A stretch of DNA of 64,000 nt from Erysipelotrichales bacterium (GTDB lineage: Bacteria; Bacillota_I; Bacilli_A; Erysipelotrichales; Erysipelotrichaceae). This document shows, one piece after another, positions 1-64,000 of this stretch. Position 1 is the first letter of the stretch; each line of letters begins with the position of its first letter. The notes beneath the pieces were generated by a model, which had not been told where the DNA came from, ran no database searches, and saw only the letters and a program-made list of their open reading frames with translations. The stretch spans positions 1 through 64,000 of the forward strand of contig JAFXJJ010000108.1 in the NCBI GenBank assembly GCA_017532345.1, written 5' to 3'. The translations under genes were made by a program, and so were the position numbers.

Positions 1-160
1 CTGCAGTCATTAACTTAGAAATGCTTGCTACTGATTGTGTATCATACATATTTCTATCTAAAATTATTTCATTGTTTGAACAATTAAGTACACAAGTACT
101 TGCAGATACTTGATTAATATATAAATGGCATATCATAAGTATTATTAAAAGATATTTCAT
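1..160 (-). CDS. D-alanyl-D-alanine carboxypeptidase, N-terminal part (cut by window edge)
   Basis: Only the first 53 codons are inside the window. They start at an ATG preceded by GGTGATTAG. The translation begins with a hydrophobic signal peptide (MKYLLIILMI, with cleavage plausible after VSA) and reaches SVASISKLMTA. That is the S-x-x-K nucleophile motif of low-molecular-weight penicillin-binding proteins (DacB/DacF/PBP5 type). Such enzymes remove the terminal D-Ala of peptidoglycan stem peptides outside the membrane. In Bacillus, dacB lies close to scpAB, and the spoVA genes nearby make a sporulation role likely. DacB and DacF cannot be told apart from this piece. Confidence 0.8.
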   Translation of the reverse strand, partial: MKYLLIILMICHLYINQVSASTCVLNCSNNEIILDRNMYDTQSVASISKLMTA

Positions 161-198
161 CTAATCACCATTCAATTATATGAATTGTAATGATGAAA

Positions 199-232
199 AA
201 GAATAAAAAGAAAATACGCCATTAAGCGTATT
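199..232 (-). terminator. Rho-independent terminator after scpB
   Basis: The perfect 7-bp stem AATACGC/GCGTATT (213-219 with 226-232) has a 6-base loop. On the minus strand it is followed by TTTTCTTTTTATTC. The hairpin overlaps the scpB stop codon. Confidence 0.8.
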
Positions 233-788
233 ATTCTGCTACTTCATTAAATAAATTTAATTCTTCATCATTATTTAGATTTGGTAATTCAGGTAATTCA
301 TCTAAACTCATTAGTTTAAATGCATCCATAAATTCATCTGTAACACCATATAAAATTGGCTTACCTACAGCTTCACTTCTACCAACTTCCTTAATTAATG
401 CCTTAGCTAATAACTTATGAAGCATGGCATCGCAGTTAACTCCACGAATATCTTCTATTTCTACACGAGTTATTGGTTGCTTATATGCAATAATTGCAAG
501 TGTTTCTAAGGCTGCTTGAGATAACTTATTACGTTCTGGTAGAGCGAATAGTTTTGCAGCATATTCATGCACTGATGCTTTAGTAACAAACTTATATAAA
601 CCACCATAACATACTAGTTCAATTCCACGATTACTATCAGTTTGACATGAATTACTAATGTGTTCTAAATATTCATCTACTACAAGTGGATCTAATTCAG
701 TAACTGAAGCAATTTGGTCAACCGTTAGTCCTTCATCACCAACCATATATAGTAGCCCTTCTATAATACTAATCCAGTACTCCATCAT
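231..788 (-). CDS. scpB: Segregation and condensation protein B
   Basis: ScpB is the winged-helix dimer that joins ScpA and SMC in the bacterial condensin, which compacts and segregates origins. The protein shows the family pattern: an N-terminal region ending in GDEGLTVDQIA, a central block with LSQAALETLAIIAYKQPITR, and VNCDAMLHKLLAKALIKEVGRSE followed by GKPILYGVTDEF. Two adjacent ATG codons (788 and 785) follow the SD GGGAG. An upstream TTG in frame lies before that SD and was rejected. The gene overlaps the end of scpA by about 20 bases, so translation is probably coupled. The length, about 185 residues, is usual. Confidence 0.95.
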   Translation of the reverse strand: MMEYWISIIEGLLYMVGDEGLTVDQIASVTELDPLVVDEYLEHISNSCQTDSNRGIELVCYGGLYKFVTKASVHEYAAKLFALPERNKLSQAALETLAIIAYKQPITRVEIEDIRGVNCDAMLHKLLAKALIKEVGRSEAVGKPILYGVTDEFMDAFKLMSLDELPELPNLNNDEELNLFNEVAE

Positions 789-1515
789 AAATATATTCTC
801 CCTTTTCAACTTCTACTTCATCATTTTCTAAAAAATTAAAATGTATTTCACCATGACTTGCCATATCTAACAATACAACAAATGTGATTACGAATTCTTG
901 CATGTTGTTGCAATCCTGAAGTATCTCATACAAATCAAATTTTGTTTTATTACTTATAGATAATTTATGTCTTACAATAATTCTTCGTTCATCAACAGAT
1001 ACTTCCTTAACCTCAAATTTTCTAGATTGAGGATTTGTTAACGCAATACGTTGATACATTTTTTCCATAGCTTTCAATAAGTCTGTAGAGTCCATATTAG
1101 ATGGTATTCCATCATCTTCTACATCACTTTGAAATTCACTTTGTAGCTTAGTAAAATGAAGTAAACGTTCATCATAATATTCTGATAAAATTGGTGTAAC
1201 TTCTTTAAATTTTTGGTATTCAATTAATCGTTTAACTAATTTTTCTTTTGGATCTTCTTCATAAGAATCTACTAGTTCTTCTTGTTCAACTGGTAATAAT
1301 CTTCTTGATTTAATCATAATAAGATTAGCCATCTCAACCAAATACTCACTAGCTATTTCAAGATGGAAATCTTCCATAGACTTGATATAGTTAATGTATT
1401 GTGTTGTTAATTCATTTATATCTAAATCCATTAAATCTAATTTGTGCTCAGCAATTAGATGAAGCATCAAATCATATGGACCATTAAATTCATTAATTAC
1501 TACTTCAAATGCCAT
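769..1515 (-). CDS. scpA: Segregation and condensation protein A
   Basis: ScpA is the kleisin subunit of SMC-ScpAB. It bridges the SMC heads, with the N-terminal part binding the SMC neck and the C-terminal part binding the cap. The start MAFEVVINEFNGPYDLMLHL is the family signature (F-x-GP-x-DLLL-x-LI). A charged middle (YEEDPKEKLVKRLIEYQKFKE) follows, then a C-terminal winged helix with FVVLLDMASHGEI. The ATG is preceded by AGGTGG. The 248-residue length is normal. Its stop lies inside scpB, and the pair ends at the terminator at about 199-232. Confidence 0.95.
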   Translation of the reverse strand: MAFEVVINEFNGPYDLMLHLIAEHKLDLMDLDINELTTQYINYIKSMEDFHLEIASEYLVEMANLIMIKSRRLLPVEQEELVDSYEEDPKEKLVKRLIEYQKFKEVTPILSEYYDERLLHFTKLQSEFQSDVEDDGIPSNMDSTDLLKAMEKMYQRIALTNPQSRKFEVKEVSVDERRIIVRHKLSISNKTKFDLYEILQDCNNMQEFVITFVVLLDMASHGEIHFNFLENDEVEVEKGEYIYDGVLD

Positions 1516-1584
1516 GAATTACCACCTCGCCATACGATTATACCATGATTTTAACTTTAATGAAAACAATTTATTACAATAATA

Positions 1585-1935
1585 CTATGATTTAGGCTTA
1601 AATATTAAAGCTACAATAAATGAGAAGATAATTGCAGCTGTAATTCCAGGTGTAGTTAGATTAAACATTCCCATAAAAATTCCAAGAAAGCCATTACCTT
1701 GAGTTTCAAACATCGTACCATGAATTAATGAATGTCCAAAGCTAGTAATTGGTAAACTAGCACCTGCACCGCATAATACTAATAACTTATCATATAAATC
1801 GCCAAAGTCTAGCAGTGTCCCAATAACGACAAATATACTAGTAATATGGCCTGCTGTTAACTTAGTATGATCATAAATAAATTGGCCAATTACACAAATA
1901 AGACCACAATATATTGCACCATAAATATAAGTCAT
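1585..1935 (-). CDS. spoVAE: Stage V sporulation protein AE
   Basis: A 116-residue, very hydrophobic protein of the SpoVAC/SpoVAEb family, with about four membrane spans. It shares GAGASLPITSFGHSLIHG with the related SpoVAC (GAGLFIPITGFANSM). SpoVA proteins form the inner-membrane channel that moves dipicolinic acid into the forespore and out during germination. It lies two bases after spoVAD. The short cluster C-D-E without AA, AB or AF is the minimal set found in many clostridia and relatives. Confidence 0.9.
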   Translation of the reverse strand: MTYIYGAIYCGLICVIGQFIYDHTKLTAGHITSIFVVIGTLLDFGDLYDKLLVLCGAGASLPITSFGHSLIHGTMFETQGNGFLGIFMGMFNLTTPGITAAIIFSFIVALIFKPKS

Positions 1936-1937
1936 AG

Positions 1938-2924
1938 CTATACCGCCTTTCTGAATACAATCGCATGAGCAATTGAAGGAATGGATTGTTTTTGGAAGAC
2001 TGCAATAGGATTATGTAAAGCTCCTGTAGGAACATATAATAATGAATTAATCTTACCATTTTCAATCATTGGTAAATATTTTCCACAAAGCATCAACATA
2101 CTACATGCACATCCACTACCACCCATGTAGCACTCTGGACATCCTTTATAAATCATTGTTCCTAAGTCAACTAGATTATCTAATGAATCAGTATATCCAT
2201 TTTCTTTGAATAATGCCTTTAAAACTGATAAACCTAAACTTCCTAAATCACCAGTAACAACATAATCATAATCTTTAAATGAGCGATTTGTATCTTTGAA
2301 ATGCGTAGTGATTGTATCATAAGCTGCAATAGACATTGCACCACCCATATCATTTACGTCCTTATAGTTGAAATCTTGAATAACCCCAAGTGTATATGCT
2401 TCAATTTGAATTGGATGCTTCTTACTCGTCAATATGATTGATCCAGCACCACTAGTTGTAGTAGTAACTACTTCTTTCTTTTGTAACCCATATTCATTAG
2501 GATATCGAAATTGTCGTTCTGCAGCTGCATAATGAGATGAAGTAGTAACTAATACTTTCTTTCCATTAACTGCATAATTACTTCCTATGATTAATCCTAA
2601 AGCACTAGAGCTACACGCTGAATAAATTCCTATTACAGGAATACTTATATGTCTTAAACCATAATAAGTAGTCATTAATTGATTCATTAAATCACCACTA
2701 ACAATTAATTCAAGATCATTTAGTCTTAAATTGCTTTTCTTTAATACATTTTCAATGGAAGTCTTCATCAATTTTTGTTCAGCTAGCTCATAGTTTTTCT
2801 CATCACAATATATATCATCAAATACTGTATCTAATTTCCCTCTTAATTCTCCTTTATCCTCATTAATCGTAGCGGCAGTAGCGTAATTTAATACATATGT
2901 ACTATCTAATTTATAAGTTCTCAT
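1938..2924 (-). CDS. spoVAD: Stage V sporulation protein AD
   Basis: SpoVAD has a thiolase-like fold and binds dipicolinic acid at the SpoVA channel. Visible family features are IGIYSACSSSALGLIIGS (thiolase-type nucleophile region), TTTTSGAGSIILTS, and the C-terminal KGCPECYMGGSGCACS. The reading frame can be extended to a TTG at 2939, but that codon touches the AGGAG motif. I chose ATG 2924, which overlaps the end of spoVAC by 14 bases. The spacing to AGGAG is then long (about 15), so translation may depend on coupling. About 328 residues, usual for the family. Confidence 0.9.
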   Translation of the reverse strand: MRTYKLDSTYVLNYATAATINEDKGELRGKLDTVFDDIYCDEKNYELAEQKLMKTSIENVLKKSNLRLNDLELIVSGDLMNQLMTTYYGLRHISIPVIGIYSACSSSALGLIIGSNYAVNGKKVLVTTSSHYAAAERQFRYPNEYGLQKKEVVTTTTSGAGSIILTSKKHPIQIEAYTLGVIQDFNYKDVNDMGGAMSIAAYDTITTHFKDTNRSFKDYDYVVTGDLGSLGLSVLKALFKENGYTDSLDNLVDLGTMIYKGCPECYMGGSGCACSMLMLCGKYLPMIENGKINSLLYVPTGALHNPIAVFQKQSIPSIAHAIVFRKAV

Positions 2925-3342
2925 AGATAAAACGTACAACTCCTACTAAATAAGTTGCTACCACACCATAAACTAATACACTGCCTGCTAACTTAAATAT
3001 ATTTGATCCAATACCATAAACTAGACCTTCATGTTTACTTTCAAGTGCTGATGAGCACATACTATTGGCAAAACCTGTAATTGGAATAAATAAACCAGCC
3101 CCAAAGATAGTAGCAAGTTTATCATATACACCTAAACCAGTTAGTAAACATGTTAATGCGATTATAATGATAATCATCGGTGTTACTGCTTCACTTTTAG
3201 ATAAATCAGTATATCTAACAATCATATCCATAATAAATTGACCTAATACTGATACAGTGGCCCCTCCAATAAAAGCAAATATTAAATTACTTAATTTAGG
3301 TTTTGGTTTCTTTTCTTGTATTATTGTATTTATATCTTTCAT
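2911..3342 (-). CDS. spoVAC: Stage V sporulation protein AC
   Basis: A 143-residue polytopic membrane protein of the SpoVAC family, thought to be a mechanosensitive part of the dipicolinate channel. It has a charged N-terminus with KPKPKLSN, several hydrophobic segments, and the family stretch GAGLFIPITGFANSMCSSALE. The start has a clear GGAGG seven bases upstream. The only upstream spacer is about 70 bp after dnaJ and its terminator, so a forespore (SigG) promoter should lie there. AATACTA near 3360 resembles a SigG -10, but I could not see a convincing -35. Confidence 0.92.
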   Translation of the reverse strand: MKDINTIIQEKKPKPKLSNLIFAFIGGATVSVLGQFIMDMIVRYTDLSKSEAVTPMIIIIIALTCLLTGLGVYDKLATIFGAGLFIPITGFANSMCSSALESKHEGLVYGIGSNIFKLAGSVLVYGVVATYLVGVVRFIYENL

Positions 3343-3383
3343 AATGATTCCTCCATAATTCTAGTATTTCCAAATCATTATAA

Positions 3384-3412
3384 AATATAAAAAAAGGGAA
3401 ATTAATTCCCTT
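3384..3412 (-). terminator. Terminator after dnaJ
   Basis: The stem AAGGGAA/TTCCCTT (3394-3400 with 3406-3412) has a 5-base loop. On the minus strand it is followed by TTTTTATATTTTA. It separates the heat-shock operon from spoVAC. Confidence 0.85.
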
Positions 3413-3413
3413 C

Positions 3414-4532
3414 TTATTTGAATGCATTTTTAAATTTATCAAAAATAGATCCGTTCTTATTTTCGATATTTCTTAGCTTTTCGTAAATTTCACGTTCTTC
3501 TCTACTTAATTTAGTAGGAATCTTAATATCAATATGAACGTATTCATCACCTGTTGCACCACCACGGATATCAGGAACACCTTTACCTCTTATACGAAGC
3601 TTTTGACCATGTTGTGTACCTTCTGGTACTGTTAATTCTATATCACCATAAGGTGTAGGAACATCTTTCTTACATCCTAATGCTGCATCAGCAACACTTA
3701 ATGGAATAGTAATATGAATATCTTTTCCATCTCTTGTATAGTTTTCATGTTTACCTACAATGATTTCTAAATATAAATCACCGTTAGGACCACCATTAAC
3801 GCCTCTTTCACCTTTACCAGATACCTTTAATTGTTGACCAGATTGAATACCTGCAGGAATTTTAACATCAATCTTAACAGTTTTATGAACATATCCTTCA
3901 CCATGACATGATGTACATTTACGTTTAATGAACTTACCAGTACCACGACATTCTGGACATGTAGTAGTATTCATCATTGTTCCAAACATCGTTCTAGTAG
4001 CTTGTTGTACTACACCTCTACCATTACATTTAGTACAAACTGAAATATCATCTTTACTGTATGCACCAGTACCATGACAATCTGGACATTCTTCATCAAC
4101 ATTAATAGTTAATTCAGTACTCTTTCCAAAGATTGCATCCATAAAGTCAATACGTAATTGCATATAACGGTCTTGACCCTTTCTTGGACTATTTGATGCA
4201 CGTGATGAACGACCACCACCGAATCCACCACCAAAGAAAGAACCAAAAATATCATTTAAATCATCAAAATCAGCGAATCCTGCACCGCCACCAAAGCCAG
4301 CATTACCATCAACACCTGCATGACCAAATTGATCATATGCAGCACGTTTTTGTGGATCAGATAATACTTCATTTGCTTCATTAATTTCTTTAAATTTATC
4401 TGCAGCATCAGGCTCTTTATTAATATCTGGGTGATACTTTTTAGCTAATTTACGATATGCACGTTTTATTTCATCGTCAGTAGCTGATTTACTAATGCCT
4501 AACACATCATAATAATCTCTTTTATCTGCCAT
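3414..4532 (-). CDS. dnaJ: Chaperone protein DnaJ
   Basis: An Hsp40 co-chaperone that delivers unfolded clients to DnaK and stimulates its ATPase. Domains in order: J domain with KKYHPDINK (HPD motif) in the first 70 residues; a glycine/phenylalanine-rich linker; four zinc-binding CxxCxGxG repeats ([32 protein letters not shown]); and the C-terminal substrate-binding domains. At 372 residues it is a full type I DnaJ. It is the last gene of hrcA-grpE-dnaK-dnaJ, separated from dnaK by a strong hairpin that may lower its expression relative to dnaK. Confidence 0.98.
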
Positions 4533-4556
4533 ACCAAAACTCCTTTATCATATACA

Positions 4557-4586
4557 AAGTAAAGCCTAGATACCTAGGCCTTACTT
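4557..4586 (-). promoter_or_regulatory. Intercistronic dnaK-dnaJ stem-loop
   Basis: A 13-bp stem with one G-U pair (4557-4569 with 4574-4586) and a 4-base loop. It begins 7 bases past the dnaK stop. What follows is TGTATATGA, not a U-run, so it looks like an RNA-processing or 3'-protecting structure or a weak terminator rather than a full one. Confidence 0.65.
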
Positions 4587-4592
4587 AATTGA

Positions 4593-6425
<1,833 letters not shown>

Positions 6426-6431
6426 CTAAGT

Positions 6432-6977
6432 TTATTCACTTACTTTAACATAACTTGGTCGAATTACTCGATCTTTTAATTTATAACCCTTTTGTAGCTC
6501 TTCAAGAACAATATCAGCTTCAACACCTTCAACCTTTTCAGTCATAAGTGCTTGATGAACATTTGGATCAAATGGTTTATCTTTAGCTTCAATTACTTCA
6601 ACGCCTTCTTTTTGTAAGGCATTCATTAAGCCATCATAAATCATTTTAAATCCTGTAAGATAATTCTTAATTGATTCATCATCACTCTTTACAGCTAGAG
6701 CTCTTTCAAAGTTATCAAGTACAGGTAATATATCTAAAGCAAAACTTTGAATACGATATTTCATATTAGTTTCATAGTCTTGCTGAAGACGCTTCTTTCT
6801 ATTTTCAGCATCTGCATATGCTTTATAATAATCATTCTTTGCATCAGCTAATGCTTTTGTTAACTCTTCTACCTTTGCAGTTAACTCAGCTATTTCATCA
6901 ACTTCAACCGTTTCAACAACTTCTTCTGTAGCTTCAACTTCTTCGTTAACTGTTTGATTTACATCTTTCTCGTTCAT
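6432..6977 (-). CDS. grpE: Nucleotide exchange factor GrpE
   Basis: GrpE releases ADP from DnaK. A low-complexity acidic head (EATEEVVETVEVDEIAEL) is followed by a long coiled coil (ELTKALADAKNDYYKAYADA). Next is RKKRLQQDYE and the C-terminal beta domain with KDKPFDPNVHQALM and the end RPSYVKVSE. The 181-residue length is normal. It sits between hrcA and dnaK with 12 and 18 base gaps. Confidence 0.97.
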   Translation of the reverse strand: MNEKDVNQTVNEEVEATEEVVETVEVDEIAELTAKVEELTKALADAKNDYYKAYADAENRKKRLQQDYETNMKYRIQSFALDILPVLDNFERALAVKSDDESIKNYLTGFKMIYDGLMNALQKEGVEVIEAKDKPFDPNVHQALMTEKVEGVEADIVLEELQKGYKLKDRVIRPSYVKVSE

Positions 6978-6989
6978 TCTATATTCTCC

Positions 6990-8012
6990 TTAATTTTCAT
7001 CACTAAACAATTCTTCAATTGTCTTCGTCATATATTCCATCATACCAATGACTTTGTCATAAGCCATTCGTTTAGGACCAACAACCATTAGTTTACCTTC
7101 TTCCGCTTTTCCTAAACGGAATGAACTAGAAACTACGGAAACATCATCTATTTCAATTAAGTTATCACCTATCGAAACATTAACACCATTCTTTTCATGC
7201 TTTTCACGTTGTTCATATTGACGCCATATACTTTGGTTTTCTAACATATTCATAACTTTACGAACTTTCTCAATATCACTGAATTCTGGTTGGTAAAGCA
7301 TATTGTTTTTACCACTAATATATGGTGTATTTCCTTTAGAGAAATTAATGAATGCATTAATGAAAGCTTGGAATAACGCTTCATGATGCTTAACATTAGC
7401 TGCAAGTATTGGTTCTAAATCGTTTAGCTTTTCAACTACGTTACTAATTAAAGTACCAGACAAACGATCATTCAAGATACTTGCACATATTTCTATATCA
7501 TCGATTGCCACTATGTCATCAAACTGGAAGATACGATTTTCAGTATGTCCTGAACTTGTGATGAAGACTGCTACTGCACTTCTTTCATTAAGTGGAAATA
7601 ATTTAATATGTTTAAGCTCCTGCGTATTTGCAGCAGGACCTAGAACCATTGTTGTTAGATTTGTCATTTGCGAAAGTATCTCACAACATTTCTTAATAAC
7701 ATCATCTATTTCCATATTACGTTCATCAAAGATAGTTTGAAGAGCTTTCTTTGATTCTTCATCAAGTTTTGATTCCATTAAATTATCCACATAGAACTTG
7801 TAACCTTTACTTGAAGGAACACGTCCTGCAGATGTATGTGGTTTTTCTAAGTAACCTAAATTCTCTAATTCAGCCATATCATTACGAATGGTTGCTGAAG
7901 AATATGGTAAATCATAAACTTCGATAAGAGTTTTAGAACCAACTGGTTCTGCTGTTTTAATGAACTCATCAACAATACATTTAAATACTGTAAGTTGTCT
8001 CTCACTAAGCAT
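6990..8012 (-). CDS. hrcA: Heat-inducible transcription repressor HrcA
   Basis: HrcA is a dimeric repressor that binds CIRCE and depends on GroEL for folding, which ties its activity to protein damage. The N-terminal winged helix holds TAEPVGSKTLIEVYDLPYSS followed by ATIRNDMAELE. A GAF-like region and dimer segment follow. The frame extends to a GTG at 8033, but GGAGGT at the right distance points to ATG 8012. Its own promoter carries two CIRCE operators, so it is self-regulated and controls grpE, dnaK and dnaJ. Confidence 0.96.
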   Translation of the reverse strand: MLSERQLTVFKCIVDEFIKTAEPVGSKTLIEVYDLPYSSATIRNDMAELENLGYLEKPHTSAGRVPSSKGYKFYVDNLMESKLDEESKKALQTIFDERNMEIDDVIKKCCEILSQMTNLTTMVLGPAANTQELKHIKLFPLNERSAVAVFITSSGHTENRIFQFDDIVAIDDIEICASILNDRLSGTLISNVVEKLNDLEPILAANVKHHEALFQAFINAFINFSKGNTPYISGKNNMLYQPEFSDIEKVRKVMNMLENQSIWRQYEQREKHEKNGVNVSIGDNLIEIDDVSVVSSSFRLGKAEEGKLMVVGPKRMAYDKVIGMMEYMTKTIEELFSDEN

Positions 8013-8026
8013 ATCATTTACCTCCA

Positions 8027-8053
8027 TTAGCACTCCCTTATCAGGTTTGCCAA
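8027..8053 (-). promoter_or_regulatory. CIRCE operator 2 (HrcA site), downstream of the promoter
   Basis: Minus-strand TTGGCAAAC, 9-base spacer, GAGTGCTAA. The downstream arm is perfect and the upstream arm matches TTAGCACTC at 6 of 9. It lies in the 5' leader and ends just before the hrcA SD. Confidence 0.75.
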
Positions 8054-8057
8054 ATGT

Positions 8058-8086
8058 ATTATATAGTACATATTTAGCAATGTCAA
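8058..8086 (-). promoter_or_regulatory. SigA promoter of the hrcA operon
   Basis: Perfect consensus: -35 TTGACA (8081-8086), 17-base spacer, -10 TATAAT (8058-8063). CIRCE 1 covers the -35. Confidence 0.92.
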
Positions 8087-8100
8087 CATCAAAGTGCTAA
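8074..8100 (-). promoter_or_regulatory. CIRCE operator 1 (HrcA site), over the -35 box
   Basis: Minus-strand TTAGCACTT, 9-base spacer, CATTGCTAA. The arms match the CIRCE consensus (TTAGCACTC-N9-GAGTGCTAA) at 8/9 and 7/9. It overlaps TTGACA, so HrcA would block RNA polymerase. Confidence 0.8.
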
Positions 8101-8106
8101 ATAATG

Positions 8107-8145
8107 TAAAAAATAAAAGAATAAAGCATTTTTATGCCTTATTCT
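8107..8145 (-). terminator. Terminator of the MacB-type ABC operon
   Basis: A 12-bp stem with one G-U pair (8118-8129 with 8134-8145) and a 4-base loop. On the minus strand it is followed by TTTATTTTTTACA. The hairpin overlaps the stop codon of the permease gene. Confidence 0.85.
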
Positions 8146-9473
8146 TGCCTAATTGCAGATAATGCACTAATCTTTACAGCACGATTAGCTGGCGAAATTC
8201 CACTAATAATACCAACTAATATAGAGAAACCAAAACCTAATAAGTCAAGCCATAATGGAATTTGAGAGATATCACCAGTACTTCCCATCATTGATGACAT
8301 AACAATATTAACTACTATTGATAAGCTATGACTTAAAATTAAACCACAAATACCACCTATCATACCAATACATGCAGCTTCTGTAAGGAACATGGCACGA
8401 ATGTCACCTAAGCGGCAACCAATAACCTTCATAACCCCAATTTCTCTAGTACGTTCATAAATAGACATAACCATTGTATTGGCAATACCGATGGCAGCTA
8501 CAAGCATACTAACAGCACCTAATGCTCCTAATACTAACTGTACTGTTTGCATCATATCGCTCATCTGCCCTCTCATTTGCTCAGCAGACCATGTATCAAA
8601 TCCTAATTCTTTGATTTGTGCTTCAACGTCAGCAACATTTTCAATATCATCAACCTTTACATACACTTGATCAAACATCTTGTCGTTATTAGTCATTTTT
8701 AAACCATTAACCTTATAGTATTCTTCTTTTAAATTAGCAAAGAATTTATAATCAATATACGCTATAGCTTGTCCGTAATCTTTAGAGCTGTCACCTTTGA
8801 TAATTCCAGGAGAAGTTAGTTTATGTTGACGAATATCTCCACTATATGTTTTTAAATTACCAGTTTCATCAAATTGGTTGTATTGTACTTGCATACTAAT
8901 TCGTTTACGAAGTGGATCTACAGGTAAAGGCTTTTTGTTACCTTGAGAGTCGTATGCACCACTTGACCAAGTTTCTTTTGTTGAGTCAATAAAGTTATAT
9001 GGTCCATTCTCATTAAACATTATCACATTCTCATCTTTAGCTGTTGGCCAACGACCATCAGCTAGTTCATAGCCTAAATCTGCCATCATACTTAAATCAA
9101 CAACATAAACTGAGCCTGAATAAGTATATCTTCCACTAGTCATTCGATAATTAGAATAATCACCAACATCAAAATAATAACTAAAATATGGTGTCGCTGC
9201 CTTTACATGATCAATCTTTTTAATAATACCTAATGATTCTTCATCAAGTTTAGCAGCATTTTCATCTCCCCAAGTACGATAAACTTGAATAGTAGTAATA
9301 TCCATATAACTACTAATTTGTTCTTCCTGGATATTTTCTAAACCAACACCAATTGATATCATTACAACAATACTTGTTGTACCGATCATTACACCTAATA
9401 CAGTTAATACAGAACGTAGTTTACGCTTCCATAAGTTAGAAACACAAAGTCTAAAAAGATCATAAATCTTCAT
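8139..9473 (-). CDS. ABC transporter permease, MacB/FtsX type
   Basis: 444 residues with the MacB layout. The first membrane helix follows NLWKRKLRSVLTVLGVMIGT. A large extracellular region spans roughly residues 45-305. Three C-terminal helices (from MMQTVQLVLGALGAVSMLVA) include the FtsX-type coupling stretch ANTMVMSIYERTREIGVMKV. These permeases do not move substrates through a pore. They transmit ATP hydrolysis to extracellular partners by mechanotransmission, in export or in sensing and resistance to peptides. The last gene of a three-gene operon with an ATPase and a large surface protein, which it overlaps by 14 bases. Substrate unknown. Confidence 0.88.
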   Translation of the reverse strand: MKIYDLFRLCVSNLWKRKLRSVLTVLGVMIGTTSIVVMISIGVGLENIQEEQISSYMDITTIQVYRTWGDENAAKLDEESLGIIKKIDHVKAATPYFSYYFDVGDYSNYRMTSGRYTYSGSVYVVDLSMMADLGYELADGRWPTAKDENVIMFNENGPYNFIDSTKETWSSGAYDSQGNKKPLPVDPLRKRISMQVQYNQFDETGNLKTYSGDIRQHKLTSPGIIKGDSSKDYGQAIAYIDYKFFANLKEEYYKVNGLKMTNNDKMFDQVYVKVDDIENVADVEAQIKELGFDTWSAEQMRGQMSDMMQTVQLVLGALGAVSMLVAAIGIANTMVMSIYERTREIGVMKVIGCRLGDIRAMFLTEAACIGMIGGICGLILSHSLSIVVNIVMSSMMGSTGDISQIPLWLDLLGFGFSILVGIISGISPANRAVKISALSAIRQE

Positions 9474-11244
9474 CGTTAATTACACCCTTACTTTGTTTTT
9501 TCTTACGGTAAACTACAATTCCACCAATTACAACAATAATAGCTACGCCTGCAACCACATACATAATAGTATTGTTTTCTTCTTCTACTGGTTCTACATA
9601 TACAGGTTCATCAATAATTGGTTCATAATACCATGAATTACCTTGTACATATATATCAAAATCTTCAGTTATTTCCTTTTTATTGAAATTCTCATCTTCA
9701 TATGTTAGACGTAATGTTAATGTCTTATCGCCTTCTTCAGAGAATGTAAGATAAATATTAGTTCCTTTAGATTCAGCTGTCGCTTTAATATTACCTAAGT
9801 ATAAAGATTCTAAGATATTTCCTTCAGCATCTAACACTTCGATATTCGCATTATAAACATCAGCTAATCCATTATTTAAAATACTATAGCTTACTTCACT
9901 CTCACTGTCTTGGTAAACATTACTCATTTTTACATAATTAATACGGACTCTATCAATTTGAGAAACTGGAATAGTTAATACATTTGAAGTCTTTTCTTCA
10001 ATATCATTTCCAGAATAAGCATAAGTTGAATCAAATACAATATCATGGCTTCCTACAGGAGTCGTTTTTAAACAATTAATATTAACTGTTAATGTATATG
10101 TTCCCTTAGGTTCAATCTTCTCAACATAGAACTTATTCACACCACTAGCAATAGTAAATGCTCCACCACCATCAACTGTAAACACAACATTCTCAATAGC
10201 AGTATCATTACTTGTATTAGTGAAAGTTACTGAAATTTTCGCAGTATTTCCAGCTGTAATACTATTGATTCCAGAGTAATCAGTTATCAATAATTTAGGT
10301 TTTAAATTAGTATCTGAAGTAACCTTATCATCAGTTTCAAAAATCTTTAAAGATACATCTTTAGTTTGATTGAACTGCTTACCTTGTCCTCCATCAAACA
10401 CTCTACCTTGGTAATTGATATTAAATGTTACTTGACCTGCTTCAACCCAATATAAATTTTCAAATGATACAGTATAAGCTAAATAGCCTTGTTCATTTTT
10501 ATGAAGATTAGAAATAGTACCAATTTTATTACTTGAATTAAATGCTGTAGATGTCAACAATACATAAGAGCTAGTAAAAGATTTACTATTGATAGCATTG
10601 AATTCTAAGTTAGGGTCAACAATATCAATATCTAAATTAAATGGTGTATTCTTTGTTACTTTATCAACACTTAATTGATATCTAGCAACTAATAAATTCT
10701 TATCTAGTTTTGTATATGTTTCTCCTCCACCTAAATCTTCTGCATCATAAACAGCATCAATATCAAGTGTAACGTCAGCATCTTGATAACTAACTCGAAC
10801 TGTTCCGACAATATGAACTTTAGAACCATTTCCTGCATATTTTAAGACACTACTATTTTCTAATTCAAATACAACAGAAGAAGCATTAACTGTTTCATAA
10901 TATTCAACCTTATTATCACGTTTTTCAGAATATAAGTAGCTATCACCTGCTAATTCAAAACGTGCGAAAATATCAATGTCATCTGGTGAAACATTAGTTG
11001 CTTCAAAATACTTGTTCATTAAATCTTTGTAATTAATTGCTAAAGTTGCATTGAAATTTACTTCATCACCTCTAAGAATTAAACCATCTTCATTCTTTTT
11101 ATTTAATTCAACAGTAATTCCTCTTTCCTTGACTTCATATAGCTCAGATATATCAATATCATCAGCACTTACATTAGTTACTCCCAGAAATAACATCGTA
11201 AATACTAATAAAGCTTTTAAAATTTTATTTATGTTATTCTTCAT
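9460..11244 (-). CDS. Membrane-anchored extracellular protein with Ig-like/CARDB-type domains
   Basis: About 594 residues from ATG 11244, chosen because GAGGG stands 8 bases upstream; the frame extends to 11277 inside the ATPase gene. A signal peptide (LLVFTMLFLGVTNVSA) is followed by several beta-rich repeats. The CARDB-like one reads TAGNTAKISVTFTNTSNDTA, and another is SEVSYSILNNGLADVYNANI. A C-terminal helix (TIMYVVAGVAIIVVIGGIVV) ends in YRKKK. It therefore stands outside the cell with a C-terminal anchor. Encoded between the ATPase and the permease, it occupies the place of a MacA-like adaptor without being homologous to MacA by eye. Function not recognised. Confidence 0.75.
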   Translation of the reverse strand: MKNNINKILKALLVFTMLFLGVTNVSADDIDISELYEVKERGITVELNKKNEDGLILRGDEVNFNATLAINYKDLMNKYFEATNVSPDDIDIFARFELAGDSYLYSEKRDNKVEYYETVNASSVVFELENSSVLKYAGNGSKVHIVGTVRVSYQDADVTLDIDAVYDAEDLGGGETYTKLDKNLLVARYQLSVDKVTKNTPFNLDIDIVDPNLEFNAINSKSFTSSYVLLTSTAFNSSNKIGTISNLHKNEQGYLAYTVSFENLYWVEAGQVTFNINYQGRVFDGGQGKQFNQTKDVSLKIFETDDKVTSDTNLKPKLLITDYSGINSITAGNTAKISVTFTNTSNDTAIENVVFTVDGGGAFTIASGVNKFYVEKIEPKGTYTLTVNINCLKTTPVGSHDIVFDSTYAYSGNDIEEKTSNVLTIPVSQIDRVRINYVKMSNVYQDSESEVSYSILNNGLADVYNANIEVLDAEGNILESLYLGNIKATAESKGTNIYLTFSEEGDKTLTLRLTYEDENFNKKEITEDFDIYVQGNSWYYEPIIDEPVYVEPVEEENNTIMYVVAGVAIIVVIGGIVVYRKKKQSKGVINDEDL

Positions 11245-11986
11245 TTTCTTTTCCCTCATTTCTATTATTCTTGTCATTAACTTTAATTGATTTTATATTA
11301 CCATCAATTAAATGAACAATTCGATCAGCATAGTTAGCTATTTCAGGATCGTGACTAACTAAAATGATAGTTTGTTCATGTTCCTTACTCATTCTACACA
11401 TAAGTTCCATAACTTCAATTGTTGTTTTGGAATCTAAGTTTCCTGTAGGTTCATCTGCAAATACAATCTTCGGATTTCCTACGAATGCTCTTGCGATTCC
11501 AACACGTTGTTGTTGACCACCTGACATTTGGTTAGGCTTATGGTTTAAACGATTCTCTAAGCCTACTTCTTTAAGCATCTTTTTAGCTGCTCTATTTCTT
11601 GTCTTCTTATCAATACCTTTAAACATTAACGGCATTGCGACATTTTCTAAAGAAGTCATTATATTTAGTAGATTATATGATTGGAAAACAAATCCAATAT
11701 GTTTTTGTCTAAATAAAGCCAGCTGACTTTCATTTAATTTAGTGATATCAGTTTTCCCAATCATTACACTTCCTCTAGTTGGTTTCTCTAATCCAGCTAG
11801 CATATTTAAAAGTGTCGATTTACCACTACCAGAAGTTCCGAAGATACATAAAATTTCACCCTTATATATATCTAAATCAATATTATCAAGTGCAATTACT
11901 TTCTCTTGACCAAGATTATATACCTTTCGAATTCCTTCGACTTTAATAATAACTTTTTTATCTTGATTACTAACTACTTCCTCCAA
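11234..11986 (-). CDS. ABC transporter ATP-binding protein, MacB/LolD type
   Basis: A 250-residue nucleotide-binding subunit. Walker A is GTSGSGKST, the Q-loop is FVFQSYNLL, the signature MSGGQQQR, Walker B IVFADEPTGNLDS, and the H-loop HD in ILVSHDPEI. NLDSKTT and the close fit to LolD/MacB families agree with the FtsX-type permease downstream. The start is a TTG after GGGGTGAG; no ATG is near. Its end overlaps the ATG of the surface protein (ATGA-type coupling). A weak promoter with a TAGAAT -10 near 12015 is possible. Confidence 0.93.
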   Translation of the reverse strand: MEEVVSNQDKKVIIKVEGIRKVYNLGQEKVIALDNIDLDIYKGEILCIFGTSGSGKSTLLNMLAGLEKPTRGSVMIGKTDITKLNESQLALFRQKHIGFVFQSYNLLNIMTSLENVAMPLMFKGIDKKTRNRAAKKMLKEVGLENRLNHKPNQMSGGQQQRVGIARAFVGNPKIVFADEPTGNLDSKTTIEVMELMCRMSKEHEQTIILVSHDPEIANYADRIVHLIDGNIKSIKVNDKNNRNEGKENEE

Positions 11987-12077
11987 AATCTCACCCCATT
12001 TTTTACAATTCTAACACTATTTTCCATTAATGAAATAGCTTATATATAAGTTACTATTTTTATTAAATAACTTACTT

Positions 12078-12236
12078 CTAAACTCTTCCTCTAAGCATTT
12101 GTTTGATTATCTTTGCTACCTCTTCAGGTTCTAAGCCATCTAATCTTTTACTAGCATCGCCATAAATTTGAGATAAGTCAATTTTATTATCATTTTTCAC
12201 TTCGCTATTTTTTTTGATTTCTTTTTCATTACTCAT
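12078..12236 (-). CDS. Small hypothetical protein, 52 residues
   Basis: The ORF runs from ATG 12236, with GGGGT about nine bases upstream and a plausible promoter 23 bases before the start. The first 20 residues are charged (MSNEKEIKKNSEVKNDN). A helix-forming part, LSQIYGDASKRLDGLEPEEV followed by AKIIKQMLRGRV, comes after. There is no signal peptide or membrane span. The codon pattern and the placement of promoter and SD support a real gene, but I recognise no family. It lies 92 bases upstream of the ABC operon and could be transcribed with it. Confidence 0.5.
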   Translation of the reverse strand: MSNEKEIKKNSEVKNDNKIDLSQIYGDASKRLDGLEPEEVAKIIKQMLRGRV

Positions 12237-12258
12237 AAAATATACCCCGCTTTAAAAT

Positions 12259-12287
12259 ATTGTAACACTTTATATACCATTTGTAAG
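12259..12287 (-). promoter_or_regulatory. Putative promoter of the 52-residue ORF
   Basis: -35 CTTACA (12282-12287), 17-base spacer, -10 TACAAT (12259-12264). The -35 is 4/6 to consensus. Confidence 0.45.
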
Positions 12288-12315
12288 TAGTTTTATATAA
12301 ATTAAGATATTATTA

Positions 12316-12353
12316 AGAAATAAAAGGATTTAAATTATCACTAATCTAAATCC
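12316..12353 (-). terminator. Terminator of the truB-to-GNAT operon
   Basis: A 12-bp stem with one G-U pair, GGATTTA at 12347-12353 facing TAAATCC at 12326-12332. On the minus strand it is followed by TTTTATTTCTT. It comes 4 bases after the acetyltransferase stop codon. Confidence 0.85.
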
Positions 12354-12356
12354 TAA

Positions 12357-12887
12357 TTATAATTTAATCCAAAATCGTTTGATTACTTCATCACCAACAA
12401 GAATATCTTTATCATAAAGTCCACCATTAGCTACTATAGTACGTTCACTTGCTATATTGGTAGCACTACAAGTTATTAAAACACGTTTTAATCCAATGTT
12501 TCTAGCATTTTCAAGATTCATATTAAGCATTTTAGTTGCATAGCCTTTTTTTCGTTCATCAGGTCTAACATAATATCCAATATGTCCTCCCCATGTTCTT
12601 AAAATGGGATGATTTATATGATGTCGTAAATCAATTACACCTATAATTTTATTATCACTTTCTCTGACGGCTATATAAATATTAGAAGGAACCTTATCTC
12701 TAGGGCACGTAGAAGAATCACTTCCTATTCTAATTGCCTCAATCCATTCTTGGGGCGAAGCACATATGTCTAAATTTCCACATCCAGCAAACTTATCATT
12801 GTCATCTGAATCAATAATTTCTTGACGAAATCTCCAGATATCCTCTGCATAATCCATTGTAGGTTCAATCAGCTTAATATCTAACAT
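12357..12887 (-). CDS. GNAT family N-acetyltransferase
   Basis: 176 residues. The acetyl-CoA motif A is YYVRPDERKKGYATKML (R/Q-x-x-G-x-G/A variant RKKGYA). A beta-bulge region is GHIGYYV, and the late motif LITCSATNIASERTIVANGG is typical of the YkkB/RimJ-like branch. Substrate unknown. It is similar in plan to the acetyltransferase at 13966-14538: both carry GHIGYxVRPxERxKGYA and a cysteine-x-x-x-NIAS motif. They flank an S66 peptidase, and the three probably arose or act together. Last gene of a seven-gene transcript. Confidence 0.88.
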   Translation of the reverse strand: MLDIKLIEPTMDYAEDIWRFRQEIIDSDDNDKFAGCGNLDICASPQEWIEAIRIGSDSSTCPRDKVPSNIYIAVRESDNKIIGVIDLRHHINHPILRTWGGHIGYYVRPDERKKGYATKMLNMNLENARNIGLKRVLITCSATNIASERTIVANGGLYDKDILVGDEVIKRFWIKL

Positions 12888-12909
12888 AATAAATTCTCCT
12901 TATGTAAAA

Positions 12910-13950
12910 TTATTGTTCAGTAGCAGGTTCTAGTAATGTGAGTGTTTTATGAACACAATCGATTTCATACTTCAAACCTAGTGGAAATACACCGATTGGA
13001 TAAGCGTGTCCAACGTTTACATTATATAGAATTGGTAAATCAGGTAAATTTGCTTCAAATCCAACAACTTGTTTATAAACAGATTTATATACGTCATACT
13101 TTTCTTTAAAAGCGGGTTTTCCAACAATAATTCCCTTAATTACATGTAGAATACCTTGTGCATGTAGATTTCTTAAGAACCAACTTAAAACTATCTCATG
13201 CATATTAACCTCACTAGTCTCGATTAGTAATATTTTCCCTTTCCAATCTTCTAGCGAAGGCCATAAAGGTGTGCCAAGTAGCTCTGGGAAAACATCAATA
13301 CATCCTCCTAATAACTCACCTGCTACTTTACCTGAACCTTGTAGTATTTCATACCCAGTATTAGGAAAACGTGGAGTTATTAGATTAATATTTTCTTCCT
13401 TCCACCAGACCTTATGATTCTCATAACTACAATAATCACTACATTTAATCTCCAATTTATCTTGTGGATTAAACAAAGTTTTCTCCATGGCATTTTTAGT
13501 ATACTCATTAATTGATACATATTCTGAAATATTATTCATTACTGATAAACCATAATATGATACTAACCCAGATTTATGCATCATAAAATGATTCGTAGTT
13601 GAATCAGAAAATCCAGTAAATATCTTAGGGTTATTTTTCAAAATATCAAAATCAATAAATGGCAAAAGTCTGATTGTATCATCTCCACCTATAGCATTAA
13701 AAACAGCTTTAATTTCTGGATTCTTAAAAGCTTCCATTAAATCACTTGCTCTAGCTTCAGGATGTTCATATAAATAATCTATTCCTTTTAAAGAATTAGG
13801 CATAGCAACAACTACTAATCCATATTCATCTTCTAATCTTTTTTTAGCAATTTCATATTTATGAATAAACAATTTCTCACCAAGCATACCGCGTGATAAG
13901 GAAACAATCGCAACCTTATCGCCCTTTCTTAAACATTTAGGTTTAATCAT
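12910..13950 (-). CDS. S66 family serine peptidase, MccF-like (LD-carboxypeptidase family)
   Basis: 346 residues. The nucleophile is Ser115 in GFSDST (the nucleophile elbow). Likely triad partners are Glu244 in LLIETSE and His315 in NVGHAYP. Nearby are IGGDDTIRLLPFIDFD and SYYGLSVM, which fit the MccF clade better than short LdcA murein peptidases. MccF cleaves the amide bond of microcin C and related aminoacyl-nucleotides; LdcA removes D-Ala from tetrapeptides in peptidoglycan recycling. There is no signal peptide, so it is cytosolic. Two GNAT genes flank it; in microcin C systems a GNAT (MccE) and MccF together give immunity. The substrate is inferred only. Confidence 0.82.
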   Translation of the reverse strand: MIKPKCLRKGDKVAIVSLSRGMLGEKLFIHKYEIAKKRLEDEYGLVVVAMPNSLKGIDYLYEHPEARASDLMEAFKNPEIKAVFNAIGGDDTIRLLPFIDFDILKNNPKIFTGFSDSTTNHFMMHKSGLVSYYGLSVMNNISEYVSINEYTKNAMEKTLFNPQDKLEIKCSDYCSYENHKVWWKEENINLITPRFPNTGYEILQGSGKVAGELLGGCIDVFPELLGTPLWPSLEDWKGKILLIETSEVNMHEIVLSWFLRNLHAQGILHVIKGIIVGKPAFKEKYDVYKSVYKQVVGFEANLPDLPILYNVNVGHAYPIGVFPLGLKYEIDCVHKTLTLLEPATEQ

Positions 13951-13965
13951 AAAGTATACCTCCTA

Positions 13966-14538
13966 CTACTTTGAATATAGTTCTTTATACTTTTCTAATG
14001 ACTTAACTGTATTAATCCAGTAAATATTTAAAATTTTATCATCTTTTATTTCATTTCTTTCAAAGACACCACCAAGAGCTTTGATTGTTTTGTCAGAAGC
14101 AATATTGGATTCTTCACAAGAAATCATTACATCCAATAAATTTAACTCATAAGCCTTTTGTAGTGCGAGATACAATTGAATCTTAGCATATCCCTTTTGA
14201 CGCTCACTCGGTCTAACACCATATCCAATATGACCAACAAACTTCAACATCTCTTCTGTCAAATCATAACGAATATTTACCATACCCACTATCTTGTTGT
14301 CTTCTTCACGTATACAAAAATATGTATATCCAGGTACAAAGCCTAATGAAGTTGCATACTTAGAATCTCTCATATTTAATACATCATCTAGCCATGTTTC
14401 ATAGCTCATACCCTTTAAACAGCGATTCAAGCCACCAGTACCATTTATCTTTGCATTATATAACTTATGCTCATTTATATATTCTAAAGCATCATATTTT
14501 CTACTAGCAGACGGTTCTTCTAAATAAAATCTTGTCAT
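13966..14538 (-). CDS. GNAT family N-acetyltransferase
   Basis: 190 residues with the GNAT core: GHIGYGVRPSERQKGYAKIQ (acetyl-CoA loop RQKGYA) and DVMISCEESNIASDKTIKAL. It resembles the gene at 12357-12887. The head FYLEEPSASRKYDALEYINE is typical of small-molecule acetyltransferases in Bacillota. It lies 14 bases after the RelA/SpoT-domain gene and 15 bases before the S66 peptidase. Substrate unknown. Confidence 0.87.
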   Translation of the reverse strand: MTRFYLEEPSASRKYDALEYINEHKLYNAKINGTGGLNRCLKGMSYETWLDDVLNMRDSKYATSLGFVPGYTYFCIREEDNKIVGMVNIRYDLTEEMLKFVGHIGYGVRPSERQKGYAKIQLYLALQKAYELNLLDVMISCEESNIASDKTIKALGGVFERNEIKDDKILNIYWINTVKSLEKYKELYSK

Positions 14539-14552
14539 ATTAGAACTCCTAA

Positions 14553-15926
14553 TTATTCAAAAATTTTCCTAATATTATGCGTTAAATCCTGAAGTAAGAA
14601 AGTTTTACTATTCTCCCATTCATTAAATGATTTAGAATCAATAATAAAAATTCTAGTAAACTCTTCAATCTCATTTGCTACTTGAGAACACTTATCTTCA
14701 TGAAGAATACTAATATCAGAAACATCAACTAAAGTTAATGCTACCGAAGCTAATATATCATCAATAATGCAATTTGATTCATACTCATTATATGTATTTT
14801 GAACATTATCAAATATTTCATCTTTAATAAAATGATGTTTATATAGAATAATAAAGTATTCAAAGTCCTTACAATTCCCTTCAGGCAATAATTCAAATAA
14901 CATCTTAAAGAATACATACCATTCAAAATCAGAATTCATATAGAACAAGAATGCTTTAGACATGATTGAAGTAAATCTATCTTCGGAAACAATATCATCA
15001 TTAAATTTGATTGGAGATTCAAAATCTATAGTTCTAGATTTAACGTTCTCTATCATTTTTCTCAGTTTCATAAACGCAATTGTATTACTATCAGGATTAT
15101 CTACTAAAGATCGATTATATAAAAACTCACTTAATAAATCACATGCCTTTTTAAAATTAATAGTAAATCCAATGGATTCTTTAATCTTATCGATAAATAA
15201 GTCATTTAAGCTCTTAGCAATCACATTCTTTATAGCTTTATCATCTAACGTACGATCTTTAAAACTTTGATACTGCATTTGATTATAAATAATATTTAAT
15301 TGACTATCAATACTACTTAAACTGCTTCTAATAGAAGATAACATATCACTCATAAAAGCATTATTTAAAGAATAATGATTATTCTTATAAACAATCTTAT
15401 GTTCAATTTCACTCCAGAATGTATAAACCATCGCTTTTATTTGTAATTCAAAATTAATTTTCTTCTCGCCTATTCTACAATAGCCATCAATTCTATAAAC
15501 AGAATATCCATTCTTTTGAGGTTGTGGCTGAGTCATACTTAAATCTAGACAAATATTAGGAAACTTATCAATAAAATAAAATCCTTCATTATTCTTTTGA
15601 TTGAATTTCTTACTAATCAAATCAAAAAGCATCTTTTCTTCTTTGATAAATTGACACTTAATAGTAACTCCAACTAAATCATGTAAATTATCAATTATCT
15701 CTTGTCCTGTCTTTAAAGCATGATACAGCTTATTACGAATTACCTTTTCGCGTAAAGAATTAGGTGATTTAATACGACTAACTATCTCAACAATAGTATC
15801 TTCCTTTTCCACTAAAATACTTCTTAAACATTGAATTATACGTGCTTCTGCTTCAGTATAATCAATATGTTGTTTACGTAGTATTTCACATGTTTCATCT
15901 AGTAAGTCGAATATTTCTAATCTCAT
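14553..15926 (-). CDS. RelA/SpoT-domain protein with long C-terminal extension
   Basis: The first ~190 of 457 residues follow the (p)ppGpp synthetase fold: RIKSPNSLREK (51-61), DLVGVTIKC (83-91), KNGYSVYRIDGY (138-149) and FELQIKAMVYTFWSEIEHKI (159-178), close to small alarmone synthetases. Position 88 is Thr where the motif usually has Arg (D-x-x-G-x-R), and the loop after NGY lacks the usual S-x-H, so activity is uncertain. The remaining ~260 residues are helical with no family I recognise; they could be a regulatory domain. No hydrolase (HD) domain and no membrane span. It lies 12 bases after rsmF. Confidence 0.8.
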   Translation of the reverse strand: MRLEIFDLLDETCEILRKQHIDYTEAEARIIQCLRSILVEKEDTIVEIVSRIKSPNSLREKVIRNKLYHALKTGQEIIDNLHDLVGVTIKCQFIKEEKMLFDLISKKFNQKNNEGFYFIDKFPNICLDLSMTQPQPQKNGYSVYRIDGYCRIGEKKINFELQIKAMVYTFWSEIEHKIVYKNNHYSLNNAFMSDMLSSIRSSLSSIDSQLNIIYNQMQYQSFKDRTLDDKAIKNVIAKSLNDLFIDKIKESIGFTINFKKACDLLSEFLYNRSLVDNPDSNTIAFMKLRKMIENVKSRTIDFESPIKFNDDIVSEDRFTSIMSKAFLFYMNSDFEWYVFFKMLFELLPEGNCKDFEYFIILYKHHFIKDEIFDNVQNTYNEYESNCIIDDILASVALTLVDVSDISILHEDKCSQVANEIEEFTRIFIIDSKSFNEWENSKTFLLQDLTHNIRKIFE

Positions 15927-15937
15927 TATATCTCCTC

Positions 15938-17281
15938 CTACTGCAACAAACGTAATCCCTTAGGATAATGATTTTTAATTTGATTATTGCTAATCTTTCC
16001 AAATCCAATTACATAATCATTAACACAAACAGCAACATATCCATTTAAACTACTCTCATAGTGAATTTCATTACCACATAAGTATTGATGTAAACGATTA
16101 TCATCTAGCGATAATGAAATTCTATTTTTTAAATTATTTGAAAATGCCATAAAGAAATGATGATGAGGTTTAAATATAGATTTTACTTGCTCTCCACATA
16201 ATACTCCATAGCGTACCAACTTCAATTTATCAACATTAACTCTATCGCCTTCAAAATAATATAGTTTATCTCCGACAGTAAAGAAATTACGAATATCATA
16301 ATTGTTCAAGCTAGTGTCTATAAATTTCAACATTTCTTTCGTTAAATTTGATTTGAAATTATCTTTCTTTAAATGAGTCTCATTATTATCGCCTAATTTT
16401 CTCATTCTACAAACAAAATGTCCATCACCACCATCCATAGGATAGATACGAATAGCTTTGTCTGTATCAAAAGCATCTAATTTAATGGCACTTCTACCAA
16501 AATTAACTTCTGCATTAATAATTTCCATATCATCATGTAGTGATAAGAATTTAGATATTAATTCCTCATTTTCATCTAAGGAGAATGTACAAGTACTATA
16601 TACCATTTCTCCACCTTTTTTTAAAGCTACATATGCATCATTAATAATCTCAAATTGGCGCATCGCACAAGAACTAACGTGCTCAGGACTCCATTCAGCT
16701 AATGCACGTTCATCTTTATGGAACATTCCTTCTCCTGAGCATGGTGCATCTACTAAAACCTTATCGAAGAATCCTTCAAAATGCTTACAAAGCTTTGTAG
16801 GATGTTCGTTTATAATTATCACATTACAAGGTCCCATACGTTCTATATTACTTAGTAATATTTGTGATCTATTAGCTACATATTCGTTAGCTACTAATAG
16901 TCCAGTATTCTCTAAATATCCTGCAATTTGAGTTGATTTACCACCTGGTGCACTACATAAATCAAGCACTTTGTCACCTTTTTCAACATGCAAAGCTTCT
17001 ACAGCACTTCCAGCACTACACTCTTGCATATAATAAACACCAGCTAAGTGATATGGATGATTTCCACTAATCGCTTCATCTACATAAAAATGATATTTAG
17101 AAATATTTGACTCTCTTAATTGATATGGAGAATTACTTTTAAAATCTTCCACGTTAGCTTTCAAAGGATTAATACGAATACACTTTTGAACGTCATTATG
17201 AAAAGAATTTTTAAATGCTTCAAAATCTTCTTCATTTAAATAGGTTTTCATTCGATCTAAGAAAACTGATAAATTATCCAT
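15938..17281 (-). CDS. rsmF: rRNA cytosine-C5-methyltransferase, RsmF/NSUN type
   Basis: 447 residues. SAM-binding motif I is LCSAPGGKSTQIA, catalytic motif IV VLVDAPCSGEGMFHKDERA (Cys of PCSGEGM), and motif VI MVYSTCTFSLDENEE (second cysteine in STCT). A C-terminal PUA-like part (VNDYVIGFGKISNNQIKNHY followed by PKGLR) binds RNA. The enzyme methylates cytosines in 16S rRNA; the exact position cannot be read from sequence. The start MDNLSVFLDRMK has no extension. It follows ribF by two bases, in a transcript that starts at truB. Confidence 0.9.
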   Translation of the reverse strand: MDNLSVFLDRMKTYLNEEDFEAFKNSFHNDVQKCIRINPLKANVEDFKSNSPYQLRESNISKYHFYVDEAISGNHPYHLAGVYYMQECSAGSAVEALHVEKGDKVLDLCSAPGGKSTQIAGYLENTGLLVANEYVANRSQILLSNIERMGPCNVIIINEHPTKLCKHFEGFFDKVLVDAPCSGEGMFHKDERALAEWSPEHVSSCAMRQFEIINDAYVALKKGGEMVYSTCTFSLDENEELISKFLSLHDDMEIINAEVNFGRSAIKLDAFDTDKAIRIYPMDGGDGHFVCRMRKLGDNNETHLKKDNFKSNLTKEMLKFIDTSLNNYDIRNFFTVGDKLYYFEGDRVNVDKLKLVRYGVLCGEQVKSIFKPHHHFFMAFSNNLKNRISLSLDDNRLHQYLCGNEIHYESSLNGYVAVCVNDYVIGFGKISNNQIKNHYPKGLRLLQ

Positions 17282-17283
17282 CT

Positions 17284-18210
17284 TTACTCTCCAAAATATT
17301 CTCTTGTATATTCTACATTAGTACTTAATTCATTTATTAATCCATCAATATTATCAAAACATTTTTCTTCTCTAATAAATTTATATAAATATAATGTAAT
17401 TTCTTCATCATAAATAATATCATTGAAATCTAGAATATGAGCTTCAATTGATAGATGACTTACTTCATTAAATGTAGGATTGTGACCAATATTAATCATT
17501 GCTTTATATTCATGACCTTTAATAATCACTTTAGCTACATATACACCACTCTTAGGCATTACATATAAATCTGTAAGTTCTATATTAGCTGTTGGAAATC
17601 CTATTGTTCTTCCCTTAGCATTACCATGTATTACTTTTCCCTTCATCATATAAGGTCTAGTTAATAATGTATGAGCTAACTCTAAATCACCGTTTTGAAT
17701 AGCACCATTAATTCTAGTAGTCGAAATTTTCTCACCTAAATAAGTAATTTCTTCTATTTCCTTTACGCGCATAATATCCTTTGCATAAGACTTAAGGAAA
17801 GCAACATCACCTTTACCTTTATCACCAAAATGGAAATCAAATCCACATACCAAATATTTTATATTATTATTAATCAACAATTCATCTACAAACGATTTAG
17901 GAGATAATGAAGCCATTTCTTTTGAGAAATTTAAAACTAAGAAATAATCAAATCCCATCTCTTCAGCCCAAACTTTTCGATCATTCATAGTAGAAATATG
18001 TGTAACGTCTTTTATGCCCTTTAAAACAACCCATGGATCTGGATCGAATGTTATTAAAGCACTTTTAAGGCTACGTTCTCTAGCAGCTTTTAAGGTTTGT
18101 TTAAAAAGTCCTTGATGACCTAAATGAAAACCATCAAAATAACCTATACAGGCTGCTAGTTTATCAGTTATATTTAAATTTTCATTAACTTTAATATCTA
18201 ATACTTTCAT
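17284..18210 (-). CDS. ribF: Bifunctional riboflavin kinase / FAD synthetase
   Basis: Makes FMN and then FAD from riboflavin. The adenylyltransferase half has CIGYFDGFHLGHQGLF and ISTTRINGAI. The kinase half begins RPYMMKGKVIHGNAKGRTIG, with GFPTANIE and a C-terminal LYLYKFIREEKCFD. About 308 residues, usual length. I chose ATG 18210, which overlaps the truB stop as TAATG with AGAGG upstream; an ATG two codons earlier lies too close to the SD. truB-ribF linkage is common in Bacillota. Confidence 0.96.
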   Translation of the reverse strand: MKVLDIKVNENLNITDKLAACIGYFDGFHLGHQGLFKQTLKAARERSLKSALITFDPDPWVVLKGIKDVTHISTMNDRKVWAEEMGFDYFLVLNFSKEMASLSPKSFVDELLINNNIKYLVCGFDFHFGDKGKGDVAFLKSYAKDIMRVKEIEEITYLGEKISTTRINGAIQNGDLELAHTLLTRPYMMKGKVIHGNAKGRTIGFPTANIELTDLYVMPKSGVYVAKVIIKGHEYKAMINIGHNPTFNEVSHLSIEAHILDFNDIIYDEEITLYLYKFIREEKCFDNIDGLINELSTNVEYTREYFGE

Positions 18211-19061
18211 TACCATAATCCTCTTTTTGAAGCATATATATCTCCAGATATTCTTTCATACATTGCAATCGCTTGATTATTTTTAGTCAATATAACCATA
18301 TCATTCTTATTAGTAATTTTAATTTTCTTACCATTCTTTACATCAACTAATTGATTATCATTTAATTCATATGTATCATAACCACTCAAAGCCTCTAACA
18401 CCGTAAAAACCTTATAATTTCCATTAGCAATCTCCTCAAGTGTATTGCAGTTCTCAATACGATGAACTCCTACTCTTGTACGAACTAATGATTTCATATG
18501 ACCTACAGTACCAAGCTTCTTTGCGATATCAACACATAGTGTTCTTACATAAGTTCCACTTGAACAATTAACAATAAATTCAATTTCATCTTCATTAATA
18601 GAAACTAATTCAAAAGATGTAATTTCAATTTTGCGTGGTTTACGTTCAACTTCGATACCTTCTCTTGCATATTCATATAATTTCTTACCATTAATCTTTA
18701 CAGATGAAATCATTGGAGGAAGTTGTTCACTTTCACCAATAAAACTGTTTAATACTTCTTTAACTTTTCCTTCATCCAAAGGTAGTGATACTGGTTTAGT
18801 TTCAATAACTTCTCCATCACTGTCCTCAGTAGTAGTCGCACTTCCTAGCTTTAAAATACCTCTATATTCTTTAGTTTTATCTTCCATAAAAGTAATTGCC
18901 TTGGTTGCGCTATTAACAAATATACATAGTACACCCTCAACATTAGGGTCTAAAGTTCCAGAGTGTCCAACTTTTTTTGTATTTAAAATACGACGCATAC
19001 GATTAACAACATCGTGACTAGTCATACCTTTTTCTTTACGAACTAAGATAAGTCCTTCCAT
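18210..19061 (-). CDS. truB: tRNA pseudouridine-55 synthase
   Basis: Isomerises U55 of the tRNA T-loop. The catalytic Asp is in VGHSGTLDPNVEGVL, and the start MEGLILVRKEKGMTSHDVV is the family N-terminus. YEYAREGIEVERKPR and CSSGTYVRTLCVDIAKKLG are conserved blocks, and the C-terminal tail is PUA-like. Length 283 is normal. In most Bacillota truB follows rbfA in the nusA-infB operon. Here a convergent peptidase gene and two terminators separate them, so truB must have its own promoter. Confidence 0.97.
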   Translation of the reverse strand: MEGLILVRKEKGMTSHDVVNRMRRILNTKKVGHSGTLDPNVEGVLCIFVNSATKAITFMEDKTKEYRGILKLGSATTTEDSDGEVIETKPVSLPLDEGKVKEVLNSFIGESEQLPPMISSVKINGKKLYEYAREGIEVERKPRKIEITSFELVSINEDEIEFIVNCSSGTYVRTLCVDIAKKLGTVGHMKSLVRTRVGVHRIENCNTLEEIANGNYKVFTVLEALSGYDTYELNDNQLVDVKNGKKIKITNKNDMVILTKNNQAIAMYERISGDIYASKRGLW

Positions 19062-19077
19062 TCATATCACCTATTTA

Positions 19078-19106
19078 ATTATACAAGATTCCATATGAAA
19101 TATCTA
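19078..19106 (-). promoter_or_regulatory. Putative truB promoter
   Basis: -10 TATAAT (19078-19083), 17-base spacer, -35 TAGATA (19101-19106, 4/6). It lies 17 bases before the truB start codon and would drive the seven-gene truB operon. Confidence 0.5.
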
Positions 19107-19190
19107 TAAATTAAGTACTTTATTTAAATGATTAAATAAATTCTATATATCTTAGATGATAATTAATATTATTGTATAATACTAAATCTT

Positions 19191-19219
19191 TTGAAAATGC
19201 TATTGAATGATGGTAGAAT
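19191..19219 (+). promoter_or_regulatory. Promoter of the M42 peptidase gene
   Basis: -35 TTGAAA (19191-19196), 17-base spacer, -10 TAGAAT (19214-19219). It lies 32 bases before the start codon. Confidence 0.75.
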
Positions 19220-19251
19220 GTATCTATAGAGTTTAGAAAGAAGGATTTTAA

Positions 19252-20286
19252 ATGGAAATTAGAGAAGAAATAATTAAAAAGTATATTAATGATATTTACG
19301 CAATTGATTCTCCTACAGGGTTTACAAAAAATATCATTAAGCACTTAGAAAAAGAAGCTAATGATTTAGGATTTAAGACAGAAATTACTGAAAAAGGTAA
19401 TTTACTTATTTCAGTTGAAGGACAAAATCACTCACGTAACGTAGGTGTAGCTGCACATACTGATACTCTTGGCTTAATGGTAAGAAGTATCAAAGGTAAT
19501 GGTGCGTTAGCATTTACAAAAATTGGCGGTCCTATCATGCCTACATTAGATGGAGAATATTGTAAGATTTATACTAGAAATGGTAAAGTTTATACTGGAA
19601 CAATTCTTTCTACATCCCCTGCTGCTCATGTACATAAAGACGCTGCAAGTGCACCACGTAATGAAGATACAATGGAAGTTAGAATTGATGAAGTTGTGAA
19701 GTCTAAGGATGATGTATTAGCATTAGGTATCAATGTAGGTGACTATATTTGTTATGATCCTAAAACAGTAATATGTGATTCAGGTTATATTAAAACAAGA
19801 TTCATTGATGATAAGATGTCTGTTGTTGTGATCTTCGCATTACTTGAAGAATATGCACGTACGAACACTAAACCATATTATGATACAACATTTATGATTA
19901 CTGTATATGAAGAAGTTGGACATGGTTTGGCTTATTTACCTCGCACAATTAATGAAGTATTAGCAATTGATATGGGATGCATTGGACAAGATTTAACATG
20001 TACTGAACATGATGTTAGTATTTGTGTAAAAGATTCTAGTGGTCCATATGATTATGATATGATTACTAAATTAATTGAATTAGCTAAAGAAAATAAGTTA
20101 AGCTATGCTTTAGATGTTTACCCAATGTATGGTAGTGATGTAAGTGCTGCACTTCGTAGTTCTAACAATATTAAGGGTGCTCTAATCGGTACTGGTGTTT
20201 ACGCAAGTCATGGTATGGAACGTACACATATGGATGGTGTTAAAGCAACCCTTCAACTAGTTAATGCATATTTAATGCATGAATAA
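19252..20286 (+). CDS. M42 family metallopeptidase (glutamyl/leucyl aminopeptidase, tetrahedral TET type)
   Basis: 344 residues. The di-metal ligands appear in order: AAHTDTLG (His), RFIDDKMS (bridging Asp), VYEEVGHG (catalytic and ligand Glu), AIDMG (Asp), and YASHGMERTH (His). The M42 inserted domain lies between HTD and DDKMS. Members form dodecameric cytosolic aminopeptidases acting on short peptides. SD AAGGA is seven bases before the ATG. It is the only rightward gene in the window, has its own promoter and terminator, and sits between rbfA and truB. Confidence 0.93.
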   Translation: MEIREEIIKKYINDIYAIDSPTGFTKNIIKHLEKEANDLGFKTEITEKGNLLISVEGQNHSRNVGVAAHTDTLGLMVRSIKGNGALAFTKIGGPIMPTLDGEYCKIYTRNGKVYTGTILSTSPAAHVHKDAASAPRNEDTMEVRIDEVVKSKDDVLALGINVGDYICYDPKTVICDSGYIKTRFIDDKMSVVVIFALLEEYARTNTKPYYDTTFMITVYEEVGHGLAYLPRTINEVLAIDMGCIGQDLTCTEHDVSICVKDSSGPYDYDMITKLIELAKENKLSYALDVYPMYGSDVSAALRSSNNIKGALIGTGVYASHGMERTHMDGVKATLQLVNAYLMHE

Positions 20287-20300
20287 ATAATAATTTTAAA

Positions 20301-20330
20301 GATGAGTAAAATATTTACTCATCTTTTTTC
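20301..20330 (+). terminator. Terminator of the M42 peptidase gene
   Basis: The perfect 10-bp stem GATGAGTAAA/TTTACTCATC has a 3-base loop and is followed by TTTTTT. The flanking As on the other side could also let it act on minus-strand read-through. Confidence 0.92.
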
Positions 20331-20336
20331 ATACCT

Positions 20337-20369
20337 AAATAAAAAGTCATAGCTTAACTATGACTTTTT
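20337..20369 (-). terminator. Terminator of the rimP-rbfA operon
   Basis: A 12-bp stem (20341-20352 with 20358-20369), AAAAAGTCATAG against CTATGACTTTTT, with a 5-base loop. The minus-strand exit is TTTTTATTTAG. It lies 4 bases past the rbfA stop. Confidence 0.9.
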
Positions 20370-20372
20370 TAG

Positions 20373-20750
20373 TTATTCAGATTCTTTTTGAGCTTCTTCC
20401 TTTTCTTTTAATTCTTTATTAATATCAAAAAGTAAACGCTCAATACGATTACCTGTTTCTAAGGCATCATCATGTAAGAATACTAATTCTGGACATTTAC
20501 GAATGCTTAAACGCTTAGCTAATTCACTACGTAAATACCCTTTACTACGATTTAATGCTTTAAGACCAGCTTCATTTCTTGCTTCTTTTCCTAAGAAAGT
20601 AACGTAGATTTTAGCAATCGACAAATCAGCTGTTACTGTAACATCAGTGATTGTTACAAAACCTACATGTGGATCTTTGACATTAAATTGAATTAATGAA
20701 CTAATTTCTTTCTTTATAATTCCAGCAACACGCTCTTGCTTAATAGACAT
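20373..20750 (-). CDS. rbfA: Ribosome-binding factor A
   Basis: A KH-fold protein that binds the 5' helix of 16S rRNA during 30S maturation. Family features: MSIKQERVAGIIKKEISSLI at the start, VGFVTITDVTVTADLSIAKI, VYVTF-like IYVTFLG, and RIERLLFDINKEL near the end. Its 125 residues are usual. Last gene of the rimP-nusA-infB operon, 10 bases after infB. Confidence 0.97.
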   Translation of the reverse strand: MSIKQERVAGIIKKEISSLIQFNVKDPHVGFVTITDVTVTADLSIAKIYVTFLGKEARNEAGLKALNRSKGYLRSELAKRLSIRKCPELVFLHDDALETGNRIERLLFDINKELKEKEEAQKESE

Positions 20751-20760
20751 AATTTACCTC

Positions 20761-22605
20761 CTAATCTTGAGATACTTCTTCGTTAACAAATCCTTCGAAA
20801 ATATCTCCTTCACGTAGGTCATTATAGTTTTCTATCATAATACCACAGTCATAACCAACTGTAACTTCTTTAGCATCATTTTGGAATCTCTTTAATGAAG
20901 CTAATTTACCTGTATAGATAACTACACCTTCACGAATAATTCGTACACCACATTCTTTCTTAATTGAACCTTCAGTAACCATACATCCAGCTACTGTACC
21001 AACCTTAGAAATCTTGTATAATTGACGAACTTCTGCTTGTCCAGTTGTAACTTCTTCGAATACAGGAGCAAGCATACCTTTCATAATACCTTCGACTTCT
21101 TCTAGCATCTTATAAATAATGTTGTGTAAACGAATTTGTACGCCTTCTTCAGTAGCTTTAGCCTTAACTTGAGCACTAGGTCTAACATTGAATCCATAGA
21201 TTAATGCTTTTGAAGCACTAGCTAACATAATATCAGATTCACTGATAGCACCTGCTGTAGAACGAATAACATTAACACGAACACCATTTACATCAATACG
21301 CTCAAGTGAAGCCTTTACAGCTTCTGCTGTACCTGTAACGTCAGCTTTTACGATAATAGGAACTTCCTTAACATCACCAGCTAAGATTTGATTTGATAAG
21401 TCATCTAAAGTCATTGCACTAGAAGAACGTCTTTCACTTTCAACTTTAGCTTGTAATCTAGCCTCAGCAATTTGTCTAGCTTTATGATCATCTTCAAATG
21501 CCATAAACATATCACCAGCAACAGGAACATCATTTAAACCAATAATTTCAACTGGCATAGATGGACCAGCTTTCTTTAATTCTAATCCACTATCACTTAC
21601 CATTTTACGAACACGTCCAAAGCATGTACCAACTACAACAGTATCGCCCGCTTTTAAAGTACCATTTTGGATTAATAATGTAGTTACAGGACCACGTCCT
21701 TTATCAAGCTTAGCTTCAATTACACTACCAAATGCCATACGATTTGGATTAGCTTTTAATTCTTCAACTTCAGAAACGATTAGAATAGTTTCTAATAATT
21801 CTTTAATACCTTGTCCCATCTTTGCAGATACTTGACAATAAATAGTGCTTCCGCCCCATTCTTCAGGCATTAAACCTAATTCAGACATTTCTGACATAAC
21901 TCTATCTGGATTAGCTCCAGGTTTATCAATTTTATTAACTGCAACAATTACAGGAACCTTTGCAGCTAAAGCATGGTCTACTGCTTCTTTAGTTTGTGGC
22001 ATTACACCATCATCAGCAGCAACAACGATAATAGCAATATCAGTTACTGATGCTCCACGAGCACGCATAGCAGTGAATGCTTCATGTCCAGGAGTATCTA
22101 AGAATGTAACCTTCTTACCATTTACAGGTACTTGGTAAGCACCAATATGTTGTGTAATACCACCAAATTCACCTTCAACTACTTTAGTTTTTCTAATACT
22201 ATCTAATAATGTAGTCTTACCATGGTCAACATGCCCCATGATAGTAACTACTGGTGGTCTTTCTTTTAAGTCTTTAGGATCATCTTCAACTTGTAACTTT
22301 TCAAATTCAGTTTCATCTACAATGATTTCCTTCTTAACTTCTTTATTAAATTCCATACATACAAGCTCAATAGTTTCATCATCTAATGAACTATTAATTG
22401 TAACCATCTTACCTAACATGAATAATAATTTAATAATTTCACTAGCAGTACATCCAATTTGTGTAGCTAGTTCATTAACTGTTAATGTATCTGAATATGT
22501 TACAACTTCAACACCCTTATTTACTTCTTGTTTACGATTATTCCCGTTATTACGAGAATTACGGTTGGAATTATTATGCTTCTTCTTTTGATTGTTCTGA
22601 GCCAT
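20761..22605 (-). CDS. infB: Translation initiation factor IF-2
   Basis: A GTPase that places fMet-tRNA on the 30S subunit and promotes subunit joining. A short basic Asn-rich head ([20 protein letters not shown]) is followed by one IF2_N domain ([18 protein letters not shown]). The G domain has GHVDHGKT (124-131), DTPGHEAF and NKID, then domains II, III and IV. At 614 residues it lacks the long N-terminal extensions of E. coli IF-2 (890 residues), as in many small Bacillota. Confidence 0.98.
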
Positions 22606-22613
22606 TTTATCAC

Positions 22614-22910
22614 CTAACCTTTCAAATAGTTTTTAATTTTCTCAGCAAAGCCAAGATCATTAATTGCTATTGCCATACGATTGTTTTTCCCAATCGCATG
22701 ACTTAAAATAGCAGAACTCTCGATAAATACATATTCCACATTGTAGAATGTACATTTATCAATCAATTTTTTCTTTGTATTATCACTAGCATCCTCTGCA
22801 ATAACTACAAGCTTTGCAGAATGATTGCGAATCGCATTCAAAACCATCTCACCCGTAACAATTTTACGAGCTCTTGTTGCTAATCCTATTAGGTTAACTA
22901 CATTATTCAT
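22614..22910 (-). CDS. ylxQ: L7Ae-family K-turn RNA-binding protein YlxQ
   Basis: 98 residues with the L7Ae/L30e fold: [37 protein letters not shown] and the end region [20 protein letters not shown]. It binds kink-turn RNA, and its partner RNA in the cell is unknown. It overlaps ylxR by 8 bases and precedes infB by 8 bases, the standard nusA-ylxR-ylxQ-infB order of Bacillota. Confidence 0.93.
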
Positions 22911-23163
22911 TAGATACTAATTGTCTAAGTTCTTCATAAATTTCAGAAGGAACTTTAACTTCTAATGCACGATCTAATAGATGTCTCTTTTCTGCGATTT
23001 CAATTGCTTCAAGTGATTTCTTTAAATAAGCACCACGACCGTTAGCTTTTCCAGTAATATCTAAACTAACATTACCTTCTTTATCTCTAACAATACGAAC
23101 TAATTCTTTCTTCGGAAGCTGCTCAGCAGTTGCTAAACACTTTCTTAATGGGATTTTCTTCAA
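22903..23163 (-). CDS. ylxR: YlxR/RnpM family RNA-binding protein
   Basis: 86 residues with the DUF448 signature: KIPLRKCLATAEQLPKKEL, VRIVRDKEGNVSLD and KANGRGAYLKKS. B. subtilis YlxR (RnpM) has been reported to bind and modulate RNase P. The usual R-x-C start is present. Between nusA (11-base gap) and ylxQ (overlap). Confidence 0.93.
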   Translation of the reverse strand: MKKIPLRKCLATAEQLPKKELVRIVRDKEGNVSLDITGKANGRGAYLKKSLEAIEIAEKRHLLDRALEVKVPSEIYEELRQLVSNE

Positions 23164-23174
23164 AATAATCCCTC

Positions 23175-24764
23175 CTATTCATCTTCCTCATAATATTTAT
23201 CGTATTCATCGTAATCGATATCATCATCATACCAATTATTGTTGTTTTCTTCATTGATACGAATTTCTTCTAATTCTTCTTCAGTATATTCAGGTTTAAC
23301 TTCATACTTGATATCTTTTAGATTCATATGAACACGACGTTCATCATCTTCTTTATTAGTGTTATATTTCTTACGTGAAGGTTTCTTAGGTTCTTCTGTA
23401 GTAGTACTTCCACCAGCAAATGCTTCGAAACGTGATACATAGTCAGTATTCTTAACACCACGTTCTTTAATAACATTTTCTTTAGTTTCTTTAACTTCTT
23501 TAGTAGCCTTAGCAGGTTTTTCAACAACTGTTTCTACTACTTCTACAGTTTCTTCAACTACTGGTTCTTCGATTACTTCAACAGTTTCTACTACTTCTTC
23601 AACTACTGGAGTAATTTCTTCTACAACTTCTTCCTTAACTTCAGCATATTTTGGTAATAAAGAGTTGATTGCTAATGCACGATAATCAATACCCTTTTCT
23701 TCCATATCGCTTTCAGATTTGATATCAATCTTAAGATTAGTAAGACGTACAGCTAATCTAGCATTCTTACCTTTCTTACCAATTGCTAATGATAATTGAT
23801 TGTCAGGTACAACAACAGTTAAGCCTTTGTTATCAGGACTATTAATTACACCTAAAACGTTAGCTGGAGATAATGAGTTCTTGATTAATTGAACTGCATC
23901 TTCACTCCATTCAAAGATATCAATCTTTTCACCATGTAATTCATCCATAACAGCTTGCACACGGCCACCCTTAGGACCAATACATGAACCAATGGCATCA
24001 ATGTTATCATTGTGTGAATAAACTGCCATTTTAGTACGTTCACCAGCTTCACGTGCAATTGCTTTAATTTCAACAATACCATCGTAAATTTCAGGAACTT
24101 CACGTTCAAATAGACGTTTTACTAAATTAGCATCAGCACGAGAAACTAATACTTGTGCACCTTTAGTTTCTTTATTTACTTCAGAAATAATAACGTTAAT
24201 AGTTTGACCTTCTCTATAATGTTCACCAGGAATTTGAGCTCCTTTAGGCATCATAGCTAAAGTTTTACCTAAATTAACAATAACATATTTTTCTTCAACA
24301 CTTTGAACAATACCATTAACCATTTCTTCAATCTTATCAATGTATTCTTCATAGATAATTGCCTTTTCAGCTTCACGAATCTTTTGTTTTAATACGTTCT
24401 TAGCTAAAACTGCACTAGCACGGTCAAATTGATTTTCTTCATCACTTAAATCAACTAATTCATCAACTGTTTCACCAAGTTCTAAATTAGGATTAATTGC
24501 TTTCGCATCCTTTAAAGAAATCTCTAATTCATCATCTTCAACTTCTTCAACAATTAAACGTTGTTGGTAAATTTCCATTGCCCCTTTAGGATTAATTTCA
24601 ACACGAACTAATAAATCAGGGATATCTTTTTGTTTTCTATAAGCTTTTGCCATAGCATCTTTTAATGCTTCAATAATGATTTCTTCAGAAATATTACGAT
24701 CATCAATTAATGAACGTAATGACTTTAAAAAATCTGGTTTTTCGCTTTTCTTTCTTGCTGCCAT
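23175..24764 (-). CDS. nusA: Transcription termination/antitermination protein NusA
   Basis: NusA binds RNA polymerase and stimulates pausing and intrinsic termination. In order: N-terminal polymerase-binding domain (EEIIIEALKDAMAKAYRKQK), S1 domain (VNGIVQSVEEKYVIVNLGKT), KH1 and KH2 (SCIGPKGGRVQAVMDELHGE, VVVPDNQLSLAIGKKGKNAR). The last ~160 of 529 residues are a low-complexity acidic tail with Glu/Val repeats (EEVVETVEVIEEP) and an Asp/Tyr-rich end. That tail is absent from the ~370-residue B. subtilis protein. The leader terminator upstream of rimP suggests feedback control by NusA. Confidence 0.97.
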   Translation of the reverse strand: MAARKKSEKPDFLKSLRSLIDDRNISEEIIIEALKDAMAKAYRKQKDIPDLLVRVEINPKGAMEIYQQRLIVEEVEDDELEISLKDAKAINPNLELGETVDELVDLSDEENQFDRASAVLAKNVLKQKIREAEKAIIYEEYIDKIEEMVNGIVQSVEEKYVIVNLGKTLAMMPKGAQIPGEHYREGQTINVIISEVNKETKGAQVLVSRADANLVKRLFEREVPEIYDGIVEIKAIAREAGERTKMAVYSHNDNIDAIGSCIGPKGGRVQAVMDELHGEKIDIFEWSEDAVQLIKNSLSPANVLGVINSPDNKGLTVVVPDNQLSLAIGKKGKNARLAVRLTNLKIDIKSESDMEEKGIDYRALAINSLLPKYAEVKEEVVEEITPVVEEVVETVEVIEEPVVEETVEVVETVVEKPAKATKEVKETKENVIKERGVKNTDYVSRFEAFAGGSTTTEEPKKPSRKKYNTNKEDDERRVHMNLKDIKYEVKPEYTEEELEEIRINEENNNNWYDDDIDYDEYDKYYEEDE

Positions 24765-24779
24765 TTTCCTTCTCCTTAA

Positions 24780-25247
24780 TTAAATTCTAACTGCTAAACG
24801 AATCATCGAAATATCTTCTCTATTAATTTCAGCTTTACGTCTTACAGCTTTATCCATATATGAAATAGTAAGAACATTGTTTTCAAAACTTAGTAAATCA
24901 CCTTTGATTTCATCCATTTGCTTGAAGCTTTTATTTAGCTTAGCAAACACAAACTTATTAACAGCATCAGCAATTTCATCATCTGTTCTAAGTTCTCTTT
25001 CAGCACCTGCAGAACATACTTCTAAGTAGTATTCATCAGATTCTTCATCAAGTTGATCTAGAAGCGTACTTATTTCTTCAGATACATCTGCACAAGTATC
25101 TAAATCAACCCCACCTTGTTCCTTTGTAATCATTACACGCAGTATTCTCATACCTCCCTCATTCACGAATGAAAGATCATACAATTTGCATGCATGATTA
25201 CTGACAGCACTTGCAATACCGTCTTTTAATGCACCATTTAGATTCAT
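24780..25247 (-). CDS. rimP: Ribosome maturation factor RimP
   Basis: 155 residues. RimP helps 30S assembly around S12. Family features: LYDLSFVNEGGMRILRVMIT, GGVDLDTCADVSEEISTLLD, and YYLEVCSAGAERELRTDDEI (SSPG motif here as CSAG), with an SH3-like C-terminal domain. The start has GGAGG with good spacing. First gene of rimP-nusA-ylxR-ylxQ-infB-rbfA. Confidence 0.95.
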   Translation of the reverse strand: MNLNGALKDGIASAVSNHACKLYDLSFVNEGGMRILRVMITKEQGGVDLDTCADVSEEISTLLDQLDEESDEYYLEVCSAGAERELRTDDEIADAVNKFVFAKLNKSFKQMDEIKGDLLSFENNVLTISYMDKAVRRKAEINREDISMIRLAVRI

Positions 25248-25272
25248 AAATCACACTCCTCCACTAAATTTG

Positions 25273-25303
25273 ACTAAAAGAAGGAGTGGGCTTTCCCCAC
25301 TCC
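25273..25303 (-). promoter_or_regulatory. Leader terminator (attenuator) of the rimP-nusA operon
   Basis: The 8-bp GC-rich stem GGAGTGGG/CCCACTCC (25283-25290 with 25296-25303) has a 5-base loop. The minus-strand exit TTCTTTTAGTC is an interrupted U-run. It lies between the operon promoter and rimP, so it ends transcription inside the 5' leader. The CACTCC of the 3' arm can also pair with GGAGTG in the rimP SD region. Confidence 0.75.
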
Positions 25304-25321
25304 GTTTCTTATTACATCTTT

Positions 25322-25350
25322 AGTATACCCAATAACTGTCAAAAAATCAA
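25322..25350 (-). promoter_or_regulatory. Promoter of the rimP-nusA-infB operon
   Basis: -35 TTGATT (25345-25350), 17-base spacer, -10 TATACT (25322-25327). It begins nine bases after the yqeY stop and predicts a leader of about 70 nt containing the hairpin at 25283-25303. Confidence 0.72.
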
Positions 25351-25358
25351 GTATTTTA

Positions 25359-25817
25359 CTATATTTCTTTAGATAATTCAGTAACTGCTTGAGCTACTAA
25401 TTTCCCATCAGCTTGACCAGCTAATTCTGTCATAATCATACGATTATAATTCTTAGGTGATAACTCAGGAACTTCTTCACCATTAGCTTTCATAGTTTCA
25501 ATCTTTTTAATAATATACTCCTTAACTTCAGCTAATGATAATTGTTTAGGTAAATAGCTTTCAATTACTTGAATCTTAGCTTTAGTTTCAGCAATTAAGT
25601 CCTCTCTACTAGCAGGAATACTTGCTAATGCTTCATGAGTTTGTTTTAATTCCTTACTTAAAATAGACATTTCTTCTTCTTTAGTTAAATCACGATGTAA
25701 TTCTTTAGTCTTAAGATTAGCTGTAGAAATTAATAATCCTAAAACACCACTCTTAACTGCATCCTTTTCCTTCATTGCAGTCATTTTGTCTTTTCTTAAT
25801 GTTTCTAATAATGTCAT
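25359..25817 (-). CDS. yqeY: GatB/YqeY domain protein
   Basis: 152 residues of the YqeY family: MTLLETLRKDKMTAMKEKDA, VLGLLISTANLKTKEL, a long helical middle, and KNYNRMIMTELAGQADGKLV. The C-terminal part is shared with the tRNA-binding tail of GatB amidotransferase subunits. Free-standing YqeY may bind tRNA; its role is not settled. In B. subtilis it is linked to rpsU, which is not nearby here. It follows the zinc-ribbon gene by 11 bases. No terminator of its own is visible, so it may read into the rimP leader. Confidence 0.9.
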   Translation of the reverse strand: MTLLETLRKDKMTAMKEKDAVKSGVLGLLISTANLKTKELHRDLTKEEEMSILSKELKQTHEALASIPASREDLIAETKAKIQVIESYLPKQLSLAEVKEYIIKKIETMKANGEEVPELSPKNYNRMIMTELAGQADGKLVAQAVTELSKEI

Positions 25818-25828
25818 AATATAATCTC

Positions 25829-26164
25829 CTATCTATACCATTTTGTTAAATAAACCTTAAACTTCTTAGTACCATATAAATAATAACGGATTAAGAAATA
25901 CGATACTAAAGTAACAACAATAAATGTACTAATGAATAATGGTGTACCTCTTTCCATTGCAAAAGTTGCAAATACTCCCATTAATGCAGCTATATATCCA
26001 GGTAGAGTTCCATGTTCATTCATATTCTCTACAACTGAATGTACATTTTCACATTTAGGACATTGAATCTTTCTGAAAAATAGTACTTTCTTTATATCTG
26101 TCTTAAATATATTTTTACAATATGAGCATTCACAATCTAAATGCTTTTGTATAGTAACCTTCAT
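25829..26164 (-). CDS. Zinc-ribbon membrane protein, function unknown
   Basis: 111 residues. Two CxxC pairs, CECSYCKNIF and IQCPKCENVH, form a likely zinc ribbon in the first 45 residues. Two hydrophobic segments follow (GYIAALMGVFATFAM and FISTFIVVTLVSYFLIRYY), ending in a basic tail (YGTKKFKVYLTKWYR). It is thus a small inner-membrane protein with a cytosolic zinc finger. I do not recognise a named family. Probably cotranscribed with yqeY. Confidence 0.7.
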   Translation of the reverse strand: MKVTIQKHLDCECSYCKNIFKTDIKKVLFFRKIQCPKCENVHSVVENMNEHGTLPGYIAALMGVFATFAMERGTPLFISTFIVVTLVSYFLIRYYLYGTKKFKVYLTKWYR

Positions 26165-26254
26165 TTAATCACCTACCGCTATACATTATAGCATATAAAT
26201 TTAAATAAGTTAATTATTTGTCATATCATCATTTTCTAATAAATCTCCATATAT

Positions 26255-26294
26255 ATATTAAAAAGACTGATAATACTGGTTGTAATTATCAGTC
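26255..26294 (-). terminator. Terminator after the FlxA-like gene
   Basis: The perfect 10-bp stem GACTGATAAT/ATTATCAGTC (26265-26274 with 26285-26294) has a 10-base loop. The minus-strand exit is TTTTTAATAT. Confidence 0.85.
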
Positions 26295-26322
26295 ATAATA
26301 GTAAAATACAAATCAATTGTCT

Positions 26323-27078
26323 TTAAGCGTGAACATCAATAGTTAAATATGAAGTTGTTTCTTCATCATCTTTTGATATCAAATTAATTGTTCTGATTTC
26401 CTCTTTTATATCTTTATTTTCATCTTTAGTATTTATTTTTTTATTAGATGTTTTCTTGTCTTTATCAGTTTTATCTGCAATATCTTCTTCATAAGTTGAT
26501 TCAAATTCTTTATTAACATCCGTTAATATTTGAGTTTGAGTTGCTTCAATTTGATTAATTCTTTGTTGAACTTTTGTAAGTTCATCCGTTTTTGCATCCA
26601 CATTAATCCCACGAGATGAATCGAGTTTAATTTCCGACTGCAAAACCCCTGACCTACCTTCCATTTTTCTCATTACTCCACCCTGAACTTGAATTTGCAT
26701 TAATGAAGTGTTAACTGAAATAATAGCATTCATAGTCGAATGTGATAAGCCTAAACTTCTACCTTTTGATTTGGAAACACTGCTACTTGTACTATTAACC
26801 ATATTATTTAAAGTAGGAATTTTTATTTGTTGCTCTTTTCGTAATTCAACTTCATGTTGTCTTAATTGATTATTTAAGTCAGTGATTAGTTGTCTAATTT
26901 CCTGTCTTTTTTTCATCTTTTCTTCACTACTCATACTTTTATTTTCTGATAGCTCTTGCAATTGCTTTTGCGCATTCTCAATCTGATTTTGTATATTTTT
27001 ACTAAATGTGTCTTTTGATAATTGTTTATTCATCATTAAACTTTGAAATTTTACATTATTACTATTACCAATTCTCAT
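26323..27078 (-). CDS. FlxA-like coiled-coil protein
   Basis: 251 residues. A coiled coil at about 26-85 (IQNQIENAQKQLQELSENKS, MSSEEKMKKRQEIRQLITDL) matches the FlxA-like pattern of heptads around an S-x-E-E-K break. A polar middle with two candidate helices follows (MNAIISVNTSLMQIQVQGG), and the lysine/aspartate-rich tail ends in TSYLTIDVHA. No signal peptide or membrane helix. The N-terminus MRIGNSN repeats that of the upstream gene (SIKIGNS). Predicted second gene of a LytTR-controlled operon. The FlxA family has no settled molecular function. Confidence 0.65.
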   Translation of the reverse strand: MRIGNSNNVKFQSLMMNKQLSKDTFSKNIQNQIENAQKQLQELSENKSMSSEEKMKKRQEIRQLITDLNNQLRQHEVELRKEQQIKIPTLNNMVNSTSSSVSKSKGRSLGLSHSTMNAIISVNTSLMQIQVQGGVMRKMEGRSGVLQSEIKLDSSRGINVDAKTDELTKVQQRINQIEATQTQILTDVNKEFESTYEEDIADKTDKDKKTSNKKINTKDENKDIKEEIRTINLISKDDEETTSYLTIDVHA

Positions 27079-27095
27079 ACTATTATTCCTCCTTC

Positions 27096-27701
27096 TTACA
27101 TTAATGAAGCCATCATATATATGCTTTCTTCCTCAACAGTAGGCTCTCTATCTTCTAAATTTACCATTCGACTCTCTGCCATAGACATTAAAGCATTAAG
27201 CTTATCCATTTCTGTTTCATCACACCACCCCTTTTCAATTGCTTCACTGATTTCTCTTACATCATTTTTTATTTCTGCTATTACGGCTCTTAGTTGACTT
27301 TTAGTCCTGGCAGCCGAAATTTTTCTAGCAGTTTTTCCCGCATTAACTCCGACCTTACGTGATACAGAAGTGCTTTCTTCACTGATTTTATTCCCTTTAA
27401 TACTTTTATTTGCTATTTCATTTTCAGAATTATTGTTTATTTTATCAGATATGATTTTTGAAATTACGATGTTTTTACCATCTAAATAACTTGATAAATA
27501 GTCAATTTCATTTTTGTTGGTTTCTGAATTAATAGCTTTATAATTTTCATCTAATTCGTCAAAAGACTCTTTTTTTATTAATTCAGTTTCATTACTACTA
27601 ATGTTTGCATTTTCTTTAACAGTAAGCTTTTCATTCGTTTTAATATGACTCTTATATGTATAATCACTAAATCTAAAGCTATTTCCAATTTTAATTGACA
27701 C
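27096..27701 (-). CDS. Hypothetical protein with IGNS N-terminus, first gene of the LytTR target operon
   Basis: 201 residues from a GTG start at 27701, chosen because AAGGAGG lies nine bases upstream. The open frame continues to 27788 through the promoter, which I reject. The head is SIKIGNSFRFSDYTYKSH. A long Asn/Glu/Lys-rich disordered part follows, then a helical C-terminus with RKVGVNAGKTARKISAARTK and RAVIAEIKNDVREISEAI. No signal peptide. No family recognised. It lies 17 bases before the FlxA-like gene and shares its first residues, so the two may be handled by the same machinery. Base composition is AT-richer than its neighbours. Confidence 0.65.
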   Translation of the reverse strand: MSIKIGNSFRFSDYTYKSHIKTNEKLTVKENANISSNETELIKKESFDELDENYKAINSETNKNEIDYLSSYLDGKNIVISKIISDKINNNSENEIANKSIKGNKISEESTSVSRKVGVNAGKTARKISAARTKSQLRAVIAEIKNDVREISEAIEKGWCDETEMDKLNALMSMAESRMVNLEDREPTVEEESIYMMASLM

Positions 27702-27763
27702 ATATATCAACCTCCTTATTTTCATAAATATAAATAATTTATTATATTTACACCTTTTCATTT

Positions 27764-27769
27764 TTAATA
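27764..27769 (-). promoter_or_regulatory. Predicted -10 of the LytTR-controlled operon
   Basis: Minus-strand TATTAA within CGATATTAAA, 31 bases downstream of the LytTR repeats. The response-regulator promoter has CGATATAATA at the same distance. There is no recognisable -35, which fits an activator-dependent promoter. Confidence 0.6.
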
Positions 27770-27800
27770 TCGTTGTATAAAATAACATACTAAATAGACT

Positions 27801-27830
27801 TGTTGTAAAACTCCTTTTTTATGTTGTGAA
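27801..27830 (-). promoter_or_regulatory. LytTR-type binding site upstream of the hypothetical/FlxA-like operon
   Basis: Direct repeats on the minus strand: TTCACAACA (27822-27830), a 12-base spacer, and TTTACAACA (27801-27809), a 21-base period. Known LytTR regulators (AgrA, ComE, VirR) bind two imperfect 9-base direct repeats 12-13 bases apart. The same repeats stand before the response-regulator gene. Confidence 0.75.
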
Positions 27831-27868
27831 CTAAAAAACACAATCTTAAATTTACATTTAGATTGTGT
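27831..27868 (-). terminator. Terminator after the sensor kinase gene
   Basis: A stem ACACAATCT/AGATTGTGT extended by AAAT/ATTT with one bulged base. The minus-strand exit is TTTTTTAGTT. It separates the two-component genes from the target operon. Confidence 0.8.
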
Positions 27869-27878
27869 ACTTTGTAGA

Positions 27879-29246
27879 TTATTCTAACATTAGCATAACT
27901 GTTAACATAAAATAATTATCTTGTTGATATATATCTATATCTCCATAATATTTTTGAGCAACTTTACGAATATTCGCTAAGCCAAATCCATGATTATGCT
28001 TATCATTTTTAGTAGTTAATGGTAAACCAATCTCATCATCTATTTCTACATTTTTTACAATACTATTAGTTACTTCTAACATATAGGCATTCTTATTACG
28101 AAATGCTACAACAGAAACATATGGATTCTCACAACCAATAACCCCTTCAAAAGCATTATTAATTGCATTATTTAAAATCACGCTGATATCAAAGGCATTA
28201 ACATTAGTTTCAGCTGGATATACAAAATCACATACGAACTCAATCTTTTTATCTTCAGCCTCTTTTTGTCTTTGTTTTAAAATAATATCAGTAACTGGAT
28301 TACCAGTTTTAATACCAGTTGTCTTTTCATTCAATGATAATTTTAATTTATCTAAGTAACTTTTAAACTCTTCATTTTCATTTTTCAAATATAGATTTTC
28401 TAATATAGTAATATGATTTCCCATATCATGTTTTAATGCTTTAATGTCTTCGAATAAATTTTCAACTGAACTTATATGTAATTTAATATTTTCAATTTGA
28501 TCAACTAATAATAAACTTTCTTTTTCTTCACGCTGATTTTCTTTTAGTCTCTGAAATATTACTATCGCAATTAATATTATTGTAAACGAAAGCAATTGAT
28601 ATATTGCTTTTATAATAGAAAATTTAGGATATCTATTCCATATATATACTCCAACATCTTGAACATAAATTTTAGAAAACATACTAAATACAATATCCCC
28701 AAGCATCACTATTGATAAAACTGAAAAAAGCAATAATAATTCTTTAGTTGATATATCTTCTCGTTTGTTTACATATACCTTATGAAGCACCTTAATAACT
28801 AAGTACATAAAACATATAGTAACTATGTAATATGATCCTTCCACAATAATGTATGTTATTAATTGCTTCATTGGATGGCTCAACATATAAGAAGTATTAA
28901 TAAATAACCTAAACATTAGATCTCGCAATACTAATGTTATCCCATAAACCACCCAACGTAACAAATACATAACAGCTGATAAAAATACTTTTTGTTTTAC
29001 TTTTACTCTTTCTAGTAAACACATCATAATACAAATTATAATTATTCCTATTAGCTTTGCATAGATGATTTCAAATGGAATAAGATAAAGAGCACTCATT
29101 ACAGCTACATATAATATACAGACATATTTCAATTTAGTTTTCACGAAAGGTTTTAGAAATACATAAAATAAATAACCTTCAACAAAGGTATTTATCAATG
29201 TCATAATATGATTTACGATAGCCCAATAAATTTCTAAATTGACCAT
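27879..29246 (-). CDS. Sensor histidine kinase, AgrC/GHKL type
   Basis: 455 residues. About six or seven membrane helices fill the first 230 residues with no large outer domain, as in peptide-sensing AgrC-like kinases. A coiled linker (FQRLKENQREEKESLLLVDQ) leads to the phosphoacceptor His273 in LKHDMGNHI. The ATPase has NNAINNAFEG (N box) and HGFGLANIRKVAQKY (G box). Its regulator lies three bases upstream. No AgrB or AgrD homologue is in the window, so the signal is unknown. Confidence 0.92.
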   Translation of the reverse strand: MVNLEIYWAIVNHIMTLINTFVEGYLFYVFLKPFVKTKLKYVCILYVAVMSALYLIPFEIIYAKLIGIIIICIMMCLLERVKVKQKVFLSAVMYLLRWVVYGITLVLRDLMFRLFINTSYMLSHPMKQLITYIIVEGSYYIVTICFMYLVIKVLHKVYVNKREDISTKELLLLFSVLSIVMLGDIVFSMFSKIYVQDVGVYIWNRYPKFSIIKAIYQLLSFTIILIAIVIFQRLKENQREEKESLLLVDQIENIKLHISSVENLFEDIKALKHDMGNHITILENLYLKNENEEFKSYLDKLKLSLNEKTTGIKTGNPVTDIILKQRQKEAEDKKIEFVCDFVYPAETNVNAFDISVILNNAINNAFEGVIGCENPYVSVVAFRNKNAYMLEVTNSIVKNVEIDDEIGLPLTTKNDKHNHGFGLANIRKVAQKYYGDIDIYQQDNYFMLTVMLMLE

Positions 29247-29249
29247 AAT

Positions 29250-29957
29250 CTACCTTCTCTTTTGGTTATACTTCATATATGCTTTAACAAATTTAGGATA
29301 ATTCTGTTTAGCCATAAGAGCTTTTCCATTCTCTAAATAAATAGTATTTGAATCATACTTAATAATATACTTAAAATTAACTAAATATCCTCTATGCGGT
29401 CTAAAAAAATTATCTCCTACAATTGATTCTAGTTCTGACATTTTTCCGTAATATTCTATTATTTCATTATTCTTATGAATCACTACTTTTCGATTGAAAA
29501 CTTCTGCATACATAATTTCATCAATTTTAACTTTTATATGTAATCCGCCATTATTTACTAATATATATTTCTCTTGTATTTCATTTTCAAGAGTTGAATA
29601 TGTATTACAAGCAGATACAGCTTTGTGAAGTATATCATTAAATTTTTCATCATCAATAGGTTTCATTATGTAATTAAATGCACCAACATCAAATGCTTGA
29701 AATACATATTTTTCAAAAGCTGTTACAAAAATGATTATCAACCTTTTGTATTTTTCACGTAATTTCCTAGCTATTTCCATTCCATTTTTATCACTCATAC
29801 GAATGTCTAAAAATAAAATATCTAAATGCACATCCGATGAAGTTAATTCTTCTCCCGATTGATATAGTGTAATATCCATATCATCGTATTGATTAACTAT
29901 TTTATTTTTTATTAGTTCTCTAATGTATTTTTCATCATCACAAATTCCTATACGCAC
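29250..29957 (-). CDS. LytTR-family response regulator
   Basis: 235 residues. The receiver domain begins MRIGICDDEK, with phosphoacceptor Asp51 in ILFLDIRMSDKNGME, the T/S switch in FVTAFEKY and Lys in YIMKPIDD. The DNA-binding LytTR domain starts near residue 135 (IMYAEVFNRKVVIHKNNE) and includes FFRPHRGYLVNFKYI and LMAKQNYPKF. Such proteins bind paired 9-base repeats. Matching repeats lie 66-95 bases upstream of its own start and upstream of the 27701 gene, so it probably activates both. Confidence 0.95.
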   Translation of the reverse strand: MRIGICDDEKYIRELIKNKIVNQYDDMDITLYQSGEELTSSDVHLDILFLDIRMSDKNGMEIARKLREKYKRLIIIFVTAFEKYVFQAFDVGAFNYIMKPIDDEKFNDILHKAVSACNTYSTLENEIQEKYILVNNGGLHIKVKIDEIMYAEVFNRKVVIHKNNEIIEYYGKMSELESIVGDNFFRPHRGYLVNFKYIIKYDSNTIYLENGKALMAKQNYPKFVKAYMKYNQKRR

Positions 29958-29985
29958 AAACTCACATCCTTTACATTATTCTACT

Positions 29986-30052
29986 ATTATATCGAAATGT
30001 ATACTATATTTTGATAACAAGATGTAGTGAAAATACCTTTTTATGTTGTGAA
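29986..30052 (-). promoter_or_regulatory. LytTR site and promoter of the two-component operon
   Basis: Direct repeats on the minus strand: TTCACAACA (30044-30052), a 12-base spacer, and TTCACTACA (30023-30031). The -10 TATAAT (29986-29991) lies 31 bases downstream, with no good -35. Repeat sequence, spacer and distance to CGATAT all match the site at 27764-27830, which implies autoregulation. Confidence 0.75.
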
Positions 30053-30096
30053 ATGAAAAGCAGTAATCTACAAAAATTAGAAATTCCTATTTTCAT
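30004..30096 (-). CDS. Possible 30-residue peptide (MKIGIS...)
   Basis: A short ORF from an ATG with GGGGG eight bases upstream. It encodes MKIGISNFCRLLLFISQHKK and a further ten residues. The first residues echo the MRIGNS/SIKIGNS starts of the two LytTR target proteins. However, the ORF runs through the LytTR repeats and promoter, so it may be chance or a decayed gene copy. The rest of the 29958-30280 gap holds nothing else I can support. Confidence 0.2.
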   Translation of the reverse strand: MKIGISNFCRLLLFISQHKKVFSLHLVIKI

Positions 30097-30276
30097 AGTA
30101 GTAACCCCCAATTAAACTAATTAAAATATTTTTTATTATATCGCATTCTTTTAACAATTCTATCTATAAATAGTGTGAAATACAAATATTTTAGTGCTAA
30201 ATAAACCCAATACAATCAAAGATATAGAGGAAATTATTTACTAAAACTTAAAATTAGTATTTAAATAAGATAATAA

Positions 30277-30310
30277 TCGCAATAAAAAAGCTGTCATTTC
30301 TGACAGCTTT
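30277..30310 (-). terminator. Terminator of the hydrogenase operon
   Basis: The perfect 10-bp stem AAAGCTGTCA/TGACAGCTTT (30287-30296 with 30301-30310) has a 4-base loop. The minus-strand exit is TTTTTTATTG. Confidence 0.92.
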
Positions 30311-30315
30311 CTATC

Positions 30316-32070
30316 TTATTTCACATTAAATCTATTACGTTTAACGTAGTGTGTGTGTAATAATTCGTGAGCTTTATGAGAGTTAGGTTCACCTAAGTAG
30401 TCTTTATATAAATCCTTAATTTGTGGATTTTCATGAGACTTACGAATTGGTAAGCTAGCATCTTCATCATATAATACTTTAGCTCTAGCAGCTTTATAAT
30501 CGAAACCACTATTTCTTACTTCAGCAGAAACAATTGATTGTCCTCCACCGTTTACACATCCACCTGGGCATCCCATGATTTCAATGAAATGATATTTTGA
30601 TGTACCATTTTTAATTTCTTCTAATAATGGTTTAGCTAATTTCATTGAGTGTGCAATCGCAACATTAATGTCAGTACCATTAATATTAACTGTAGCTTCT
30701 TTTAAGCCTTCAGTACCACGGCAAACTTGGAAATCAACTGATTCTAATGGTTTTTGAGTTAATACTTCATATACTGTACGTAATGCAGCTTCCATAACCC
30801 CACCAGTAGCACCGAAGATTACACCAGCACCAGTGTATTCACCAAATAAGTCTTGGTCAAATTTTTCATCTTGTAAGCTATTGAAATCAATACCATACAT
30901 CTTAATCATACGACCTAATTCTCTTGTAGTTAATACTGCATCAACATCTTGCATACCATCACGTTTCATTTCTTCACGTGTGATTTCGAATTTCTTAGCA
31001 ACACATGGCATAATTGATACTACATAAATATTCTTAGGATCAATATTATTAACTTCAGCAAAGCGTGACTTACAAACAGCACCCATCATCATATGAGGTG
31101 ATTTACAAGTTGATAAATGATCTAATAAATCAGGATATTCATATTCAATATATCTTACCCAACCTGGAGAACAAGAAGTGATCATTGGTAATGTACCCTT
31201 CTTTTGAAGACGAGTTAATAACTCAGTACCTTCTTCCATGATTGTTAAGTCAGCAGCAAAGTTAGTATCATAAACTCTGTCGAAACCAATCATCTTTAAT
31301 GCACTAGTCATCTTACCTGTTACACCTGTACCAATTGGTAAACCAAATTCTTCACCTAATGAAGCACGTACAGCTGGTGCAGTTTGCACGATAACAAACT
31401 TTTCAGGATCATTTAATGCATCAATTACATCATGGATACTTGTACGTTCTGTTAACGCACCAGTTGGACAAGCATTGATACATTGACCACATTGCATACA
31501 GTTAACGTCATTTAAAGATACATCGAATACAGGACCAATCTTAGTATTGAATCCACGATCAATATAGTTAAGAACACCTAAACCTTGAACCTTAGCACAT
31601 GTATTTACACATCTACCACAAAGTACACACTTAGAAGTATCTCTTACAATACCTGTAGAGAAATCATCAAATGTTGGTTTAGTTTTTACACCACTGAATA
31701 CATCATCTCTAGCACCAACTTGTTTAGCTAATTCTTGTAATTCACAGTTTTGTGAACGAGAGCATGATAAACAGTTTTTGCTATGGTTAGAAAGGATTAA
31801 TTCAACAGTATTTCTACGAGCTTCAATAGCACGTTTAGAGTTAACAAATACTTCCATTCCTTCGCTTACAGGATATACGCAGGCAGCAACTAAGCTTCTA
31901 CCACCCTTGATTTCTACAGTACAAACACGGCATGCACCTGTTCCTGTACACTCCTTAAGGAAACATAATGTAGGAATCTTAATTCCAGCATTACGTGCAG
32001 CAGTAAGGATAGTATCACCTGGATTCGCAACTACTTCGCGATTATTAATTTTTAAATGAATTTGTTCCAT
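30316..32070 (-). CDS. hydA: [FeFe] hydrogenase catalytic subunit HydA (HndD-like)
   Basis: 584 residues. The N-terminal [2Fe-2S] domain has CTGTGACRVC. A His-ligated cluster region is HSKNCLSCSRSQNC, and two [4Fe-4S] motifs follow (CVLCGRCVNTC, CMQCGQCINAC). The H-cluster domain has ITSCSPGW near 300, IMPCVAKKFE near 355 and EIMGCPGGCVNGGGQ. A small-subunit-like tail comes last. The motif reads TSCSP rather than TSCCP. With HydB and HydC it should couple H2 formation to NADH and reduced ferredoxin (electron bifurcation), inferred from subunit make-up. The maturases HydEFG are not in the window. Confidence 0.96.
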   Translation of the reverse strand: MEQIHLKINNREVVANPGDTILTAARNAGIKIPTLCFLKECTGTGACRVCTVEIKGGRSLVAACVYPVSEGMEVFVNSKRAIEARRNTVELILSNHSKNCLSCSRSQNCELQELAKQVGARDDVFSGVKTKPTFDDFSTGIVRDTSKCVLCGRCVNTCAKVQGLGVLNYIDRGFNTKIGPVFDVSLNDVNCMQCGQCINACPTGALTERTSIHDVIDALNDPEKFVIVQTAPAVRASLGEEFGLPIGTGVTGKMTSALKMIGFDRVYDTNFAADLTIMEEGTELLTRLQKKGTLPMITSCSPGWVRYIEYEYPDLLDHLSTCKSPHMMMGAVCKSRFAEVNNIDPKNIYVVSIMPCVAKKFEITREEMKRDGMQDVDAVLTTRELGRMIKMYGIDFNSLQDEKFDQDLFGEYTGAGVIFGATGGVMEAALRTVYEVLTQKPLESVDFQVCRGTEGLKEATVNINGTDINVAIAHSMKLAKPLLEEIKNGTSKYHFIEIMGCPGGCVNGGGQSIVSAEVRNSGFDYKAARAKVLYDEDASLPIRKSHENPQIKDLYKDYLGEPNSHKAHELLHTHYVKRNRFNVK

Positions 32071-32079
32071 GACATATAC

Positions 32080-33876
32080 CTACTTTCTAATAATTGCACC
32101 GAAGCGGCAATTATTTACGCATGTACCACACTTGATACACTTATCTTGATCAATCTTGAATGGTTCTTTCCCAACAACACCAGAGATTGCATCAACTGGA
32201 CAGTTCTTAGCACATAGACTACATTTCTTACATAGATCAGGATCAATTTCAAACTTCATAAGTTTCTTACAAACTCCAGCAGGACATGATTTGTCTTCAA
32301 CATGAGCTTTATATTCTTCTGGGAATTGTTTTAAAGTAGAAAGAATTGGGTTAGTAGCTGTTTGACCTAAACCACATAATGAAGCATCTTTTACTTTATA
32401 ACATAAAGCTTCCATTTCAGCTAATAATTCAGGAGTTCCACGACCCTCACAAATATCAGTTAACATTTCTAATAATCTCTTAGTACCGATACGACATGGA
32501 CTACATTTACCACATGATTCATCAACGATGAAATCCATATAGAAACGAGCAACGTCAACCATACAGTTGTCTTCATCCATTACAATCATACCACCGCTAC
32601 CCATCATAGAGCCACGAGCTACTAATGTATCGAAGTCGATTTCAACATCTAAATCTTTTTCAGTTAAACATCCACCTGATGGACCACCTGTTTGAACTGC
32701 TTTAAATTGTTTTCCATTTGGACATCCACCACCGATTTCATAAATGATTTCACGTAGTGTAGTTCCCATTGGTACTTCAACTAAACCAGTATTAACTACT
32801 TTACCACCTAAAGCGAATACTTTTGTACCTTTAGATCTTTCAGTACCAATTGAAGAGAACCAATCAGCACCTTTATAAATAATTTGAGCAATATTTGCTA
32901 ATGTTTCTACGTTATTAATAATAGTTGGTTTACCCCAAACACCACGTACAGCTGGGAATGGAGGTCTTGGTGAAGGCATACCACGTTTACCTTCGATAGA
33001 TGCGATTAATGCAGTTTCTTCACCACACACGAAAGCACCAGCACCTAAACGAATTTCAATATCAAAGCAGAAATCAGTTCCTAAGATGTTATCACCTAAT
33101 AAACCTAATTCCTTAGCTTGAGCAATCGCAAGTTCAATACGACGTACAGCAATTGGATACTCAGCACGTACATAGATATAACCATGATTACCACCAATAG
33201 CATAACCTGCAATGGCCATAGCTTCTAATACTGCATGAGGGTCACCTTCTAATACAGAACGGTCCATGAATGCACCTGGATCCCCTTCATCAGCATTACA
33301 AATTACATACTTTTCATCACTTGTTTGGTTATAAGCAAATTCCCATTTCTTACCTGTAGGGAATCCACCTCCACCACGGCCTCTTAAGCCTGATTTAAGA
33401 ATTTCATCAATAACTTCTCTTGGTGTCATTTCAGATAAAGCTTTAGCTAAACCTTGATAACCATCACGAGCGATATATTCATTAATATCTTCAGGGTTAA
33501 TTACACCACAGTTACGTAATACGATACGTTCTTGTTTCTTGTAGAAATTAATCTTATCGATATCAAAGATTTTTTCTTGAGTAGCATAATCAATATCGGT
33601 AACTAAAAGTCTTTCAACTCTTCTACCTTTGATGAAATGTTCTTTAACGATTTCTTCAACAGAATCAACATCTACATGACCATAGAATACTTTATCTGGA
33701 TATACTGCCATAATAGGTCCCTTTTGGCATAATCCAAAACATCCAGTTCTGATAATTTTTACTTCTTTAGTTAGCTCATACTTAGCAAGCATTTCTTCTA
33801 ATCTTTCACCAATTACAAGTGAATTAGATGAAGTACACCCTGTACCAGCACAGATTAAGACTTGTAAACGTTCCAT
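32080..33876 (-). CDS. hydB: Hydrogenase NADH-binding subunit HydB (NuoF-like)
   Basis: 598 residues. An N-terminal thioredoxin-like [2Fe-2S] part (ICAGTGCTSSNS, RTGCFGLCQKGP) leads to the NuoF core with GLRGRGGGGFPTGKKWEF (NADH/FMN), GAGAFVCGEETAL and the SLBB region. The [4Fe-4S] motif is SCGKCSPCRIGTKRLLE, and a C-terminal two-cluster ferredoxin has CKKCSLCAKNCP and CIKCGTCVNNCR. This is the flavin subunit that exchanges electrons with NAD(H) and is the likely bifurcation site. It lies nine bases before hydA. Confidence 0.96.
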   Translation of the reverse strand: MERLQVLICAGTGCTSSNSLVIGERLEEMLAKYELTKEVKIIRTGCFGLCQKGPIMAVYPDKVFYGHVDVDSVEEIVKEHFIKGRRVERLLVTDIDYATQEKIFDIDKINFYKKQERIVLRNCGVINPEDINEYIARDGYQGLAKALSEMTPREVIDEILKSGLRGRGGGGFPTGKKWEFAYNQTSDEKYVICNADEGDPGAFMDRSVLEGDPHAVLEAMAIAGYAIGGNHGYIYVRAEYPIAVRRIELAIAQAKELGLLGDNILGTDFCFDIEIRLGAGAFVCGEETALIASIEGKRGMPSPRPPFPAVRGVWGKPTIINNVETLANIAQIIYKGADWFSSIGTERSKGTKVFALGGKVVNTGLVEVPMGTTLREIIYEIGGGCPNGKQFKAVQTGGPSGGCLTEKDLDVEIDFDTLVARGSMMGSGGMIVMDEDNCMVDVARFYMDFIVDESCGKCSPCRIGTKRLLEMLTDICEGRGTPELLAEMEALCYKVKDASLCGLGQTATNPILSTLKQFPEEYKAHVEDKSCPAGVCKKLMKFEIDPDLCKKCSLCAKNCPVDAISGVVGKEPFKIDQDKCIKCGTCVNNCRFGAIIRK

Positions 33877-33888
33877 AAGTTCCTCCCT

Positions 33889-34257
33889 CTACTTCTTATA
33901 GTTGGCAATTGTATACTCCTCTAATACTTTGCCTTCCATTACATGTGAATGTAGAATTTCAACAGCTGTTTCAGGTGTAACCTTAACATAAGTTGTTTTC
34001 TTACCTTCACGATTATAAATTTCTACGATTGGTTCTAAAGTACACATACCAATACATCCAGTTTGAGTAATATTAGCATTTGTAACCTTAGCATTAGCAG
34101 CTTCTTCTACTAACGCATTTAAAACTGGTTTAGCACCAGCTGCAATACCACAAGTTGCCATCCCTACAACTACGCGATATTCTTTGTTTGCATCACGCAT
34201 TTCAACCATTGATTTAGCTTGATCACGTAATTTCTTTAAATCTGCAATTGACTTCAT
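33889..34257 (-). CDS. Thioredoxin-like [2Fe-2S] protein (HndB-like)
   Basis: 122 residues. Four cysteines in ATCGIAAGAKPV and QTGCIGMCTLEP form the thioredoxin-like [2Fe-2S] pattern of HndB (NADP-reducing hydrogenase subunit B) and of the first domain of NuoF-like subunits. It may pass electrons between HydC and HydB. The end overlaps nothing; the start overlaps the ATPase gene stop by 4 bases. Not all bifurcating hydrogenases have this separate subunit. Confidence 0.85.
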   Translation of the reverse strand: MKSIADLKKLRDQAKSMVEMRDANKEYRVVVGMATCGIAAGAKPVLNALVEEAANAKVTNANITQTGCIGMCTLEPIVEIYNREGKKTTYVKVTPETAVEILHSHVMEGKVLEEYTIANYKK

Positions 34258-34814
34258 GATTGTTCCTCCTTCTTCAATCGCTCCATATTTTCATTAATAT
34301 ATTCAGTAAGCCATATTTGAATAGCTGGCTCACTAATTGCAACATCTTCTAATTCGTTTTTTAATTCATTTGTACTAACTATAAATTCAGTATCATTATA
34401 ACTATACTGATAGATTAAATTAATTGTTTCATCAAATACCATTAAGGTTACGATTGCATCAGCTACATTTCCTAATGGAGGGCAATCAATGTTAGAAGAA
34501 TCAAATTCTGCTTTCAACTCTGTTCCCTTACCTTTGAGAGATTGTAGTAAAAATTTTCCGCCACACATCTCAGCTGCAGCTTTGATGAATGGTATGCCTA
34601 AACCAAATCGTCTTGTGGTACGTGATGTATAAAATGGATCTTGAGCATTTTTCATTTCTTCTTCGCTCATGCCCCTACCATCATCAATAATCGTAAAGCT
34701 AATTCGTGATGAGTTAGTATCTTCATTAATAAATATCTTTACTTCAGAAGAGTCTGCTTTCAAGGAATTCATTCCTATATCAAGCACATGCATTGCAATA
34801 TCTTGCATCATCAT
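34254..34814 (-). CDS. Histidine-kinase-like ATP-binding protein in the hydrogenase operon
   Basis: About 186 residues with a GHKL ATPase fold: MHVLDIGMNSLKA (N box with Asn), IIDDGRGMS (G1 box), TTRRFGLGIPFIKAAAEMCG (G2) and GKGTELKA. No phosphoacceptor histidine domain and no membrane part, so it is not a normal sensor kinase. SpoIIAB/RsbW-like anti-sigma factors or MutL-type proteins are alternatives. ATG 34814 was chosen because GGGGGTGA precedes it. Second ATPase of the operon, between PHP and HndB-like genes. Confidence 0.8.
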   Translation of the reverse strand: MMMQDIAMHVLDIGMNSLKADSSEVKIFINEDTNSSRISFTIIDDGRGMSEEEMKNAQDPFYTSRTTRRFGLGIPFIKAAAEMCGGKFLLQSLKGKGTELKAEFDSSNIDCPPLGNVADAIVTLMVFDETINLIYQYSYNDTEFIVSTNELKNELEDVAISEPAIQIWLTEYINENMERLKKEEQS

Positions 34815-34819
34815 AAAAC

Positions 34820-35512
34820 TCACCCCCAAAATCTTGTAAATACTTCTTCTTCAATTCCGTATTCAGCTTCATGAATATCAATTAAATGATGAGCATCAGA
34901 ATCATAGAAGAAAAGTGTATCTTCCTTAATCCATGGATGCATCTTAAGAATACGTTGTTTTTGTTCCTCATTTTTTACTTCAATAGCATCGTATTCCAAG
35001 TTATCTGGTATAAATCCTAATTGAGTGATTATACTATTTCCTCGATCTAATGCATGAGCAAGTACCACTTTACCATCATGTTCATGAACAATGTGACATA
35101 GCTCATTGATACCGATATCTAATGAAACAAGTAATAATAACTCCTCTTCACCTATCACTTCGTCTAGTTCATCTAATACATACTGTTCTCCAAAATAATC
35201 TTTACGATTTTTTATTCCAGGATGCCACTTAATAAGTAGCTCTTGAAACTGCATCGCTTTCTCATAACTCTTGAAGTAACAAAGTACATGAATATCCTCT
35301 TTCGTTTGAACCTCGCAACCAATTAAAACCTTAATTGGTAAGGTCTTTGCAACCTTCATGATTGCATTATATTGTCTAAGAGAATTATGATCGGTAATAC
35401 TAATAATATCTAGTTCTTTGATAACAGACATTTGAAGAATATTATTTACCGTCATGTCATTATCACTACAAGGTGATAAACAAGAATGAATATGCAAATC
35501 GTAGTACAACAT
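34820..35512 (-). CDS. PHP-domain phosphoesterase
   Basis: 230 residues. Metal-binding motifs of PHP proteins: DLHIHSCLSPC (H-x-H), SITDHNSLRQY, IGCEVQT, VLAHALDRG, and FYDSDAHHLIDIHEAEY. PHP enzymes hydrolyse phosphoesters of nucleotides, sugars or nucleic acids using three metals. In this operon the substrate could be a signalling nucleotide, but that is a guess. It starts just inside the DRTGG gene stop (TAGCATG). Confidence 0.85.
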   Translation of the reverse strand: MLYYDLHIHSCLSPCSDNDMTVNNILQMSVIKELDIISITDHNSLRQYNAIMKVAKTLPIKVLIGCEVQTKEDIHVLCYFKSYEKAMQFQELLIKWHPGIKNRKDYFGEQYVLDELDEVIGEEELLLLVSLDIGINELCHIVHEHDGKVVLAHALDRGNSIITQLGFIPDNLEYDAIEVKNEEQKQRILKMHPWIKEDTLFFYDSDAHHLIDIHEAEYGIEEEVFTRFWG

Positions 35513-35513
35513 G

Positions 35514-35846
35514 CTAAGCTTTAACAGTATTGAACTTAGTTACGAATTCGTAGGCAGTTAATGGTGTTGATAAGATTGCAAGATGTTCTTCATTAGCTTT
35601 ATCTAATGTTTCTTGAGGTATTTCAGCATCCTCAATAATAACTACACATGCAACTTCTTTTAATAATGCAACAGCAATAATATTAATGTGAGATTGAACT
35701 GTTAACCAAGCTTGATCAGCTTCTGCATGACCCATAACCCAGCTTAGTAAATCCCCAATATATAATGAATCTACATTTTTATTAAGAGCTTCATCATCTC
35801 CATAAGCTGTACATCCCATTAATTTAGATAATTCATTTACTGTCAT
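35514..35846 (-). CDS. DRTGG-domain protein (second copy in operon)
   Basis: About 110 residues from ATG 35846 (SD GGAG upstream; the frame reaches 35879). The DRTGG fold is seen in VDSLYIGDLLSWVMGHAEAD and WLTVQSHINIIAVALLKEVA, followed by CVVIIEDAEIPQETLDKANE. The name motif itself is not kept. DRTGG domains occur with CBS domains and in phosphotransacetylase N-termini, and may bind nucleotides. Paired with the similar gene at 37457-37825. Part of the putative signalling module in the hydrogenase operon. Confidence 0.75.
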   Translation of the reverse strand: MTVNELSKLMGCTAYGDDEALNKNVDSLYIGDLLSWVMGHAEADQAWLTVQSHINIIAVALLKEVACVVIIEDAEIPQETLDKANEEHLAILSTPLTAYEFVTKFNTVKA

Positions 35847-35851
35847 ATAAC

Positions 35852-37054
35852 CTACTCCTTCTTTGCCTTGATTCGACAATCCTCAATCTGATTATGTCCT
35901 TTCGCGATTTCCTCTGCCATATGTAAGCAGTTAGGAAAACCACATGCACCACAGTCAAATCCAGGTAGCTTTTCTCTAATTTCTTTGACACGAAGGAACC
36001 AATCCATTTTTTCCTTCATTTTTCGTAAATCTTGCTCATCCATCGGTTTAATATCTCGTACTACTTCTTCGAAACTTAAATCTAACACTTTATCAGAAGC
36101 ATCTTTATAAATTTCTTCTAGTTGAATACGATTTTCAAATGGATTAGTCCATAAAAGACCTCCTCCAACACAACCATTTGAACAAGCTGACATCGAAATG
36201 TATTTAGAACTTTGTAGTCTTTCAAATTCAACTAATTCTAAAACATCAGTCGCTTTATCGATACTGTCAACATTGATGATTGTATAATCTTCCATCATAC
36301 GTTGAACACCATCTTTAACGTCATATAGTAATCCAATTTTAGATAATTCAATTTCTTCTGCACTACCATCAACTTCGCGCATTGTTTTTCTTAAAATGGC
36401 ACTTATCGAATTTACTGCAATCGCATGATCCACTTCATATTCCATATTTCCATTTGGATATTTTGCTAAATCAAGTTTAGCTGCACATTCACACAATAAG
36501 AATATACCGATTTCTTCTTTCTTTAATCCCGTTTCTTCCATTATAGCTTTTCGCTTCATACGAGCAGCTAATTCTGAAGGATATTCCATAGGAATTAAGT
36601 ATGGAACTAATCCAGGATATTTATGGTAAATCATCTTAGTAATTGATGGACAATGTGAAGATAATAAATAATTATTTTTGTATTTCTTAATAAAAGGTAC
36701 TGCATTATTCATAATTGCTGAGTTATATAAACTCAAATCAACTACCTCATCAAACCCTAAAACATGGAAAGCATGTTCCATTTTACGCATTTGAATCGTA
36801 TCAGAAAATTGTGTATAAAAACTAACTGGTATTAATACACAAGTGTATTTATAATTCTTATTAAATTCTAATTTCGATGATACAATAGTAAACCCATTAT
36901 TAGGACATACATGTAAGCATTTACCACAATCAATGCATTTATCCTTACGAATTAACGGTAAATCATTAACATAATGTAATGCATCCATTGGACAAGCTTT
37001 CATGCACTTCATGCAATGTTCACAAGCAAGTGGATTATAAGATTCTATATTCAT
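35852..37054 (-). CDS. Hydrogenase-related iron-sulfur protein (ferredoxin + degenerate H-cluster domain + Fe-S domain)
   Basis: 400 residues. The N-terminal two-cluster ferredoxin has CEHCMKCMKACP and CIDCGKCLHVCP. A middle domain resembles the C-terminal hydrogenase domain, with LSSHCPSITKMIYHKYPGLV, IFLLCECAAKLDLAKY and SMSACSNGCVGGGL as shifted versions of the three H-cluster motifs. The C-terminal four-Cys Fe-S domain is FDCGACGFPNCLHMAEEI with a last Cys in EDCRIK. The H-cluster ligands are not intact, so a redox sensor or electron carrier is more likely than an active hydrogenase. It overlaps the ATPase stop by 4 bases. Confidence 0.82.
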   Translation of the reverse strand: MNIESYNPLACEHCMKCMKACPMDALHYVNDLPLIRKDKCIDCGKCLHVCPNNGFTIVSSKLEFNKNYKYTCVLIPVSFYTQFSDTIQMRKMEHAFHVLGFDEVVDLSLYNSAIMNNAVPFIKKYKNNYLLSSHCPSITKMIYHKYPGLVPYLIPMEYPSELAARMKRKAIMEETGLKKEEIGIFLLCECAAKLDLAKYPNGNMEYEVDHAIAVNSISAILRKTMREVDGSAEEIELSKIGLLYDVKDGVQRMMEDYTIINVDSIDKATDVLELVEFERLQSSKYISMSACSNGCVGGGLLWTNPFENRIQLEEIYKDASDKVLDLSFEEVVRDIKPMDEQDLRKMKEKMDWFLRVKEIREKLPGFDCGACGFPNCLHMAEEIAKGHNQIEDCRIKAKKE

Positions 37055-37470
37055 AATTGAAATCCTACCTTTAAATGTGTTCCTTCACTACTGGAAGTAA
37101 TATCAAAGTTATCTGAAACTCGTTTTATATTGACAAGTCCCATACCAGCACCAAAACCAAATTCTCTAGCCTTTTCAGACGCTGTTGACCAACCAGGTAC
37201 CATTGCCTGTTCAATATCAGGGATGCCTGGTCCTACATCATCAAAATGTAAATAGACCATGCCATTTTCATCATCGATAAATAATGAAATATCACCACCA
37301 TCGGAGTGGATTATCATATTTATTTCAGCTTCATAACAAGCAACTGATATCTTTCTTAATTTATCAGATGGAACACCCAATTGTTTCAATATATCTTTAA
37401 TTTTACTAGAAATTTTTCCAGCAGTTGTGAAACTATCTGCTACGACATTATACTTATCAATTAATGTCAT
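37051..37470 (-). CDS. RsbW/SpoIIAB-like ATP-binding protein
   Basis: About 139 residues, a stand-alone GHKL ATPase: ACYEAEINMIIHSDGGDISL (N box), LHFDDVGPGIPDIEQAM (G1) and REFGFGAGMGLVNIKRVSDN (G2). This is the size and plan of anti-sigma kinases such as SpoIIAB and RsbW, which bind sigma or switch proteins and phosphorylate a partner on Ser. No such partner (STAS) is nearby. The start is ATG 37470, after a weak GGTG and inside the end of the DRTGG gene, so coupling is likely. Confidence 0.82.
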   Translation of the reverse strand: MTLIDKYNVVADSFTTAGKISSKIKDILKQLGVPSDKLRKISVACYEAEINMIIHSDGGDISLFIDDENGMVYLHFDDVGPGIPDIEQAMVPGWSTASEKAREFGFGAGMGLVNIKRVSDNFDITSSSEGTHLKVGFQL

Positions 37471-37825
37471 CAGGTACACCGTTCAATCCATTTGAATATA
37501 AAACACCGCAAGCTTCAAACATTAACATATCTGTAGTAAAACAAGTTATATTAGCTTCTTTAGCTACTTCTAGATCTTCCTCGCGGAAAGTCTTTCCTCT
37601 TACTAAAACAACAACACTAATATCAAGCATTTCTGCTGTTCTTAGCGATTGTGCATTTGCAAGTCCAGTTAATAGAATCATCTTAGAACCAGAATCGTTT
37701 ACTTTAGCTAATACATCACTCATTAAATCGCCAGCAAACACATAAGAGTAATCTACATCTTCTCTTAATTCTAAGTTAATTCCTTCTTGACCTTGTAGTA
37801 ATGAATATAATTCTTTAATTTTCAT
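37457..37825 (-). CDS. DRTGG-domain protein (first copy in operon)
   Basis: 122 residues: MKIKELYSLLQGQEGINLEL, VDYSYVFAGDLMSDVLAKVN, KMILLTGLANAQSLRTAEML and VVVLVRGKTFREEDLEVAKE. It is related in plan to the gene at 35514-35846. Probably a small ligand-binding regulatory subunit. It lies four bases after the NuoE-like gene. Confidence 0.78.
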   Translation of the reverse strand: MKIKELYSLLQGQEGINLELREDVDYSYVFAGDLMSDVLAKVNDSGSKMILLTGLANAQSLRTAEMLDISVVVLVRGKTFREEDLEVAKEANITCFTTDMLMFEACGVLYSNGLNGVPDDIN

Positions 37826-37829
37826 AATA

Positions 37830-38303
37830 CTACGCCTTAGCTGAAACTAAAATATCATCGATCATATCAACTGTTAATGAGCCATGAACTGTACCATCAA
37901 CTACTACAACTGGAGCTAATCCACATGCACCTAAACATCTAGTAGCATCAATTGAGAATTCTCCATCAGCACTTGTTTCATTAACTTTACAATTAAGTTT
38001 TTCGCAAATCTTGTCAAGAATTTCTTGTGCACCTTTTACATAACAAGCTGTTCCTAAGCATACATTAATAACATGTTTACCTTTTGGTTGAGTAGTAAAT
38101 TGTGTATAGAATGTTACTACACCATAAACTTCAGCAACAGAAACATTTGAACCTTCTGCAATTTTTTCCATAGCTTCAAATGGAATATATCCTAATTCGT
38201 GTTGCACTTCATGAAGCATCAATTTTACAGGTCCACGTTTACCTTGATGCTTCTTTACAATTTCATCGATTGTAGAAATTGCACTAGCACTTAGTTTATT
38301 CAT
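37830..38303 (-). CDS. hydC: Hydrogenase [2Fe-2S] subunit HydC (NuoE/HndA-like)
   Basis: 157 residues. Thioredoxin-like [2Fe-2S] protein with the four Cys in VCLGTACYVKGA and TRCLGACGLAPVVVV. The helical head (HQGKRGPVKLMLHEVQHELG, AEVYGVVTFYTQF) is typical of NuoE. It carries electrons between the flavin subunit and partners. First gene of the ten-gene operon. SD GGAGG precedes the ATG, with a small GCGTA/TACGC hairpin just before it. Confidence 0.95.
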   Translation of the reverse strand: MNKLSASAISTIDEIVKKHQGKRGPVKLMLHEVQHELGYIPFEAMEKIAEGSNVSVAEVYGVVTFYTQFTTQPKGKHVINVCLGTACYVKGAQEILDKICEKLNCKVNETSADGEFSIDATRCLGACGLAPVVVVDGTVHGSLTVDMIDDILVSAKA

Positions 38304-38341
38304 CTTTTACCTCCTGCGTATCCTCTTACGCTTATATATCT

Positions 38342-38370
38342 ATTATCATATGATTTAATGTATTTTGCAA
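38342..38370 (-). promoter_or_regulatory. Promoter of the hydrogenase operon
   Basis: -35 TTGCAA (38365-38370), 17-base spacer, -10 GATAAT (38342-38347). Confidence 0.7.
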
Positions 38371-38380
38371 GCGCTATCAT
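38366..38380 (-). promoter_or_regulatory. CRE (CcpA) site over the hydrogenase -35 box
   Basis: ATGATAGCGCTTGCA on the minus strand. It is near-palindromic and matches TGAAAGCGCTTTCA at 12 of 14 positions. The overlap with the -35 predicts repression when CcpA is bound. Confidence 0.65.
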
Positions 38381-38422
38381 TAAATATTGTTTATTTTTTT
38401 ATGTTTTTCACAAAGATGTTTG

Positions 38423-39151
38423 TTAATTCTCAAACTTTTTAAAAATTAGATTAACAACCTGTTCTAGTAAAAAAACTAGCAATATAACAATAATTGTCCA
38501 AGCAAAGACACCTGTTAAATCAAGGTTTGCTTTGTCAAAATACATCTCTCTCCCTATGCCAATTTTCACAAACCCTAAAACTTCACTCATGATACATACC
38601 TTAAAGCTTAATGAAATGCATGAAATCATTACCCCTTTTATCGCATGCATACATTCTGGAATGTATATCTTCGTAAGTTTAGTAGAGAAAGATTCATCAT
38701 ACAATAATATGACATCTTTAAGATCCCTATCCATCTGATTAACTGCGTTATATGCGCTATCAAAGAATAAAGGGAATACAATAAAAAATCCTATGTAATA
38801 TACTGCTGTACTAACTTTACTAACCCAAAGTAATAATAGAAACATATATGAAATATTTGGGATTGTTTTAAGCACTACAACAATAGGACTTAAAAAGCGA
38901 TAAAGTAGTTTATACATACCTGAAAGTATACCTAAAGAAACACCTAATAAAAACGATACTCCAAACGAAACAGTTGTACGTAATAAAGTAGTTAATAAAG
39001 TAATATAGAAACTACCTTGCCCCATTTCATTGATAATACGTAATACTACTGAACTTACCGTTGGAAGAAAAATATCATTATCGATATATGCTGCTAATAA
39101 CGACCATGTTATAAGCAATATTATCAATGATATCCATGTTTCTTTTTTCAT
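38423..39151 (-). CDS. ABC transporter permease, NitT/TauT (SsuC) type
   Basis: 242 residues, six predicted membrane helices. The coupling motif lies in the IYIPECMHAIKGVMISCISL stretch (EAA loop, with family-typical P...G). The N-terminus LIILLITWSLLAAYIDNDIF and TVSSVVLRIINEM are common to SsuC/TauC/ThiX-like permeases. It lies downstream of a substrate-binding lipoprotein gene. No ATP-binding gene is adjacent. Substrate unknown; candidates are pyrimidine precursors, taurine-like compounds or nitrate analogues. Confidence 0.85.
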   Translation of the reverse strand: MKKETWISLIILLITWSLLAAYIDNDIFLPTVSSVVLRIINEMGQGSFYITLLTTLLRTTVSFGVSFLLGVSLGILSGMYKLLYRFLSPIVVVLKTIPNISYMFLLLLWVSKVSTAVYYIGFFIVFPLFFDSAYNAVNQMDRDLKDVILLYDESFSTKLTKIYIPECMHAIKGVMISCISLSFKVCIMSEVLGFVKIGIGREMYFDKANLDLTGVFAWTIIVILLVFLLEQVVNLIFKKFEN

Positions 39152-39196
39152 ATAATACCACCTTAATCACAACCTATATTATACCTCAAAACTAAT

Positions 39197-39230
39197 AAAA
39201 GAAAAAGAAGATAAAGTAATATTTATCCTC
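39197..39230 (-). terminator. Terminator between the binding protein and the permease
   Basis: A 9-bp stem with one G-U pair (39207-39215 with 39222-39230) and a 6-base loop. The minus-strand exit is TTTTTCTTTT. Partial read-through would give less permease than binding protein. Confidence 0.75.
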
Positions 39231-39243
39231 TTTTTTACAGATT

Positions 39244-40188
39244 TTATTTAATGTAACCCTCTTCTGATAGATTAATATTAAAAACTTCAAGGAAGTTATC
39301 AATATTTTCTTTCACATCAATAGCTTTTTTATACTCAATATTTTGTCTTTCATATGAGTTAACAGCAACTTTAGCACTTGGTACACCAATCTCTTCCAAC
39401 TTAGCATCTACAGAAGCTTCAAATAAAGTCATATCAGCATCACTAATGTATTTAGAAATTGTATCTAAATAGTGATTAACGCTTGCTGGATTAGCTTCAT
39501 AAACTGAATTCTTGACGAAGATAGCAGCTTGAGGATATCCATAAGAACCATAAGCCTCTTCCCATAGTTTTTGTAGATCCTTCTTCACAGCTAAATTTAT
39601 ACCACTTTGCTTAGCCTTAGCAATAGTAGCAGTTACAGCAGGTTCAGCTAATAACGCTAACTTAGTTTTACCACCTAATAACGCTGCTTGAGCTTCAGTA
39701 ACAGCTGAGTAATAAGTAACTTCATTAGACATATTTAATTTAGAATGTAGGTTCTTGAACACCATACCAGGAACTGCTGCTTCACCAAATGCACTAATAG
39801 CATCAGTTTCACTAGCATCTTCTGTTCCAACTAAATATAAGTTTCCCCAAGTAAGTACACTTGCAAGCTTATATTCACTTTTTCCTAAACTGATTAATTT
39901 TGATCCAGCATTGATTGGTGCAACAATAATATCATATTCACTATCAGATTTAGCCAATTCTGTAGTTAATAAATCTGCACCACTAGTAATTGTATATGTG
40001 TTTATTTCACTATTTACAATATCATTTACAACAGCTAGTGCTGGAGCTCCAGAAGGTACTAATATATTATACCCTTCTACTACCACATCATTGGATGACA
40101 CATCATTATTAGCTTCGCCTTCACTATTCTGACTTGCACATCCACTGATTAATAATAAAACTAATAAAGCTTTAAATATTTTTTTCAT
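39244..40188 (-). CDS. ABC transporter substrate-binding lipoprotein, NitT/TauT type
   Basis: About 314 residues. A lipoprotein signal MKKIFKALLVLLLISGCAS puts the lipidated Cys in ISGC. The mature domain has the two-lobed NMT1/SsuA layout: NILVPSGAPALAVVNDIV, YDIIVAPINAGSKLIS, and AQAALLGGKTKLALLAEPAV. The ATG at 40188 has AAGGAG at good spacing; an ATG two codons earlier is too close. The gene has its own terminator, and its partner permease follows. Confidence 0.87.
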   Translation of the reverse strand: MKKIFKALLVLLLISGCASQNSEGEANNDVSSNDVVVEGYNILVPSGAPALAVVNDIVNSEINTYTITSGADLLTTELAKSDSEYDIIVAPINAGSKLISLGKSEYKLASVLTWGNLYLVGTEDASETDAISAFGEAAVPGMVFKNLHSKLNMSNEVTYYSAVTEAQAALLGGKTKLALLAEPAVTATIAKAKQSGINLAVKKDLQKLWEEAYGSYGYPQAAIFVKNSVYEANPASVNHYLDTISKYISDADMTLFEASVDAKLEEIGVPSAKVAVNSYERQNIEYKKAIDVKENIDNFLEVFNINLSEEGYIK

Positions 40189-40270
40189 TTGCATTCTCCT
40201 TTAAATAAAAAGAATACCAGCATACAAATCATATACTGGTATTTATTAGAATTCAAGTCAATTTCACAAA

Positions 40271-42013
40271 TTATTTAAATAATTTCTTTGTTTTTACTTC
40301 TTCAGTAACCATTGTTACATAATCTTCTAATGACATTTGAACAGATTCTTGAGAACCGTGTTTTCTTACAGTTACACTATTACCGTTCATATCATTATCA
40401 CCAACAACTAATTGATAATTAATCTTCTTCATTTGAGCTTCACGTACACGATATCCTAATTTTTCGTTACGATCATCTACTTCAGAACGAATACCAGCAG
40501 CTAATAATGCTTCATTTACTTTATGCGCATATTCCCCATGTACTTCTGAGTTTACAGGAATAACAACAACTTGTCTTGGAGCTAACCATAATGGGAATTG
40601 ACCAGCAAAGTGTTCAATTAAGATACCAATGAAACGTTCAATTGAACCATAAATTACACGGTGTAACATAACTGGACGTTTTTTACTACCATCTTTATCA
40701 ACATATGTTAAGTCAAAACGCTCTGGTAAGTTCATATCTAATTGAATTGTACCACATTGCCATACACGTCCTAATGAATCTTTAATATGGAAGTCTAATT
40801 TAGGACCATAGAATGCACCATCACCTGGATTTACTTTACATTCCTTACCTGCAGCATGACAAGCAGCTTCTAATGCAGCTTCAGCTTTATTCCATACATC
40901 AATTGAACCAATGTATTTTTCTTCTGGACGAGTAGATAATTCAATATCATAAGATAATCCAAAGATAGAATATACACGGTCAATGAATGCGATTAATTGT
41001 ACTACTTCACTTTCGATTTGATCTTCAGTCATGAAAATATGAGCATCATCTTGAGTAAATGTACGAACACGGAATAAACCATTTAAAGCACCACTTGCTT
41101 CATGACGATGAACTTGTCCTAATTCACCAACACGCATTGGGAAATCTCTGTATGAATGTAATTCATTCTTATAAACTAATAATGCACCTGGACAGTTCAT
41201 AGGTTTAACAGCAAATAATTGTTCATCAATAGTTGAAGTATACATATTTTCACGGTAATTATACCAGTGTCCACTTGTTTCCCAAAGAGTTTGATTCAAC
41301 ATAATTGGAGTTTTAATAAATAGATAATTTTCTTTAGTATGTTCTTCATACCAGAAGTTTTCTAAAGTATTACGTAAAATCATTCCGTTTGGTAAGAAGA
41401 ATGGGAATCCAGGACCATATTCACTCATCATAAATAATCCCATTTCTCTACCAATCTTTTTATGATCACGTTTTTTAGCTTCTTCTAATTCGTATAAATG
41501 TTGTTTTAAATCTTCTTCATTTTCAAAACAAATACCATATACACGAGTTAACATTTTATTCTTACTATCACCTTTATAGTAAGCACCATTAACTTTTAAT
41601 AACTTAAAGTTCTTTAATAATTTAACTGTTTCTACATGAGGTCCACGACATAAGTCAACAAATTCACCTTGACGGTAACATGTGATTGTAGTGCTATCTT
41701 CCATATTTTCAATTAAATCAATCTTATATGGATCATTTGCAAACATTTCTAAAGCTTGTTCTCTAGTTAATTCTTCACGAGAAATACGTTTACCATCTTT
41801 AGCGATTTTCTTCATTTCTTTTTCGATTTTTTCTAAATCTTCTTCACGAATAACTTCACCTTGTAAGTCCATATCGTAATAGAAACCTTCGCTGATTACT
41901 GGTCCTACCCAGAATAATGTATTTGGATATAAACGTTTAATAGCTTGTGCCATCATATGAGCACATGAGTGATTTAAAATACTTAATTGTTCATTTTCTT
42001 TTACATTAATCAT
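40271..42013 (-). CDS. thrS: Threonyl-tRNA synthetase lacking the N-terminal TGS domain
   Basis: About 580 residues from ATG 42013 (SD AAGGAGG). The editing domain begins at once with HSCAHMMAQAIKRLYPNTLF and includes CRGPHVETVK. The class II catalytic core has VRTFTQDDAHIFMTEDQI (motif 2 region) and MLHRVIYGSIERFIGILIEH (motif 3). The anticodon domain has WLAPRQVVVIPV. Typical ThrS has about 640 residues with a ~60-residue TGS domain in front. There is no room for one here, because the T-box terminator ends about 25 bases upstream. Confidence 0.96.
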   Translation of the reverse strand: MINVKENEQLSILNHSCAHMMAQAIKRLYPNTLFWVGPVISEGFYYDMDLQGEVIREEDLEKIEKEMKKIAKDGKRISREELTREQALEMFANDPYKIDLIENMEDSTTITCYRQGEFVDLCRGPHVETVKLLKNFKLLKVNGAYYKGDSKNKMLTRVYGICFENEEDLKQHLYELEEAKKRDHKKIGREMGLFMMSEYGPGFPFFLPNGMILRNTLENFWYEEHTKENYLFIKTPIMLNQTLWETSGHWYNYRENMYTSTIDEQLFAVKPMNCPGALLVYKNELHSYRDFPMRVGELGQVHRHEASGALNGLFRVRTFTQDDAHIFMTEDQIESEVVQLIAFIDRVYSIFGLSYDIELSTRPEEKYIGSIDVWNKAEAALEAACHAAGKECKVNPGDGAFYGPKLDFHIKDSLGRVWQCGTIQLDMNLPERFDLTYVDKDGSKKRPVMLHRVIYGSIERFIGILIEHFAGQFPLWLAPRQVVVIPVNSEVHGEYAHKVNEALLAAGIRSEVDDRNEKLGYRVREAQMKKINYQLVVGDNDMNGNSVTVRKHGSQESVQMSLEDYVTMVTEEVKTKKLFK

Positions 42014-42035
42014 ATTCTTTCTCCTCCTTATAGTA

Positions 42036-42256
42036 TTAAAAAAGACCCTCATCACTAAGGACGAGAGTCTCGCGGTACCACCTTATTTCCCATTTATTAT
42101 CTTAAATGGACACTCAATTACACTTTAACGCAGTTATACGTTTCTCATTACAAGAAAATACTCATAGGTAGTAAAATATTACTATGTTGTTACTCTTTCA
42201 CCAACCGAATAACTCTCTACATCAACTCATAATATTTGTTGTCCTAATCACTGTAC
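42036..42256 (-). promoter_or_regulatory. Threonine T-box riboswitch
   Basis: The T-box sequence AGGTGGTACCGCGAG (42069-42083, minus strand) is followed by the terminator stem GACTCTCGTC/GATGAGGGTC (42044-42069) and TTTTTT. Upstream are stem I elements (AGAGAG ... GGTTGGTG). The run ACTACC (42167-42172) holds Thr codons in the specifier region. Uncharged tRNA-Thr would favour antitermination. Confidence 0.92.
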
Positions 42257-42262
42257 AAATTA

Positions 42263-42291
42263 AATTTACGCTTATTTTCTTAGTTTGTCAA
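42263..42291 (-). promoter_or_regulatory. Promoter of the T-box-thrS transcript
   Basis: -35 TTGACA (42286-42291, perfect), 17-base spacer, -10 TAAATT (42263-42268). Confidence 0.8.
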
Positions 42292-42343
42292 CCTAAATTT
42301 AATTAATAAACAATTTAAATTCAATAGAAAAATCAACTAAATA

Positions 42344-43495
42344 TTATTGCTTATTTAATTTAGCTTCAATATCAGCAATTTCTTTTTCTAATTGTTCAAT
42401 AAACTCTTTCTTTTCTTCAATTAAATCATTAGTTTCATCAATTTCACGTTGGCTATACATAGTAGCAATTTCATCTTGTAGACGCTTAATTTGACGTTTT
42501 TGATTCATAATCATATCTTGTTTACGAGATTTAGTTTCTTGCATTCTTTGTAACCATTCAGAATGACGTTTATTATTGTATTCAGTTAAGCCATTGAAGT
42601 ATTCGTCCATTGTAGCTCTAAATTCAGCCCATAGACCATTTTCATCTTTACCACTTGAACCAATAGTTCTCCACTTAGCGCTCAAATCCTTCATTAATTG
42701 AGTATTCTCTTTAGTAAATTCTTTAGTGCCAACTATTTCTTTAGCCTTATCAACTAATTCCTTTTTAGAAGTAGCATTTACTCCTTGTTTTTCATGAAGT
42801 TCATCATAATATTCATTTCGCTTAGCGTAGAATTGTTGACGTACCTCATCAAATTCACTCCAAAGTTTTTCTTCAAATTCTTTACCTGCATTACCTACTG
42901 CCTTCCATTGATCTAATAAATCTTTGAATACAGCACTAGTATTAGACCAATCTTGACTATCAACATAAGATTTAGCCTTTTCGATTAATTCAGTTTTTAC
43001 TTCACGAGCATTATCAAACTTAGCTTGTAAATCTTCCCAATATTGATGTTTATTGTTGAAGAATTCTTGACGTGCTTCATTGAATTCGTTCCACAAGTTA
43101 TCATCAGTATCTTTACCTGCTGAACCTGTTTCACGCCATTTATTCATAAGTTCTTCAATTTCAGAAGTCGCTTTTGACCAATTATCAGGATTTACTAGCC
43201 CCTTAACTTGGTCAATTAAATCTCTCTTAATAGTTTCATTACCTTGATATTCCCATTTACGTTTTGCATAAATAGTATCTACAACAGCTTCAAATTCTTC
43301 ATTTAATTTAGCATCCATTGCTGAATCATAATTAGGAATTCTACGCCATTCCTTTTGAATTTTAGCTAATTCTGAATAAACATTTTTATCTTCAGATGCT
43401 TGTAGTTCCTTTGCTTTCTCAATCAATTCTTGACGTAATTTAATATCTTGATCTAAATCACGTTCTTCAATTAATTCATTGTACTCATTGTTCAT
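42344..43495 (-). CDS. DUF349 repeat protein
   Basis: 383 residues made of about four helical repeats of ~75 residues, each with a W-x-x-x-G signature: EWRRIPNYDSAMDAKLNEEF, KWRETGSAGKDTDDNLWNEF, QWKAVGNAGKEFEEKLWSEF, KWRTIGSSGKDENGLWAEF. A C-terminal coiled coil (RQIKRLQDEIATMYSQREID) follows. Cytosolic, no signal peptide. DUF349 proteins are common in Bacteroidetes and some Bacillota and have no established molecular role. The upstream 250 bases (43496-43744) hold no gene I can support. Confidence 0.8.
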   Translation of the reverse strand: MNNEYNELIEERDLDQDIKLRQELIEKAKELQASEDKNVYSELAKIQKEWRRIPNYDSAMDAKLNEEFEAVVDTIYAKRKWEYQGNETIKRDLIDQVKGLVNPDNWSKATSEIEELMNKWRETGSAGKDTDDNLWNEFNEARQEFFNNKHQYWEDLQAKFDNAREVKTELIEKAKSYVDSQDWSNTSAVFKDLLDQWKAVGNAGKEFEEKLWSEFDEVRQQFYAKRNEYYDELHEKQGVNATSKKELVDKAKEIVGTKEFTKENTQLMKDLSAKWRTIGSSGKDENGLWAEFRATMDEYFNGLTEYNNKRHSEWLQRMQETKSRKQDMIMNQKRQIKRLQDEIATMYSQREIDETNDLIEEKKEFIEQLEKEIADIEAKLNKQ

Positions 43496-43744
43496 AATAA
43501 TACCTCATCTCACTTTATTACATTTTACATCATTAATTAAAAAAAAGCACTCTTTTTCATAATTTAAAAACGATTAATTTACTTTTTTAGTATTTCTTCA
43601 AAACAACTAAGAATAATTAGTACCCTAAGTTAACAAATTGTCACCTATATTTCCATTTATTAATTAAAACAAATTCTGATAAAACAATTTCTTTTGTAGG
43701 ATACTGTAAAATTATTACTTTAAGAAATATTAGACTATTAATAG

Positions 43745-44836
43745 TTATTCTATAAATTCATATTTTCCATAATACTTTCCAACTATCCCATTTCGTTTAA
43801 TTAGAATACCATTATCTAACTCTTTACAAAATGATACAATATCACCAATCTCAGTTGGTAGATTATAAGTTGTAAAGTCTGAACAATATATTTCATTCTT
43901 ATATGTATATATAGTATTCTTGTTTATTTCGATTGTTCTATCGGTAGCAGGAAAATAACACTCACATATATCACCTTTTTCATTAAGAACATTTAGTTTT
44001 GTCTTTGGGAAAATAAGCGATACGGGGTTCTTTGATTCAACTTGTTTCTCTAAAATTCGGATTTTTGGTAACGCATCATAAGCATCAACAACATAATTTC
44101 CCTTTTTATCAAATATCAAGTAATTAATTTGCCGCCAGCTTTTCATGCTATTTCCACCATCAATGCTAATTACGTTACTTAACTTATTGTAATATGGCAT
44201 GATACTAATAATACCATCACAGTAATTACTAGTAGGCCAATGTCCAACAACGACTAGCTTATCAAATTTATTCGTTTTATTTCCAAATTCCCAAGCAGTT
44301 AAACAATAATCAATTTCTTGGTTATTTAAATTTCCTGGTTTAAGACCTGCATGTACAAAGGTAGCAATATTACTATCAATAATATGTGGCAATTTATCAA
44401 GGAACTCTATTTGATTAATATATACTTCTTTAATTCTATTCTTGAATTCGATAATCTGTTCAATAGTTTTATACTCTAAATTTAATTCATTAGCCATTTC
44501 AATTAATACGCTGGTATCTCTAGAATTCATATAACCTAAGATATCTTGATCAGTAACTTCATCATTAAACCATTCACTGAAAAAAGTGTCATTATTACCT
44601 AACACCATGTATATATTCCCCTGTTTATACAACTCCATGATGTTATTTAATAATTCGAGTGATTGATGCCCCTTTTCTAATATATCTCCAACGATTACTA
44701 ATGCATCATGATTAGTAAACTTTAATTTAGATAATGTAGCTTTAAAGCCATCATTATCACCATGAATATCACTAAGTACAATAACTCTTTGATATCTACT
44801 TAAATCAACATTCATTACTCTTGCATAATTCTTCAT
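43745..44836 (-). CDS. PPP-type metallophosphoesterase
   Basis: About 363 residues from ATG 44836 (SD GAGGTG; the frame extends to 44896 without an SD). Metal motifs: VLSDIHGDNDGF (DxH), VIVGDILEKGHQS (GDxxxxG) and MVLGNNDTFF (GN[HN]). Later ligands are TFVHAGLKP and VVVGHWPTSN. This is the calcineurin-like/PrpE plan, a serine/threonine phosphatase or nucleotide phosphohydrolase. A C-terminal part of ~110 residues (PVSLIFPKTKLNVLNEKGDI) is beta-rich and not typical. Substrate unknown. Confidence 0.82.
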   Translation of the reverse strand: MKNYARVMNVDLSRYQRVIVLSDIHGDNDGFKATLSKLKFTNHDALVIVGDILEKGHQSLELLNNIMELYKQGNIYMVLGNNDTFFSEWFNDEVTDQDILGYMNSRDTSVLIEMANELNLEYKTIEQIIEFKNRIKEVYINQIEFLDKLPHIIDSNIATFVHAGLKPGNLNNQEIDYCLTAWEFGNKTNKFDKLVVVGHWPTSNYCDGIISIMPYYNKLSNVISIDGGNSMKSWRQINYLIFDKKGNYVVDAYDALPKIRILEKQVESKNPVSLIFPKTKLNVLNEKGDICECYFPATDRTIEINKNTIYTYKNEIYCSDFTTYNLPTEIGDIVSFCKELDNGILIKRNGIVGKYYGKYEFIE

Positions 44837-44879
44837 AAAACACCTCAATACTTCTATCGTTGTATTTAACCATATAAAT

Positions 44880-44907
44880 GATAGAAAAGGAAGCATATGC
44901 TTCCTTT
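44880..44907 (-). terminator. Terminator after the M29 aminopeptidase gene
   Basis: A perfect 22-base palindrome, arms AAAGGAAGCAT (44886-44896) and ATGCTTCCTTT. The minus-strand exit is TCTATC, so the U-run is mainly TTTT at the stem foot. Confidence 0.7.
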
Positions 44908-44911
44908 AAAA

Positions 44912-46144
44912 TTAATCAATACAGAAATTGCCATTCTTCATAATTGGAATCATTTCACCATTATAAGTTTCACCAATAACTTCCATATCTTCAGATCCAA
45001 ACATAAAATCAACGTGAGTCATTGAGTGATTACAATGTAATGCTTCTAATTCTTCTTTTGACTTACCATTTCCGTCTTTAATATTAATTGTATAACATCT
45101 TCCAAGTGCTAAGTGACAAGATGCATTTTCATCAAATAATGTGTTCATAAATAATATACCACTTTGAGAAATAGGAGAATCATGCTCTACTAAAGCTACT
45201 TCACCTAAGTAACATGAACCTTCATCATATTCAATTAGACTCTTTAATGCTTCATTCGCATTCTCAGCTGCATATTCAACTACTTTACCATTCTCAAAAC
45301 GTAAATGGAATCCATCAATTAAATTACCAGCATAATTTAGTGGCTTAGTTGCATATACTACACCATCTACACGATATTTATCTGGGCAAGTGAAAGTCTC
45401 TTCAGTAGGAATGTTAGGATTGAAATGTACACCCTCTGAGCTAACTTCATCGCCACCACACCAAATATGATTTTCAACTAATCCAACATGCAAATCAGTT
45501 CCTTTTGCATTCTTAAAATGTAATGTTTTAAAATTAAATTTGTTTAGAATTTCATTATGTTTACTAATTGAATCTACATGTGCATTCCATGCTTCTACAC
45601 TATCTTGATCTGCCTTAACTCTTGAAGCACTTAAAATAGCTTCTAATAACTTATTATAAGCGACTTCATCACTTTCATTAGGGAACACTTTCTTTGCCCA
45701 TGGAATTGTTGGCATAGCAACAATACTCCATTGACATTTTGGACTTCCTTGATATTCTCTAAAGAACATTGTTTGCATACTTGAGGCAATACTAACTTCT
45801 TGCATCTTTTTAGGATCAATATCAGCCATTAAACCAGGTGTAGGTGCAGAAACTGCTAACATAATAATTTCTTCATCTACATAATGTTTTAAACGTTCAA
45901 TTTGCCAATTTTGTACCTTTTTAAGTTCTTCAATATCTCCATATTTATAATGACTATGACTAACACCATCATCAGAAAAATTTACATCAACTGACTTTGC
46001 TCCTGCTAAATAAGCTTCTTCAACTAGTAATCTAGCGAATTCATAGCATGATGCAGGACAATTAATTACTAGTAATTTGCCTTTTTGTACGTTAGCACCA
46101 ACACGTATAGCTAACTTCGCATATTCTTTTAATAATTCATTCAT
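44912..46144 (-). CDS. M29 family aminopeptidase (AmpS/PepS type)
   Basis: 410 residues. M29 (thermophilic aminopeptidase) features: MNELLKEYAKLAIRVGANVQ, EEAYLAGAKSVDVNFSDD, and metal-binding GVHFNPNIPTEETFTCPD (first Glu in SSEGVHFNPN). Later come FENGKVVEYAAENANEAL, YLGEVALVEHDSPISQSGIL, HLALGRCY, and HNH-like LHCNHSMTHVDFMFGS. A cytosolic di-metal enzyme removing N-terminal residues from peptides. It lies 12 bases after the ROK kinase gene. Confidence 0.93.
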   Translation of the reverse strand: MNELLKEYAKLAIRVGANVQKGKLLVINCPASCYEFARLLVEEAYLAGAKSVDVNFSDDGVSHSHYKYGDIEELKKVQNWQIERLKHYVDEEIIMLAVSAPTPGLMADIDPKKMQEVSIASSMQTMFFREYQGSPKCQWSIVAMPTIPWAKKVFPNESDEVAYNKLLEAILSASRVKADQDSVEAWNAHVDSISKHNEILNKFNFKTLHFKNAKGTDLHVGLVENHIWCGGDEVSSEGVHFNPNIPTEETFTCPDKYRVDGVVYATKPLNYAGNLIDGFHLRFENGKVVEYAAENANEALKSLIEYDEGSCYLGEVALVEHDSPISQSGILFMNTLFDENASCHLALGRCYTINIKDGNGKSKEELEALHCNHSMTHVDFMFGSEDMEVIGETYNGEMIPIMKNGNFCID

Positions 46145-46155
46145 AACTATACTCC

Positions 46156-47055
46156 TTATTTTGCTCTTGAGATTGGTAACATAGCAGCACCAACTAAACC
46201 AGGTTCTTCAAGTTTAGCTTCTAAGAAATCGACATCACGCATAGGTTCATGAACTAAATTATTGAAGTTTTCAATTACTTTACCTAAGAAAACATCTTTA
46301 CTAGCCATAACGCCACCACCTAAAACAAAAGCGTGTGGTTCACAAATATGCGAAATTACACTAAACATCACAGCTAGGTCATATGCCATATTATCTACTA
46401 TTTCAACAGCCTTTTCATTACCTTGTAACGCTAAATCAAATACATTACCAGCATGTTTAATTTCATCACCAAATACAGCTTGTCCTTTTCTAGTTACAGC
46501 TGTACCACTTGCTTCATTTTCAACTGCACCAATATTTAAATGATTAATCTTTTCTCTATTTCTATCAATAATGATATTAGCAATTTCTCCGGCATAACCA
46601 TGTTTTCCACTAACGCATTTACCATCAACTACTAAAACACCACCAATACCAGTAGAAATAGTTACATAGAAAATACTAGGTAATCCTTTACCTGAACCAA
46701 CTAAAGCTTCAGCTAAACCAGCAACATTTGCGTCATTATCTAAATATACAGGCACACCAAACGCTTCTTCTAATTTTTTACCAATTGGATAGTGATCTAA
46801 ACCTGGAATGTTAGTTGACATCATAGGAACATTATTAATTGTGTCAATTGGACCAGGGAATCCAATACCAATTCCTTCAATTGTATCTTCACCTTTAGTA
46901 TCTTTAATAAGTGAAATAACACGTTCAATTACAGAATCAGGCCCATTTTGAGCTTCTGTTTTAATTTTATTAATCTTAATAATTTCACCATTTTCAAGAA
47001 CTAAAGCAGCACGTACATTAGTACCACCCATATCTACACCAATATATTTTTTCAT
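46156..47055 (-). CDS. ROK family sugar kinase (probable glucokinase)
   Basis: About 299 residues from ATG 47055 (SD GAGGTGG). The ATP phosphate loop is GVDMGGTNVRAALV, with FPGPIDTI, the catalytic Asp in DNDANVAGLAEALVGSG, and TISTGIGGVLVVDGKCVSGK. HGYAGEIANIIID is the GxxGxxGE region. The zinc-binding CxCGxxGC motif that usually follows is missing; the text there is HLNIGAVENEASG. Probably phosphorylates glucose or a related hexose. Next to a PfkB kinase, suggesting use of a disaccharide such as sucrose, by inference. Confidence 0.87.
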   Translation of the reverse strand: MKKYIGVDMGGTNVRAALVLENGEIIKINKIKTEAQNGPDSVIERVISLIKDTKGEDTIEGIGIGFPGPIDTINNVPMMSTNIPGLDHYPIGKKLEEAFGVPVYLDNDANVAGLAEALVGSGKGLPSIFYVTISTGIGGVLVVDGKCVSGKHGYAGEIANIIIDRNREKINHLNIGAVENEASGTAVTRKGQAVFGDEIKHAGNVFDLALQGNEKAVEIVDNMAYDLAVMFSVISHICEPHAFVLGGGVMASKDVFLGKVIENFNNLVHEPMRDVDFLEAKLEEPGLVGAAMLPISRAK

Positions 47056-47138
47056 ATAATCCACCTCACTCTTTATATTATACCAAATCATAATAATTAA
47101 TAAAGCGTTTTCATAGAAAAAGAGTAATTATCTTCCTC

Positions 47139-48089
47139 TTATTTATTTAATAATGCATTGACTTCTTCTAGTGTAGGAATCCCCTCCATTGCACCATATT
47201 TAGTTGTCGTTAAACCACCTACTACATTAGCAAATCTAATTATTTCTTTCCATTTTTCGAATGGTAACTTTTTAATATCTTCCATTTGAGATAATTGGTA
47301 TAGAACTCCACCCATAAAGGCATCACCAGCACCTGTTGCATCTACTTGCTTAATAGGAATTGTTGGGATAATTTCTGCTTGATTTTTCATTGATAGATAG
47401 CTTCCATTCTTCCCCATAGTGATAACTACAACACGTGCACCTATATCATTTAAGATTCTAGCACCTTCAATAACATCTCTAGTATCAGTAAGAATAAACA
47501 ATTCATCTTCACTCATTTTTACTAAATCACATTTTTTAATAAACGTAGTACATTCTCTTTTATAGCGACTTAAATTATTTTCAGGTAGTAAAGTATCTCG
47601 ATAATTAGGATCGAATGAACAGAATGTTTTATTTTCTTGCGCAAAATAGAAGAAATTGATATAAGTCTTCTTTAAATTTCCCTCTAATAGTCCTGTAGCA
47701 CTACCAAAATGTATAATATCTTCCTTACGAACCATATTAGTTTTAATATTTCTAAAATCATATTTCTCATCACTATCGCGTAGGAATGTGAAATCACGTT
47801 CACCATTCTCATCAACACTCACAAAAGCCATTGATGTGTTTCCTCCTCTAGTAATCATTGAAGTATCAACATTTAGTGCTTTTAATTTATCTATTAAATA
47901 TTCACCAAAATTATCATCGCCAACTTGCCCCATAAAATATGTCTCAGCGCCTAACATAGATGCTGCTGCGCATACATTAGCAGGAGCTCCACCAGCATTT
48001 TTTTCAAATACCTTACCTTCTTTTAAATCTTTCTTGTCAGTTCCTACCATATCAACTAGCAACTCACCTAAACAGAAAATCTTACTCAT
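47139..48089 (-). CDS. PfkB family carbohydrate kinase (fructokinase-like)
   Basis: About 316 residues from ATG 48089 (SD GAGGAG). Substrate and ATP motifs: FCLGELLVDMVG at the start, NAGGAPANVCAAASMLGAET (PfkB signature 1), DPNYRDTLL, and VDATGAGDAFMGGVLYQLSQ (signature 2, catalytic Asp in GAGD). Best fit is fructokinase, though ribokinase-like or keto-deoxygluconate kinase roles cannot be excluded. Overlaps the end of the small membrane protein gene by about eight bases. Confidence 0.9.
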   Translation of the reverse strand: MSKIFCLGELLVDMVGTDKKDLKEGKVFEKNAGGAPANVCAAASMLGAETYFMGQVGDDNFGEYLIDKLKALNVDTSMITRGGNTSMAFVSVDENGERDFTFLRDSDEKYDFRNIKTNMVRKEDIIHFGSATGLLEGNLKKTYINFFYFAQENKTFCSFDPNYRDTLLPENNLSRYKRECTTFIKKCDLVKMSEDELFILTDTRDVIEGARILNDIGARVVVITMGKNGSYLSMKNQAEIIPTIPIKQVDATGAGDAFMGGVLYQLSQMEDIKKLPFEKWKEIIRFANVVGGLTTTKYGAMEGIPTLEEVNALLNK

Positions 48090-48261
48090 CATTCTTCTCC
48101 TCACTTTCAATTATTTCATCGAGCTGAGCAAATAATTTAGATTTACTCTTTCCATTTGTCTTATTATAAAAATAGTACATTGAATATAAAATACCAACAC
48201 CAAAAAGGCCACCTATTAACATACCTAGGAGAAACATTCCTCCAATATATAGGTCAAACAT
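48082..48261 (-). CDS. Small single-span membrane protein
   Basis: 59 residues from ATG 48261 (SD GGTGG; the frame reaches 48297). A glycine-rich helix, LYIGGMFLLGMLIGGLFGVG, continues as ILYSMYYFY and is followed by a basic stretch and an acidic tail (QLDEIIESEEKNDE). Glycines at four-residue spacing suggest helix packing. Translationally coupled to the PfkB kinase. A TATAAT at 48286-48291 could be its -10. No family recognised. Confidence 0.65.
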   Translation of the reverse strand: MFDLYIGGMFLLGMLIGGLFGVGILYSMYYFYNKTNGKSKSKLFAQLDEIIESEEKNDE

Positions 48262-48302
48262 TATACCACCAACTTTATTTTCTTTATTATAATACATTTC
48301 AT

Positions 48303-48344
48303 AAAAAAAAGCATCTAATTCACTCTAGCAGTTATTAAATGCTT
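48303..48344 (-). terminator. Terminator after the GNAT gene
   Basis: An 11-bp stem with one G-U pair (48309-48319 with 48334-48344), AAGCAT/ATGCTT at the foot, and a 14-base loop. The minus-strand exit is TTTTTTTT. Confidence 0.85.
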
Positions 48345-48351
48345 AATTTAT

Positions 48352-48858
48352 TTAAATTTTTATATCTTTTAAAACTAATTTATAACTTTTTCCTTTTTCT
48401 GTATTTTTGTATGGTTTAAATCCTAAGCTTTCAAATAGTTTAATAGACCCTATATTGTAACTATAAATCTCACCTACATATAATTCACTATAGCCTAATT
48501 CTTTACCTCTATCAATTAATGTAGCTACAACCTTTTTTCCTATTCCTTTTCCTCTGAATCGCGAATCACCAATAACAATTGGTAAATCATCTTTCCAAAA
48601 CGTTACATCTCCAATAGGAAAATATTTACCAGAATCACAAAATTCAATGAAATAAAGCTCTCCATGATCATTTAAGTAGCTATACATACGAAATAATTGC
48701 TCAATACTATAAGGTTCTTCTACACCATCTACTAGCTTGATAGTTTCAATATCTTGATACCATTCAAAAGCAAACTCATGATTACCATCATATCTTCTCA
48801 ATCTTAGATTTTCATCTATTTGAATTACAAGAGGTTGATTAACTCCACTAATTGGCAT
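48352..48858 (-). CDS. GNAT family N-acetyltransferase
   Basis: About 168 residues from ATG 48858 (SD AGGGGG). The CoA-binding loop is SRFRGKGIGKKVVATLIDRG, with GYSELYVGEIYSYNIGSIKL and FESLGFKPYKNTEKGKSYKL completing the fold. Substrate unknown. Its transcript starts after the pyk terminator, so it is probably a single-gene unit. Confidence 0.85.
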   Translation of the reverse strand: MPISGVNQPLVIQIDENLRLRRYDGNHEFAFEWYQDIETIKLVDGVEEPYSIEQLFRMYSYLNDHGELYFIEFCDSGKYFPIGDVTFWKDDLPIVIGDSRFRGKGIGKKVVATLIDRGKELGYSELYVGEIYSYNIGSIKLFESLGFKPYKNTEKGKSYKLVLKDIKI

Positions 48859-48875
48859 ATTATTACCCCCTAACA

Positions 48876-48928
48876 TAAAGAAAAACTTTGGTTATATGAT
48901 ACTAGAAGTATAACAACAACCAAAGTTT
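48876..48928 (-). terminator. Terminator after pyk
   Basis: AAACTTTGGTT against AACCAAAGTTT, with an inner TTATA/TATAA pair and a bulge. The minus-strand exit is TTTCTTTATG. Confidence 0.75.
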
Positions 48929-48937
48929 ATAGTTAAT

Positions 48938-50359
48938 CTATTCAACTTCAATAATACGAAGTGTATTAGTCTTACCAGATGCACTTGGATAACCAACTAC
49001 AACGATAATTGTTTCTCCAGCATCAATACCAAATGCTTTAGCAGCATTAATAGCTTTTTCATCCATTGTATCTAATGTCATAACTGTAGTATCGACAGTA
49101 GGATTTAGACCCCATACAGCACTTAATTTACGCTTTGTATCTTCTAATGGAGTAACAGCAATAATAGGTGCTTTAGGACGGAACTTAGCTACACGTTTAG
49201 CAGTAGTACCAGAATCAGTAAATGCAACAATACCAGCTACATCAAGATTTAATGCTGTTTCAGCAACTGATAAAGCTACAGAATCCATCTTAGTATTTTC
49301 AGCTGATTTAACTGCTTTATTGAATTTTTCTTCATAAGGATAAACTTCATCTTCAATTGTTGTAGCAATTAAATTCATCGTTAAAATGGCTTCAACTGGA
49401 TAATTACCAGCAGCAGATTCACCACTTAACATAATAGCATCGCTACCATCAATTACAGCATTGGCAACGTCACTAGCTTCTGCACGTGTTGGACGAGGAT
49501 TTTGTTGCATACTTTCAAGCATATGTGTTGCAGTAATAACAAACTTACCACGTTCATTACAAATACGAATGATATTCTTTTGGTAAATTGGAACTAAAGC
49601 AATAGATACTTCTACTCCTAAGTCTCCACGAGCAACCATAATACCATCAGCAACATCTAAAATTTCATTTAAGTTATCATAACCTTCTTGGTTTTCAATT
49701 TTCGCAATAATTTGAATAGATTTCTTACCTTCTTCTTCAAGAATTCTACGAATAGCTCTAACGTCCTCAGCACGACGAGTAAAACTTGCAGCAATATAAT
49801 CTAAATCATGTTTACAAGCGAAACGAATATCAGCTTCATCTTTTGCACTTAAGAAAGGCATAGATAGTTTAACGTTAGGTACGTTAACACCTTTACGTGA
49901 TTTGATAGGTCCTGGATTTTCAACCTTACAAACTAATTCACCGTCATTTACTTCTAAAATAGTCAAGCGCATTTTACCGTCATCAATTAATAAATATTGA
50001 TCTGGCTTAACGTCATCAAATAATTCAGGTACGATGATTTGGAAACGTTCATGATTTCCTAATACTTCATCTCTTACTACCCTAACAATATCGCCTTCAT
50101 TAAAATGAACACAATCATTTTCCATTAATCCACAACGAATTTCTGGACCCTTTGTATCAAGTAAGATACCTACATTAGCATCTTTTTCTTTAACAACTTT
50201 TCTTAACATTTCAATACGTGCAAGATGTTCTTCATGCGTAGCATGAGAAAAGTTTAATCTAGCAACATCCATTCCAGCATCAATCATTTTTCCTAGCATT
50301 TCAGGTGTATTTGATGCAGGCCCTAACGTACATATGATTTTTGTTTTTCTATTAACCAT
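48938..50359 (-). CDS. pyk: Pyruvate kinase
   Basis: Last ATP-forming step of glycolysis: phosphoenolpyruvate plus ADP to pyruvate. Motifs: RKTKIICTLGPASNTPEM, ARLNFSHATHEEH, LLDTKGPEIRCG, the active-site block IIAKIENQEGYDNLNEILDV and GIMVARGDLGVEV, and SGESAAGNYPVEA. At 473 residues it lacks the extra C-terminal PEP-utilising domain of Bacillus pyruvate kinases. It follows pfkA by 24 bases, the glycolytic pair often under CcpA control. Confidence 0.98.
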   Translation of the reverse strand: MVNRKTKIICTLGPASNTPEMLGKMIDAGMDVARLNFSHATHEEHLARIEMLRKVVKEKDANVGILLDTKGPEIRCGLMENDCVHFNEGDIVRVVRDEVLGNHERFQIIVPELFDDVKPDQYLLIDDGKMRLTILEVNDGELVCKVENPGPIKSRKGVNVPNVKLSMPFLSAKDEADIRFACKHDLDYIAASFTRRAEDVRAIRRILEEEGKKSIQIIAKIENQEGYDNLNEILDVADGIMVARGDLGVEVSIALVPIYQKNIIRICNERGKFVITATHMLESMQQNPRPTRAEASDVANAVIDGSDAIMLSGESAAGNYPVEAILTMNLIATTIEDEVYPYEEKFNKAVKSAENTKMDSVALSVAETALNLDVAGIVAFTDSGTTAKRVAKFRPKAPIIAVTPLEDTKRKLSAVWGLNPTVDTTVMTLDTMDEKAINAAKAFGIDAGETIIVVVGYPSASGKTNTLRIIEVE

Positions 50360-50383
50360 AATTCCCTAAAATCTCCTTAAAAT

Positions 50384-51346
50384 TTATACTAATCTTTCGA
50401 ATAAAGAATAAAGTTCTTTTCTTGAGCTTCTTGGTTTATCTAATGCTTCTTCAAATGGAATATTAACAACCTTATTGTCAATCATCCCAACACATTGACC
50501 ACCAATGTTATCATTTAACAGTTGTACAGCTCTATCTGCTAATCTAGAAGCTAAGACACGGTCAAAAGGACTTGGCCCTCCACCGCGTTGAACATGTCCT
50601 AATACAGTAGCACGTCCATCAAAGCCAGTATATTTCGAAATCTTTTTAGCGAAAGCTTCAACATCAGTCATCTTTTCACTGATAATTACAATTGCATGAT
50701 TTTTCTTTCTAACATCATGGAAATAATTAAGCTGATTAATAACATCATCTTCATCAAATCCTGTTTGCGGAGTTACAACAATTTCTGCACCAGTACAAAT
50801 ACCAGCCCAAATTGCTAAATCACCACAGCGATTTCCCATAACCTCAACAACACTACAACGCTTATGAGAACTTGATGTATCACGTAATTTATCGACTGCA
50901 TCAACAATAGTATTAAGTGCAGTTATAAATCCAATTGTAAATTCTGTAGACGCAATATCATTATCAATAGTTCCTGGTAATCCAATGCAGTTAATACCCA
51001 TACGAGTTAATTCTAATGCACCACGATAACTACCGTCTCCACCAATAACAACTAAAGCTTCAATACCTTCAGCTTTTAAGTTTTCAACAGCTTTTTCACG
51101 AACTTCTTTTTGTTTGAATTCAGGCAAACGTGCTGATCCTAAAATAGTGCCACCTTTACCTAATGTTTCACTAACAGAATAACGTCCCATTTCAAACATA
51201 CGGTTTTCTACTAATCCACGATATCCATCATAAATACCATAAACAGTAATTCCATATGATTGTGCTGAACGTACTACTGCTCTAATTGCAGCATTCATTC
51301 CAGGAGAATCTCCACCAGAAGTTAAAACACCAATTTTCTTTACCAT
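50384..51346 (-). CDS. pfkA: ATP-dependent 6-phosphofructokinase
   Basis: About 320 residues. Phosphorylates fructose-6-phosphate at C1. Motifs: KKIGVLTSGGDSPGMNAAIR (ATP), GKGGTILGSARLPEF, VVIGGDGSYRGALEL, PGTIDNDIASTEFTIGF (catalytic Asp in TIDND), and EVMGNRCGDLAIWAG. The glycine after GGDGS fits an ATP enzyme rather than a PPi one. ATG 51346 was chosen with AAAGGCGA upstream; an in-frame TTG lies inside that SD. Confidence 0.98.
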   Translation of the reverse strand: MVKKIGVLTSGGDSPGMNAAIRAVVRSAQSYGITVYGIYDGYRGLVENRMFEMGRYSVSETLGKGGTILGSARLPEFKQKEVREKAVENLKAEGIEALVVIGGDGSYRGALELTRMGINCIGLPGTIDNDIASTEFTIGFITALNTIVDAVDKLRDTSSSHKRCSVVEVMGNRCGDLAIWAGICTGAEIVVTPQTGFDEDDVINQLNYFHDVRKKNHAIVIISEKMTDVEAFAKKISKYTGFDGRATVLGHVQRGGGPSPFDRVLASRLADRAVQLLNDNIGGQCVGMIDNKVVNIPFEEALDKPRSSRKELYSLFERLV

Positions 51347-51424
51347 ATCATCATCGCCTTTCAAACGCTAATATAATAACATTTTCTTCGTTATTATTCT
51401 ACTAATTTTAATTAATTTTTTACC

Positions 51425-51439
51425 TGTAAACGCTTTTAT
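51425..51439 (-). promoter_or_regulatory. CRE-like site upstream of pfkA-pyk
   Basis: ATAAAAGCGTTTACA on the minus strand. One mismatch (A for G at position 3) from WTGNAANCGNWNNCW. It overlaps the dnaI stop codon and lies about 80 bases before pfkA, a position used for CcpA activation of glycolytic operons in other Bacillota. Confidence 0.5.
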
Positions 51440-52332
51440 CTTCTACTTTTTCCGCTTAATTCTACTTCTTTACTTAACGCTTTAATTCTTTCCATTACTC
51501 TTAATGCTTTAATATCCTCTTTATCCCCATATTGAGAATATACAAAATGATTGTATAACAAGTCAAAGCTTAAATTACTAGTAAAACATGTCGCTTTATT
51601 ATTTTGCATTCTTGCATTTAGTAATGGAAATAGAATTTCATCACGAGTAACATTAGTAACGCTCTCTTGTCCAATATCATCAAATACCACAAAATCAGCA
51701 TTCTTAATTACATCCATTTCATTTTTATCGATATGATTCTTATTATCACTAATAAACTCTGGTACATTTACAAATGCGACTGTCTTATTAGCAGCAACAA
51801 GAGTATTACATAATGCGACCATTAAGAACGTTTTTCCTACTCCAGGACTTCCATATAAGTATACCCCGTTTTCATTATCAATATTAGGTGCATACTGTAC
51901 AATTTGATTCCAAGCATTCATATATTGATAATCTTCCTTAAACAATTCCATATTACTAAGATTTAAATTTAATAGATTATCATTGAATCTTCCGTAAACA
52001 TAAAGATCTAACATTTCATTATGTTTATTATTCTCTAATAAATATTTACATGGTTTTAAGTATATGTCACAAATGCCATTCTTCTCAATTAGTTCTACAT
52101 ATCCCTTATGAGATTTAACACAATCACTTAATCCTTTACACTTACGACACTCTTCCACTTGAACAAGCATACTTTTAAATAAAACTACATTTTTAGATAC
52201 ATCATCCCAAGTAATGCCATTATCATTTAGATACTTTGATAAATAAGAACTTTTCTTAAGTTGTTCAAGCTCCCTTTTATTGTATTCTTCAGGATTAAAA
52301 GTATTAGGAATATCAACTTTAATATTATCCAT
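51436..52332 (-). CDS. dnaI: Primosomal protein DnaI (helicase loader)
   Basis: About 298 residues. An N-terminal zinc-binding/helicase-binding part (VEECRKCKGLSDCVKSHKGY, with a fourth Cys in KPCKYL) precedes the AAA+ ATPase: Walker A GSPGVGKTFL, Walker B DFVVFDDIGQES, sensor 1 CFTSNLSFD and an Arg in RVMERI. Loads the replicative helicase onto DNA with DnaB and DnaD. Start ATG 52332 follows AGGTGAT. Directly after dnaB, the usual pair. Confidence 0.94.
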   Translation of the reverse strand: MDNIKVDIPNTFNPEEYNKRELEQLKKSSYLSKYLNDNGITWDDVSKNVVLFKSMLVQVEECRKCKGLSDCVKSHKGYVELIEKNGICDIYLKPCKYLLENNKHNEMLDLYVYGRFNDNLLNLNLSNMELFKEDYQYMNAWNQIVQYAPNIDNENGVYLYGSPGVGKTFLMVALCNTLVAANKTVAFVNVPEFISDNKNHIDKNEMDVIKNADFVVFDDIGQESVTNVTRDEILFPLLNARMQNNKATCFTSNLSFDLLYNHFVYSQYGDKEDIKALRVMERIKALSKEVELSGKSRR

Positions 52333-52341
52333 ATTTATCAC

Positions 52342-53505
52342 CTATCCCTTCATTCTCTTGAGTAATTCTAAATTTGCTTTGATTTGATTTTCATCAATCG
52401 TTTCATTAATTATAGGCTCACTATAAACTGGAATTTCTTCTACTCTTCTACGTTTACCCGAAGTACTAGGTTTAGAAGTAACCTTCTTATTTTTCTCATT
52501 AATAATTCCATCTATTACTTTTGAAATATAATTTAAAACAATATGATGCTCTCTCGTATTTGAGATACAAGAAGAAATTGCATTATTAATTGTTTCATTT
52601 GATACTATACTAGCGTATTTCTCTTTAATAACCAAAATATCATTCTTTTCCCCATCTGTAAGTATTTTACGAGGGTGAATCGAAAGAGCATATTTCAATG
52701 GATCATCATTAATATCTGTCTTAAACTCAACAGTTGAATACATTCTACATAAATCTTCTAATTTAGAAAAATCTATTCCATACGTCTTGACACTATAAGC
52801 ACCATTAAGCGCAATTATCATTTGTTCATTAGTTAATTTAAAGTATTGACCTAGTTCATTTATTCTATCAATACACTTCTTATCCCACTTACTCCATTTA
52901 AATTGAAACTCATTAGCATCATGTCGTTTAAGATAACTAATAATATCAAACACTTGGTATACATCTGTACGTTTCTTTTCAGGAATACTACTAATAATAG
53001 CTTGAAACTCTTCTTCTTTAAAATCTGTCCAACTTTCTAAAGAAATATTCATTAATTCAGTAATTTCAGTGTAATTACTATAATCCTTTAACTCATGAAT
53101 ATCCTTAGATATACGCTCAATATAATCATTTCCAACCTTATTAACTAATATCCTTGAAAATACATCATGCTTTAAGAACTTAATCTTAGTAAGTGGTCGT
53201 TTAACCTCATAAATATATACATTACTCTTTGCCATATTAGTAACATATGATTTCAATAATAAGTAATGTTCCAACTCTTTTCTTGCATCAATTAATTCAC
53301 TTATTGAACAATTCATACGTTCACATAAATGACTATGAGTGTCGTATGGTTGAGTTGAAATTGGCATTTTCAATAAAGAAAAATATAAGCATATTGCACG
53401 AGAAGAAAGTAAAGGTTGATACATAGTAGTTATAGCTTCTATTTCTTCTAAACGTAGCGACTTAGTTTCTTTAAGCATATATAAATCATTTCCAACTACT
53501 TCCAT
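52342..53505 (-). CDS. dnaB: Replication initiation and membrane attachment protein DnaB
   Basis: 387 residues, DnaD/DnaB family (Bacillota DnaB, not the helicase). The N-terminal winged helix has EIEAITTMYQPLLSSRAICL and MNCSISELIDARKELEHYLL. The DnaD-like domain is at about 190-330 (KKCIDRINELGQYFKLTNEQ). A basic tail follows. In B. subtilis, DnaB helps recruit helicase-loader complexes at oriC and PriA sites. NrdR, often just upstream, is absent. Confidence 0.88.
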   Translation of the reverse strand: MEVVGNDLYMLKETKSLRLEEIEAITTMYQPLLSSRAICLYFSLLKMPISTQPYDTHSHLCERMNCSISELIDARKELEHYLLLKSYVTNMAKSNVYIYEVKRPLTKIKFLKHDVFSRILVNKVGNDYIERISKDIHELKDYSNYTEITELMNISLESWTDFKEEEFQAIISSIPEKKRTDVYQVFDIISYLKRHDANEFQFKWSKWDKKCIDRINELGQYFKLTNEQMIIALNGAYSVKTYGIDFSKLEDLCRMYSTVEFKTDINDDPLKYALSIHPRKILTDGEKNDILVIKEKYASIVSNETINNAISSCISNTREHHIVLNYISKVIDGIINEKNKKVTSKPSTSGKRRRVEEIPVYSEPIINETIDENQIKANLELLKRMKG

Positions 53506-53520
53506 ACGAATCTCCTTTCA

Positions 53521-54096
53521 TTAATCTATTATTTGTTTGACTAAATTTAATACTTTTCTAGTTAATTCTATCATATTTGTATCATTTTCTAAAATATAAT
53601 TTGCATTTTTTATTTTTTCATTTACTGGCATTTGAGCATTAATAAATTTTTGTACCTCTTCAGCACTCAAATTACTCCGTTTCATTACTCGCTCAATGAT
53701 TGATTGTTCGTTTGCTACTACGACAATACTAACATCTACGAACTTATCCCAGCCTGCCTCAAATAACAATGGAACTTCCCAAAATATAGTTTCTTTATTT
53801 AAACTTAATTCCTTCATTTTGCTTAGTATATGAGAAAAAGAAATATTTTCTAATTCCGTTTTTTTATTTTTATCATTTAAAATAACACTTCGCAAATAAG
53901 CTCTATTTATTGTTTTATCATCATTTAATATTTCTTCTCCAAAATGTTTAACAACATCAGTATAAATAACATTACCAATTTCCATTAACTGATGATGAAT
54001 CTTATCAGCATCAATAACCTCATATCCATGTTCTCTAAGAATAGAACATACTGTACTTTTCCCAGAACCAATCGTTCCTGTAACCCCAATTATCAT
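53521..54096 (-). CDS. coaE: Dephospho-CoA kinase
   Basis: 191 residues. Final step of CoA synthesis. P-loop GVTGTIGSGKSTVCSIL, DADKIHHQLM, IFWEVPLLFEAGWDKFVDVS and VVANEQSIIERVMKRSNLSA are family blocks. The start overlaps the mutM stop by 4 bases (ATGA). The polA-mutM-coaE-dnaB-dnaI order matches the Bacillus neighbourhood apart from missing ytaF and nrdR. Confidence 0.97.
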   Translation of the reverse strand: MIIGVTGTIGSGKSTVCSILREHGYEVIDADKIHHQLMEIGNVIYTDVVKHFGEEILNDDKTINRAYLRSVILNDKNKKTELENISFSHILSKMKELSLNKETIFWEVPLLFEAGWDKFVDVSIVVVANEQSIIERVMKRSNLSAEEVQKFINAQMPVNEKIKNANYILENDTNMIELTRKVLNLVKQIID

Positions 54097-54926
54097 ATGC
54101 CTCTAGGCCTCCTTTGACACTTAGGACAATAATATGTACCTCTTTGATGAAGCATCTCTTTAACAATCACCCCATTACATGTAGGACATAATTCATTATT
54201 CTTTCCATGTACATTAACTTGTAGTTGGAATAATCCTGTAACATTAAGTGATGAAGTATAACTACGTATTGTAGTACCTCCAGCTGCAATAGCTCTACTT
54301 AAAATACTTCTAATAGCATCTAATAAAGCATCTGCTTCTTTACGTTTTAAACGTTTAGTTGGAGTTAAAGGATGTTTTTTCACTTCGTAACATATCTCAT
54401 TCGCATAAATGTTACCGATTCCACATATTTGTGTTTGATCTAGTAAAAAGCTCTTTAGATCACTATTATAGTTTCGTAACAAATCATAAACTATTTTCCC
54501 ATTCAAATCACTATCAAATGGTTCATAACCAAGTTTATCAATCTCTTTTAAATGACCTCCAGCTTTCACATAATAAAATCTACCAAATTTACGTGTATCT
54601 TGGTAACATAAGAATCTATTACTCTTTAGTTTAAATACAATATGAATATGCTTCATATCAAGCTGTTCGAGACTAGTAGCAATATAAAACTTACCTTCCA
54701 TACGTAAATGTACATATAATTCATCATTATCAGAAAAGATAAAATGAAGATATTTACCTCTACGTTTAAATTCATTAAATTGTTTTCCAACTATTTCACT
54801 TTTAAAAATATTTAAATCAGTTTCAATTATTCTATTATATAACACTTCTACTGCAGTTATTACATCTTGAAATAATTGTTTTTCTAATGTTCTCACGACA
54901 GTTTCAACTTCAGGTAATTCAGGCAT
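54093..54926 (-). CDS. mutM: Formamidopyrimidine-DNA glycosylase (Fpg)
   Basis: 277 residues. Removes oxidised purines such as 8-oxoguanine and cuts the AP site. The catalytic N-terminal Pro-Glu is in MPELPEVETVVRTL, and the void-filling and H2TH regions include GIGNIYANEICYEVKKHPLT. The C-terminal zinc finger has CPTCNGVIV and YYCPKCQRRPRGI. All four zinc Cys are present. Ten bases after polA. Confidence 0.98.
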   Translation of the reverse strand: MPELPEVETVVRTLEKQLFQDVITAVEVLYNRIIETDLNIFKSEIVGKQFNEFKRRGKYLHFIFSDNDELYVHLRMEGKFYIATSLEQLDMKHIHIVFKLKSNRFLCYQDTRKFGRFYYVKAGGHLKEIDKLGYEPFDSDLNGKIVYDLLRNYNSDLKSFLLDQTQICGIGNIYANEICYEVKKHPLTPTKRLKRKEADALLDAIRSILSRAIAAGGTTIRSYTSSLNVTGLFQLQVNVHGKNNELCPTCNGVIVKEMLHQRGTYYCPKCQRRPRGI

Positions 54927-54935
54927 ATATTTCTC

Positions 54936-57473
54936 CTATTTAGTTTCTAACCAATTATTACCAGTACATACTTCAGCTACTAACGGTAAAGATAATTCCA
55001 TTGCTTGTTCCATACCTGTTTGAAGTATCTTACTAACTTCTTCTACTTCACTATGTAGTACTTCTAATATAAGTTCATCATGTACTTGTAGTATAATTCG
55101 ACTTTGTAAATTACGTTTTTTCAATTCATCTGCAACATGAATCATTGCGATTTTTATTAAATCTGCAGCACTTCCTTGAATTGGTGCATTCATTGCAGCA
55201 CGCTTAGCAGATTCCCTTATCATATAGTGTTTATCATTAATTTCAGGAATATATCTTCTACGATTCAACATTGTTTTCACATATCCATTTTCCTGGCAAA
55301 ATTTTACGACATCATCCATATATACTGATATTTCAGGATAAGCTTCAAAGTATTTATCAATAAATTCTTGCGCAGTCTTACGTGTAACATTTAATTGTGA
55401 AGCTAAACCGAAATCACTAATTCCATATACAATTCCAAAATTTACAGCCTTAGCTTGTCTTCTCATTAATGAAGTTACGTTCTCTCTACTTACATTAAAT
55501 ACTTTCATAGCTGTAGTTGTATGAACATCCTCATTCTCAATGAATGCTTGTCTTAAGCCATCACAATTAGCCGAATGTGCTAACATTCTTAATTCTACTT
55601 GTGAATAGTCAGCAGACATTAAGATATAGTCATTATTTGTAGGTACAAAAGCTTTACGAATTTCTCGCGTTTCTTCATTACGAATACTAATATTTTGTAG
55701 ATTTGGATCTGAAGAACTTAATCTACCTGTTTGTGTTAAGCATTGATTATAAAGTGTATGAATCTTACCATCTTCTTGAATAAACTTTTGTAGACCCTCA
55801 GCATAAGTAGACAATAATTTTTGATACTTTCGATAATCTAAAATCAAATCAATAATAGGATGAGCATCTCTTAATCCTTCTAATACATCAACACTAGTTG
55901 ACTTTTTCTTACCTGATGGTAAGCCCATTTCATCAAATAAAACTGTACCTAATTGTTTTGGTGAATTAATATTGAATTCTTTTCCAGCCATAAAATAAAT
56001 TTGAGAACTAAGACCTTCGACAATATCTCTAGTTTTCACAGCAATTTCTTCTAATACACTAACTTCAACCTTAACTCCTACTTTCTCCATTTCAAACAAT
56101 ACAAAAGTAAGTGGTATTTCAATTAAACGATATAAATCATTCATTTCATAAGTATTAATCTTATTAAGTAAATCATTATGTATATTTGAGAAATAACCTA
56201 GAATATTCGCATATTTTTGCTTAATATCATCAGTATTTGCTTCTTTCATAACTTTATCTTGTAATGATACTTCAATACTTTCATGCATACTAATCATATT
56301 AGACAAGTCATTGCTTTGGGCAGGATCAACTAAGAACTGTTCAATCTTTAAGTCGAACGATTCTTTCGATAATTCAATTCCATGCTTATCAAAACGATGG
56401 CATTGCTCCTTTAAATCATGAGTAATAAACTTTTGTTTAGTAAAATAATCTCTATTATTTTCAATATTATCTTCATTCATTACCTTACAAGCATTATCTA
56501 CATAAACATATACACATTTAGAATATGTAGAATCATAATACATTGGAACTACACTGTCACATACACTTAATACTTCAATCGATTCAATATTTTGATTTAC
56601 GAGTTCTGTTTCATCTGCTACTGTTACTTTCTTAGCTAATGATTTCATCTCATATTTCTCATAGAAACGTACTAATGATGCATTACTAGGCTTATATTCA
56701 ATTTCTTTTAATGATATTGGTAAAGGCACATCTAGACAAATAGTAGCTAATTGCTTTGATAATAAGGCAATCTCTTTACTATTCTTTACTCTTTCTCCCA
56801 TCTTACCACCAATATCATCTGCATGTTCAAGAACATTTTCTAACGTTTGATATTGGTTTAACCACTTAATTGCTGTTTTTTCCCCTACTTTCTCAATACC
56901 TGGAATATTATCACTTGCATCGCCACTAAGTCCTTTAAAATCAATTATTTGTAGCGGTTTTAAATTAAAATCTTCCCATAATTGAGCTTCATCCATACGC
57001 TTCAATTCAGTTATACCACTCTTCATTAACAAAATATTAGTATCTTCATTAATAAGTTGGAGTAAATCTCTATCACTTGATAATACATCAAACTTCACAT
57101 TTTTGTATTTTCTAGTAGCACTTCCAATAATATCATCAGCTTCATAGCCATCAACTTCAACATATGGGATACCAGCAGCTGTTAGGAACTCACGAGCAAT
57201 TGGAAACTGAACTACTAAATCTTCTGGTGTTTCCTTACGTGTACCTTTATATTCAGTAAATAATTCATGTCTAAAGTTTTTCTTTCCTTTATCAAATGCA
57301 ACTAAAACATATTTAGGTTGTACTAAATCAATCGCTTTAGTAAGCATATTAGAAAAAGCAAAGATTGCATTCGTTGCGATACCATTACTAGTACGCATCA
57401 CATTAGCATATGCTGTTGCATAATAAGCTCTAAATATCATTGAATAACCATCAACTAATAATACTTTATCCAT
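54936..57473 (-). CDS. polA: DNA polymerase I
   Basis: 845 residues. The 5'-nuclease domain ([44 protein letters not shown], and the helix-hairpin-helix [20 protein letters not shown]) occupies the first ~290. The polymerase domain has motif A ([20 protein letters not shown]), motif B ([20 protein letters not shown]) and motif C ([12 protein letters not shown]). The middle 3'-5' exonuclease region lacks the D-x-E metal motif (PMYYDSTYS in its place), so it should not proofread, as in Bacillus Pol I. Confidence 0.98.
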
Positions 57474-57487
57474 AATTTACCTCCACT

Positions 57488-57517
57488 CATTAACAAAGAG
57501 TAGGCTATTGCCTACTC
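57488..57517 (-). terminator. Terminator after the ZnuA-like gene
   Basis: The perfect 8-bp GC-containing stem GAGTAGGC/GCCTACTC (57498-57505 with 57510-57517) has a 4-base loop. It overlaps the stop codon. The minus-strand exit TTTGTTAATG is weak. Confidence 0.6.
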
Positions 57518-58471
57518 ACTGATTGATTCTAATATTTCTAAATTCTTATACATTACCTTCAAATAATCTTCATTACTTGAAATACTAAATTCAGAAAGAG
57601 CACTTAAATTATCTAACTCAACTACTTCTAAATCTAATTCTTCAGCTAGATGTTCAAACAATGCAAGCATATCTTCATCCATATTATTCTCTTTCGCAAT
57701 GTACTTAACATCATCCGCTAAGATACGATCCTTAATAGCTTGTAGTTGTAATTCATTAGGTAATGCACCGTATTTTGAAAGAATTACTGGATATAATTGT
57801 ACTCCATAACTCTTTTGCCATGAATTAAAGCTAGGTGTCATAGTCACAAGCTTTATAGTTTTACGTTGAGTACGTAAATCTTGATATTCAGCATCTAGGA
57901 TTGCCAAATCGGCAACTAATTTCTCGTAGTTACGTTTAAAATAAGCTTCTGATTCAGGCATTACTCCAACTAAATATTCATAAATTGTTTTCGCCATACT
58001 AGTCATCGCAATTGCATCAATCCATAAGAAGCAGTCTTTACTATACATATCGATTGTACTAAAGGATGCATTATCATAAAAGTCACTCTCTAAAACTACA
58101 TCAGTTGCACCATTAGATACATATGTATAACGCTTATAATCATAAATTGAAGCATATAAACCTAAATCTAACACTTTTACACCAGTCGCAGATATTTCAT
58201 TACTATATAAATCATAGTAAGGCTCTAAACCACTAATGTGTAATAAAACCATAGAATCATTTAATATTTCTTGATAATTATCTACTAATGTGGCACGTTG
58301 CATTACTTTACTATTACTGATGTTCTCAACAGTGACCATGTCTCCACCAATTTTTGATACTAAATATGTAATAGGATATGCAGTAGTTGAAATCTTAGTC
58401 TTAGCAGTTGCACATCCTGTCATCATCAATAAACTAATTATCATTAGCACTTTGAAAATTCTCTTTGCCAA
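57512..58471 (-). CDS. ZnuA/cluster A-I-like lipoprotein lacking metal ligands
   Basis: About 319 residues from a TTG start with GAGGTGG upstream. Lipobox LMMTGC after a basic/hydrophobic signal (KRIFKVLMIISLL). The frame follows metal-binding receptors: STTAYPITYLVSKIGGDMVT at the front, ISGLEPYYDLYSN, and VKYIAKENNMDEDM late. The usual His positions are replaced: SNSKVMQRAT instead of a PHxY-like stretch, DCFLWIDAIAM instead of DPHxWLD, and MTPSFNSWQKSYG instead of HxAFxY. It may bind another ligand or serve another envelope role. No permease or ATPase neighbours. Confidence 0.75.
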   Translation of the reverse strand: MAKRIFKVLMIISLLMMTGCATAKTKISTTAYPITYLVSKIGGDMVTVENISNSKVMQRATLVDNYQEILNDSMVLLHISGLEPYYDLYSNEISATGVKVLDLGLYASIYDYKRYTYVSNGATDVVLESDFYDNASFSTIDMYSKDCFLWIDAIAMTSMAKTIYEYLVGVMPESEAYFKRNYEKLVADLAILDAEYQDLRTQRKTIKLVTMTPSFNSWQKSYGVQLYPVILSKYGALPNELQLQAIKDRILADDVKYIAKENNMDEDMLALFEHLAEELDLEVVELDNLSALSEFSISSNEDYLKVMYKNLEILESISE

Positions 58472-58489
58472 ATCAACCACCTCTAATTT

Positions 58490-58498
58490 ATTATACCA
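58490..58498 (-). promoter_or_regulatory. Extended -10 promoter of the ZnuA-like gene
   Basis: TGGTATAAT on the minus strand (TG, one base, TATAAT); no clear -35 needed. It lies 19 bases before the TTG start. Confidence 0.6.
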
Positions 58499-58520
58499 CA
58501 ACTATATTATGTCTATCTAC

Positions 58521-59165
58521 TCAAAATTTAATTTGTTTTTCTATATAATTCCTATAATTTTTACTATCATTATACTTGAATAGTTCTAAAATATTAAAAT
58601 AGATTATATATACAAAAAATACTTTAAACCATATAGATGATTTAAAAATAAACAGCATCGGAATTATGATTGATATTAATCTAGTTGTTATTATCCCTAC
58701 TCGTTCATTAGTCACTAAACTAATTAAATCAACTAAGCATCTTCCACCATCAAGTGGTAACAATGGCAAGCAATTAAAAATGCAGATATTTAAATTAAAA
58801 CTATGCAAATAATTAATATACAATACTGAAACCAATGAATAATAACTTAGTAGATTAATTATTATATTCCCTATAAAATACATAAGAGGACCTGCACTGG
58901 AAATTAATAAATCATCAAAATAGTTTCGTATATATCCATTCATTAGTTCAATCGAACATCCATAAGGATAGATTTTCAAAACTCGTATTTCATACTTTAG
59001 TATTAATATCATTAGAATATGACCAAGTTCATGAATAAAGAGCATCAAAAAAGCTAACAAACCTGTTTTAAGATTTCCTGAAAAAAGCAATATTAAAAAG
59101 AATATCACTGTAAATGGCGATATTTTAATACTTCTCAATAACTTCTTCAAATGTGATATCCTCAT
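58521..59165 (-). CDS. spoIVFB: Site-2 protease SpoIVFB (M50)
   Basis: 214 residues, about six membrane helices. Zinc motif HELGH (His45, Glu46, His49) and the distant LPLDGGR (Asp139) are those of intramembrane metalloproteases. SpoIVFB frees sigma-K from its pro-sequence in the mother cell during sporulation. Overlaps spoIVFA by 41 bases. The mreC-mreD-spoIVFA-spoIVFB order is as in Bacillus, here without minCD between. Confidence 0.93.
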   Translation of the reverse strand: MRISHLKKLLRSIKISPFTVIFFLILLFSGNLKTGLLAFLMLFIHELGHILMILILKYEIRVLKIYPYGCSIELMNGYIRNYFDDLLISSAGPLMYFIGNIIINLLSYYSLVSVLYINYLHSFNLNICIFNCLPLLPLDGGRCLVDLISLVTNERVGIITTRLISIIIPMLFIFKSSIWFKVFFVYIIYFNILELFKYNDSKNYRNYIEKQIKF

Positions 59166-59667
59166 TATTCTCTTTGAATGTTATTGTCACATAAGATTCA
59201 TAAGTTCCAATTACATCATCTCTCAACACACGATCATACAAATTAACATATGAAACCTTAACATTATCAAAAACTACTTGTATATTATTTTCATAAGAAA
59301 TTATTATTTTATAAATATTATCTTCAGCTCCAACATAAACTACTAACCCCTCGAATAACGAAATAACCTCATTATTACTACTAGTATAATTATCATTACC
59401 AATCGAACTATAAGGAAATGATGAAGATACCTCTAATGTATTATTAAATAAATCACTGGTTTTCTCAAAAGGACTCAAAATGAATGATGGTAGTGTTTTA
59501 AAATATTTCATCATTTTTGAATAATCTATTAACTCATTTTTATACGTATAAAACCCTAAAAACAACATAGAAATAGTTAATAATGACAGAAAGCTTTTTA
59601 GACTATGTGATTGTGGTATATCTCTTCGTTCTTTTATTCTATTTCTAATTTGTTCAAGTTCATCCAT
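59125..59667 (-). CDS. spoIVFA: SpoIVFA-like protein
   Basis: About 180 residues from ATG 59667 (SD GGGTGAT). A charged N-terminus (DELEQIRNRIKERRD), one membrane helix (FLSLLTISMLFLGFYTY), and an outer domain ending in a degenerate LytM-like fold (SLFEGLVVYVGAEDNIYKII, VVFDNVKVSYVNLYDRVLRD). SpoIVFA holds SpoIVFB inactive until a signal arrives. The call rests largely on position and architecture, as sequence similarity is weak. Confidence 0.82.
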   Translation of the reverse strand: MDELEQIRNRIKERRDIPQSHSLKSFLSLLTISMLFLGFYTYKNELIDYSKMMKYFKTLPSFILSPFEKTSDLFNNTLEVSSSFPYSSIGNDNYTSSNNEVISLFEGLVVYVGAEDNIYKIIISYENNIQVVFDNVKVSYVNLYDRVLRDDVIGTYESYVTITFKENNEDITFEEVIEKY

Positions 59668-59732
59668 ATGTATCACCCAGTATTATCATACGTACTAACA
59701 ATCAAGAAAAATGCAGAAAAAAAGAAGAAACT

Positions 59733-60302
59733 TTAATTTCTTCTCTCTTCTTTTAAATTCATATTAATCCAAGCAATTTTCTCATTTTTACGCAATGCAA
59801 TATCTTTATCATCTAGATGTTGGTAAACCATATCTACAAGCCTTCTCGCAATAAAGAATAACAATCCATTGACTAATATCGTTAGGAATTCACGCTTGAT
59901 AATGAAAGTCATAATAGATAATCTAGTCATATCCGAAAGATGTAAGATTGCAAATACCACGATTTCTCGTAAAAATAAAATCGTCATGATGAAAAAAAAG
60001 TTTTCAAAAACAGTATCTGTAATACTATTAGTCCAGAAATAGGCAACAAATACCATAGCGATATTAATAGCCATATACATAAAGAACGTTGTATTACCAT
60101 AAACATCTTGAAGTAAACCAATAATCAATGCTAATATTAAGCTTTGCTTTAATTCACACTTTCTAGTTAGTAACATCAGTATAATAAATGTTAATTGAGG
60201 AACAACCGACATTGTCAGGTAACTAGTATCATATGGAAAGATACCTGATAAGATAGTATCAATTATTACGCCAACTAATAGCAAGAAAACATAACTACTC
60301 AT
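59733..60302 (-). CDS. mreD: Rod shape-determining protein MreD
   Basis: 189 residues with five or six membrane helices: VFLLLVGVIIDTILSGIFPY, LTFIILMLLTRKCELKQSLI, LALIIGLLQDVYGNTTFFMY. MreD is a membrane part of the elongasome. It overlaps mreC by eight bases. The end has a charged tail of ~25 residues. Confidence 0.9.
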   Translation of the reverse strand: MSSYVFLLLVGVIIDTILSGIFPYDTSYLTMSVVPQLTFIILMLLTRKCELKQSLILALIIGLLQDVYGNTTFFMYMAINIAMVFVAYFWTNSITDTVFENFFFIMTILFLREIVVFAILHLSDMTRLSIMTFIIKREFLTILVNGLLFFIARRLVDMVYQHLDDKDIALRKNEKIAWINMNLKEERRN

Positions 60303-61149
60303 CTTCTGCTACCTCTTGCATTTTTCTTTCAATAACATTTACTTTACTGAACACTTTAAAATCAGCAGCAGGTTTAACATAAACAATCTTTCCTAGCATA
60401 TAGTTCACCGAATTAACTTCTTCAACAGTTCCAACTAAAATACCATTAGGATATACACCACCTAACGCAGATGTAACAACATTCGATCCAATTTCAATAT
60501 CAGTGTTATTATCTAATACTCTTAGAATTAAATAATGCTTCTCTGCATCATATGATTCTAGTATTGCTTCAACTGCATTAGCTTGATTAATTTTTAAAGC
60601 TACTTTACTTAATCCATCTTCACTAGTTATTAGTTTAACTACAGAAGTTGAATTAGAAACCATAAAAATCTTTCCAATTAACCCTTTACTAGAAACTACA
60701 GCTTGATTTTCTCTAATATTATCATCACTACCTAAATCAATAGTAATATAGTTATTCCAACCATCAGCATCACGACTAATAACATTTGCTGTTCTAGTAT
60801 TAAATTCAGTAGCTGTATTTTTCATATCTAATAAAGATTTAAGTTCTTCATTTTCACTCTTAACTTCTTTATACAACTCATTCATCATTGCAATTTGTTC
60901 AATATATTCTTGCATCAATTCTAATTCTCGAGTTGTATCTTCATAGTTAGAAAAAGAATCAATTGTATCAGTAAAAGACTTAGTAGGTTTCTCAAATAAA
61001 TAATACTTAGCACTAGTTATAAAATCGTATCCAACAAATCGATAATGATTAGTCAAAGGATTGGATTTAAGACCAAACATAATAGTAAAAATAAGTATTA
61101 ATAATATAATAAAACTAAGTAGAAATTTCTTGAAAATATCTAGTTTCAT
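60295..61149 (-). CDS. mreC: Rod shape-determining protein MreC
   Basis: About 284 residues from ATG 61149. One N-terminal membrane helix (LLSFIILLILIFTIMFGLKS) and a coiled coil (TTRELELMQEYIEQIAMMNE, LYKEVKSENEELKSLLDM) precede the two-barrel outer domain: SRDADGWNNYITIDLGSDD, NQAVVSSKGLIGKIFMVSNS, VTSALGGVYPNGILVGTV. It joins MreB to cell-wall synthases. mreB is not in the window. Confidence 0.95.
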   Translation of the reverse strand: MKLDIFKKFLLSFIILLILIFTIMFGLKSNPLTNHYRFVGYDFITSAKYYLFEKPTKSFTDTIDSFSNYEDTTRELELMQEYIEQIAMMNELYKEVKSENEELKSLLDMKNTATEFNTRTANVISRDADGWNNYITIDLGSDDNIRENQAVVSSKGLIGKIFMVSNSTSVVKLITSEDGLSKVALKINQANAVEAILESYDAEKHYLILRVLDNNTDIEIGSNVVTSALGGVYPNGILVGTVEEVNSVNYMLGKIVYVKPAADFKVFSKVNVIERKMQEVAEDE

Positions 61150-61228
61150 TTGCTTCACACTCCATTATTATTTTAACATAGATAAAACACATTATCTATA
61201 TTTCAAATAACAAAATATCTAAACATAA

Positions 61229-61609
61229 TTATTCTAGATATTCAAGTATAGATTTCTCAAGCTTACTACCGCTACTTCCTAAAGTAATAGCTTTACTTAA
61301 ACTATCAATGGATTTTGAATTTAAAAGTACTTCATTTTCTTTAGTTACTTTCATATCACTAGAAATTCCACTAATAAAATAAGTGAATTCATTATCCACA
61401 TAAGTTATATATTCAATATTGTTAGTATCAAGAATATTCATCATCATATCAGGATTTTTAAAGCACCCTATTTGATTATAATATATCGTTTTATTAAGTT
61501 CAGAGCTAACAGTTATTGGTACTCGTAAAAAAGAAGTAAACACATAGAAATATCCTACAGTAAAAGTACATGACAAAATAATAGCGCATGCAATTAGTTT
61601 AAACTTCAT
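61229..61609 (-). CDS. Membrane-anchored SPOR-like protein
   Basis: 126 residues. One N-terminal membrane helix (FKLIACAIILSCTFTVGYFY), then an outer domain with YYNQIGCFKNPDMMMNILD and YVDNEFTYFISGI. These resemble the start (Y-x-Q-x-G-x-F) and end of a SPOR peptidoglycan-binding domain. The match is weak but position next to mreC fits a cell-wall role. Translation should be unusual: the SD GAGGTG sits in a perfect 15-bp inverted repeat directly before the ATG. Confidence 0.65.
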   Translation of the reverse strand: MKFKLIACAIILSCTFTVGYFYVFTSFLRVPITVSSELNKTIYYNQIGCFKNPDMMMNILDTNNIEYITYVDNEFTYFISGISSDMKVTKENEVLLNSKSIDSLSKAITLGSSGSKLEKSILEYLE

Positions 61610-61647
61610 AATAAATCACCTCATTATACTATATGAGGTGATTTATT
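61610..61647 (-). promoter_or_regulatory. SD-sequestering inverted repeat before the SPOR-like gene
   Basis: The perfect 15-bp arms AATAAATCACCTCAT and ATGAGGTGATTTATT (on the minus strand 61647-61633 and 61624-61610) have an 8-base loop. The 3' arm contains the SD GAGGTG and ends next to the ATG. No U-run follows. Confidence 0.75.
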
Positions 61648-61659
61648 AACTATGCTATA

Positions 61660-61836
61660 CTAGCTTGTCCATTCCAAAGAAATACCAGGTAATTTAACTT
61701 TGCCTTTACCTGCTGTACACATCTTAATGATAGCTGTAATAGCTGCAGCTGCACCAACATACAGTAGTATTCCTGTTAATGTTACAGGTTCTCTACCAAA
61801 AACTAGTTGCATTTCATTGTATGACATTTCACGCAT
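61660..61836 (-). CDS. Small peptide, 58 residues, bacteriocin-precursor-like
   Basis: ORF from ATG 61836 with the near-ideal SD AGAAGGAGGT. The head MREMSYNEMQLVFG resembles leader peptides of secreted bacteriocins (Met, acidic/hydrophobic alternation, EMxxV-F-G), although the usual Gly-Gly is replaced by Phe-Gly. The rest is a hydrophobic helix (TLTGILLYVGAAAAITAIIK) with one Cys, then a basic part and KLPGISLEWTS. No transporter or immunity gene is close. It lies between valS and the SPOR-like gene. Alternatives: a small membrane protein of the cell-wall cluster. Confidence 0.6.
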   Translation of the reverse strand: MREMSYNEMQLVFGREPVTLTGILLYVGAAAAITAIIKMCTAGKGKVKLPGISLEWTS

Positions 61837-61910
61837 CGCTTTTACCTCCTTCTAGAAGCAGAAATATAGTTTCCGCTACATTTTATTATTGTAAGCATTA
61901 TTAAAAATGG

Positions 61911-61942
61911 ACAAAAAAAAGCGAAACTTTCGTTCCGCTTTT
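61911..61942 (-). terminator. Terminator after valS
   Basis: An 11-bp stem with one G-U pair (61917-61927 with 61932-61942), AAAAGCG/CGCTTTT, and a 4-base loop. The minus-strand exit is TTTTTTGTCC. Confidence 0.9.
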
Positions 61943-61946
61943 AATG

Positions 61947-64000
61947 CTATCTATTTTTATAATCGTTTAATTGTTTATTTACGATTTCTAATTGAGATTT
62001 ATAATGAGCTAATTTTTCCTTTTCTTCATTAATCTTAGCTTCAGGAGCTTTACTAATAAACTTCTCATTACTTAACATAGATTCACAACGTTTAATTTCA
62101 CCTTGAAGTTTAACTACTTCTTTTTCTAATTTAATGATTTCTTCTTCAAAATTAACAACATCACTTAATGCAATTTCTAAAGAACCATTTAAAATAGGAC
62201 GAGCTACATACTCATCATTACCTTTAGCTGATGTAACTTCGGCATTAGCCATCTTCTTTAAGATTGCACTGATTGAGGCAGATAATTGTAAACAATTACC
62301 ATCCTTATCAGTAACATAAATATTTAATGGTAATGAAGGTTTAACGTTGTATGTAGTACGAATTTCACGTACGGCAGAAATCATTGATAACACTTCTTCA
62401 ACTGCTTTGATGCTTTCACTCTTAGCGATACCTGTAGTAGTTAGCCAATTAGCAACACATAGTAATTCAGTACTTTGTGGTAATGAAGCGTAAATTTCTT
62501 CCGTTACAAATGGCATAAATGGATGTAGTAATTTAGTGATTTGTTCAAGAACATATGCTAATGTTGATTGAGCAGCCTTCTTAGCAACTTCATCACTACC
62601 ATTTAATACAGCTTTTGATAATTCAATATATGTAGAACAGAAGTCATCCCATACGAAGCCATATAATTCATTACCTACAATAGCGAACTCATATTTTTCC
62701 ATATTAGCATTAACATTAGTAATTACTTGATCTAATCTACCTAAAATCCATTCATCACTAATAGATAAGTTTTCTAATTTAATATCATCTTTAGACATAT
62801 TTTCATCTAAATTCATAAGTACGAATCTTGAAGCATTCCAAATCTTATTAATGAAATTCCAACTTGATTCAACCTTTTCTTCGATGAAACGCATATCTTG
62901 ACCTGGCGTAGAGTTTGTTGTTAAGAAGAAACGAAGAGCATCTACACCATACTTCGCAATTACATCCATTGGGTCAACACCATTACCTAAAGACTTAGAC
63001 ATTTTACGACCTTTTTCATCACGGATTAAACCATGAATTAATACATCTTTAAATGGTCTAGAACCAGTAAAATGTCTAGCTTGGAATTCCATACGTGCAA
63101 CCCAGAAGAAGATAATATCATAACCAGTTACTAAAGCTGATGTTGGATAGTATCTTTGTAAATCATCTGTATTTTCTGGCCAACCAAGTGTAGAGAATGG
63201 CCATAATGCACTTGAGAACCATGTATCAAGAACATCTTCATCTTGATTCCAATTTTCAATATCTTTTGGTGCTTCTTCACTTACTAAGATTTCACCAGTT
63301 TCTTTATGATAATATGCTGGAATACGATGTCCCCACCATAATTGTCTAGAGATACACCAATCTTCAATATTTTCTAACCATTGACGGAATGTTTTTTCAA
63401 AACGAACTGGATAGAAGTTAATCTTTTCATCAGGGTTATCCATCATTTTAAGAACATCTTCAGCTAATGGCCCCATCTTAACAAACCATTGTTTACTTAA
63501 ATATGGTTCAACAATAACGTCAGTTCTTTCACTGTGTCCAACTTGATGTATATGTTTTTCTACCTTAACGAAATTACCCTCAGCTTTAATACGTTCGCAT
63601 AATGCTTTACGACATTCAAAACGATCCATACCATTGTATTCACCAGCTAATTCATTCATAGTACCATCTGGATTCATACAAATTACTTTAGGTAAGTTAT
63701 GTCTTTCAGCAATTTGGAAATCGTTAGGGTCATGGGCAGGAGTACATTTCATTGCACCTGTACCAAAACCAATTTCAATATAATCATCAGCAATAATAGG
63801 TAATTTCTCACCATTTGCTGGATTGATTGCATGCTTACCGATTAAATGTTTGAAACGTTCATCATCTGGGTGAACAACTACGCATACATCACCAAACATC
63901 GTTTCAGGACGTGTAGTAGCGACTTCAAATACATCACCTGTTTCTTCAACACGATAATTGAAGTGATACATACCACCTTCTACTTCCTTATGGATAACTT
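61947..64000 (-). CDS. valS: Valyl-tRNA synthetase, C-terminal ~684 residues (cut by window edge)
   Basis: The frame stays open to base 64000, so the gene starts beyond it. The visible part begins inside the editing domain (VIHKEVEGGMYHFN, VATTRPETMFGD), then has WCISRQLWWGHRIPAYYH, DVLDTWFSSALWPFSTLGWP and the class I KMSKS motif in KGRKMSKSLGNGVDPM. An anticodon-binding domain and a C-terminal coiled-coil arm (EEEIIKLEKEVVKLQGEIKR) come last. Attaches valine to tRNA-Val. Confidence 0.98.
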   Translation of the reverse strand, partial: VIHKEVEGGMYHFNYRVEETGDVFEVATTRPETMFGDVCVVVHPDDERFKHLIGKHAINPANGEKLPIIADDYIEIGFGTGAMKCTPAHDPNDFQIAERHNLPKVICMNPDGTMNELAGEYNGMDRFECRKALCERIKAEGNFVKVEKHIHQVGHSERTDVIVEPYLSKQWFVKMGPLAEDVLKMMDNPDEKINFYPVRFEKTFRQWLENIEDWCISRQLWWGHRIPAYYHKETGEILVSEEAPKDIENWNQDEDVLDTWFSSALWPFSTLGWPENTDDLQRYYPTSALVTGYDIIFFWVARMEFQARHFTGSRPFKDVLIHGLIRDEKGRKMSKSLGNGVDPMDVIAKYGVDALRFFLTTNSTPGQDMRFIEEKVESSWNFINKIWNASRFVLMNLDENMSKDDIKLENLSISDEWILGRLDQVITNVNANMEKYEFAIVGNELYGFVWDDFCSTYIELSKAVLNGSDEVAKKAAQSTLAYVLEQITKLLHPFMPFVTEEIYASLPQSTELLCVANWLTTTGIAKSESIKAVEEVLSMISAVREIRTTYNVKPSLPLNIYVTDKDGNCLQLSASISAILKKMANAEVTSAKGNDEYVARPILNGSLEIALSDVVNFEEEIIKLEKEVVKLQGEIKRCESMLSNEKFISKAPEAKINEEKEKLAHYKSQLEIVNKQLNDYKNR

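Follow-up and report, generated by a model that had tools for sequence, protein, structure and literature searches.

Which genes answer to the LytTR two-component system of this Erysipelotrichales bacterium, and in which direction are they controlled? The first-pass annotation saw two promoters of identical geometry in the window—the whole stretch of 64,000 nucleotides that was analysed—and proposed that the regulator activates its own operon and the two genes downstream, whose products would then be the output of the system.

The cassette lies on the minus strand. Its first gene (29250–29957, GTG start) encodes a response regulator composed of a receiver domain (PF00072, 8e-18) and a LytTR DNA-binding domain (PF04397, 2e-16); D7, D8, D51—the phosphorylatable Asp—and K99 are invariant in six orthologues. 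The second (27879–29246) encodes an AgrC-like membrane histidine kinase of the GHKL kind (HATPase_c_5; PF14501, 9e-23, 80.6 bits) that keeps its H, N and G boxes, with H273, N359/N360 and G420/G422 likewise invariant in six orthologues. A hairpin with a U-run comes next (27832–27868, fold z-score −3.4), the likely terminator of the regulator–kinase operon, and directly after it the second operator, output gene 1, output gene 2, and a further hairpin with a U-run (26260–26294, fold z-score −4.3) that is likely to terminate the output operon. Since a predicted terminator stands between the kinase gene and the second promoter, separate transcription would require that promoter; with predicted terminators and an operator before each unit, the cassette appears to be transcribed as two distinct units. 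Rfam gave no matches in the 20 kb around the cassette. Translations point to an apparent [FeFe]-hydrogenase/NADH-dehydrogenase-like gene cluster (30316–37054) immediately upstream and in the same orientation.

Output gene 1 (27096–27701, 201 aa) has no family of its own, and the C-terminal half of its product aligns with a DUF6033-bearing protein of a related locus (L060:9603-10769). It starts at the GTG at 27701, which is preceded by AAGGAGG; a 230-aa reading frame from 27788 was rejected because its start would lie upstream of the −10 region. Output gene 2 (26323–27078, 251 aa) encodes a FlxA-like protein (PF14282, 43.8 bits against a cut-off of 26.3), predicted to be helical (pLDDT 67) and with no PDB matches at E ≤ 0.001. 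Its homologues occupy the equal operon position in relatives.

Both operators proved to be as the annotation had claimed: 9-bp direct repeats of LytTR type around a 12-bp spacer that starts TAAAAA. The regulator-operon operator reads TTCACAACA-TAAAAAGGTATT-TTCACTACA (30052–30023, minus strand), with its distal repeat TTCACAACA at 30044–30052 and its proximal repeat TTCACTACA at 30023–30031. The output-operon operator reads TTCACAACA-TAAAAAAGGAGT-TTTACAACA (27830–27801, minus strand), with TTCACAACA at 27822–27830 and TTTACAACA at 27801–27809. All four repeats match exactly, and the positions of the two proximal ones are conserved in relatives. The distance from the proximal repeat to CGATAT is indeed exactly 28 nt in both promoters (CGATAT at 29994–29989 and 27772–27767). 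When the host genome was scanned with TTYACWACA-N12-TTYACWACA, as had been suggested, these two sites alone matched exactly in the 2.1-Mb assembly, which is 89% complete, so that remote sites could be missed. One match with a single mismatch (C21:4499) was rejected as an operator, being inside a coding sequence whose translation is a substrate-binding protein; matches with 2–3 mismatches are no commoner in the host genome than those of the reversed control pattern. The host also encodes two further LytTR proteins (G000:C4:34605-34886 and C89:5018-5281), which might share the sites.

The layout is not peculiar to this genome. A kinase-profile scan of named genomes found the first related loci: those of the Lachnospiraceae MAGs SIG301 and SIG333, Agathobacter ruminis and Butyrivibrio hungatei, and an 8.8-kb contig filed under Kandleria vitulina. 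Four Lachnospiraceae loci (L060–L063) have both operators in the same two places; the Kandleria contig has the output operator only. Among 397 genomes of the A. ruminis family, 58 carry the kinase family, and with 40 further loci fetched and oriented the set came to 46 oriented loci, mostly from Lachnospiraceae. For the regions upstream of the regulator and downstream of the kinase, the scanning matrix was built from the first few loci alone; the period was left free from 19 to 24 and significance set above the 99% level of shuffled regions. Significant operators appeared upstream of the regulator in 35/43 regions and downstream of the kinase in 32/46; their period was exactly 21 bp in 35/35 of the former and 30/32 of the latter (65/67 together). 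The two-site layout recurs in L060–L063 and in most of the 40 further loci; one of the two sites is absent in some relatives (the output site in L165, for example, or the regulator site in L170).

The operators resemble one another in detail, too. Three A positions of the spacer A-tract are conserved in 35/35 regulator sites. In many relatives the conserved core begins one base earlier, reading GTTCAC (for example in CCGTTCACTACA), which comes near the canonical LytTR core, GTTNA; at that earlier position T is found in three of the window's four half-sites. Operators within a locus differ by 2.83 mismatches per 18 positions, versus 4.01 between loci (p ~5e-5, non-redundant set), and this co-variation is what one shared regulator predicts. 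It gives indirect support to the inference that the regulator binds both repeat pairs. Taken together, the family-wide layout, the co-variation and the uniqueness of the exact sites support the proposal that the regulator controls its own operon and the two-gene operon downstream. The kinase family was not found in viral contigs. Two loci carry orphan operator copies with no regulator gene following (L126 6122-6151 and L127 109-138), probably relict promoters, one of them following closely on a relaxase-like gene where a contig ends. Extra operator-like pairs lie outside the usual two places at L190 549, L191 297, L187 5464, L174 5343 and L189 2066 (oriented coordinates); these are possibly further targets of the same regulators.

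The genes behind the second operator fall into a few recurrent families. FlxA/DUF6033-type outputs number 48 proteins in 33 loci, FliD_C-like outputs 16 in 15 loci (over or just under the Pfam cut-off in several), and outputs of an unnamed LKSTQ family 8 in 8 loci. That the two downstream proteins are the output of the system, as the first-pass annotation had it, is supported by this recurrence of the same families after the kinase and by the predicted terminators that bound the units. Most of these proteins, the FliD_C-like ones excepted, end in a motif of the form hydrophobic-D/N-hydrophobic-x-hydrophobic (hDhxh; VDVRL, IDYRI, VDVKV), picked after viewing the data (loci L060–L063 and L158–L197). 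It is present in 23/25 FlxA-type proteins, 18/23 other members of cluster 1 (mostly DUF6033-type) and 8/8 LKSTQ proteins, in 2/86 other downstream ORFs, and in 0/16 FliD_C-like proteins; output gene 2 of the window ends TIDVHA. The motif could be a shared export or assembly tag. A search of the available literature found no papers on DUF6033.

In the Lachnospiraceae sampled, the cassette goes with flagellar genes. FlhA is encoded in 58/58 kinase-bearing Lachnospiraceae genomes versus 153/339 others (Fisher 3e-18, for genomes that are not independent and with phylogeny uncorrected), and in 54/54 when the four seed genomes are set aside. The host genome, too, has a flagellar locus with FlhA and FliA; its flagellar operons, a flgM-flgK-fliD region and the basal body, lie on one contig (G000:C10, L074–L077). 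In another genome of its genus, one that lacks the cassette, no FliA scores over the cut-off, and motility varies within the host genus. The island goes with flagellated hosts, and most likely its output works at the flagellum or leaves through it. The namesake of PF14282, E. coli flxA, is a FliA-dependent gene with no known motility role (PMC4183435); the likeness to output gene 2 is one of family name, and unlike that gene, flxA has no two-component island in its description (PMC4183435).

The promoters themselves are less easily read. The −10 regions, CGATATAAT for the regulator operon (29986–29994) and CGATATTAA for the output operon (27764–27772), each begin 28 nt after the proximal repeat, and this element played no part in choosing the sites. 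In the set of loci, CGA falls 27–29 nt beyond the proximal repeat of 28/35 regulator promoters and of 30/30 output promoters, compared with about 3 in shuffles. The conserved element is CCGA: CCGATATAAT in regulator promoters, CCGAAA in output promoters. Aligned on CGA, the regulator promoters read TTCCGATATAAT; the consensus of relatives is CCGATAT, where the window has CGATAT. Output promoters have a TTTA/TTGA-like stretch ~17 nt before CCGAAA.

These could be ordinary sigma-A promoters served by a LytTR activator, with a TATAAT-like −10, a CCGA that is a habit of the lineage, and a flagellar link that reflects the shared ancestry of motile Lachnospiraceae—a reading to which we would give slightly less than an even chance. 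The regulator-promoter consensus includes TATAAT, and if the spacer is 17 nt long the repeats fall ~8 nt before the −35 position, as they do in known LytTR operons (PMC6193735). Against this, the output promoters retain CCGA without TATAAT in 30 loci, and FlhA is present in every kinase-bearing genome. In regulators of other LytTR systems, moreover, TATAAT is about equally frequent (15/28 versus 21/42 here), yet CCGATA/CGATATAAT is found in 0/28 versus 27/42 here (p 6e-9).

The element resembles the −10 of flagellar sigma-28, which in general is CCGATAT and in Butyrivibrio fibrisolvens MCGATAa (PMC3720852). Sigma-28 (FliA/SigD) flagellin promoters of Butyrivibrio, Roseburia and Eubacterium have one or the other (PMC3720852), and the regulator promoters here are similar in their consensus; they differ from the flagellin promoters in lacking a TAAA −35 and in having a LytTR operator upstream, and the output promoters in reading CCGAAA. 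A sigma-28 promoter would have its TAAA −35 at 15–17 nt; among 59 promoters TAAA occurs exactly in none at spacers of 14–18 and in one at 13, and a sigma-28 consensus scan of the host genome gave no excess over control; both results favour sigma-A. The host's own flagellin and flgM promoters show GAAGATAT and GCGATAT with no clear TAAA, and some flagellin genes in relatives' genomes carry TAAA-N15-TCCGATAT and similar. Because the TAAA −35 is missing, the consensus is not in excess, and the host's own late flagellar promoters are unclear, we do not file these as sigma-28 promoters, and sigma-28 use is unproven. That the two-component system activates promoters of sigma-28 type, so that the FlxA-like, DUF6033 and FliD_C-like outputs would need both the sigma factor and the kinase signal and would be exported via the flagellum, is the foremost of the newer readings, one we put forward tentatively and think somewhat improbable. 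If true, the output would be made only when the sigma factor of the late flagellar genes is active and the kinase signal present, and would reach the cell's surface or surroundings by way of the flagellum. A LytTR activator may work on a flagellar-type −10 element; a literature search found no description of one that does.

Could the regulator repress both units instead, or serve as a negative-feedback device? Position alone is no proof of activation, and nevertheless repression strikes us as very improbable: the operators stop well short of the −10, there is at best a weak −35, and characterised LytTR regulators of equal geometry activate (PMC6193735; PMC4227749). That the repeats are chance resemblances in AT-rich DNA, where the pattern with three mismatches is not rare in the window alone (2 found, 1.03 expected), is already refuted by the comparative data: two exact sites genome-wide, and both positions conserved across 46 loci with a fixed period.

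Activation, preferred on account of operator position, most likely extends to both units and would yield positive feedback together with a dedicated output. As we picture it, the membrane kinase phosphorylates the LytTR regulator, which would bind the two 9-bp direct repeats from the same DNA face, at a period of 21 bp and with the A-tract between them. So placed, it could recruit RNA polymerase to the −10 element 28–31 nt downstream. One copy of the site would drive the regulator–kinase operon, closing a positive feedback loop, and the other the adjacent output operon—FlxA-like and DUF6033-type here, FliD_C-like as well in relatives—whose proteins would act at the flagellum or leave the cell through it. 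Leaving the export step aside, we consider it highly probable, from the sequences compared, that regulator–kinase operon and adjacent output operon make up a compact, self-activating local regulon.

Such a circuit is known in kind. Autoactivation through LytTR operators of this length and spacing has been published, and HdrR, an activating regulator, has the geometry seen here: 9-bp repeats separated by 12 bp, immediately before a weak promoter (PMC6193735). In the LytTR Regulatory Systems of Streptococcus mutans (HdrRM, BrsRM), however, the regulator's partner is a membrane inhibitor; here it is a GHKL kinase, and a receiver domain forms part of the regulator. AgrC-AgrA of Staphylococcus aureus (P2/P3) combines a GHKL kinase with a LytTR regulator and has direct repeats upstream of weak promoters, one of which drives the system's own operon (PMC4227749). 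It differs in its repeat sequence, in the output, which here is the adjacent operon of FlxA-like, DUF6033 and FliD_C-like proteins, and in its signal: the window locus has no recognised genes for a signal peptide and protease (AgrD, AgrB), the loci showed no signal gene conserved upstream, and no upstream ORF of at least 25 aa is common to the loci. What is new is that the output families form a fixed set, that the system is tied to flagella and that its promoters have the CCGA element. For protein families without known role the cassette provides a regulator, an operator and targets that can be tested, and it suggests that among the motile commensals of gut and rumen many possess a set of flagellum-associated proteins under the control of a signal.

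How the cassette reached this host can be surmised from its relatives. In the kinase tree the window's sequence groups with G696, a genome of the Lachnospiraceae sample (62% identity), and with L060 (53%), with support of 97/88 and 100/100. Among 146 relatives and 392 genomes of the phylum, relatives of output gene 2 were found, besides the host, only in G090, a genome of the same order whose cassette-bearing contig is filed under Kandleria vitulina, a member of the Erysipelotrichales; other sampled genomes of the host's family have neither output gene 2 nor a close regulator. Horizontal acquisition from Lachnospiraceae would be the simplest account. The cassette filed under Kandleria closely resembles that of Agathobacter (L064/L056; G090:C49, 8,830 bp), and the Kandleria vitulina genome has no FliA over cut-off; contamination and a mobile element are both possible. 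In Butyrivibrio hungatei (L063) the cassette is flanked by genes that translate as recombinase-like and relaxase-like (4008-5627 and 12783-14039), which suggests that there it is carried on a mobile element.
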